Below, piece after piece: positions 1 through 33,789 of a stretch of DNA of 33,789 nucleotides. The notes under the pieces were generated by a model that worked only from the letters and a program-made list of their open reading frames with translations, ran no database searches and was not told the DNA's origin. The position numbers and the translations under genes were made by a program. The stretch's first letter is position 1, and each line of letters opens with the position of its first letter. Source of the DNA: an alpha proteobacterium AAP81b (GTDB lineage: Bacteria; Pseudomonadota; Alphaproteobacteria; Sphingomonadales; Sphingomonadaceae); the NCBI GenBank assembly GCA_001295935.1, contig LJHX01000010.1, forward strand, positions 1 to 33,789, written 5' to 3'.

Positions 1-246
1 CTGCTCGGGCTCGCCGCCGCCGACGCCGCGACCCTGGCCGCGCGCGCCGCCGCCGCCGCGACTGCCGGCGCCGAATTGCTCGGCGCTGCCATCATCGACC
101 GCGACGCCCGTGCCGCGGCCTTTGGCGCAGCGCTCGAAGCCGCCGAAGCGGCCGGCGACGGGGCGCGCCGACTGGCGCTGATGGCGGCGCTTGCGCGCGA
201 CGCCGCGGCAGAATGCGCGGCGCTCGGCATCGTCCTGCCGCAATAG
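1..246 (+). CDS. C-terminal end of an unrecognised Ala-rich protein (5' truncated)
   Basis: The first frame is open from the first base of the window to a TAG at 244-246, leaving 81 residues of a protein whose start lies outside. The fragment is very rich in alanine and looks helical, ending in AAECAALGIVLPQ. I recognise no motif or family in it. It runs in the same direction as pepN, about 50 bases upstream of the pepN start, so it could be the preceding gene of the same transcription unit. Because codon bias in this genome keeps many wrong frames open, the frame itself is only moderately certain; the natural stop just before pepN and the lack of any competing gene support it. Confidence 0.45.
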   Translation: MLGLAAADAATLAARAAAAATAGAELLGAAIIDRDARAAAFGAALEAAEAAGDGARRLALMAALARDAAAECAALGIVLPQ

Positions 247-296
247 CGGCGGCGAATAGTTTCGACTTTCGCGTCGAGCTTCGCCAAGATGGCGGC

Positions 297-2876
297 ATGT
301 CCAATGCCAGGTCGCATACGCCCGCCGGTCAGCCGCAATTGCCGGGTGCCATCCGTCTTGCCGATTACGCCCCGCCCGATTGGCTGGTGCCCGACGTCGA
401 GCTCGATTTTCGCCTGGGCGCCGACGAAACCGAAGTGCGAGCCCGGCTGCACGTGCGACGCAATGGCGATCACGATCGGCCGCTCGTGCTCGATGGCCAG
501 TTGCTGGCGACGCGGTCGGTCGCCGTCGATGGCGTTCCCGTCAATGTCGCCCCCGATGGCGATCGGCTGACCCTCGGCCTCCCCGGCGACGAAGCCATCG
601 TCGAAACCATCGTGTCGATCGCACCTGCCCGCAACACAAGGCTGATGGGGCTCTATGCCAGCCAGGGGCGGCTGGTGACGCAGTGCGAGGCCGAAGGCTT
701 TCGCGCCATCACCTGGTTTCCCGATCGCCCCGATGTGCTGTCGCGCTATCACGTCCGGCTGGAGGGGGATCGCCGCCTGTACCCCGTGCTGCTGTCGAAC
801 GGCGATGCCGGCGAGGCCATCGACCTCGGCGGCCGCCATGCCGTCGAGTGGCGCGATCCCTGGCCCAAGCCCTGCTACCTCTTCGCGCTGGTGGCGGGCA
901 ATCTCGAGGCGCGGCGCGATCGCTTCGTGACGCGATCGGGGCGGGCGGTCGATCTCGCCATCTGGACGGCGGCGGCGGACGTCTCGAAGTCCGAGCACGC
1001 CATGGCGGCCTTGAAGGCGGCGATGGCGTGGGATGAGGCGGTCTATGGCCGCGAATATGATCTTGGCGTCTTCAACATCGTCGCCGTTGCCGATTTCAAC
1101 GCCGGCGCGATGGAGAACAAGGGCCTCAACATCTTCAACTCGAAGTTCATCCTGGCCGATTGCGAAACCGCCACCGACGCCGATTTCGATTCGGTCGCCG
1201 GCGTCGTCGCCCATGAATATTTCCACAATTGGACGGGCAATCGCGTCACCTGCCGCGACTGGTTCCAGCTCAGCCTCAAGGAAGGGCTGACGGTGTTCCG
1301 CGACCAGCAGTTCATGGCCGACCAGGGCTCGCCGGCGGTCAAGCGCATCGACGATGTGCGCGCGCTGCGGGCGGTGCAGTTTCCCGAGGATGCGGGGCCA
1401 TTGGCGCACCCGATCCGCCCCGATCATTATGTCGAAATCGCCAATTTCTACACCGCGACCGTCTACAACAAGGGCGCCGAGGTCATCCGCATGCTGCACA
1501 GCCTGCTGGGCCCCGAGGGCTTCCGGCGTGGTGCCGACCTCTATTTCGATCGCCATGACGGCGAGGCGGTGACCTGCGAGGACTGGCTGCGCGCCATGGA
1601 GGATGCGACGGGGCGCTCGCTCCACCAGTTCCGCCGCTGGTATGAACAGGCCGGCACGCCGCGCGTCGCGGTGCGCGCCGTCGAGGCCAATGGCCGGGTG
1701 GCGGTGACCTTGACGCAATCGCAAGCGCCGACGCCGGGCCAGTCGATCAAGTTGCCGATGCATCTGCCCTTCCGCCTGGCGCTGATCGGCCGCCACACGG
1801 GGCGCCGCATCGGCGACGAACATGTCCTCGAGATCAGCGACGCCGAAACGCGGATCGTCTTCGACGGTCTCGATGAGCCGGTGCTGCTGTCGCTCAATCG
1901 CGGCTTTTCGGCACCGGTGATCGTCGACGCGCCGGCGACGCGCGGCGAACTGGCATTCCTCGCCGGCCATGACGACGATCCCTTCGCGCGCTGGGAGGCG
2001 ATGCAGCGGCTGGCGCTCGATGTGCTCGCCGGCGACGACCCCGGCGATCTTGTCGAAGCGATCGGCGCGACGCTTGGTCATGATGGCCTCGACCCGGCCT
2101 TTGTCGCCGAGGCAGTGCTGCTGCCGAGCGAAAGCTTCATCGGCGACCAGGCGGCGATCGTCGATGTCGAGGGCATCCATGCCCGGCGCGAGGCGGCGCG
2201 GCGCGCCATCGCCAGCGGCCTTGAGGCGCAATGGTGGGCGGCGTGGCGGCGGCATTCGGGCAGCGGCACGGCATTGACGCCGGCGGCCAAGGCATCGCGG
2301 CGGCTCGCCAATGTCGCCTTGAATTATCTGACCGCCACCGGCAGCGCCGAAGCGATCGCCGCCGCCAGGGCGCAATATGATGGCGCGGCGACGATGACCG
2401 ACCGCATGGGGGCGCTGACCGCCCTCGTCGCCGGCCATTCCGAGGCGCGCGACGCGGCGCTCGCCGATTTTCACGCGCGCTTTGCCGGCAATGCCGATGT
2501 CATCGACAAATGGTTCACTGTCCAGGCGCTGAGCACGCGCGGCGATACGCTGGCGCGCGTCAGGGCGTTGCTCGGCCATCCCGATTTCAGCCTGGCCAAC
2601 CCCAATCGCCTGCGCGCGCTGGTCGGGGCCTTCGGTGCCAACCAGCGGCATTTCCACGATGCCAGCGGCGACGGCTATCGCCTGCTCGCCGACCAGCTGC
2701 TCGCCGTCGACCGCATCAATCCGCAGTCGGCGGCGCGGCTGGCGGTGCCGCTCGGCCGCTGGCGGCGCTTCGATCCGCGGCGGGCGGCGCTGATGAAGGC
2801 GGAGCTGGAGCGGATCGTCGGCACGCCGGGGGTCAGCAAGGATGTCCTCGAAATGGCCGGGCGGGCGCTCGGCTGA
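297..2876 (+). CDS. pepN: Aminopeptidase N (M1 family zinc metallopeptidase)
   Basis: Removes N-terminal amino acids from peptides in the cytoplasm, the main broad-specificity step of peptide turnover. The 859-residue protein has the exopeptidase motif GAMEN at residues 270-274 and the zinc site HEYFH at 306-310 with the third ligand Glu329 (LKEGLTVF). The transition-state tyrosine is Tyr390 in [11 protein letters not shown]. Spacing of all four matches E. coli PepN with an offset of nine residues. Length is typical of the gammaproteobacterial/alphaproteobacterial PepN type, with the Ig-like and helical C-terminal domains after about residue 440. I chose the ATG at 297 because the protein then begins shortly before the conserved [14 protein letters not shown] segment; an upstream ATG at 213 lies inside the preceding gene. 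No signal peptide is seen. The next gene begins 10 bases after the stop. Confidence 0.96.
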
Positions 2877-2886
2877 GGCGACGCAG

Positions 2887-3822
2887 GTGGATCGACTGCC
2901 GCTCTTCCACCACCCCGATTATGTCGCGCCGCTGCCGCCGGGGCACAGCTTCCCGATGTCGAAATACGCCCTGGTGCTGGCGGCGCTCGCCGAGGCGGGG
3001 CAGGCGCTGAACGTGATCGCGCCCGAGGCGATGCCGGCGGCCTGGGTCGAGGCGGTGCACGACCCCGATTATGTCGCCGCGGTGCTCGGCGCGCGCGTCG
3101 ATCGGACACGCGAGCGCCGCATCGGCTTTCCGGTGACGCCCGAGGTGGCGCGGCGCACCCTCGCTGTCGCCGGCGGCAGCTACGCCGCCGGCTTGCACGC
3201 GTTGGCGCATGGCTTTGCCGCCAATGGCGCGGGCGGCAGCCACCATGCCCTGCCCGACGGCGGCGCCGGCTATTGCGTTACCAACGATCTCGCCATCGCC
3301 GCCAACCGGCTGGTGGTGGAGGGCCGGGTGGCGCGCGTGCTGATCGTCGATCTCGACGTCCATCAGGGCGACGGCAGCGCGGTGATCTTCGCCGGGCGCA
3401 GCGACGTGCTGACCTTCTCGATGCACGCCGCGAAGAACTTCCCGGTGCGCAAGGCGCGCAGCTTCCGCGATGTCGAGCTGCCTGACGGCATCGGCGACGC
3501 CGACTATCTGGCGATCCTCGACCGCGAGCTGACGGCGCTGCTCGATGCGCTGCGGCCGGGGCTGGTGCTGTTCCAGGCCGGCGTCGACCCCCACGCCGAC
3601 GACAAGCTCGGCCGGCTGGCGCTGAGCGACGCCGGGCTTGCCGCGCGCGACGCGCTGGTGGTGCGGCGGGCGCGGGCGCGCGGCATCGCTATCGCCTCGA
3701 CCCTCGGCGGCGGCTATGGCGATGATCGCATGGCGATCGCCCGCCGTCACGCCGCCGGGCTGATAGCGCAATGGCGCGCGGCAGCGGGTGATTGGCCGGG
3801 CGGTGCGCGTATTCCGCACTGA
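2887..3822 (+). CDS. Histone deacetylase-fold amidohydrolase (HDAC/AcuC/AphA superfamily)
   Basis: A zinc hydrolase of the arginase/deacetylase fold, expected to remove acyl groups from lysines, polyamines or other amides in the cytoplasm; its substrate cannot be read from sequence. The 311 residues carry the paired active-site histidines His119-His120 (GGSHHAL), the metal ligands Asp157 and His159 in DLDVHQGDG, the third ligand Asp234 ([13 protein letters not shown]) and the Gly-rich loop with the catalytic tyrosine ([10 protein letters not shown]). HQG instead of HHG in the metal motif is the form I associate with HDAC11-like and many bacterial members. The GTG at 2887 is preferred over the ATG at 2842 (inside pepN) because it follows the pepN stop by 10 bases with GAGG upstream. 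The following ATG begins directly after this gene's stop codon, implying coupling to the sigma factor. Confidence 0.88.
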
Positions 3823-4383
3823 ATGACCAGCCTGCCGGTGCCTCCTCCCAGCCCGAGCGCCGCGCTGATGGCGCGGGTACAGGCCGGTGACCGCGCCGCC
3901 TTCGCGGCGCTCGTCCAGCAGCTCGAAGGCCCGGCGCTGCGCCTCGCCGACCGTACCCTGCACGACCGCGCCGCCGCCGAGGATGTCGTCCAGGTGGCGC
4001 TGACCCGGCTGTGGACGCTCGCCGAGCGCTTCGATCCCGGCCGCGGCTCGCTCGAGGGCTGGTTCCGGCGGATGGTCGTCAACCTCTGCCTTGACCGCCG
4101 GCGGTCGCTGCGGCTGGTCGCGCCGCTCGAGGCCGCCGCCGAGGTCGCCAGCGGCGATCCCGATCCTTATGAAGCCGCCGTCGCCAGCGATCGCCGCGCG
4201 CGCCTTGCCACCGCGATGGCGCAGCTGGCACCGCGCCAGCGCGCCGCGCTGGCGATGTTCCACGGCGATGGCCTGAGCATGGCGGAAATCGCCGCGGCGC
4301 TCGATACCACCTCCAAGGCGGTCGAGGGATTGCTTGGCCGGGCCCGTATGGAATTGAGGACTTTGATCGACCATGACGCCTGA
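3823..4383 (+). CDS. RNA polymerase sigma factor, ECF (sigma-70 family)
   Basis: An extracytoplasmic-function sigma factor of 186 residues that should redirect RNA polymerase to a small set of stress promoters. Region 2 lies at about residues 15-85 (DRAAAEDVVQVALTRLW, then SLEGWFRRMVVNLCLDRRR, the 2.3-2.4 signature). Region 4 lies at about 125-180, with a helix-turn-helix around LSMAEIAAALDTTSKAVEGLLGRA. A variable linker rich in Asp and Pro separates them. The ATG abuts the stop of the deacetylase gene with no gap, and its 3' end overlaps the next gene by 11 bases. The downstream membrane protein and periplasmic sensor form the usual ECF control set, so its activity is probably held by the neighbouring gene product. 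No target promoter was identified. Confidence 0.92.
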   Translation: MTSLPVPPPSPSAALMARVQAGDRAAFAALVQQLEGPALRLADRTLHDRAAAEDVVQVALTRLWTLAERFDPGRGSLEGWFRRMVVNLCLDRRRSLRLVAPLEAAAEVASGDPDPYEAAVASDRRARLATAMAQLAPRQRAALAMFHGDGLSMAEIAAALDTTSKAVEGLLGRARMELRTLIDHDA

Positions 4384-4834
4384 CCTTCCCCCCACCGACA
4401 TCGACCGCGCGCTCGCCGTCATCGCCGCCTGCGGCGCCGATCCGGCGCGCTGGCCGGCCGAGGAGCGGGCTGCGCTGCTGGCGCTGGCGACGCATCCGGC
4501 GGTCGCCGCGGCGCTTGCCGCGGCGCGCCGGCTCGACGATCTGCTCGGCGATTGGGCGACAGCGCCGGTGGCGAGCCATTGCGATGCCGCGGCGATCGCG
4601 GCGCTGCCCCAGGCGGCACCGATGCTCGCGCCGCGACGCTGGCTCGCCGGCGGCGCCATGGCGGCAGCGGCGGCGGTGGCGCTGGTACTGGCGATGCCGG
4701 CGCGGGTCGATCGCAGCACCGATGATTCCATGGCGTCCGCTGCTTCCGCGGTAGCGGCGACGCCGGGCGAGGACGGCGATGCCGGCTTCGCCGCTGTGTT
4801 CACACCGACGGCAGACGAGGAAGATCTGATATGA
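4373..4834 (+). CDS. Single-pass membrane protein, probable anti-sigma factor of the adjacent ECF sigma
   Basis: A 153-residue protein without a recognisable catalytic motif. Residues 1-85 are Ala-rich and probably cytoplasmic and helical; residues about 88-107 (WLAGGAMAAAAAVALVLAMP) form one membrane segment, leaving a short acidic periplasmic tail that ends DEEDLI. The classical zinc-binding anti-sigma motif (HxxxCxxC) is absent. The role is inferred from position: its ATG overlaps the sigma gene by 11 bases and its stop overlaps the next start in ATGA. In the known CnrYXH system of Cupriavidus, a one-helix protein (CnrY) ties the sigma factor to the membrane. I did not detect sequence similarity to CnrY itself; this is an analogy from layout. 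Confidence 0.7.
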   Translation: MTPDLPPTDIDRALAVIAACGADPARWPAEERAALLALATHPAVAAALAAARRLDDLLGDWATAPVASHCDAAAIAALPQAAPMLAPRRWLAGGAMAAAAAVALVLAMPARVDRSTDDSMASAASAVAATPGEDGDAGFAAVFTPTADEEDLI

Positions 4835-5364
4835 CGATGCCCCTGCGCGCCGCGCTTGCCGCGCTCGCCCTGCTGGCGGCGGCGCCGGCACTGGCGCAGT
4901 CGCCTCCCGGTCCCGCCGCGATGCGCCTGCAACCGCCGATGCACGGCGAAGGCGATGGCCGCTTCGCCCGGCGGCTGCGCGACCGCATGGAGAACGGCCT
5001 GCTGGCCGGCATGTCCCCCGCCGGCCGCCAGGCGATGGCCGAGGCGCTGCGCGGCAACCCCGCCGACCGCATCGCCGAGCGCGAAGCGGTCAGCGGGGCG
5101 CGCGATCGCATGCTGACCCTGCTCGAAAGCGAACGCCTCGATGTCGCCGGCCTGCGCCGCGCCATGGACGATGAGCGCGCCGCCGCCGAAACCACCCATC
5201 AGCGCCGCCAGGCGCAGATGCTCGCCGCACTGCAGCGCCTGTCGCCCGCCGACCGCAAGGCCTTTGTCGCCAACGCCCGCGCCGCCAAGAACCGCATGGA
5301 CGACCGGCTGCGCGCCATGGGGGCGCGGGGCGGGATGCCGGGCGAACCGCCGCCGATGTGGTAA
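4831..5364 (+). CDS. Periplasmic Metal_resist (CnrX/Spy-like) protein
   Basis: A 177-residue exported protein. Residues 1-22 are a signal peptide (LRAALAALALLAAAPALAQ, cleavage after ALA). The mature part is almost entirely predicted helix with many Arg, Met and Glu residues. It has the pattern DRMLTLLESERLDVAGLRRAM, then HQRRQAQMLAALQRLSPADRKAF, typical of the Metal_resist family (CnrX, ZraP, Spy-like). Members act as periplasmic metal or envelope-stress sensors or holdase chaperones. A mature-region His-Gly (MHGEG) and the His in TTHQRRQ could be metal ligands, but the exact CnrX ligand spacing is not reproduced. ATGA overlap with the upstream membrane protein supports a sigma/anti-sigma/sensor cassette. 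No efflux pump gene lies in this window, so the regulated target is unknown. Confidence 0.8.
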   Translation: MTMPLRAALAALALLAAAPALAQSPPGPAAMRLQPPMHGEGDGRFARRLRDRMENGLLAGMSPAGRQAMAEALRGNPADRIAEREAVSGARDRMLTLLESERLDVAGLRRAMDDERAAAETTHQRRQAQMLAALQRLSPADRKAFVANARAAKNRMDDRLRAMGARGGMPGEPPPMW

Positions 5365-5379
5365 GCGGTTCGGCGTCCG

Positions 5380-5688
5380 TCAGCCGATCGGCAGCACCAG
5401 TTCACCGCCTTCGATCACCGGCCGGCCGCGCAGCGTGACGCGCAGGCGGACGATCGCTTGCAACCGGCGTGTCGCCTCGGCGCTGGCTGGGCGCAACGTA
5501 ACCTGGCGGATACGCCCGGTGAGCCCGCACACCGCCACCGCCTGCGGCAAGTTGAGCGTCCAGCGCCAGCGCTGCGGCGCCGTCGCCTCGCGCGTCAGCA
5601 CGCCGCGCAGGATGCGTTCGGGGGCGTCGGCGCCGACCTGCCAGCACGCCGCCGGCGGCGTCAGCGCGGGAAGATCGGCGGCGATCAT
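5380..5688 (-). CDS. Small conserved-looking protein of unknown function
   Basis: A 102-residue protein beginning MIAADLPALTPPAACWQVG and ending GGELVLPIG. I do not recognise a family. It has no signal peptide or membrane helix; the middle and end show alternating hydrophobic patterns (RWRWTLNLPQAVAVCGLTG; RVTLRGRPVIEGGEL) that suggest beta strands. The ATG at 5688 is chosen because it comes one base after the stop of the upstream aminotransferase gene, so the two are very likely co-transcribed. A longer reading starting at 5730 would overlap the aminotransferase. It converges with the Metal_resist gene, 15 bases apart, with no obvious terminator hairpin between them. Confidence 0.65.
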   Translation of the reverse strand: MIAADLPALTPPAACWQVGADAPERILRGVLTREATAPQRWRWTLNLPQAVAVCGLTGRIRQVTLRPASAEATRRLQAIVRLRVTLRGRPVIEGGELVLPIG

Positions 5689-5689
5689 C

Positions 5690-6565
5690 TCAGCCGCGCC
5701 AGCCGGTCTGGCGCGCAATCTCGTCGGCAACCAGCCCCGCCAGCCGCGCCGCCATCGGCCCCGGCGTGCCGGTGCCGACCGGGGTGCCGTCGATCGCCAC
5801 CACCGGCAGCAGCGGCGCCGTCGTCGAAGTGAGCAACGCCTCGTCGGCGGCGAGCGCCTCGGCGAGGCTGAAGGGGCGTTCCTCGACGCGGATCTGCGCG
5901 TCGCGCGCCAGCCGGATCAGCGTCGCGCGGGCGATGCCGGGCAGGATGTGGGGGCTCATCGGATGGGTGATCACAATGCCGTCCTTGACGATCCAGGCAT
6001 TGGTCGAGCCGCCCTCGCGCACCGTTCCGTCGTCGGTCACCAGCCAGGCCTCGAAGGCGCCCGCGGCGCGCGCCGCCTGCTTGGCGAGGACGTTGGGCAG
6101 CAGTCCCGTCGTCTTGATGTCGACCCGCCCCCAGCGCAGGTCGGGCTGGGTGATGACCTTGATGCCGCTCCGCTGCTGCGGCGCGCGTGCCGCAAAGTCG
6201 AAGCGGCGCACTGTCATCACCAGGCTGGCGCGCGTCGCCTTGGGAAAGACATGGTCGCGCTTGGCGGCGCCGCGGCCGAGCTGGAGGTAGAGCAGCGCCT
6301 GGCGTTGGCCGTTGGCGGCGACGAGGTGGCGCGCCGCGATGCCGAGTGCCGCGTCGGTCATCGGAAAGTCGATCGCGAGTTCGGCGAGCCCGCGCCGCAG
6401 CCGGGCGAGATGGCCGTCCCAATCGAGCAGCCTGCCGTTCAATACCGCAACGACTTCATAGAGCGAATCGGCGAATTGCAGGCCGCGGTCCTCGACCGAG
6501 ACGCGCGCGTCGCGCAGCGGCACGATCCGGCCATCGACATAGGCGAGTTGCGGCATTTTGGGCAC
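5690..6565 (-). CDS. Class IV PLP aminotransferase, D-amino-acid aminotransferase type
   Basis: A PLP-dependent enzyme of 291 residues, expected to swap amino groups between D-amino acids (or branched-chain amino acids) and 2-oxo acids. The PLP-lysine is Lys151 in RWGRVDIKTTGLLPNVLAK; Glu184 in REGGSTNAW contacts the PLP ring nitrogen in this fold. The N-terminal SVEDRGLQFADSLYEV is the segment that separates Dat-like members from IlvE. The pattern DIKTTGLLPN favours D-amino-acid aminotransferase over 4-amino-4-deoxychorismate lyase, but fold-class IV specificities are hard to call. The ATG at 6565 is kept; an internal ATG at 6556 is equally possible. It is divergent from the photolyase (61-base gap) and is followed after one base by the small unknown gene. 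Confidence 0.86.
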   Translation of the reverse strand: MPKMPQLAYVDGRIVPLRDARVSVEDRGLQFADSLYEVVAVLNGRLLDWDGHLARLRRGLAELAIDFPMTDAALGIAARHLVAANGQRQALLYLQLGRGAAKRDHVFPKATRASLVMTVRRFDFAARAPQQRSGIKVITQPDLRWGRVDIKTTGLLPNVLAKQAARAAGAFEAWLVTDDGTVREGGSTNAWIVKDGIVITHPMSPHILPGIARATLIRLARDAQIRVEERPFSLAEALAADEALLTSTTAPLLPVVAIDGTPVGTGTPGPMAARLAGLVADEIARQTGWRG

Positions 6566-6626
6566 GGGCTCCGTGACATGCGGCGCGGCCGCGACAGACG
6601 CCGGCTTTAGACGTTAGAAGCACCTC

Positions 6627-8027
6627 ATGTCATCCCATCCGCCCACGCCCCAGCTCGTCTGGCTGCGCAACGACCTGCGCCTCGCCGACCACCGCGCGCT
6701 GTCGGTCGCAGCCCATCTCGGCCCGGTGGCGCTGCTCTATGTCTTCGACGAGGAAACGCCGGGCGCCTGGGCGATGGGCGCGGCACAGCGCTGGTGGCTG
6801 CACCACAGCCTTGCCGCGCTGGCGCGAGAGGTCGCGGCACGCGGCGGCCGGCTGCTGCTGCGCCGCGGGCGCGCTGCCGCGATGGTCGCCGAGGTGGCGC
6901 GCGAGCTCGATGCCGGCGGCGTCCATGCGCTGCGCCACTATGAGCCCTGGGCGCGGGTGCAGGACGCCGAAGTGGCGCTGGCGGTCGACCTGCAGCTCCA
7001 TGACGGCGCATTGCTGACCCGCCCCGAGGCCGTCACCCAGACGAGCGGCGAGCGCTACCGCATTTTCACGCCATGGTGGAAGCGCGCCCAGGCGCAGCTG
7101 CCGCCGGAGCCGCCGCGCGCCGTGCCCGAACTGACCTTTGCCGACGGCGGCAGCAGCGACGACCTCGACAGCTGGCGCCTGCTGCCGCGCGCTCTCGACT
7201 GGTCGGCGGGTTTCAGCGTCTGGACCCCCGGCGAGGCCGGCGCGCGCGAGCGGCTGGCAAGCTTCCTCGCTGTCGCGCGCGGCTATGGCGAGGCGCGCAA
7301 CCTGCCGTCCGAGGACGGCTCGTCACGGCTGTCGCCGCATCTGGCCTTGGGCGAAATCTCGGTGGCGAGCGTCTGGCACGCCATCGCCGACGCCATCCCG
7401 CCGGCGCTCGCCGAACCCTATCTGCGCGAGCTCGGCTGGCGCGATTTCGCCGCGAACCTGCTCGATCTGTTTCCCGATTCGCCCGACGCCCCCGGCCGGC
7501 GCGAGTTCCGGCTGGTGCACCGCGATGCCCCCGGCGATCTCGCCGCCTGGCAGCGCGGCCGCACCGGCTATCCGATCGTCGATGCCGGCATGCGCCAGCT
7601 CTGGCGCATCGGCTGGATGCACAACCGCGTCCGGATGATCGCGGCGTCGTTCCTGGTCAAGCATCTGCTGATCGACTGGCGCCAGGGCGAGCGCTGGTTC
7701 TGGGATTGCCTCGTCGATGCCGACCTCGGCGCCAACGCCATGGGCTGGCAATGGGTGATGGGGTCGGGGGTCGATTCATCGCCCTTCCACCGCGTCTTCG
7801 CGCCGGTGACGCAGAGCGAGAAGTTCCGCGCCGCCGCCTATATCCGGCAATGGGTGCCCGAACTGGCGCGGCTCGGCGACGACGACATTCATGCGCCCTT
7901 CGAGGCCTCGCCGCTGGCGCTGGCGGCGGCGGGGGTACGGCTGGGGCAGACCTATCCGCTGCCGATCGTCGGCCATGCCGAGGGCCGCGCCCGGGCGCTC
8001 GCCGCTTATGCGGCGATGAAGGGCTAG
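6627..8027 (+). CDS. phrB: DNA photolyase (cryptochrome/photolyase family, class I CPD type)
   Basis: A light-driven flavoenzyme that splits UV-induced pyrimidine dimers. The 466 residues contain the N-terminal alpha/beta antenna domain (LVWLRNDLRLADHRAL, residues 10-25). The C-terminal FAD domain carries LSPHLALGEIS, GRTGYPIVDAGMRQLWRIGWMHNR, FLVKHLLIDWRQGERWFWDCLVD and NAMGWQWVMGSGVDSSPFHR, all signatures of repair-competent class I photolyases. There is no C-terminal extension of the kind seen in plant or animal cryptochromes. The ATG at 6627 puts the antenna motif at the usual distance; AGAAG lies a few bases upstream. It is convergent with the permease gene 54 bases downstream and divergent from the aminotransferase. 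Confidence 0.93.
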   Translation: MSSHPPTPQLVWLRNDLRLADHRALSVAAHLGPVALLYVFDEETPGAWAMGAAQRWWLHHSLAALAREVAARGGRLLLRRGRAAAMVAEVARELDAGGVHALRHYEPWARVQDAEVALAVDLQLHDGALLTRPEAVTQTSGERYRIFTPWWKRAQAQLPPEPPRAVPELTFADGGSSDDLDSWRLLPRALDWSAGFSVWTPGEAGARERLASFLAVARGYGEARNLPSEDGSSRLSPHLALGEISVASVWHAIADAIPPALAEPYLRELGWRDFAANLLDLFPDSPDAPGRREFRLVHRDAPGDLAAWQRGRTGYPIVDAGMRQLWRIGWMHNRVRMIAASFLVKHLLIDWRQGERWFWDCLVDADLGANAMGWQWVMGSGVDSSPFHRVFAPVTQSEKFRAAAYIRQWVPELARLGDDDIHAPFEASPLALAAAGVRLGQTYPLPIVGHAEGRARALAAYAAMKG

Positions 8028-8081
8028 CTCGTTCTGGTTACGGGGAGCCTCTGGTGGGATGGCATGCGAAGCTGACCGACA

Positions 8082-9389
8082 CTAGGCGGCCGGCGCCCGG
8101 CGCCGCAGCGCATAGACCAGCGCGACGACGCCCAGGAACGCCGCGATGGCGAAGGCCTCGTCGCGAGTCGATTGCGCCGTCAGCCACAGCATCGCCCCCA
8201 GCGACGCCGCCGCCGCCGGCCACAGCCAGCGCGTCGCGGTGACCGGGCCGGCGAGCGCCACCTGGCCGCGGCGCAGCCGCAGCGCCGCCAGCGTGCCGAG
8301 AATATAGACCGCGACGACAAGCAGCGACGACAGCGCCACCAGCCCGGCGAAGCTGCCGGTGATCGCCAGCAGCGCGACGACGGCGCCATGCGCGACGATC
8401 GCCGCAACGGGGGTGTGGCGCGTGGCGTGCAAGCGGCCAAACGTACGCGGCAGCAGCCCGTCGCGGGCGAAGGCGAACAGCGTCCGCGGGCTCGACAGCG
8501 CATCGCAGACGCTGAAGCCGAGCATCGATCCGATGGTGCCGATGACCAGCAGCCATTGCAGCCCCGGCGAGATCCGCGCCATGGCGTCGGCGAGCGGGGT
8601 CGCCGAGGCGCCGAGCGCATCGCCGAGCAGCCCGGCCGCGACGAGGTGGATGGCGATCGACAGCAGCGCCGCCAGCAGCAGCGCCAGCCCCATGGCGCGC
8701 GGGATGGTGCGCGACGGATCGCGCACCTCGCCGCCGACGGCGAGCGCGGTTTCGAGCCCGGTGAACAGGAAGAAACCGAGGATCGCGGCGCGGCCGATAT
8801 CGGCATGGCCGGCGGCGAGCGGCAGCGCCAAATTGCCGGGATCGAGCCAGATCACGCCGACGCCGAGGAAGATCAGCACCGGCACCAGCTTGACGAAGGT
8901 GAAGCTGGCGACGAAGCGCGCCATGATGCCGACGCCGGCGCCGTTGATCGCCATCAGCAGCAGCGCCCAGCCGAGGATGGCGGCGCCGCGCAGCGCCGGC
9001 TCCTTGAGCGGCGGCCAGAGCAGCGCCGCGGCGTCGGCGCTGGCGGCGACGGTGCCGCCGGCGGCGAGCACCGACGACGCCCAGATCAGCGCGCCGGTGA
9101 CGAAACCCCACCACGGCCCGAAGGCGGCGGCGACGAAACCATAGGGGCCGCCGCTGGTCGGCACCCGCGCCGCGGCCTCGGCGAAGCAGATCATCGTCGC
9201 GCCGACGGCAAGCGCGCAGCCGAGATAGGCGAGCGCCGCCCAGGGGCCGAGCGCCGCCGCCATGCTGCTCGGAATGGCGTAGATGCCGGCGCCGAACAAA
9301 ATGCCGAGGAAATTGCCGGTAAGGCCGATGCTGCCGATGCCGCGAACAAGCCCGGCGTCACGGGCGGAGGCAGTGCTGGCGTCGGACAT
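8082..9389 (-). CDS. APC superfamily amino acid permease
   Basis: A 435-residue inner-membrane carrier with about 12 hydrophobic segments. The start of helix 1, GLTGNFLGILFGAGIYAIPS, has the unwound glycine motif (GAGIYAIP) that binds the substrate backbone in APC transporters. The segment FFLFTGLETALAVGGEVRDPSRTIPRA matches the APC helix 6-loop signature (F..F.G.E......E..NP.R..P.A). Substrate is probably an amino acid or amine taken up with protons, but this is not specified by sequence. The N terminus (MSDASTASARDAG) is short and polar. It is transcribed alone; the small gene at 9514 is divergent from it. Confidence 0.9.
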   Translation of the reverse strand: MSDASTASARDAGLVRGIGSIGLTGNFLGILFGAGIYAIPSSMAAALGPWAALAYLGCALAVGATMICFAEAAARVPTSGGPYGFVAAAFGPWWGFVTGALIWASSVLAAGGTVAASADAAALLWPPLKEPALRGAAILGWALLLMAINGAGVGIMARFVASFTFVKLVPVLIFLGVGVIWLDPGNLALPLAAGHADIGRAAILGFFLFTGLETALAVGGEVRDPSRTIPRAMGLALLLAALLSIAIHLVAAGLLGDALGASATPLADAMARISPGLQWLLVIGTIGSMLGFSVCDALSSPRTLFAFARDGLLPRTFGRLHATRHTPVAAIVAHGAVVALLAITGSFAGLVALSSLLVVAVYILGTLAALRLRRGQVALAGPVTATRWLWPAAAASLGAMLWLTAQSTRDEAFAIAAFLGVVALVYALRRRAPAA

Positions 9390-9464
9390 GCGCGGGTGAC
9401 GCTAGGGGGCAGGGCTGGGGTTGTCGATAGCGGCGCGCGGCTTCGCCCTGGCGCGTTGCCGGGA

Positions 9465-9479
9465 ACGCCCGCGGGGCGT
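9465..9479. repeat. Short inverted repeat in the divergent gap 9390-9513
   Basis: ACGCCC and GGGCGT flank a GCG loop, giving a 15-base hairpin 35 bases before the start of the small gene at 9514. It could be an operator or a leader hairpin; in such GC-rich DNA a stem of six may be chance. The rest of the 124-base gap shows no convincing promoter. Confidence 0.3.
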
Positions 9480-9513
9480 GCCGGGTTGTTGGCGGACCTT
9501 CAGGAGAACCATC

Positions 9514-9723
9514 ATGTTTCGTTCGCTCGTCATCGGCCTCAGCCTCGCCGGCCTCGCCATCTGGGCCGGCCGCCGCGTCGGGCTCGACCTGCGCCGCGAC
9601 GTCGGCCTCGATTCCGACACCCCGGCGCGCGCCCATGGCGCCGACGGCAGCGATGCCTCGGCGTCCTGGACCGCCGGCATCGCCGATGAAAACACCGTTC
9701 CCGACACCGCGCCGGCGCACTGA
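9514..9723 (+). CDS. Small single-pass membrane or exported protein of unknown function
   Basis: A 69-residue protein starting MFRSLVIGLSLAGLAIWAG, a hydrophobic helix from about residue 3 to 18, followed by Arg-rich RRVGLDLRR and an acidic, disordered tail. AGGAGA at 9502-9507 sits seven bases before the ATG, a strong ribosome binding site that fixes this start; a longer in-frame reading from 9421 has no such site. The positively charged residues after the helix suggest an N-out or loosely anchored topology, or an uncleaved signal. I know no family name for it. It converges with the crotonase gene three bases later. Confidence 0.65.
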   Translation: MFRSLVIGLSLAGLAIWAGRRVGLDLRRDVGLDSDTPARAHGADGSDASASWTAGIADENTVPDTAPAH

Positions 9724-9726
9724 CCC

Positions 9727-10530
9727 TCAGTTGCCGGTAAAGGCCGGCGGGCGCTTTTCGAGGAAGGCGGCGACCGCCTCGGCATGGTCGGCGGTCTCAT
9801 GGGCGAGCGCCTGGAAGGCCGCCGACAATTGCAGCACCTCGGCCATGCGCAGCGACTGTGCCTCGCGCAGCAGGCGCTTGGTCAGCCGCAGCGCGCGCGC
9901 CGGATTGGCGGCGACACGGTTCGCCAGCGCCAGTGCCGCGTCCATCAGCTCGGCGTCGGGGACGACGCTGCCGACCAGCCCGATCGCCTGGGCGCGGGCG
10001 GCGTCGAAGCGGTCGCCGGTCAGGAACAGTTCGGCCGCCATCGGGTAACCGACGATCTGCTGCAAGGTCCAGGCGCCGCCATCGCCGGGCACCAGCCCGA
10101 CCTTGATGAAACTCGCGGCGAATTTGGCGCTCGCCGCGGCGATACGCATGTCGCACAGGCAGGCAAGATCGAGCCCCAGGCCGATGGCATGGCCGTTGAT
10201 CGCGGCGATGCCGGGGACTTCGGTCGCCAGCATCGCCTCGGTGATGCGCTGGACGCCGCGGCGGTAATTGGCGCGCGTCGCCTCGGGTTGTTCCTGCGGG
10301 CCGATGCCGGTGCGCTCCTGCATCGCCTTGAGGTTACCGCCGGCGCTGAACGCCGCGCCGCTGCCGGTCAGCACAAATGCTGAAATGCCGCGGTCGCGAT
10401 CGAGCGCCCCGATCGCCGCAACGAGCGCGTCGCATTCGGCGAGCGTGCCGATGGCGTTCATCGTCTCGGGGGCATTGAGGCGGAGAACCGCCACCTTGCC
10501 AATGGTTTCGCGCACGACGAAATCGCTCAT
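9727..10530 (-). CDS. Enoyl-CoA hydratase/isomerase (crotonase) family protein with altered active site
   Basis: A cytoplasmic acyl-CoA enzyme of 267 residues. Crotonase features are clear: the oxyanion/CoA segment GSGAAFSAGGNLKAM, the second oxyanion segment INGHAIGLGLDLACLCDMRIAA, PGDGGAWTLQQIVGYP and the C-terminal AEAVAAFLEKRPPAFTG. The two catalytic glutamates of true hydratases are not present: the GGCE position is Asp (GLGLDLAC) and the FGQPE position is Phe (FAASFIKVG). Known crotonases with changed acids catalyse isomerisation, dehalogenation, hydrolysis or C-C cleavage, so the exact reaction is open. The ATG at 10530 is chosen for the upstream GAGAGGG; an upstream start at 10542 is possible. 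It is divergent from the MFS gene at 10651. Confidence 0.85.
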   Translation of the reverse strand: MSDFVVRETIGKVAVLRLNAPETMNAIGTLAECDALVAAIGALDRDRGISAFVLTGSGAAFSAGGNLKAMQERTGIGPQEQPEATRANYRRGVQRITEAMLATEVPGIAAINGHAIGLGLDLACLCDMRIAAASAKFAASFIKVGLVPGDGGAWTLQQIVGYPMAAELFLTGDRFDAARAQAIGLVGSVVPDAELMDAALALANRVAANPARALRLTKRLLREAQSLRMAEVLQLSAAFQALAHETADHAEAVAAFLEKRPPAFTGN

Positions 10531-10546
10531 GGACCCTCTCAAAGCC

Positions 10547-10565
10547 GGCAGGCGCTGGCCCTGCC
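10547..10565. promoter_or_regulatory. Candidate operator between the divergent crotonase and MFS genes
   Basis: GGCAGG and CCTGCC are separated by seven bases, a perfect two-arm repeat of 19 bases in the 120-base divergent gap. It starts 17 bases before the crotonase start and could serve as a repressor site for either gene. It differs from the TGGCA-N7-TGCCA sites elsewhere in the window. Chance is a realistic alternative. Confidence 0.3.
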
Positions 10566-10650
10566 TGCGCGGGACGGCTTGCCATCGCCAAGGCCGGTCG
10601 TCACCCTCCCCAAAGACCGAAAAATCGGCAGTTCATCCTTGGGAGGCCCC

Positions 10651-11943
10651 ATGGCGACGCTAGCCGCCACCGACATGCCGGCACGCGGCACGAGCGAGCG
10701 CCTGCTGCTGTGGACGCTGCTGATCGTCTATATCCTCAACTTCCTCGATCGCCAGATCGTCACCATTCTCGCTGAACCGATCCGCAAGGATCTGGGGCTG
10801 GCCGACTGGCAGCTGGGGCTGCTCGGCGGCTTCGCCTTCGCGGCTTTCTACGCCGTGCTCGGCATCCCGATCGCGCGGCATGTCGACAAGCCCGCCACCA
10901 ACCGCGTCACCATCATCACCGTCTCGCTGGCGCTGTGGTCGGGGATGACGGCGCTGTGCGGCCTGGCGAGCGGTTTCGTGCAATTGCTGCTGTGCCGGGT
11001 GGGGGTCGGTGTCGGCGAGGCGGGGTGCACGCCATCGGCGCACTCGCTGATCGCCGACAGCGTCGCCGCCGACCGCCGCGGCCGCGCCATCGCCTTTTAC
11101 GGCCTAGGGATTCCGATCGGCTCGCTGCTCGGCACGATCATCGGCGGCCAGCTCGCCGATGCCTTTGGCTGGCGGACGGCGTTCTTCGTTGTCGGCATGC
11201 CCGGGCTGCTGATGGCCTTGTTCGTCTGGGCGAGCCTGCGCGACCCCCGCGCCGCGCGGCCGGCACCCGCGGTCGCGCCGCCGCCGGCGCCATCCTTGCG
11301 CGCCGCGCTGGCGGGGCTCGCCGGCAACCGCTGCTATGTCCTGCTGGTGACCGCGGCGGCGCTCGTCGCCTTCCTCTCCTATGGCAAGGGCCAATGGGCG
11401 CTGAGCTATTTCCAGCGCACCCATGGCCTGACGCCGGGGCAGGCCGGGCTTTTTGTCGGCGGGATTCTTGGGCTGGCGGGCATCGCCGGTACCTGGGCGG
11501 GCGGCTGGCTCGGCGATCGCTTCGGCCATCGCCACATGGTGACGGCGCCGGCGATCGGCATGGCAGTAGCGGCGCCGATCCTCTTCGCCGGCTACATGAC
11601 CGACGACTGGCGCATGGCGATCGCGCTGCTGGTGCTGCCGACCTTGCTCAACTCGATGTACTACGGCCCGGCCTATGCCTCGGCGCAGCTGATGGTGCCG
11701 CGCGAGTCGCGCGCCATGGCGAGTGCCGTCATGCTGTTTGCGCAGAATTTTATCGGGCTGGGGTTAGGGCCCTTGCTGTTCGGGCTGCTGTCGGACGCCT
11801 TCAAGCCGATGGCCGGCACCGAAAGCGTTCGCTGGGTGCTGCTCATCGCCGCCTGGGCGGGGCTGTTGCCGGCGTTCTTCTTCTGGCGCGCCGGACGGCG
11901 AATGGCGGCGGCGATCGCCGACAATCAGCCGGCGGGGCGCTAG
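10651..11943 (+). CDS. MFS transporter, spinster-like family
   Basis: A 430-residue inner-membrane carrier with 12 predicted helices. Helix 1 contains LLIVYILNFLDRQIVTILAEPI, where the N-(F/Y)-x-D-R segment is typical of the spinster-like and anion:cation-symporter-like MFS group. This is followed by DLGLADWQLGLLGGFAFAAFYAVLGIPIARHVD in helix 2 and the acidic/aromatic RVGVGVGEAGCTPSAHSLIAD in helix 4. Proteins of this type in sphingomonads often sit beside catabolic genes and probably move organic acids or lipid-like compounds; the substrate is unknown. GGGAGG lies just before the ATG at 10651, so the upstream start at 10579 is not used. It is divergent from the crotonase. Confidence 0.9.
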   Translation: MATLAATDMPARGTSERLLLWTLLIVYILNFLDRQIVTILAEPIRKDLGLADWQLGLLGGFAFAAFYAVLGIPIARHVDKPATNRVTIITVSLALWSGMTALCGLASGFVQLLLCRVGVGVGEAGCTPSAHSLIADSVAADRRGRAIAFYGLGIPIGSLLGTIIGGQLADAFGWRTAFFVVGMPGLLMALFVWASLRDPRAARPAPAVAPPPAPSLRAALAGLAGNRCYVLLVTAAALVAFLSYGKGQWALSYFQRTHGLTPGQAGLFVGGILGLAGIAGTWAGGWLGDRFGHRHMVTAPAIGMAVAAPILFAGYMTDDWRMAIALLVLPTLLNSMYYGPAYASAQLMVPRESRAMASAVMLFAQNFIGLGLGPLLFGLLSDAFKPMAGTESVRWVLLIAAWAGLLPAFFFWRAGRRMAAAIADNQPAGR

Positions 11944-11981
11944 CCGGCTTCGCCCGCGTCGGCTGTAATGATCGCCGGCGT

Positions 11982-12015
11982 TATGATATGGTTCCGGCGC
12001 GGCACGGGCCGCGCC
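11982..12015 (+). promoter_or_regulatory. Possible promoter -10 box and leader hairpin of the small gene at 12030
   Basis: TATGAT at 11982-11987 matches the -10 consensus in five of six bases; no good -35 is seen. Directly after it, GGCGCGGC (11996-12003) and GCCGCGCC (12008-12015) can form an eight-base-pair stem with a four-base loop. The stem ends five bases before the ribosome binding site GGAG (12020-12023). The hairpin would lie in the 5' leader of the small membrane protein. Both elements are read by eye. Confidence 0.4.
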
Positions 12016-12029
12016 ATGCGGAGACTGCC

Positions 12030-12251
12030 ATGTCCGCCGAAACCATCGCCGAAATCCTCAAGATCCTCGCCGGTCTGCCCGCCGACAAGGCGGCGCAGGT
12101 GCGCGCCATCCTTGCCGAAGCCGGCTATGACCTGACGCCGCGTGCCGAGCCGGTGACGATCACCGCCGGCCTGATCCTGGTTCTGCTGCTGGCGGTGGTC
12201 GTCGGCATCGCGCTGGCCTGGGTGATCGTCGAGCTGATCAACCGGCGCTGA
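12030..12251 (+). CDS. Small single-pass membrane protein of unknown function
   Basis: A 73-residue protein missed by a length-based search. Residues 1-40 form an amphipathic helical stretch (TIAEILKILAGLPADKAAQVRAILAEAGYDLTP). A strongly hydrophobic helix (ITAGLILVLLLAVVVGIALAWVIV, split across residues about 44-67) follows, and the tail is positive (NRR). The topology is probably a cytoplasmic N-terminal helix bundle partner with a C-terminal membrane anchor. GGAG at 12020-12023 with six-base spacing supports the ATG at 12030. It lies between the MFS carrier and the dehalogenase operon. I recognise no family; it might be an accessory peptide or an unrelated housekeeping protein. Confidence 0.65.
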   Translation: MSAETIAEILKILAGLPADKAAQVRAILAEAGYDLTPRAEPVTITAGLILVLLLAVVVGIALAWVIVELINRR

Positions 12252-12258
12252 GCCACGC

Positions 12259-12288
12259 TTGACGCTGTGCTCCAGAACTGGCACGTCT
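12259..12288 (+). promoter_or_regulatory. Possible promoter of the dehalogenase operon
   Basis: TTGACG at 12259-12264 is a good -35 box. About 17 bases later the sequence CACGTC or ACGTCT is a poor -10 match, so the exact -10 is uncertain. The inverted repeat at 12279-12295 covers the -10 area, which would suit repression. Confidence 0.4.
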
Positions 12289-12295
12289 CGTGCCA
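12279..12295. promoter_or_regulatory. Candidate operator: perfect inverted repeat TGGCACG-TCT-CGTGCCA
   Basis: Two perfect seven-base arms (12279-12285 and 12289-12295) surround a three-base centre, 16 bases upstream of the dehalogenase ATG and over the likely -10 region. Read on the minus strand it begins TTGGCAC and contains TGGCA-N7-TGCCA, the same core and spacing as the repeat at 21560-21580 between the two sulfatase operons. A dimeric repressor, perhaps the TetR protein encoded at 23759, is the simplest binder; binding is inferred only. Confidence 0.65.
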
Positions 12296-12311
12296 ATAAC
12301 GGGAGTGCGCC

Positions 12312-13217
12312 ATGCAGATTTTGCGAACCCCTGACGAACGCTTCGTCGGGCTCGTCGGCTATGACTTCGCGCCGCACTACAGCGAGGTCGCCGACCGCGC
12401 CACCGGCCAGGGCCTGCGCATCCACCGCATCGACGAAGGCCCCGCCGGTGCAGCGCCGGTGCTGCTGATGCACGGCGAGCCGAGCTGGAGCTACCTCTAC
12501 CGCAAGTTCGTCGCCCCGCTGACGGCGGCCGGTCACCGCGTTGTCGCCCCCGATCTCATCGGCTTCGGCAAGTCCGACAAGCTCGCGGCGCGTGGCGATT
12601 ACACCTTCGAACGCCATGTCGAATGGATGTCGGACTGGCTGACCGGGCTCGATCTCAACGGTATCACGCTGTTCTGCCAGGATTGGGGCGGGCTCATCGG
12701 GCTGCGGCTGGTCGCGGCGTTTCCCGATCGCTTCGCGCGACTGGTCATCGCCAACACCGGGCTACCGATCGGCACGGGTTCTTCGCCAGGCTTCGACCAG
12801 TGGCTGACCCTCAGCCAGACCATCCCGCAATTCCCGGTCGGCGGCATCGTCAACATGGGGACGTCGCGCGAACTGACGCCGGCCGAAATCGCCGCCTATG
12901 ACGCGCCCTTTCCAGACGAAAGCTACAAGGAAGGCGCGCGGCAATTCCCGACGCTGGTGCCGGTGACGCCCGGACATGCTTCGGTCGCTGAGAACATTGC
13001 TGCCTGGAAAGTGCTCGAAGCTTTCGACAAGCCGGTACTGACCTGCTTCTCCGACAACGACCCCGTCACCAAGGGCGGCGAGGCGGCGATCAAGGCGCGC
13101 ATCCCCGGGGCAGCGGGCCAGGCCCATACCATCGTCGCCGGCGGGCACTTCCTGCAGGAGGATTGCCCCGAACTGCTGTGCGGCCTGATCAACGATTTCA
13201 TCGCGAAGGACAAGTGA
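12312..13217 (+). CDS. Haloalkane dehalogenase (alpha/beta hydrolase, HLD-I type)
   Basis: Hydrolyses carbon-halogen bonds of haloalkanes to an alcohol and halide in the cytoplasm. The 301 residues show the oxyanion segment [13 protein letters not shown] with Glu56, the nucleophile Asp124 with the halide-binding Trp125 in CQDWGG, a second Trp at 164 (GFDQWL), the acid Asp250 in [11 protein letters not shown] and the base His279 in [10 protein letters not shown]. The numbering of Asp124 and Trp125 coincides with Xanthobacter DhlA, and the acid placed after strand 7 is the HLD-I arrangement. There is no signal peptide. GGGAG precedes the ATG. It is the first gene of an operon with overlapping downstream starts, under the inverted repeat at 12279-12295. 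Substrate range is not predictable. Confidence 0.92.
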
Positions 13218-13639
13218 TGCGCGTCGTCAACGAAGTCATGCCGCGGCCCGAAGTCGCCAAGGAATTCTTCTTCGGCGGCACCCACGACGGCCCGATGGTG
13301 ATGGTCAACCTCTTGAAGTTCAAGCCGCTTGCCGAGTATCCCGACGGCCGCAACCCCGGCATGACCGGGCGCGAAGCCTATGAAATCTACGGCCGCGCCG
13401 TCGTCGAATGCCTCAAGCTCGTCGGCGGCAAGCCGCTCTATTCGGGCGCCGTCACCGGCGTCATCCTCGGCGACATCGAGGAGCATTGGGACATGATCGC
13501 GCTCGCCGAATATCCGAGCCCGCAGGCGATGGTCCAGATGGTCGGCCTGCCCGAATATCAGGGAATCGAGATCCACCGCTTCGCCGGGCTCGCCGGGCAA
13601 TTGAACATCCGCACGGCGCCCGGCGTCTTCGCGGCATGA
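13217..13639 (+). CDS. DUF1330-like small protein
   Basis: A 140-residue protein beginning [21 protein letters not shown]. The pattern GPMVMVNLLKFKPLAEYPDG, then AYEIYGRAVVECLKLVGGKPLYSGAVTGVILGDIEEHWDMIALAEYPSPQAMVQMVGLPEYQ, fits the dimeric ferredoxin-like alpha/beta barrel of DUF1330 proteins, for which no general reaction is known. The start is set by the TGATG junction: its A is the last base of the dehalogenase stop. A longer start at 13163 would overlap the dehalogenase by 55 bases. The stop overlaps the next gene in ATGA. Its fixed place in the operon suggests it handles or binds a dehalogenation product, but that is a guess. Confidence 0.82.
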   Translation: MRVVNEVMPRPEVAKEFFFGGTHDGPMVMVNLLKFKPLAEYPDGRNPGMTGREAYEIYGRAVVECLKLVGGKPLYSGAVTGVILGDIEEHWDMIALAEYPSPQAMVQMVGLPEYQGIEIHRFAGLAGQLNIRTAPGVFAA

Positions 13640-14286
13640 GCCTGGCCTTCGACCTGTTCTGGTCGTTCCGCTCGCCCTATTCCTATCTGGTGACGCCGCG
13701 GCTGCGCGAGCTGGTCGCGACACATGACGTCACCTGCAATGTTCGCGTCGTCTATCCGATCGCCGTCCGCCAGGCCGATTTCTTCTCGAACGCCGATCCG
13801 CTGTGGGTCCTCTATCTGATGAAGGACACGTATCGGACGGCGCAGTATCTGGGCATGGACTATGGCTGGCCGCGCCCCGACCCGGTGCGGATGGACCCGG
13901 CAACGCGCAGCTACCCCAAGGAACAGCCGCACATCCACCGCCTCAGCCATTTGGGCGTCGCCGCCACCGAACGCGGCCGCGGGCTCGATTTCCTCTTCGA
14001 AGTCTCGGCGCTGATCTGGAACGGCAAGACGCAAGATTGGCACGAGGGCGATCACCTCGCCGAGGCCGCCGCCCGCGCCGGGCTCGACCTCGCCGCGATG
14101 GACGCCGCCGTCGCCGCCGATTTCGCCGGCTATGCCGCCAAGGTCGAAGCCAACCAGGTCGCCCAGCGCGAGGCGGGGCATTATGGCGTGCCGCTGATGG
14201 CAGTGGATGGCGAGCCGTTTTTCGGCCAAGACCGTTTCGATCAACTGGTCTGGCGGCTCAAGCAGAAGGGCATGCAGCCGCGCTGA
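13636..14286 (+). CDS. DsbA-family / 2-hydroxychromene-2-carboxylate isomerase-like protein
   Basis: A thioredoxin-fold, kappa-GST-like protein of 216 residues. The N terminus MSLAFDLFWSFRSPYSYLVTPRL has the SPYSYL segment in which the serine binds glutathione in HCCA isomerases. The C-terminal GVPLMAVDGEPFFGQDRFDQL is the matching cis-proline and FxGQDR signature. There is no CxxC motif, so it is not a disulfide oxidoreductase. Known relatives isomerise ring-opened aromatic intermediates with glutathione; here the substrate is unknown. Its ATG overlaps the stop of the DUF1330-type gene in ATGA. No signal peptide is seen, so it is probably cytoplasmic. A GST-like gene follows after 29 bases. 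Confidence 0.85.
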   Translation: MSLAFDLFWSFRSPYSYLVTPRLRELVATHDVTCNVRVVYPIAVRQADFFSNADPLWVLYLMKDTYRTAQYLGMDYGWPRPDPVRMDPATRSYPKEQPHIHRLSHLGVAATERGRGLDFLFEVSALIWNGKTQDWHEGDHLAEAAARAGLDLAAMDAAVAADFAGYAAKVEANQVAQREAGHYGVPLMAVDGEPFFGQDRFDQLVWRLKQKGMQPR

Positions 14287-14315
14287 GGCCGGGCGACGTC
14301 GCAGGAGAGCATCGC

Positions 14316-15461
14316 ATGGCCACACCCTATCGCCTGTTCGGCACGCCGGGATCGCTCTACACCGCCAAGGCGCGCAGCTATCTGCGCAAGCAGCATGTCG
14401 ATTTCGTCGAAATGCCCGCCGCCTCGGCGGAATTCGCCGCGCTGTTGCCAACGATAGCCCGCTGGATCATCCCGGTGTTGACGACACCGGCGGGCGAGGT
14501 GCTGCAGGATGGCAGCGTCATCATCGATCATTTCGAAGCCGCCGGCCCCCGCCTGTCGGCATTTCCGACAACACCCATCCACCGCGCCGTCGCCGCGATC
14601 TTCGAACTCTTCGGCGGCGAGGGGCTGCTGCGCCCGGCGATGCATTACCGCTGGAACTTCGATGACGTGAACCAGCCCTTCATCGCCAATGATTTCGTCG
14701 CGGCGCTGGCCCCGGCGGGGGCGCCACAGGCGGTCAAGGACCAGGTCTTCGGCGGCGCGGCGCGGCGGATGCGCGCCGCCATGGCGGCCTTCGGCGTTAC
14801 CGAGGCGAGCATCCCGGCGATCGAGGCAAGCTATGCCGACTTCCTGGCGCGGCTCGACGCCCATCTGGCGACGACGCCCTATCTGCTCGGCGGCCACCCG
14901 ACCCTCGGCGATTATGGCCTGATCGGGCCGCTGTTCGCCCATCTCGGCCGTGATCCCGTGCCGCGCCAGTTGATGCAGCGCACCGCCTGGAACGTCTTTC
15001 GCTGGACCGAGCGGATGAACGCCCCCGAAGCCCAGGCCGATGGCCTTGGCCCCGCCGACGGCGGGCTGTTCGCCGACGACGCCATCCCCGACACGCTCGT
15101 GGCGCTGCTGCGCTTCATCGCCGAGGATTTTCTCCCCGAGCTGACCGCGCATGTCGCCTTCGCCAACCACTGGCTCGCCGAGCGCCCCGACGACATCACC
15201 GGCACCTCGGGGCTCGCCAACCCCGCCAATCGCACGATCGGCGTGGCGCGCTTCGCATGGCGCGGCCATGAGATCGCAACGATGGTGATGCCCTATCGCT
15301 TCTGGCTGCTGCAGAAAGTCCAAGCGACGGCGGCGGCGTGCGACGATCCCCGGCTCGGCGAATTGCTTGCCGCTACCGGGCTGGCGCCGCTGCTGACCCT
15401 GCGGACGACGCGGCCGGTCGAGCGGCGCGGGCATCTCGAAGTCTGGGGGGCGGCGCGGTAG
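14316..15461 (+). CDS. Extended glutathione S-transferase-like protein
   Basis: A 381-residue cytoplasmic protein. Residues 1-80 are a thioredoxin-type GST domain (YRLFGTPGSLYTAKARSYLRK, then WIIPVLTTPAGEVLQDGSVIIDHFE, the cis-Pro and SxxI signature). Residues about 95-235 form the helical GST domain (PYLLGGHPTLGDYGLIGPLFAHL). A further 140 residues, much longer than a normal GST, have no known motif. AGGAG before the ATG at 14316 fixes the start; the longer open frame upstream overlaps the previous gene. It is the last gene of the dehalogenase operon and converges with the propeller gene seven bases away. A distant relative is encoded at 18493-19497. The chemistry (conjugation, isomerisation or reductive dehalogenation) cannot be set from sequence. 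Confidence 0.82.
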   Translation: MATPYRLFGTPGSLYTAKARSYLRKQHVDFVEMPAASAEFAALLPTIARWIIPVLTTPAGEVLQDGSVIIDHFEAAGPRLSAFPTTPIHRAVAAIFELFGGEGLLRPAMHYRWNFDDVNQPFIANDFVAALAPAGAPQAVKDQVFGGAARRMRAAMAAFGVTEASIPAIEASYADFLARLDAHLATTPYLLGGHPTLGDYGLIGPLFAHLGRDPVPRQLMQRTAWNVFRWTERMNAPEAQADGLGPADGGLFADDAIPDTLVALLRFIAEDFLPELTAHVAFANHWLAERPDDITGTSGLANPANRTIGVARFAWRGHEIATMVMPYRFWLLQKVQATAAACDDPRLGELLAATGLAPLLTLRTTRPVERRGHLEVWGAAR

Positions 15462-15468
15462 CGCGGCG

Positions 15469-16662
15469 TTACGCGGAGAACACCCGCGCCACCCGGCTCA
15501 TCGAGCAGAAATACAGGTCATTGTCCCAGCCCGGGGAGGGGAAGACGACGCCCTGCGTCCAGCCGCCGACGTATGTACGGCTGCGCGTCGCGCCGGTCAG
15601 GATATCGAGGACGATGACGTGCTCGCCGCCGGCGCCATAATCGTTGGTGACGATGCCGCCGTCGCCGGTCAGCAGCATGTGGCTGGCGGCGCCGAGACGC
15701 TCGCGGCGCCAGCGGGGGCGCAAGCGGCGGGCCTGCCAGTCGAAGGCCTGGATGACGCGATTGGCGCTGTCATAGGCGATGATCAGCCCACGCGCCGGAT
15801 CGACCAGTGGCGGGTTGGTGATGCTGCCGCCGGGCAGGCCCGAGACTTCGACGGCTTCGTGGTCGGCGGCGTCGGTCAGCGAAATTCGCAACAGCCGGTT
15901 TGGCGTTGGCGCAACGCCGCGGCCGATCATGCTGGTGCGGTAGCGGTGATGGCCATTGTCCATGAACCAGGCGTCGGCGCCGTCGAGGACGACGTCCCAG
16001 CCGTAGGTGTTTGCGGTTCCGGCGAGATAATCCCAGGCCCAGTCCTCGTCGCGAACCAGCATCGCGCCGGTCCAGCGCCAGCGCAGGATGCTGCGTGTGC
16101 CGACGAGGTAGACCGTGTCGCCGATCGCGCTCAGTCGGGCGATGCTCGGCTCGGGACTTTGCGCCTGTGCAACGATACGCATTGCATTTGTGTCGATGAC
16201 GGAGAGCAGCGCCGGCTCGCGGTCCGACAGGTTCTTGGTGACGATCAGCCCGTCGCCGAGACTGACGAAACTGTTCCATGGCGCCGCGACCGGCAGTTCG
16301 AGCGCCGCCTTGACCCGGCAGTCGCGATCGAGGCGATGCACCCAGCGGCCATAGACACTTACCAGATCGCCACCTTCGACCACGGCCAGCCCGCCGGGCC
16401 ACATCGGGCCGCCCTTGAGGCGCGGCGAGCGGGCGAGGGGTTTGAGTGTCACCGGGTCGATGCGTTCGACACGCGCGAAGGTCGGCATGCCGAAATTGCT
16501 ACGCAGGGCGTCATGGGTGAGGAGGAAGACCTCGCCGGGGTCGCCGAGCACGGTCATCGTCGACATGAACGTCGCGCGGCTTGTGGCGGTGAGCGTTGCG
16601 GAAAGGCGAAGCTCGGTCGCGGCGAGGCGCTGCGCGCCGCCGTCTTCGCTGGGCCAGATCAC
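15469..16662 (-). CDS. Beta-propeller-like protein of unknown function
   Basis: A protein of 397 residues (if the GTG at 16662 is used) made of repeated beta-strand units. Examples are GGDLVSVYGRWVHRLDRD, GDTVYLVGTRSILRWRW, GGIVTNDYGAGGEHVIVLDILTG and NDLYFCSMSRVARVFSA, the style of NHL/PQQ-like propellers. There is no signal peptide or catalytic motif that I recognise. The GTG at 16662 is preferred because GGGAGGGGAG, the arm of a palindromic repeat, ends five bases before it; the alternative GTG at 16725 would overlap the sulfatase and translate the repeat. It is the last gene of the minus-strand sulfatase operon. Binding of a sugar, sulfated ligand or partner protein is possible but not shown. 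Confidence 0.7.
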   Translation of the reverse strand: MIWPSEDGGAQRLAATELRLSATLTATSRATFMSTMTVLGDPGEVFLLTHDALRSNFGMPTFARVERIDPVTLKPLARSPRLKGGPMWPGGLAVVEGGDLVSVYGRWVHRLDRDCRVKAALELPVAAPWNSFVSLGDGLIVTKNLSDREPALLSVIDTNAMRIVAQAQSPEPSIARLSAIGDTVYLVGTRSILRWRWTGAMLVRDEDWAWDYLAGTANTYGWDVVLDGADAWFMDNGHHRYRTSMIGRGVAPTPNRLLRISLTDAADHEAVEVSGLPGGSITNPPLVDPARGLIIAYDSANRVIQAFDWQARRLRPRWRRERLGAASHMLLTGDGGIVTNDYGAGGEHVIVLDILTGATRSRTYVGGWTQGVVFPSPGWDNDLYFCSMSRVARVFSA

Positions 16663-16666
16663 AACG

Positions 16667-16694
16667 GCTCCCCTCCCGCAAGCGGGAGGGGAGC
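16667..16694. repeat. Perfect palindrome GCTCCCCTCCCGC-AA-GCGGGAGGGGAGC between sulfatase and propeller genes
   Basis: Arms of 13 bases at 16667-16679 and 16682-16694 are perfectly complementary, with two central bases. One end touches the sulfatase stop codon. The type is familiar as a scattered palindrome in sphingomonad genomes, though copy number cannot be judged here. It could form a strong hairpin in the operon message and partly end transcription; there is no T run, so it is not a standard terminator. On the minus strand its arm supplies a ribosome-binding sequence for the propeller gene. Confidence 0.85.
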
Positions 16695-18496
16695 TAGCGC
16701 CGCCGTCGCCACGCAACGATCCCACCGACCACCAGCCCCAACACCCCGATCAGCCATGGCGCCATTGCCACCAGCGACCGCTTCAGCCGCGGCACCAGCA
16801 GGTCGCGCATGGCGTTGTCGGCGACCTGTTTCGGCGCCTCATAGCCCGGCGGCATGTCGAGCACCTGCTCGGCGCGCGCATAGGCGGCGTAATCGGCGGC
16901 CATCGCCCGCGCGCGATCGGGCATCGCGGCGCTGAGATCGCGCGTCTCGGCGGGGTCGCGCCTGATGTCGTAAAGCCGCCAGACGCTGTCGCCATAGGGC
17001 TTGAGGTTCCGCACCAGCTTGTAGTCGCCCTTGAACAGCACGGCGTTGCCGGCGAGCTCATAGCCGAGGGGTTCGTCGGCAGGGTGGACGCTGGTCGCGG
17101 CGCCGGTCAGCAGCGGCACCAGGCTGTGGCCCTGGATCGGCTCGACGGCGCGGCCCTGCCAGGTCTCGCCGGGGGCCGCGACGCCGGCGGCGGCGAGCAG
17201 CGTCGGCGTCACGTCCATCACCTGGGCGAAGGCCGGCTGCACCGCGCCGGCGCGCCACGCCCGGTTGCCCGGCCAGGCGATAATCAGCGGCACGCGCAAG
17301 CCCCCCTCGCTGGCGGTGAATTTGTAGCCGCGCAGCGGCGACGCGGCGGCGCTGGCGAAGCTGGTGCCGATGGCGGTCAGGCTGCCCGGCCGGCCCTGTT
17401 GGTCGGGGCGCTGGTTGTAATAGGCGCGCGCGAAAATGCCGTTGATCCCGGCCATCGGGTCGATGCCCTCGGGGCCATTGTCCGACAGGAAGACGAAGAT
17501 GGTGTTGTCGTACTGGCCGCTGGCCTTGAGGTGGGCGACGAGGCGGCCGACCTCGCGGTCCATCGCCGTCGCCATGCCGGCATAGGCCTCGAAGGCGCGC
17601 GACCGCTGCTTCTGTTCGGCGGGGCTCAGTGTCGCCCAGTCGGTGGTCGAGTCCATGGTGACGAGGCCGACATCGGCGGGCATCACCCCGGCGGCGATCG
17701 TCCGCGCCCGCCGCGCTGCGCGCAGTGCCGTCCAGCCGGTGTCGTATCGACCTCTATAAGCGGCGATATCGGCATCGGGCGCCTGCACAGGGATATGGTT
17801 GGCGAGGAAGTTAATCGACGCGAAGAACGGCCGGCGCGGGTCGCCAGTGTCGATATACTGGACCGCCTTGTCGATAATGAACCGCGACGAATAGAAGTCC
17901 TTGGGCAGCTTCGCCGGCCGGTCGTCTTCGCTCCAATCGGCATGGTCGTAGAGCAGCAGATTGGGCTTGTCCTCGAAATTGTCGGCGCCCGATTGCGACA
18001 GCGCAAAGGCATGATCGTAACCGCGGGCGCGCGGCAGCTTGTCGCGCGTCTTGCCGAGGTGCCATTTGCCGCTGAAGGCAGTGCGATAGCCCGCCGCCTG
18101 GAGCATCTGGGCGATCGTCACGACGCGGTCGTTGATGACGGCGTCATAGCCGGGCTTGCCCTGATGCGCTGGCGGGATCGTCTCGGGCATGTTGCCGAGC
18201 CCGGCGCGATGGTGGCTGACGCCGGTCTGCAACATCGCGCGCGTCGGCGCGCAGCTGGCGGCGACGTGGAAGTTCGAAAAGCGCGTGCCGGCGCGGGCGA
18301 GGGCGTCGATGTTGGGGGTGGCGATCTCGCTGCCATAGGCGCCGACATCGCTGAAGCCCCAATCGTCGGCGAGGAGAACGACGATGTTGGGGCGCGCGGC
18401 CAGCGCGGGGGTGGCGGTGGTGAGGAGCAACCCCGCCAAGAGAAGTCGCCATCCCTCCCCCTCAAGGGGGAAGGGATCAGCGCAGTTGGATTTCAC
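16694..18496 (-). CDS. AtsA-like arylsulfatase (type I, formylglycine), exported with C-terminal membrane anchor
   Basis: Hydrolyses sulfate esters outside the cytoplasm. The 600 residues include a hydrophobic signal segment ([18 protein letters not shown], residues 16-33), metal ligands in LLADDWG and the formylglycine site Cys82 in [15 protein letters not shown] and [10 protein letters not shown] complete the core. The stretch [20 protein letters not shown] closely resembles Pseudomonas AtsA (CSPTRSML..G..HH). Residues about 576-595 form a membrane helix ending in RRRR, so the enzyme is probably tethered to the inner membrane facing the periplasm. The start is a GTG overlapping the previous stop (GTGA) with GGAG upstream. 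A palindromic repeat (18451-18477) is translated between the start and the signal segment. No sulfatase-maturing enzyme gene is in the window. Confidence 0.9.
18451..18477. repeat. Imperfect palindrome inside the 5' end of the AtsA-like gene
   Basis: ATCCCTCCCCCT and AGGGGGAAGGGAT pair over 12 positions with one bulged base and a two-base loop. On the minus strand it is translated as roughly PFPLEGEG near residues 8-15 of the sulfatase. It is the same style of C-run/G-run palindrome as 16667-16694, although the sequences differ. Confidence 0.75.
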
Positions 18497-19497
18497 CCCC
18501 GCTCCAGCGGTTCGAGGCAGCCGGTCTGCCCAAGCAGCGGCGTCAGCTCATCCCGCGCCCCGCCAGGCAGCCCGGCCCACAACCGCCGCAGCTCACCAAG
18601 GCACTTCGCCTGATATTTGAACACCCCCTGCTCATAGGGGTGCCCCAGCGCGGTGATCGCGAACGTCTCCGCTCCCGCCGCCAGCGCCGCGGCATTGGCT
18701 TCGAGGAACGGAAAATACAGCGCCCCGCACAGTTTCAGCAGTTCGACCACCACCGCGGCCGGCGGCGTGCCCGGCGCGTCCCACTCGCCCTCCACCCCCG
18801 ACATGTCATCGACATGCAGCAGCCAGCGAAACGCGTAAGGGTAATCGGCGCGCATCATCGCCTCCGGCGTCGGATCGACCCCCAGCTGCGAGATCTGGCC
18901 ATAGATGCCGAATTCGGCGAGGCTCGGCCGCGTCCCGAACAGGCAGAAGCGGTTGACGACATGCGCTTCCAATGCCGCCAGCGTGGCGCGCGTCGACGCC
19001 TCGATCAGCGGGAAGTTCGCCTCGGTGCAGCCGACCAGCGCCATGCGCCCGACCTGGCGGGCGCGGAACGCCTCGGCGGCCCCCTGCGAGGTCGCCAGCC
19101 CGCCACCGCCCAGCGAATCGAACGCCAGCCATCGGCTCATCTGGATCTGGTCGATTTCGCGCAGCCAGCGATAGCCGAACATTGCCTTGGTCAGCCATTC
19201 GTCGGCGAAATCCTCGATCAGCGCGGCCAGGAACGCCTGCGCCGGATCGGGCGGCACGATCGAGCGCTCGCCCGGATGGCGGGCTTCGAGATCGTGGATC
19301 AGCGGCGTCGAATCATTGTGGAAGCTGCCATCGGGATATTCGACGATCGGGATCACCGGCGCCTTCACCTTGCCGGCGGTCTTCGCCATCGCCGCCATGC
19401 CGATGTGCCATTCGTGCGGCAGGCGGCGATAGCGCAGCGCCGCGCGGATCTTCATCGAATAGGGCGAGCCGAGCGCGCCGTAGATTTTGTAGGTCAT
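18493..19497 (-). CDS. Extended glutathione S-transferase-like protein (second copy type)
   Basis: A 334-residue protein. Residues 1-80 are a GST thioredoxin fold: [21 protein letters not shown], then [27 protein letters not shown] (cis-Pro and DSTxLI signature). The helical domain follows ([23 protein letters not shown]), and there is a C-terminal extension of about 120 residues. Organisation resembles the protein at 14316 (N-terminal GS-x-Y-x-x-K, LGG/FGTRPxLxxxGxxGxxxxLG, then FRW), but overall identity looks low. The ATG at 19497 shares a base with the preceding stop (TGATG), and its stop overlaps the sulfatase GTG, so it is the third gene of a coupled operon. Substrate unknown. Confidence 0.85.
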
Positions 19498-20429
19498 CAG
19501 AAGCCACCCCCCGCCAGCGCACCCATCCGCCCGCAGATGGCGTGAAACTCCGCCACCGTTTCCTCGATGATCGCGCGCACCGGCTTGACCTCGCCGATCA
19601 GTCCGGCGGTCTGGCCGGCGAGACCGACCGCGGCCTCCATGTCGCCGCCGAAATAGAGGTCGAGGATGCGCGCGAAGGTATCGGGCGGCATCAGCCCCGC
19701 CTCGGCGATCGCCTTGGTGCGCTCGGTCCGCAGCGCGCGGATGCACGGGCTGGCCTTGCGGTTGAGGAAGAGCGTCCCCGTCTCGGTCGCATCGACGATC
19801 GCCTGCTTGTAATTGGCGTGCACCGGGCTTTCGGCGGCCGAGACGAAGCGCGTCCCCATCTGCACCCCTTCGGCGCCCGCGGCGAACGCCGCCGCCATGC
19901 CCTTGCCGTCGGCGATGCCGCCCGCGGCGATCATCGGCACATCGGTCACCCGGCGGATCGCCTGGAGCAGGACGAGCGTCGAGACTTCCTCGGGGTTCTT
20001 GAAGCCGCCGCCCTCGGCGCCCTCGACAACGAGGCCGTCGACCCCGGCGGCGACGCATTTCAGCGCCGTCTCGACCGTCGGCACGGCGTGGTAGACGATG
20101 ATGCCGGCGGCCTTCAGCGGCGCGATGAACTTTGCCGGGCTGCCCGCCGAGGTGGTGACGAACTTGACCGGGCTGTCGCAGATGAAGCGCAGCATCGCGT
20201 CGTCCTTCAAGAAGCGGATCGGCAGATTGACCCCGAAGGGCGCCGCGGTCAGCGCGCGCATCTTGAGGATCTCGGCCTTGCACGCCTCGGTCTCGCCCGA
20301 CGACGTCTCGATGATGCCGAGGCCGCCGGCTTCGCAGACGGCGCTGGCGAGCTGCGAGCGCGCGATCCAGCCCATCGGCGCCTGGACGATCGGATAACGC
20401 GCGCCAGTGTGGGCAAGAACACGGTTCAT
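19497..20429 (-). CDS. NMO/FabK-like FMN oxidoreductase lacking the usual catalytic histidine
   Basis: A TIM-barrel flavoprotein of 310 residues annotated in most databases as nitronate monooxygenase or 2-nitropropane dioxygenase-like. Family marks are [13 protein letters not shown] at the start, [19 protein letters not shown], the phosphate-binding [29 protein letters not shown] and the late [11 protein letters not shown]. In genuine NMO and FabK the segment EGxEAGGH carries the catalytic histidine; here it reads [10 protein letters not shown], with Phe. Oxidation of nitronates is therefore doubtful, and a reductase or different oxidase role is likely. Its ATG overlaps the MBL gene's stop by four bases (ATGA), and its stop is shared with the GST-like gene, placing it firmly inside the operon. 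Confidence 0.85.
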
Positions 20430-21505
20430 GGATTGAAACTTTCCCGAATGATGGCGGTGCCGCCGGCCGGCAGCGAAAACACCATGCCATCTTCGGCGAT
20501 GGTGATCGGCCCCTCAAAATGCTTGGGCGCGTCGCCGAGGAAGGCCGGATAGGCGAAGGCGAGCGGTACCGGCGGGACGATATGGCTGAGCACCAGCTGG
20601 CGGACGCCGGCCCCTTTCGCCGCGTCGGCGGCTTCTTCCGGCGTCGCGTGATAGCCGCGGATGTCGCGGGTGATCTGGGCGACATTGGCCTGGCCGCGCG
20701 CTGCGAGCGCATCGGTGATGATCGCGCCCAATTTCGGCTGCAGCGCCTCATGGATCAGCAGGTCGGCGCCCTTGGCCGCGGCGACGAGACTCGGCGAGGC
20801 GGCGGTATCGCCGCTCAGCACGAGGCTGCGGCCCTTGTAGTCGAAGCGATAGCCGACCGCCGGGGTGACGGGACTGTGATTGACCGGGAAGGCGGTGATG
20901 CGGACGCCGTCGGCGTCGAAGACCACCACCGGCTTGTCGGCAACGGCGAAGGGCATCGCCACCCCGCCGGCGCCGCCGGGCGGCACGATGCGCGGACCGT
21001 GATGGGCGACGCGATAGCCGTTGTCGAGGCCATAGGCGGTGTTGAAGCCGGCGACGACCTGCTCGACTCCCGGGGGTCCGTGGATCGGCAGCGGGCGCGT
21101 GTGGGTGCCGGCGGTCCAGCGCAGCAGCATCAGCGTGCCGAGACCGTCGAAATGGTCCGAATGGAAGTGGGTGAGGAAAACGCCGTCGATCCGCCCCATG
21201 GGTACGCCCAATTGCCCGAGCTTGCGCGGCCCGCCGTCGCCGGCGTCGACGACGAACATGTGCTTACCGGCGATGACGAGGTTGCAGGCTTCGGCGCGGC
21301 TCGGGTCGGGCAGCGGCGAGCCGGTGCCGCAGAAGACGATGTGGAGGCCATCGGGCAGCGTCGCAGTGTTGTCGCGCCCGACGCGCGAAGCGACGACGCG
21401 GCCGAGTGCCCAAGTGCCGAGCTCGCGCTGGAAGACGATCGCGCCGGCGACGAGAATGCCGACGATTGCCGCCAGCGCCAGCGCGATCCGCAGCGAGCGT
21501 CGCAT
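20426..21505 (-). CDS. Membrane-anchored MBL-fold metallohydrolase (RNase Z/AtsA-MBL-like)
   Basis: A 359-residue two-metal hydrolase. Residues 5-26 form an N-terminal membrane anchor or uncleaved signal ([19 protein letters not shown]), so the enzyme should face the periplasm. The metal site is His113-Phe-His115-Ser-Asp117-His118 in [12 protein letters not shown]. Later ligands lie in [17 protein letters not shown] and VLSHIVPP. The start of the domain, [22 protein letters not shown], is of the RNase Z-like subgroup that also contains the MBL-type arylsulfatase of Pseudoalteromonas carrageenovora. With a membrane anchor, tRNA processing is unlikely; ester or sulfate-ester hydrolysis is a fair guess. 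GGGGAGA precedes the ATG. It is the first gene of the five-gene minus operon, under the divergent promoter region. Confidence 0.87.
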
Positions 21506-21544
21506 GTCCGTCTCCCCGATCGGCCGCTTTCGACCCTTTCAGAC

Positions 21545-21573
21545 ATCATGCCCCGTCGTTTTGGCACTTGCAA
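21545..21573 (-). promoter_or_regulatory. Candidate promoter of the minus-strand sulfatase operon
   Basis: On the minus strand, TTGCAA (21573-21568) and CATGAT (21550-21545) are 17 bases apart, giving four of six matches in each box. The predicted start would lie about 30 bases before the MBL start codon. The operator-like repeat at 21560-21580 covers the -35 box. Confidence 0.5.
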
Positions 21574-21580
21574 TGCCAAA
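21560..21580. promoter_or_regulatory. Candidate shared operator: TTTGGCA-CTTGCAA-TGCCAAA
   Basis: Two perfect seven-base arms (21560-21566, 21574-21580) flank a seven-base spacer, in the middle of the 155-base gap between divergent operons. The core TTGGCAC-N6-TGCCA matches the repeat upstream of the dehalogenase (12279-12295, minus-strand reading). The low-GC make-up stands out from the surroundings. The TetR gene in the plus-strand operon (23759) is the obvious candidate binder. Confidence 0.7.
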
Positions 21581-21582
21581 TC

Positions 21583-21611
21583 TTGCAACGGCGGGATTTC
21601 GGGTCTAGGCT
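21583..21611 (+). promoter_or_regulatory. Candidate promoter of the DUF4345-sulfatase-tetR operon
   Basis: TTGCAA at 21583-21588 and TAGGCT at 21606-21611 are 17 bases apart; the -10 is weak (three of six). It leads to a transcript starting about 40 bases before the ATG at 21661. The -35 begins three bases after the operator-like repeat. Confidence 0.4.
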
Positions 21612-21660
21612 GCGCGCCATAAGGCACCACGGCGCCGTGACCTTTGGGGGGGAAGCAACA

Positions 21661-22038
21661 ATGACAATGGCAATCCGGATCGCGATCGGGCTGATGGCGG
21701 CACTGTTCATCCTGATCGGGCTGAATTTCCTGGCCAATCCCGTCGACGCCGCCAAGGGCTTCTTCGTCGTCGCCGACGGCAGCCAGGGCCTCGCCACCAT
21801 CCGCGCCGATTTCCCGGGCTTCTTCATCGGCTCGGCGGTGTTCGCCCTGCTCGGCGCGGTGCGCGGCCAGGCGGCGCCGCTCTATGTGCCGATGCTGATG
21901 CTGGCGATCGCGCTGACCGGACGCTTCGTCAGCTTGGGCGCCGACGGCGTCGGGCCGATGGCGATCCCGCCGATGGTCGTCGAAGCGCTGGGCATCGCGC
22001 TGATGGTCGTCGGCACCCGCGTCCTCAAGCGCGGCTGA
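21661..22038 (+). CDS. DUF4345-like small integral membrane protein
   Basis: A 125-residue inner-membrane protein with four hydrophobic segments: AIRIAIGLMAALFILIGLNF, then FPGFFIGSAVFALLGAV, LYVPMLMLAIALTGRFVSL and PMVVEALGIALMVVGT. The arrangement with a first-helix NFL-PVDAAKGF and an R-F-(V)-S segment in helix 3 resembles DUF4345 proteins, whose role is unknown. A purine-rich GGGGGGGAAG lies upstream of the ATG at 21661; an internal ATG at 21667 is possible. It is first in a plus operon, 14 bases before the sulfatase. It could help export, anchor or sense something for the sulfatase, but nothing in the sequence proves that. Confidence 0.75.
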   Translation: MTMAIRIAIGLMAALFILIGLNFLANPVDAAKGFFVVADGSQGLATIRADFPGFFIGSAVFALLGAVRGQAAPLYVPMLMLAIALTGRFVSLGADGVGPMAIPPMVVEALGIALMVVGTRVLKRG

Positions 22039-22052
22039 GGGGAGACACGAAA

Positions 22053-23747
22053 ATGGCGAAATTCCTGCGCACCGCCGGGCGAGTCCTGCTCGGCACCGTC
22101 GCGGCGGTCGGCGTCGGGCTCTATGCCGGCGGCGACTATATCCGCCTCCACATGGCCGGCTGGCTCGGCGGCCGCACCGCCCCCAATCACCCCGTCGACT
22201 GGGCGCAGGGTCCGGCCGCGCCGCCCGCCGCGGCGCGTCCGCCAAATGTCATCCTGATCCTCGCCGACGACCTCGGCTACAATGACGTCAGCATCACCGG
22301 CACCGGCCCCGGCGGCATGAAGACCCCCAATATCGACGCGATCGGCGAGCAGGGGGTGACCTTCGCCAATGGCTATGCCGGCAACGCCACCTGCGCGCCG
22401 TCGCGCGCCGCGCTGATGTCGGGGCGCTATGCGACGCGCTTCGGCTATGAATTCACGCCGACCGACACCCGCCTGCCGTCATGGTTTCCGACGAGCGTCT
22501 TCCGCCCCGACCTGATGTTCGCCCGCAACATCGCCGAGTTCAAGAGCGAGTCGGAGCACAAGGCGATCTTCGACGAAGCCGCGGCGAAGCGCGCCGGGCC
22601 GCCCGGCGGCAAGGGTCTGCCGGCCAGCGAGGTCACCATTGCCGAACAGATGCAGTCACGCGGCTATCACACCGTCCATCTCGGCAAATGGCATCTCGGC
22701 GAAGCCAAGGGCATGCGCCCCGAGGACCAGGGCTTCGACGAATCGCTGGGCTTCATCATCGGTGGCCAGAAGTTCCTGCCCGACGACGATCCCAATGTCG
22801 TCAATTCGCGCCAGGATTTCGACCCGATCGACAAGTTCCTCTGGGCGAACCTGCCGTACAGCGTCCAGTTCAACGGCTCCCCGCGCTTCGCCCCCGATCG
22901 CTATATGACCGATTATCTGACCGACAACGCTGTCCAGGCGATCAAGGCCAATCGCAACCGCCCCTTCTTCATGTACCTCGCCTACAATGCCCCGCACACA
23001 CCGTTGCAAGCGCTGAAGTCCGACTATGACGCCCTGGCGAACATCAAGGACCACCGTCTCAGGGTTTATGCGGCGATGGTCCGCGCCGTCGATCGCGGTG
23101 TCGGCAAGGTCATGGCCGAACTGAAAGCCCAGGGCCTCGACGAGAACACCATCGTCATCTTCACCTCGGACAATGGCGGCGCCAATTACATCGGCCTGCC
23201 CGAGATCAACCGGCCCTTCCGCGGCTGGAAGGCGACCTTCTACGAAGGCGGCATGCACGTGCCCTTCCTGATGCGCTGGCCCGGCCATATCGCGCCGGCG
23301 ACCAAGTTCGCGCCGATGATCAGCCATTTCGATATCTACGCCACCGCCAGCGCCGCCGCCGGCGCGCCGCTGCCGCGCGATCGCACCGTCGATGGCGTCG
23401 ACCTGCTGCCCTTCGTCACCGGCAAGACGGCGGGGGTTCCCCATCAGACGCTGTTCTGGCGGTCGGGGGCCTATCGCGTCGTCCGCGATGGCGACTGGAA
23501 GCTCCAAATCCTCGAACGCCCCGTGCAGAGCCTGCTTTTCAACCTCGCCACCGACCCGACCGAGCGCCGCGACCTTGCCGCGGCGCAACCGGCAAAGGTC
23601 GCCGAACTCACCGCCAAGCTCGCCGCGCACGATGCCGCACAGATGAAACCGGCGTGGGAGGCGCTCATTCATTCGCCGATTGCCATCGACACGCCGCTGG
23701 GGGTGAAACCCCGGCCCGGCGATGCCTATATCTATTGGTCAAACTGA
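22053..23747 (+). CDS. Type I (formylglycine) sulfatase, membrane-anchored
   Basis: A 564-residue sulfatase acting in the periplasm on sulfate esters. Residues about 8-27 are an N-terminal membrane segment (AGRVLLGTVAAVGVGLYAGG), without a clear cleavage site. The catalytic core shows VILILADDLGYNDVS with metal ligands Asp72 and Asp73, the formylglycine motif Cys114-Ala-Pro-Ser-Arg118, GKWHLGEAKGMRPEDQGFDE and FTSDNGGANYIG, and a C-terminal domain with WRSGAYRVVRDGDWKLQI. The consensus CxPSR is intact, so it should be activated by a formylglycine-generating enzyme encoded elsewhere. It differs clearly from the AtsA-like sulfatase at 16694 and is closer to N-acetylgalactosamine/arylsulfatase A-type proteins. 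GGGGAGA precedes the ATG. The TetR gene begins 11 bases after its stop. Confidence 0.93.
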   Translation: MAKFLRTAGRVLLGTVAAVGVGLYAGGDYIRLHMAGWLGGRTAPNHPVDWAQGPAAPPAAARPPNVILILADDLGYNDVSITGTGPGGMKTPNIDAIGEQGVTFANGYAGNATCAPSRAALMSGRYATRFGYEFTPTDTRLPSWFPTSVFRPDLMFARNIAEFKSESEHKAIFDEAAAKRAGPPGGKGLPASEVTIAEQMQSRGYHTVHLGKWHLGEAKGMRPEDQGFDESLGFIIGGQKFLPDDDPNVVNSRQDFDPIDKFLWANLPYSVQFNGSPRFAPDRYMTDYLTDNAVQAIKANRNRPFFMYLAYNAPHTPLQALKSDYDALANIKDHRLRVYAAMVRAVDRGVGKVMAELKAQGLDENTIVIFTSDNGGANYIGLPEINRPFRGWKATFYEGGMHVPFLMRWPGHIAPATKFAPMISHFDIYATASAAAGAPLPRDRTVDGVDLLPFVTGKTAGVPHQTLFWRSGAYRVVRDGDWKLQILERPVQSLLFNLATDPTERRDLAAAQPAKVAELTAKLAAHDAAQMKPAWEALIHSPIAIDTPLGVKPRPGDAYIYWSN

Positions 23748-23758
23748 CGGGAAACGAT

Positions 23759-24358
23759 GTGACCGCCTCTGCCGCCGCCCTTGCCGGCGAAAGCCAACCG
23801 GCCCCCGACGGCCGCCGCCGCCGCTCGCAGCAAAGCCGCGATCGCATTATCGCCGCGATGCTGGCGCTGGTCGAGGAGGGTGCCATCACGCCCTCGGCCG
23901 AGGATGTCGCGGCGCGCGCCGGCGTCGGGCTGCGCAGCGTCTTTCGCCATTTCAACGACATGGAAAGCCTGTACGGCGAAATGGCGGTGCGGCTGGCGGG
24001 GCTCTACGAACATGGCCTGGCGCCCTTCGCCAGCAGCGACTGGCGCGGGCGGATGGCCGAGATGACCGACCGCCGCGTCGGCATCTTCGAACGGCTGCTG
24101 CCCTTCAAGCGCGCCGCCGACGCCCATCGCCACGAAAGCGCGACGATCGCTGCCCAGCACGATGCCGTGCTGGCGCTGCTGCGCACCCGGCTGCTGGCGG
24201 TGCTGCCCGCCGAAATCGCCGGCGACGCGCCGCGCGTCGAGGCGCTCGACATGCTGCTCTCGGCCGACAGCTGGGCGCGGCTCCGCCTGCAGCAGCGTCT
24301 CGACCCCGCGGCCGCACGCGCCGTGCTCGATCGCCTGCTGGCGCCGCTGCTCGCCTGA
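23759..24358 (+). CDS. TetR/AcrR family transcriptional regulator
   Basis: A 199-residue DNA-binding protein. After a polar, Arg-rich leader (PDGRRRRSQQSRDRIIAAM), the helix-turn-helix lies at about residues 43-66 (ITPSAEDVAARAGVGLRSVFRHF), with the typical R-H-F end and FNDMESLYGEM. The C-terminal helical ligand domain is diverged, as usual, and its ligand is unknown. The start is uncertain: GTG at 23759 is taken because it lies 11 bases after the sulfatase stop; a longer reading from 23654 overlaps the sulfatase. Being third in the operon started at 21661, it would control its own expression if it binds the repeat at 21560-21580, and possibly the matching repeat at 12279-12295. Confidence 0.87.
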   Translation: MTASAAALAGESQPAPDGRRRRSQQSRDRIIAAMLALVEEGAITPSAEDVAARAGVGLRSVFRHFNDMESLYGEMAVRLAGLYEHGLAPFASSDWRGRMAEMTDRRVGIFERLLPFKRAADAHRHESATIAAQHDAVLALLRTRLLAVLPAEIAGDAPRVEALDMLLSADSWARLRLQQRLDPAAARAVLDRLLAPLLA

Positions 24359-24408
24359 CAGCGCCGCGCCGGGTTGCACGGCCGCGGCGGTCACCGCATG
24401 GAGGCGCC

Positions 24409-25212
24409 ATGCGTGTGTTGTTGCTGGCCCTGGCGATCGCTGCCCCTGCCGCCGCCGAGCCGGCGCTGCGGCTTTCGGGCAGCGCTGGCGTCGTCAACGA
24501 CTATCGCTTCCGCGGCATCTCGCGCAGCGACCGCCGTGCCGCGGTGCAGGCGGGCGTCACGCTCGATCATCGCAGCGGCGTCTATGCCGGCGCCAGCGTG
24601 GCGAGCGTCGCCGGCTGGGGCAGCTTCGGCGGCGCCGGCGCCGAGGTCGACCTGCTCGCCGGCTATCGCTTCGCGCTGCTCGGCGGCGACGCCGATGCCG
24701 GACTGGTGTGGACGCTCTACCCTGGCGGCGCCGCCGACAGCGATTACGCCGAGATCTTTGCCCGCCTCGCCGGCACGATCGGGCCGTTGCAGCTCAGCGG
24801 TAGCGCCAGCTATGCGCCGCCGCAGCGCAGCCTGGGGCGGGTGTTCGAAAGCGGCGCCGCCTGGGTGGCCGGCACGCTGCAGCGAGCGGGGGCAGGGGGT
24901 GACAATCTCTATCTGAAAGCCGCCGCCACCGCCGGCATTCCGCGCACGCCGGTGACGCTCATCGCCCATGTCGGCCACAGCTGGGGCACCACCGGCCTCG
25001 GCCCCAATGGCCGTGCGTTGACGCCGACGGGCGAGGTCTGGGACTGGCGCCTCGGCGCCGATATCGTGCTGGGGCCGGTGACCTTGGGGGTCGCCTGGAC
25101 CGACACCAGCCTCAACCCGGCGAGCGCTGCGTATCAGCGCCTGGCGCCGGCTTTCGGGGGGCGCAACATCGCCGGCAGCCGGGGGCTCGTCTCGCTGACG
25201 GCGAATTTCTAG
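24409..25212 (+). CDS. TorF/Gcw_chp-type putative outer membrane porin
   Basis: A 267-residue exported beta-barrel candidate. Residues 1-17 form a short signal peptide (VLLLALAIAAPAAAE). The mature protein begins LRLSGSAGVVNDYRFRGIS, the signature of the Gcw_chp (TIGR02001) family. It continues with regular alternating strands (GVYAGASVASVAGWGSFGGAGAEVDLLAGYRFAL, LGADIVLGPVTLGVAWTDTS) and ends in SRGLVSLTANF, a terminal Phe as in outer membrane proteins. GGAGGC lies four bases before the ATG. It is 50 bases after tetR and may be transcribed with it or alone; a role in uptake of the sulfatase substrate is possible but not shown. Confidence 0.85.
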   Translation: MRVLLLALAIAAPAAAEPALRLSGSAGVVNDYRFRGISRSDRRAAVQAGVTLDHRSGVYAGASVASVAGWGSFGGAGAEVDLLAGYRFALLGGDADAGLVWTLYPGGAADSDYAEIFARLAGTIGPLQLSGSASYAPPQRSLGRVFESGAAWVAGTLQRAGAGGDNLYLKAAATAGIPRTPVTLIAHVGHSWGTTGLGPNGRALTPTGEVWDWRLGADIVLGPVTLGVAWTDTSLNPASAAYQRLAPAFGGRNIAGSRGLVSLTANF

Positions 25213-25241
25213 CTTTGTTCGATCGGGTCTGATTGCCAACC

Positions 25242-25307
25242 CCGCTCAAGCCGAGCGAAGTCGAAGCACACGCCGGCAGGTGCCTCGACTTCGCTCGGCA
25301 TGAGCGG
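25242..25307. repeat. Long imperfect inverted repeat (CCGAGCGAAGTCGA type) downstream of the porin gene
   Basis: Arms of 28 bases at 25242-25269 and 25280-25307 pair at 26 positions around a ten-base loop. The central CCGAGCGAAGTCGA / TCGACTTCGCTCGG is a motif I know as abundant between genes in sphingomonads. It probably acts as a transcription end for the porin gene or is a small dispersed element. No transposase or target duplication is seen. Confidence 0.85.
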
Positions 25308-25384
25308 TGGGGCGCGTTCGGCGGATCTCGAGGCGCCGCGCCGCCGCGCCGTGCCGCCACGCCGTGCCACCGCCACCCGCCGCC

Positions 25385-25441
25385 TTGCCTCACCGCCGCC
25401 ACCCCCCTAGGGTCCGGCGCTTTCCAAAGCGGGGGAAAGCC
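25385..25441 (+). promoter_or_regulatory. Candidate purEK promoter and leader with alternative hairpins
   Basis: TTGCCT (25385-25390) and TAGGGT (25408-25413) are spaced by 17 bases. In the short leader, GCTTT/AAAGC (25419-25430) can form one hairpin, while CTTTCC (25420-25425) can instead pair with GGAAAG (25434-25439), which belongs to the ribosome binding site of purE. The two foldings exclude each other. Both are short and unproven. Confidence 0.35.
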
Positions 25442-25936
25442 GTGGACGCGCCGCCAATCGGCATCATCATGGGGTCGGCCTCCGACTGGGCGACGATGAG
25501 CCATGCCGCCGAAACGCTGACGGCACTCGGCGTCGCGCATGAAGTCCGCATCGTCAGCGCGCACCGCACCCCCGATCGCCTTTATGACTATGCTCGCACC
25601 GCCGCCGGCCGCGGCCTTCAGGTGATCATCGCCGGTGCCGGCGGCGCCGCGCACCTCCCCGGCATGGCGGCGGCGATGACCAGCCTGCCGGTGCTCGGCT
25701 GCCCTGTCGAAAGCCACGCGCTCAAGGGCATGGATTCGCTGCTGTCGATCGTCCAGATGCCCGCCGGGGTGCCGGTGGGCACGCTTGCCATCGGCAAGGC
25801 CGGGGCGATCAATGCCGCGCTGCTCGCCGCCAGCATCCTGGCGCTCCACGATGAAGCGCTGGCGACGCGCCTCGCCGGCTGGCGGCAGGCGCAGACCGAT
25901 GCCGTCGCGCAAAGCCCCATGGACTCGCCCGCATGA
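25442..25936 (+). CDS. purE: N5-carboxyaminoimidazole ribonucleotide mutase
   Basis: Converts N5-CAIR to CAIR in purine synthesis, directly after the PurK step. The 164 residues show [26 protein letters not shown] with His41 (the catalytic histidine), [15 protein letters not shown] and [33 protein letters not shown], all class I PurE features; length is usual. The start is taken as GTG at 25442 because it has GGGGGAAAG upstream and gives the normal N terminus; the longer open frame from 25307 runs into the inverted repeat region. Its stop overlaps purK in ATGA, so the two are translated together. Confidence 0.96.
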
Positions 25937-27003
25937 GCCAGGGCGTGATCGCGCCGGGCGGCACCATCGGCATCCTCGGCGGCGGCCAATTGGGGCGGAT
26001 GCTGGCGCTCGCCGCCGCCGCCATGGGCTATCGCGTCCATGTCTTTGCCCCCGAGGCCGAGCTGCCGGCGGGCGATGTCGCCGCCGAAGTCACCCGCGCG
26101 CCCTATGACGACGCCGCGGCGCTGGCGGCCTTCGCGGCGCGCGTCGATGTCGTGACCTTCGAGTTCGAGAATGTCCCCGTCGCCGCCGTCGCCGCGCTGG
26201 CGCAGCGTGCGCTGGTACGGCCGGGGGCGAAGAGCCTCGAAATCGCCCAGGACCGGCTGGCGGAGAAACGCTTCGTCACCGGCCTCGGCGGTCGCCCGGC
26301 GCCCTTTCGCGCGGTGGACAGCCGCGCCGATCTGGATGCCGCGCTCGCCGATCTCGGTACCCCGGCGATCCTCAAGACCCGCCGCATGGGCTATGACGGC
26401 AAGGGCCAGGCGCGGATTCTGGCCGCCGCGGACGCCGACACGGCCTGGGCAGCGATCGGAGAACGCCCGGCGGTGCTCGAAGCCTTTGTCGCCTTCGAGC
26501 ATGAATTCTCGGTATTGCTCGCCCGCGGCGTCGATGGCGCGACCGTGTACTGGCCGGTGCCGGTCAACGCCCATGAAGGCGGCATCCTCGCGATGAGCCA
26601 GGTGCCGGCGCCGCCCGCGGTGCAGGCCCAGGCCGACGCGGCGCTGGCGCTGGCGGTCCGCATCGCCGACGCCCTCGACCATGTCGGCGTGCTGGCCTGC
26701 GAATTCTTCGCGGGCGCCGACGGGCCGATTTTCAACGAAATGGCGCCGCGCGTCCACAACAGCGGCCATTGGACGATCGAAGGCGCGCGGGCGAGCCAGT
26801 TCGAAAACCATATCCGTGCCGTTTGCGGCCTGCCGCTCGGCAGCCCCGACCTCACCGCGCCTTCGGTGCGGATGCGCAATCTGCTCGGCGACGACGTCCA
26901 CGACTGGCCGGCACTCCTCGCCGACCCGCACGCGCATCTCCACCTCTACGGCAAGGGCGAGGTCAAGCCGGGGCGCAAGATGGGGCATGTGACGTGGCTG
27001 TGA
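25933..27003 (+). CDS. purK: 5-(carboxyamino)imidazole ribonucleotide synthase
   Basis: ATP-grasp enzyme that adds bicarbonate to AIR to make N5-CAIR, the substrate of PurE. The 356 residues start with the nucleotide-fold [17 protein letters not shown]. They contain the ATP-grasp segments [17 protein letters not shown] and [18 protein letters not shown], the metal/ATP site [19 protein letters not shown] and the usual [16 protein letters not shown]. The ATG overlaps the purE stop by four bases. Nothing is missing or unusual. The 156-base gap downstream before the MFS gene contains only short palindromes. Confidence 0.97.
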
Positions 27004-27046
27004 AGAGGCGCTGACATCATCGCCAGGACATCCTGTCCGCGGTTGA

Positions 27047-27058
27047 GGGTCCGGACCC
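27047..27058. repeat. Perfect 12-base palindrome GGGTCCGGACCC in the purK-MFS gap
   Basis: The 156-base stretch 27004-27159 holds this palindrome and a small hairpin GGACA-TCC-TGTCC at 27027-27039. Either could be part of a terminator or an operator for the transporter; neither has a T run. No gene or clear promoter is visible in the rest of the gap. Confidence 0.35.
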
Positions 27059-27159
27059 CGGGCGCTCGGGTTGACGCATATTGGCAGAATCCGGTCTCGC
27101 GTGTTCGGCGCTTCCCGGTTACCCACGCAACAACCGCCTGACCCCCGGCCGGAGCTCTG

Positions 27160-28380
27160 ATGTCCCGCGCGCTCGCCTTCATCTTCGTCACCGTGCTGAT
27201 CGACGCCATCGGCTTCGGCATCGTCATTCCGGTGATGCCGCAGCTGATCGTCGAGCTGTCGGGCAAGAATCTCGCCGGTGCCGCCGAAATCAGCGGCTGG
27301 ATCATGTTCCTCTACGCAAGCGTCCAGTTTTTGTGCGGCCCGGTGATCGGCGGGCTGTCGGATCGCTTCGGGCGGCGGCCGGTGCTGCTCGCCAGCCTCG
27401 TCGCCTTCGGCTGCGATTATCTCGTCCTCGCCTTCGCGCCGACTCTCGGCTGGCTGGTGATGGCGCGGATCGTCGCCGGCATTACCGGCGCGACCTTCCC
27501 GACCGCCTATGCCTATATTGCCGATATCTCGAAACCCGAGGAGCGCGGCGGCAATTTCGGCATCATCGGCATGGCCTTCGGCCTCGGCTTCATCATCGGC
27601 CCGGCGCTCGGCGCGGTCTTCGCCCAGTTCGGCCATCGCGTGCCCTTCATGCTCGCCGCCGGCCTCGCCTTCGCCAACGCGCTTTACGGGCTGTTCGTAC
27701 TGCCCGAGAGCCTGCCGCCCGAACGTCGGCGCGCCTTCGACTGGCGGCGGGCCAATCCTCTGGGAACGCTGATGCAGCTGCGCAGCCAGCATCCGCGCGT
27801 GCTGCTCATGGTGGCGACGGTGTTCGTCTGGACGCTGGGCTATCAGTCGCTCTACGCGGCGTGGAATTATTCGGTGATCGCACGCTTCGGCTGGTCGCCG
27901 ACGCAAGTCGGTTGGAGCCTGGTGGCGGTCGGCGTCGTCGGCGCGCTGGTGCAGGGCTTCCTGGCGCGGCGATTGATCCCGCGCTGGGGCGCGCGCACGG
28001 TCATTGTCGCCGGCGGCGTGTCGGCGATCATGGCGTACCTTATCTACGCTTTCGCCACCCAGGGCTGGCTGATGTATCTCGGCATCGCCGTCGCGGCGCT
28101 GCAGGGACTCGTCTTCCCGGCGATCCAGGGCATGATGTCGAGCGAGGTCGCCCCTGACGCCCAGGGCGAGCTGCAGGGGGCGCTGTCGAGCGCGCAGAGC
28201 CTGTCGTCGATCATCGGGCCGCCGCTGATGACCGGCGCCTTTGCCTGGGGGCAGGGGCCGGGCGGGATGCCCGGCGCCCCCTTCGTGCTGGCGGCATTGT
28301 TCAGCGCCGCCGCGCTGGCGATCTTCGCGCGCGGCGTGGCGATGGGGGTCGGGCGCCGCGCCGTGGCGGCGCCCGCCTGA
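27160..28380 (+). CDS. TetA-like (DHA1/TCR family) MFS drug:proton antiporter
   Basis: A 406-residue carrier with 12 helices. Helix 1 reads FVTVLIDAIGFGIVIPVMPQL; the loop 2-3 motif A is GGLSDRFGRRPVLL; helix 4-5 contains RIVAGITGATFPTAYAYIADIS and the motif C region GMAFGLGFIIGPALGA. These follow the TetA class pattern very closely (DxxGxGxxxPVxP, AGITGAT...YIADI, FGxGFxxGP). Such chromosomal proteins in alphaproteobacteria are generally called TCR/Tet family carriers; real tetracycline export cannot be assumed. GGAG lies four to nine bases before the ATG. Its stop adjoins the stop of the DUF3309 gene on the other strand. It is not evidently linked to purEK. Confidence 0.9.
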   Translation: MSRALAFIFVTVLIDAIGFGIVIPVMPQLIVELSGKNLAGAAEISGWIMFLYASVQFLCGPVIGGLSDRFGRRPVLLASLVAFGCDYLVLAFAPTLGWLVMARIVAGITGATFPTAYAYIADISKPEERGGNFGIIGMAFGLGFIIGPALGAVFAQFGHRVPFMLAAGLAFANALYGLFVLPESLPPERRRAFDWRRANPLGTLMQLRSQHPRVLLMVATVFVWTLGYQSLYAAWNYSVIARFGWSPTQVGWSLVAVGVVGALVQGFLARRLIPRWGARTVIVAGGVSAIMAYLIYAFATQGWLMYLGIAVAALQGLVFPAIQGMMSSEVAPDAQGELQGALSSAQSLSSIIGPPLMTGAFAWGQGPGGMPGAPFVLAALFSAAALAIFARGVAMGVGRRAVAAPA

Positions 28381-28539
28381 TCAGATGCGGCCGAGCAGCA
28401 GCAGCACCAGCAGGATCAGCAGCACGACACCGAGGATGCCCGACGGGCCATAGCCCCAGCTGCGCGAATGGCCCCAATTCGGGAGCGCGCCGACGAGCAG
28501 CAGAACGATGATGATCAGCAGGATGGTGCCGAGCGACAT
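28381..28539 (-). CDS. DUF3309 family small membrane protein
   Basis: A 52-residue protein. Translation begins MSLGTILLIIIVLLLVGALP, followed by NWGHSRSWGYGPSG and a second hydrophobic helix ILGVVLLILLVLLLLGRI. The first helix, the NWGHSRSWGYGPSG loop and the final short hydrophobic stretch are the exact layout of DUF3309, a tiny two-helix membrane protein common in Proteobacteria with no known role. AAGGAGG lies seven bases upstream of the ATG, a nearly ideal site. The gene ends adjacent to the stop of the MFS gene (convergent, no gap). Envelope stress or stationary-phase expression is often assumed for such proteins but not supported here. Confidence 0.9.
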   Translation of the reverse strand: MSLGTILLIIIVLLLVGALPNWGHSRSWGYGPSGILGVVLLILLVLLLLGRI

Positions 28540-28646
28540 GGGGGTGGCCTCCTTCGCCGGCGCGGGACACTGCGCGGCTGCGGGGTGGGCAACGTGCGAC
28601 GCTTCGGCGCGGTTCCGGCTTGGCTAGCGGCGCGCTCGCGGGCCGA

Positions 28647-31427
28647 CTATTCCGGCGCGCGGATCTCGATCGGCAGGCCAAGGTCCTTGAGCTGGGGCTC
28701 GACGGTCTTGCGGTCGCCGACGACGACCCAGATCAGCCGGCTGGCGTCGATCGCCTTCGCCGCCTCGCCGAGTGTCGCCGTGGTCATCGCGGTCAGGCGC
28801 GGCACCAGATTCGGGTAATAATCGTCGCTGCGGCCGAGCAAAGCGTTGCGCTCGATGGCGCCGAGCAGCGTGCTGCTGGCTTCGAAATCGCCCGGCAGCG
28901 CCAGGATGGCATTGTTGACCGTCTTGTCACGCTCGGCCGCGGTGATCGGGCGCGCCCCGGTCAAGCCGCTGATTTCGGACTGCATTTCCTTGATCGCGGC
29001 GCCGGTCTTGTCGGCTTGCACCGGCGCGATGGCGACGAAGGTCAGGCGGTCGGCCTGGTCGCCGATCCCCGAATAGGCGCCATAGGACCAGTTCTTGGTC
29101 TCGCGCAGGTTGAGGCTGAGGCGCGCCGAGGTCTCGCCGCCGAGGATGTAGTTGGCGCGCGCCAGTGTCACGGGATCGTCGCGGCCGGTCACCGGCAGCA
29201 CCAGCCCGGCGCGGATCACCGATTGCGGGCTGCCCGGCCGGTCGATCAGGATGATGCGGGGGCGGGGCTCGGGCACCGGCGGGAAGGTCTTGGTGCCTTT
29301 CGCGACCGCCGGGTCGGCACGCCAGCTGCCGAAGGTCCGTTCGAGCTCGGGCTTGAGCTCGGCCATCGTCACGTCGCCGACGACGAAGATGCGGGCACTG
29401 TCGGGGCGCAGCCAGGCCTTGCTCCACGTCACGATGTCGGCGCGCGTCGCCGCGGTCACGCCGGCAATCGTGCCGGTGCCCGTCGTCGGCACGCCATAGG
29501 GGTGGTTCGGCCCGAACAGCACCGGGGTCAGCATGCGCCGCGACAGCGTGTTGGGGTCGGCCTGTTCATTGGCGATGCCGGTAAGCGTCTGGCCCTTGAC
29601 GCGGGCGACCTCGGGCTCGGGGAAGGTCGGGCGCTGGACGATGTCGGCGAAGAGGTCGAGGCTGGCGGCGAGATTGGGCTTCAGCGCATCGAGGCTGAGG
29701 CGGGTGGCGTCGAAGCTGGCGCCGCCGCCGATGCCGGCGCCGAGACGCTCCTGCGCCTCGGCGATCTGCGGCCCGGTGCGGCTGCCGGCGCCTTCGTCGA
29801 GCAGGCTGAGGGTGAGGTTCTGCAGGCCCAGCTTGGCGCGATCGTCGGCGCCGAAGCCGGCATCGAAGCTGACCATCACCTTGACCAGCGGCAGTTCGGC
29901 GCGGCGGGCGAGCTGGACCTCGATGCCATTGGCGAGGCTGAAGCGCTCGATCGCCGGGAAGCGCAGGGTCGGCGCACCGGCGACGGCGGGGGCGGGCTCG
30001 CGCGGGGTGGTGGCGATCGGCGCGGCGGGCGCTGGTGGCGCGGTGCGCGGGGTGCTCTGTTCGGCGAGCGGGCGGGCGCCGGGCAGCACGGTCAGGCGGA
30101 ATTCGCCGCGCGCCAGCCACTCCTTCGCCGCGGCCTGGACGGTGGCGGGCGTCGCGGCGGCGTAGCGCGCCAGCTCGGTCTTGTAGAAGCCGGGATCGCC
30201 GGCATAGACCGCGCCCTCGGCGAGCGTTACCGCCTTGCCGCCGAAACCGCCGACGGCTTCGAGGCCGCGGATGGTGCCGCTGACGGCACGCGTCGCGACG
30301 CGCGCGACTTCGTCGGCCGTCGGGCCCCTGGCGATGAACTCGGCGATGACGGCATCGAGCCGCGCCTCGACCGCCTTGGGATCGACCCCCGGCGCCAGGG
30401 TGACGTCGATCGTCGGCATTGAGACCTTCTCGAACAACTGGTTGCCGCCGCTCACCGCCACCGCGAGCTTCTTGTCGCGGACGAGGTCGTTGTAGAGCCG
30501 CGAGCTGTTGCCGCCGGCCAGGATGGTCAGCGCGACATCGACCTGGCTCGCCGCGGCATCGAGGCGGCCCGGCGCCACCCAATTATAGCTGAGCTGCGGC
30601 GTCGGGATCTGGTCCTGCATGGTCAGCCGGCGCGTCTCGGTCCACTTCGGCACGGGAGCGTCGAAGCGCTTGATATCGGGACCGCGCGCGATCGGCCCGA
30701 AGTATTTCTCCACCAACGGTCGGGCCGTCGCGACATCGATATCGCCGGCGAGCACCACCACAGCGTTGCCGGCGCCATAATTGCTGCGGAACCAGCCGCG
30801 GACATCGTCGAGCTTCGCCGCATCCAGATCGGCCATGCTGCCGATCGTCGAATGGCGATAGGGATGGCCTTCCGGGAACAGCGCCGCGAGCTTGGCATAT
30901 TCAGTGAGGCCCAAGGGCGCGTTATCGCCCTGGCGCTTCTCGTTCTGGACGACGCCGCGCTGGGCATCGAGCTTGGCCTGGTCGACCGCGCCCAAGAGCC
31001 ACCCCATCCGATCCGATTCGAGGTAGAGCGCCAGCGGCAGCGCCGGGGTCGGCACATTCTCGAAATAATTGGTGCGATCGAACCAGGTGGTGCCGTTGTA
31101 GTCGGTGGCGCCGACATTTTCGAGCTTTTTGAAGAAGATCTCGTTGTTGTTCTCGCTGCCGTAGAACATCAGATGCTCGAAGAGGTGCGCAAAGCCGGTC
31201 TTGCCGCCGGGCTCGTCCTTCGAGCCGATGTGGTACCAGACGCTGACCGCGACGATCGGCGCCTTGCGATCGGTATGGACGACGACCTTCAGGCCGTTGG
31301 CCAGGGTGAAGCTGTCATAGGGAATGTCGACTTGGCGCACGAGATCGGCGACCGGCGCCGGCGCGGCGGCGACCGGTCCGGCAAGGGCGGTCGTCAGCAA
31401 GAGGGCGGCAACGATCGAAAGGCGCAT
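28647..31427 (-). CDS. M16 family zinc metallopeptidase, two fused halves, exported
   Basis: A 926-residue periplasmic peptidase. Residues 1-22 are a signal peptide (LSIVAALLLTTALAGPVAAAP). The first half carries the inverted zinc motif His81-Leu-Phe-Glu84-His85 in TGFAHLFEHLMFYG and the third ligand Glu163 in VVQNEKRQGD; the second half (from about residue 475, after a Pro/Ala-rich linker) has the M16 fold but NLTLSLLDEGAGSRT in place of the zinc motif, so it is structural. Such fused active/inactive pairs resemble the pitrilysin/PqqL-like subgroup and degrade peptides or damaged envelope proteins. The ATG at 31427 with GGAG upstream is chosen over the start at 31454, which would put extra residues before the signal. 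It diverges from the hydrolase at 31609. Confidence 0.93.
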   Translation of the reverse strand: MRLSIVAALLLTTALAGPVAAAPAPVADLVRQVDIPYDSFTLANGLKVVVHTDRKAPIVAVSVWYHIGSKDEPGGKTGFAHLFEHLMFYGSENNNEIFFKKLENVGATDYNGTTWFDRTNYFENVPTPALPLALYLESDRMGWLLGAVDQAKLDAQRGVVQNEKRQGDNAPLGLTEYAKLAALFPEGHPYRHSTIGSMADLDAAKLDDVRGWFRSNYGAGNAVVVLAGDIDVATARPLVEKYFGPIARGPDIKRFDAPVPKWTETRRLTMQDQIPTPQLSYNWVAPGRLDAAASQVDVALTILAGGNSSRLYNDLVRDKKLAVAVSGGNQLFEKVSMPTIDVTLAPGVDPKAVEARLDAVIAEFIARGPTADEVARVATRAVSGTIRGLEAVGGFGGKAVTLAEGAVYAGDPGFYKTELARYAAATPATVQAAAKEWLARGEFRLTVLPGARPLAEQSTPRTAPPAPAAPIATTPREPAPAVAGAPTLRFPAIERFSLANGIEVQLARRAELPLVKVMVSFDAGFGADDRAKLGLQNLTLSLLDEGAGSRTGPQIAEAQERLGAGIGGGASFDATRLSLDALKPNLAASLDLFADIVQRPTFPEPEVARVKGQTLTGIANEQADPNTLSRRMLTPVLFGPNHPYGVPTTGTGTIAGVTAATRADIVTWSKAWLRPDSARIFVVGDVTMAELKPELERTFGSWRADPAVAKGTKTFPPVPEPRPRIILIDRPGSPQSVIRAGLVLPVTGRDDPVTLARANYILGGETSARLSLNLRETKNWSYGAYSGIGDQADRLTFVAIAPVQADKTGAAIKEMQSEISGLTGARPITAAERDKTVNNAILALPGDFEASSTLLGAIERNALLGRSDDYYPNLVPRLTAMTTATLGEAAKAIDASRLIWVVVGDRKTVEPQLKDLGLPIEIRAPE

Positions 31428-31608
31428 GGGAACTCCACTTGGACAACGCGCCATGGCTTAGTCGCTCGCTGCCGGCGTGCCAATGCGCCGGCGACGGCGG
31501 CGATCGCCGCGGACCTGCGACCGATTGCGCAAATGCGCGCCGCCTGGCCTTGCCGCCGCCCCTGCGAGCGCCGAAAGTCGCGCCGGACGATGGTGTGCGG
31601 AGGCGATG

Positions 31609-32337
31609 ATGCGACTGACGATCCTCGGCGCGGCGCTGTGCCTCGGCTGGGCGGCGGCGGCGCTTGCCACGCCGATCCGCTTCGCGGCGCGCGACGGCGT
31701 CAGCGTCCATGGCGATTTCACCGCGCCCGCCGGCGCCTCACGCGGCACCATTCTGCTCTTCCATATGGCGGGCTCCAACCTCGGCGAATATGCGCCGATC
31801 GTGCCGCGCCTGGTCGCCGCCGGCTTCGCGACCTTGGCGGTCGATGCGCGCTCGGGCGGCCGGCTGTGGGGGCGCGACAACGCCACCGCCGCGGCGGTCC
31901 GCGGCCAACCCGACTATCAGGCGGCGCTGCCCGACCTCGAAGCCGCCCTCACCGAGGCGCGGCGGCGCGGCGCCCGCCGGGTGATCGCCTGGGGCAGCAG
32001 CTATTCGGCGGCGCTGGTCTTCGAACTCGCCGCGCGCCATCCGGAGATCGGCGCAGTGCTGGCCTTCTCGCCGGGGGAATATATCGACGGCGTCTCGATC
32101 GCCGGCGCGGCGGCGCGGGTTCGGGTGCCGGTGTTCGTCACCTCGGCGGCCGATGCCGGCGAAATCGCCGCGGCGCGGGCAATCGTCGCCACGGTGCCCG
32201 GCGGGCGCGGCCGCCAGCAGGTGCCGCGCGCCGGCGTCCATGGTTCGGCGACGCTGCGCGCCGATCGCAACCCGGCGGGCGCCGCCGCCAATTTCGCCGC
32301 GGTGCTGGCGTTCCTCGATCAGGTCGCGCCGCGCTGA
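31609..32337 (+). CDS. Exported alpha/beta hydrolase (dienelactone-hydrolase-like)
   Basis: A 242-residue protein with a signal peptide (LTILGAALCLGWAAAALA, cleavage after Ala20). The core shows ILLFHMAGSNLGEYAPIVPRLVAAGFATLAVDARSGG, typical of BAAT/dienelactone hydrolase-type folds, the nucleophile Ser131 in WGSSYSAAL, a likely acid Asp182 in TSAADAGEI and the histidine His211 in GVHGSATL. The substrate is unknown; an ester or acyl-peptide in the periplasm is the likely class. Two tandem ATG codons (31606, 31609) are in frame; GGAGG at 31599-31603 sits five bases from the second, which is chosen. The 181-base divergent gap to the peptidase contains a small GCGCA-AA-TGCGC hairpin at 31527-31538 but no clear promoter. 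Confidence 0.85.
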   Translation: MRLTILGAALCLGWAAAALATPIRFAARDGVSVHGDFTAPAGASRGTILLFHMAGSNLGEYAPIVPRLVAAGFATLAVDARSGGRLWGRDNATAAAVRGQPDYQAALPDLEAALTEARRRGARRVIAWGSSYSAALVFELAARHPEIGAVLAFSPGEYIDGVSIAGAAARVRVPVFVTSAADAGEIAAARAIVATVPGGRGRQQVPRAGVHGSATLRADRNPAGAAANFAAVLAFLDQVAPR

Positions 32338-32363
32338 GCGGCGTGGCGTCGACAGAAAGAAGG

Positions 32364-32488
32364 GCCTCCGGCGGGCAGGCCTGAGGCCTGCACCCATTTG
32401 TTTTTCAATCCTGTATGGCGGGAATTCGGCGCTGGGCGCGCCTTGATGGAAAGTGGGTCCAGGGCCTCGCGCCCTGGCCGCCGGAGGC
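32364..32488. repeat. Inverted pair of REP-like elements in the gap 32338-32522
   Basis: Element 1 (32365-32395, plus) begins CCTCCGGCGG, then a hairpin GCAGGCC-TGA-GGCCTGC (32375-32391), then ACCC. Element 2 (minus, about 32487-32455) begins CCTCCGGCGG, then a hairpin CCAGGGC/GCCCTGG (arms at 32459-32465 and 32471-32477), then ACCC. The two copies face each other, with an 11-base outer stem GCCTCCGGCGG/CCGCCGGAGGC. This is the layout of a bacterial interspersed mosaic element. The two flanking genes converge here, so it may also end transcription (T run at 32399-32406). Confidence 0.75.
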
Positions 32489-32522
32489 GCCTCTGCTTGT
32501 TTCCATGACCTGAATCCCGGCG

Positions 32523-33707
32523 TCAGCCCTGCCGTGCTGCCCGGCTGGCGAGCAGTGCCGCGAGATCCTCGTCGCTGAAGCCGGCGTCCTGCAGCAGCTG
32601 CCGCGTGTGCTCGCCGAGGTGCGGCGGCGCGCCGACCGGCGGGCGCTCGCCGTCGAAGAGCACCGGCACGCCGGGGTAGCGCAGCGGGCCGGCGGGGGTT
32701 TCGACGCGGGTGAAGAAGCCGGTGGCGGCGAGATGCGGGTCGCTTTCGAGGTCGTCCAAGCCGATGATCGGCGCGCACGGCACCTGGACGCCTTCGAGCA
32801 GGTCGAGCCATTCCGCCGTCGGCCGCTGGCGGACGAGGTCGCCGACGAGCGCATAGATCGCGTCGGTATGCGCGGTGCGCGTGCTGATCGTCGCGAAGCG
32901 CGGATCGGCGAGATGCTCGGGCGCGCCGGCGACGGTGAAGAAGCCGCGCCAATGCGCGTCGGTATAGGCGAGCATGCAGAGATAGCCGTCGGTCGTCGGC
33001 AGCGGCTTGCGCCACGGCGCCATGGCGCGCGGATAGCCCAAGTCGGCGAGCGGCGGATCGAAATGATGGCCGAAGAAATGCTCGACGAAGTTGAAGGCCA
33101 CCATGGTTTCGAACATCGGGATTTCGACGAAGCCGCCTTTGCCGGTCGTCTGGCGGCGGATCACCGCGGCGAGGATGGCGAGCCCAGCGGTCAGCCCCGA
33201 CACCTTGTCGGCGACGATGGCGGGCAAATAGCGCGGCTCGCCGGTCTGGCGGTGCATCAGGTCGGCGATCCCCGACATGCCCTGGATGACGTCGTCATAG
33301 GCCGGCCGCCCGCCATAGGGCCCGTCCTGGCCGAAGCCGTGCAGCCCGGCGAAGATCAGCCGCGGGTGCTTCGCCAGCAGCGTCTCGGGATCGAGGCCAA
33401 GGCTTTTCAGCTTCTGCGGCCGGATCGAATGGAGCAGCACGTCGGTGTCGGCAAGGACGCGATCGAGCGCCGCCTGCGCTTCCGGACGCTTCAGGTCGAG
33501 CACCAGGCCGCGCTTGCCGCGGTTGCAGCCGAGGAACAGCGCCGACATGCCGACCTCGAGCCCCGGCCCGGTCAGCCGCGTCGAATCGCCCTCGGGGGCT
33601 TCGAGCTTGATGACATCGGCGCCCAAGTCGGCGAACCATTGCGCGCAATAGGGCCCGAAGACGACGGAAGAGAGGTCGACGACCTTGAGACCGGCAAGCG
33701 GGAGCAT
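32523..33707 (-). CDS. CaiB/BaiF CoA-transferase family III protein
   Basis: Transfers CoA between carboxylic acids via an aspartyl-CoA intermediate, or racemises 2-methylacyl-CoA. The 394 residues open with LAGLKVVDLSSVVFGPYCAQWFADLGADVIKLEAPEGD, the family's N-terminal signature, and contain CNRGKRGLVLDLKRPE. The active site Asp138 lies in RPAYDDVIQGMSG, followed by VSGLTAGLAILAAVIRRQTTGKGG. The ATG at 33707 is preferred; a TTG at 33743 extends the frame by 12 residues without a ribosome binding site. No good binding site is visible for either start. The partner acid is unknown; it could supply CoA thioesters to the crotonase, although the two are over 20 kb apart. The last 82 bases of the window hold no gene. 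Confidence 0.92.
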   Translation of the reverse strand: MLPLAGLKVVDLSSVVFGPYCAQWFADLGADVIKLEAPEGDSTRLTGPGLEVGMSALFLGCNRGKRGLVLDLKRPEAQAALDRVLADTDVLLHSIRPQKLKSLGLDPETLLAKHPRLIFAGLHGFGQDGPYGGRPAYDDVIQGMSGIADLMHRQTGEPRYLPAIVADKVSGLTAGLAILAAVIRRQTTGKGGFVEIPMFETMVAFNFVEHFFGHHFDPPLADLGYPRAMAPWRKPLPTTDGYLCMLAYTDAHWRGFFTVAGAPEHLADPRFATISTRTAHTDAIYALVGDLVRQRPTAEWLDLLEGVQVPCAPIIGLDDLESDPHLAATGFFTRVETPAGPLRYPGVPVLFDGERPPVGAPPHLGEHTRQLLQDAGFSDEDLAALLASRAARQG

Positions 33708-33789
33708 GGGGGGTGGCGTAGCTGGGTGGGACGGAAAGCTCAACTGGCCGTGGCGGCGCAGTGGGAGCCGGCCGATCCCGTCCCTCCCC

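Follow-up and report, generated by a model that had tools for sequence, protein, structure and literature searches.

A symmetric 25-bp motif, approximately ATTATKRCAC-N5-GTGYCATAAT, lies upstream of a haloalkane dehalogenase gene and between two divergent sulfatase operons of the alphaproteobacterium AAP81b, and a third copy is located on a different contig. The motif is very probably the operator of an autoregulated TetR repressor (encoded at 23759-24358) that controls one dispersed regulon; binding, repression, a ligand and joint induction are what we infer from it. At the level of sequence, comparison with relatives establishes the motif, its positions, its conservation and its association with one TetR subfamily. 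All coordinates refer to the window, that is, the entire stretch of 33,789 nucleotides that was analysed (contig LJHX01000010.1).

Candidate operators and neighbouring genes

Predicted operator site A occupies positions 12275-12299, with the core TGGCACGTCTCGTGCCA at 12279-12295, 16 bp 5' of the dehalogenase start. Predicted operator site B occupies positions 21558-21582, with the core TGGCACTTGCAATGCCA at 21562-21578, between the divergent operons. An earlier sequence-only reading had placed one inverted repeat at 12279-12295 (TGGCACG-TCT-CGTGCCA) and another at 21560-21580 (TTTGGCA-N7-TGCCAAA), sharing an identical TGGCA-N7-TGCCA. Both positions and the common pattern were confirmed, and the two repeats are the only exact copies in the window. 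Site C, upstream of the gene for a small membrane protein (P0003), is also present at relatives of P0003. Neither site A nor site C directly adjoins the TetR gene.

The gene calls were confirmed, including the dehalogenase start at 12312. The haloalkane dehalogenase gene (12312-13217, plus strand) is followed on the same strand by genes for a DsbA-like thioredoxin-fold protein (13630-14286, start approximate; PF01323), probably belonging to the dehalogenase operon, and a GST-like protein (14307-15461, start approximate; PF13417, PF13410). Of 22 loci showing a dehalogenase, 13 encode a DsbA-like homologue 3' of it. The divergent minus-strand operon starts with a metallo-beta-lactamase-fold hydrolase (20426-21505) and continues with a FabK-like reductase (19497-20429; TIGR03151, 240.7 bits, under the cut-off of 453.1), a second GST-like protein (18493-19500, start approximate) and sulfatase 1 (16694-18496). 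The plus-strand operon on the other side of site B encodes a DUF4345 protein (21661-22038), sulfatase 2 (22053-23747) and, as its third gene, the TetR-family regulator (23759-24358), the predicted repressor for sites A, B and C. Its noted location in an operon at site B was correct.

The dehalogenase passes the curated cut-off of NCBIfam subfamily NF002043 (442 versus 265 bits), and its best PDB match is the haloalkane dehalogenase 5esr (E = 7.3e-135). Its DWGG, DNDP and GGHFLQED stretches align with solved dehalogenases; we take them to have catalytic roles and the putative dehalogenase to belong to subfamily I. Both sulfatases qualify as type I (formylglycine) enzymes by the Cys-type signature C-x-P-x-R (CAPTR in sulfatase 1, CAPSR in sulfatase 2) and by PF00884 matches at 6.4e-62 and 1.1e-56, respectively. 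A homologue of FGE is encoded in the AAP81b genome.

Predicted promoter elements lie close to the sites. TTGAC (12259-12263, plus strand), a -35-like box of the dehalogenase promoter, keeps a conserved spacing to the site A dyad: of the 15 site-A regions, 13 have the box 15 bp 5' of the dyad, one has it at 14 bp and one lacks it. The 15-bp distance recurs at 8 of 11 additional dehalogenase sites, which come from paralogous clusters or other genomes. At site B, inspection by eye predicted a minus-strand promoter, TTGCAA-N17-CATGAT (21545-21573), with its -35 box inside the site, and a plus-strand promoter, TTGCAA-N17-TAGGCT (21583-21611), directly adjoining it. The layout TTGYAA-N17-CATSAT also occurs in regions L041, L042 and L043, and several of the remaining regions have a looser form or other spacing.

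Conservation of the motif among relatives

Judged by the letters of the window alone, the case for sites A and B is weak. The exact pattern TGGCA-N7-TGCCA occurs nine times in the genome (3.45 Mb), compared with three times for the reversed pattern, and the window contains 23 matches with up to two mismatches versus 16.9 expected. By a crude frame-composition rule, five of the nine exact copies fall within long coding frames; of the other four, one is unclear and three are intergenic, namely A, B and a copy on contig C157. Given these modest counts and the five intragenic copies, the bare pattern is only mildly over-represented. Close to the start codon, the two arms of site A can pair perfectly over 7 bp around a loop of 3 bases; its dyad by itself was not significant against mononucleotide shuffles (p = 0.35). 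An unsupervised dyad search ranked the conserved place best in just 7 of 27 dehalogenase upstream regions.

The case for a shared operator holds because the sites are conserved in relatives, whereas the window alone is weak. After exclusion of L025, which lies at a contig edge, site-bearing regions were picked by eye: site A was present in 15 of 29 upstream regions of dehalogenase homologues, and 13 of the 25 regions upstream of metallo-hydrolase genes had site B, to which scanning added one more. The middle letters of the palindrome vary, and the symmetric flanks and the position are kept. Both sites are retained where the two gene groups sit on separate contigs (G018, G008 and G021).

Alignment A1 comprised 26 sites, each in both orientations; L041, whose core is identical to the AAP81b site B, and the degenerate L055 were excluded from it and from the B profile. 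The profile built from B sites recovered A sites, and the A-site profile recovered B sites. With a profile built without AAP81b and its nearest relative, the window ranked site B at 29.9 bits and site A at 15.7 bits, followed by the next place at 6.4 bits. With the B-only profile, AAP81b's own site A came fourth in the window (10.7 bits); among the three predicted operators in AAP81b, it is the weakest. It was also absent from the output of the whole-genome scan with model R1, which covered 37 genomes (none of G023-G035) and scored at most 150 of the 180-2,334 first-look candidates per genome. R1 missed both G015 sites found by the profile, and thus a lack of R1 hits carries little weight. With three mismatches allowed, a 23-base pattern gave mostly background across 60 genomes, with controls equalling the matches in frequency in many of them.

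According to the sequence-only reading, hits spread at random and inside genes, or sites lost in relatives that keep the operons, would speak against a common operator. Intragenic spread was seen with the bare 10-base pattern (5/9) and not with the longer motif: 100 loci yielded 108 distinct sites scoring 20 bits or more, of which 99 are no further than 400 bp from a predicted start and 14 are inside a gene, as predicted by a crude frame-composition rule. As to loss, fixed positions are kept in a large set of relatives, but one clade has neither site. This Sandarakinorhabdus-type clade has the operons and a TetR homologue (44-47% identical) with the same recognition-helix letters, and no site was found at these operons. 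The aligned region contains a remnant-like TGACAATGGA block; a search by eye for an alternative operator there revealed no new palindrome.

Association of the sites with a TetR subfamily

The TetR protein narrowly passes the cut-off for the PF00440 (TetR_N) helix-turn-helix (24.1 versus 24.0 bits), and its profile matches three PDB regulators. The alignment, which omits L084 (internal stop codon) and L096 (partial), contains a conserved GLRSVFRHF region. The AlphaFold2 model of the monomer (pLDDT 88.7) has ten helices and the all-helical architecture of the TetR fold, which comprises about 9-10 helices and a C-terminal domain for ligand and dimer contacts. Its top PDB matches are TetR-type regulators, with E-values of 1.5e-4 and weaker and query TM-scores of 0.48-0.71 among the best 50 rows. 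A plasmid collection queried with the protein contained no match.

The proposal of a single regulon spanning the three operons, with TetR as its likely regulator, gained support from the fixed-position conservation, from sites 5' of TetR genes in other arrangements and from co-occurrence. The 71 named loci that were fetched with the TetR gene and lack all 28 listed training sites contained 78 places of at least 20 bits, compared with 0 in the control. Of 80 TetR loci, 57 have a site no more than 3 kb away from where the TetR gene starts. The suggested comparison of tetR orthologue upstream regions placed the nearest site within 200 bp 5' of the TetR match in 16 of these 80 loci; in 22 of them, no place reached 20 bits. 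In G001, G012 and G015, TetR-dehalogenase pairs are located elsewhere, and a site precedes each of both genes.

Co-occurrence was analysed in other genomes picked by their dehalogenase. Of 32 matched, G062, G111 and G262 yielded no locus and were therefore unscanned. Among the remaining 29, a site was present in eight of the nine with the TetR protein and in none of the 20 without it, with cut-offs (TetR E-value 1e-44, site 18 bits) that were fixed after the results were known and with uneven sampling: at least two loci were scanned in the TetR genomes, and one locus in 16 of the 20 others. At the dehalogenase locus alone, a site occurred in four of nine versus none of 20 genomes (p = 0.005), and in only two of these four was it 5' of the dehalogenase. 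For these dehalogenase relatives elsewhere in the class, no place reached 18 bits in 25 of the 29 scanned loci. Therefore, the site goes with TetR rather than with the dehalogenase, and it follows the TetR subfamily across families and gene arrangements. Among the fetched records, named strains with sites are, for example, Polymorphobacter glacialis CGMCC 1.15519, Sphingomonas echinoides ATCC 14820 and Pontixanthobacter aquaemixtae KCTC 52763.

Proposed mechanism and alternative explanations

In the proposed mechanism, a TetR dimer would recognise a motif of about ATTATKRCAC-N5-GTGYCATAAT. Bound to site A, the dimer would mask the stretch just 3' of the dehalogenase -35 box. The single operator at site B would overlap the -35 box predicted for the minus operon and adjoin the one predicted for the plus operon, to which tetR itself belongs; at site C, the protein would act in front of the small membrane protein gene. 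Ligand-free TetR would block these promoters, its own included. A substrate or intermediate may then free TetR, resulting in joint expression of the dehalogenase, the GST-like and thioredoxin-fold proteins, the metallo-hydrolase, the reductase and the two sulfatases. Because the comparison with relatives points to the mirrored word as the TetR landing site, the dehalogenase and sulfatase genes are probably switched on together to degrade a compound.

A genuine shared operator might instead be bound by another regulator encoded elsewhere, with the TetR gene merely among the controlled genes. The site is known from sequence rather than from binding, one clade has TetR but no site, and sites A and C are not directly beside the TetR gene, all of which would fit. 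We nevertheless regard this explanation as improbable: the site tracks the TetR subfamily, with none found at the dehalogenase locus in the 20 TetR-less genomes and one no more than 3 kb from the TetR start in most TetR loci (57/80). That A and B are RNA hairpins (leader structures or a terminator) or chance palindromes of similar appearance is highly unlikely. The stem-loop at site A near the start codon, its non-significant dyad, the low yield of the unsupervised search (7/27) and the intragenic exact copies (5/9) agree with such an origin, but the start points predicted for both operons are downstream of site B, a position that makes an RNA hairpin or terminator unlikely there, and relatives conserve position and flanks while the middle letters vary.

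Sigma-54 promoters have the consensus spacing GG-N10-GC, which is contained in TGGCA-N7-TGCCA, so that the TGGCAC-N5-TTGC-like letters might represent a -24/-12 promoter rather than an operator. We give this reading hardly any credence and reject it because the -24 GG is not conserved. Instead of being invariant at -24 and -12, GG is present in 8 and GC in 10 of the 15 site-A sequences; among the 13 site-B sequences, 12 have GG and 10 have GC. What is kept are the symmetric flanks and the fixed TTGAC box, and site B serves two opposite directions. The TetR operator is the reading that we retain.

Comparison with known systems and possible function

The TetR protein resembles KstR, the regulator of cholesterol degradation, in its fold, and KstR chains are among the structural matches. 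KstR likewise uses palindromic operators at several scattered operons and controls its own gene. It differs in sequence (17-20% identity in the fold-match rows), in the enzymes and in the operator. DhaR is a TetR-type regulator of the dhaA haloalkane dehalogenase in Rhodococcus. A TetR-type protein over a haloalkane dehalogenase is common to both, with control being predicted here; the DhaR setting is actinobacterial, includes alcohol and aldehyde dehydrogenases and is not known to include sulfatases. A literature search on DhaR returned nothing among the matches listed. Likewise, the titles and abstract openings of the matches listed included no paper on this TetR/dehalogenase/sulfatase regulon. 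The BetI regulators, also of the TetR type, offer a parallel in sulfate-ester catabolism. According to PMC12442346, a BetI pair controls choline-O-sulfate catabolism in Alphaproteobacteria; its substrate, choline sulfate, sets it apart from the present system. In its passages on TetR proteins and Sphingomonadales, PMC5343134 presents FabR, FadP, LiuQ, PsrA and RutR as TetR regulons, and the word 'dehalogenase' is absent from the paper.

A bolder proposal is that the regulon is widely distributed in Alphaproteobacteria and some Burkholderiales and dedicated to dismantling natural compounds carrying both a halogen and a sulfate ester, for example algal chlorosulfolipids. With such a compound or an intermediate as the signal for TetR, sulfate would be cleaved off by the sulfatases and halogen by the dehalogenase. 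We consider this proposal unlikely; if true, it would tell which natural compounds this group of dehalogenases acts on and what induces them physiologically. Seen as a regulon, an otherwise loose group of enzymes (a haloalkane dehalogenase, GST-like proteins, a metallo-hydrolase and two Cys-type sulfatases) becomes one testable unit with its own switch. The substrate could be traced from a ligand that frees TetR from site B, and the operator profile can add genes to the pathway, such as those for the site C protein, DUF2855 and DUF1330 proteins and a TonB receptor.

The palindrome in the draft genome

Re-reading of the window sequence confirmed the positions claimed for the two palindromes, site A before the dehalogenase gene (core 12279-12295) and site B between the divergent sulfatase operons (21560-21580). 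The genome is a 3.45-Mb draft of 207 contigs, and the window is one complete contig. The exact pattern TGGCA-N7-TGCCA occurs nine times genome-wide, twice within the window, and a control pattern three times. A genome scan, of the kind proposed by the sequence-only reading, gave a divided answer for this bare pattern: three copies are intergenic, as expected for operators, but five lie within coding frames (one is unassignable). Taken singly, the dyad of site A falls short of significance, and when the best dyad of any type was sought, the conserved place came out on top in just 7 of 27 upstream regions. From such counts by themselves, the shared palindrome would be a modest coincidence.

Conservation upstream of the operons

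Dehalogenase homologues were retrieved from 60 relatives, and a clear version of the palindrome was present in 15 of the 29 upstream regions examined. TTGAC precedes the palindrome by exactly 15 bp in 13 of these 15 regions (14 bp in one, TTGAC absent in one). Another 11 dehalogenase sites were taken from other genomes or from paralogous clusters, with records of Sphingomonas, Hyphomicrobiaceae and Porphyrobacter among them; eight share the 15-bp spacing, two have 9 and 10 bp, and one has no TTGAC. The palindrome was not found in the dehalogenase upstream regions of 11 same-genus genomes. In five mapped loci of this same-genus clade (L186, L199, L201, L203, L217), 31-37 bp separate the end of the transporter match from the dehalogenase match. 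Between the same two genes, the window carries an open frame of 73 residues with no match in Pfam (12030-12251); G004 and G019 have no room for it, the gap between the transporter and dehalogenase matches being 90 and 72 bp, respectively.

At the metallo-hydrolase, the palindrome was found in 13 of 25 upstream regions, one of these 13, the G022 copy (L055), being degenerate. In G014 and G019, two genomes of the same genus lacking the metallo-hydrolase at this place, the site precedes the DUF4345-sulfatase-TetR operon. As judged by eye, the predicted -35 box of the minus operon (promoter TTGCAA-N17-CATGAT) falls within the site B operator, and that of the plus operon (promoter TTGCAA-N17-TAGGCT) would adjoin it. 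The minus layout is kept as TTGYAA-N17-CATSAT in L041, L042 and L043 and, again by eye, is looser in others. Operators on or beside predicted -35 boxes at site B, together with TTGAC before site A, are in line with the view that both palindromes lie where promoters are expected. Conservation in relatives that keep the operons was only partly as anticipated, since the 15 dehalogenase and 13 metallo-hydrolase regions stand against a Sandarakinorhabdus-type clade without sites.

Two Sphingomonadaceae clusters carry operator pairs 52 bp apart upstream of the metallo-hydrolase; there, two head-to-tail operators exactly 25 bp apart also precede a predicted TonB-dependent receptor (L235:3594-3643, L243:3497-3546).

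Sites A and B as one motif

With a profile built from B sites, the A site came top in every one of the 15 dehalogenase loci that bear it, at 10.7 bits (site A of this genome) to 31.5 bits, with best scores of at most 13.0 bits in the other 14 of 29. Conversely, the A-site profile put the B site on top in 12 of the 13 loci with a B site, missed L055 (12.5 bits), and uncovered an extra B site in G026 (L061) that had been passed over by eye; none of the remaining 11 of 25 metallo-hydrolase loci scored above 13.1 bits. A profile without this genome and its nearest relative ranked sites B (29.9 bits) and A (15.7 bits) ahead of the next place in the window (6.4 bits). Counting against a shared motif, the B-only profile ranked site A just fourth within the window. 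The consensus is ATTATGGCA-N7-TGCCATAAT, with variable inner positions. In G018, G008 and G021, dehalogenase and metallo-hydrolase lie on separate contigs, and the site is kept at both.

The third intergenic copy, site C (G000:C157:40652-40668), precedes the gene for P0003, a protein of 148 residues that appears membrane-like by eye. The whole-genome model scan, with 150 of 628 candidates scored, returned sites B and C and nothing else at E up to 10; site A was missing. P0003 had matches in 8 of 37 genomes. In all seven with at least 54% identity, this genome included, the highest score within the fetched locus belongs to a site (at least 18 bits). This site is located at or just before the P0003 start in four (G000, G006, G017, G018); in the three paralogous clusters, it lies between TetR and the operon running the other way. 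The fetched locus of the eighth genome, G002 (32% identity), had no site (best 4.8 bits). The gene just before site C (L007:363-1463) encodes a luciferase-like (PF00296) monooxygenase.

TetR as candidate binder

TetR homologues go along with the cluster. In G007, the TetR gene directly adjoins the dehalogenase gene with the operator in between; in G001, G012 and G015, a TetR-dehalogenase pair occurs elsewhere, both genes being preceded by a site (L036, the one at the G015 dehalogenase, is already counted among the 15). Another contig of G012 has an additional site, before a GST-sulfatase operon. In three same-genus genomes (L150, L151, L159), a separate cluster comprises another TetR, a dehalogenase, a P0003 homologue, a sulfatase and a 211-residue protein lacking a Pfam match, with operators before TetR and dehalogenase.

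The TetR alignment was scanned against 84,980 species genomes, and the best 80 of 215 relatives' loci were retained. These loci (1,273,768 bases) contain 88 places of at least 20 bits versus none for a reversed-column profile and between 0 and 2 for each of ten profiles with permuted columns. Once the nine loci holding any of the 28 listed sites were removed, 50 of the remaining 71 loci still contained 78 sites between them (control, 0). The site nearest the TetR match lies within 200 bp upstream in 16 of 80 loci. Of the 124 predicted genes starting within 130 bp of a site, in a set that includes the training genomes, 78 come from families represented in the window (19 dehalogenase, 17 metallo-hydrolase, 16 TetR, 9 DUF4345, 6 GST, 9 sulfatase, 2 DsbA-like). 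In the 80 loci, a site was near the start of 62 of 239 core-family genes, with many non-first operon genes scored as misses, versus 36 of 828 others.

For a class-wide test that takes the dehalogenase rather than TetR as its starting point, 385 genomes were searched for dehalogenase relatives; 32 others matched at E 1e-60, and 29 gave loci. Nine of these genomes have the TetR subfamily (E ≤1e-44), four have weak TetR matches (8e-32 to 1e-24), and 16 none. A site of at least 18 bits at the TetR or dehalogenase locus was present in 8 of 9 genomes with TetR (all except G408) versus 0 of 20 others (p 2e-6), with cut-offs chosen after the results were seen and uneven scanning (two to three loci per TetR genome; one, or two in four genomes, for the others). 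At the dehalogenase locus alone, the ratio was 4 of 9 versus 0 of 20 (p 0.005). Of the four, G150 and G284 have the site 69 and 225 bp, respectively, upstream of the dehalogenase, and G382 and G346 have it in another part of the locus. The claim of a single regulon across three operons is supported by profiles that find each other's sites and by sites that track the TetR subfamily.

Loci that do not fit

A site of at least 20 bits is absent from 22 of the 80 TetR loci, some of which are short contigs. They include eight Sandarakinorhabdus-type loci (L186, L197, L199, L201, L203, L205, L214, L217) in which the TetR homologue and operons are present and no site was found nearby; the aligned upstream region of the clade showed nothing beyond a remnant-like block. 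In the tree, their TetRs group together with support 100 and sit on a long branch, whose attachment to the L181-L183 group is flagged by the tree program as possibly spurious; their recognition-helix letters are the same. The operators seem to have been lost while TetR diverged fast. Site presence (≥18 bits) switches at least 11 times on the TetR tree, which means either that gain or loss of sites is fairly frequent or that some were overlooked where contigs end.

The few model matches at E <0.5 in genomes from other families of the order, which lack this TetR (G036, G043, G045, G048), are background. Two same-genus misfits are G018:C11:11107 (16.8 bits) and G021:C2:61753 (L152:7753-7777; 32.4 bits). 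The latter lies 116 bp before a predicted PEP-CTERM protein start, with no other regulon family in the surrounding 15-kb stretch, and is either a chance match or an extra target.

Predicted function of the regulon

The earlier reading holds, widened by the third site and a broad phylogenetic range; the regulon itself is new, its kind already known. Structure prediction gives the TetR protein a TetR-repressor fold, and sequence matches agree. A ligand-released repressor would require operators that overlap or adjoin -35 boxes, and would have to regulate the operon that encodes it; we infer that the protein is a repressor freed by ligand.

The regulon's enzymes are a haloalkane dehalogenase, which we take to belong to subfamily I, two Cys-type sulfatases, GST-like and DsbA-like proteins, a metallo-hydrolase and a FabK-like reductase. 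Genes starting at sites in other loci encode a TonB receptor, DUF2855 and DUF1330 proteins, an FMO-like oxygenase and a beta-oxidation enzyme. A fitting substrate would carry both a sulfate ester and a halogen and lead into acyl chemistry, and chlorosulfolipids form one class with both groups. One operator-bearing Parvibaculum cluster encodes a homologue of the formylglycine-generating enzyme after the sulfatase gene (L207:19073-20041), consistent with maturation of the regulon's sulfatases.
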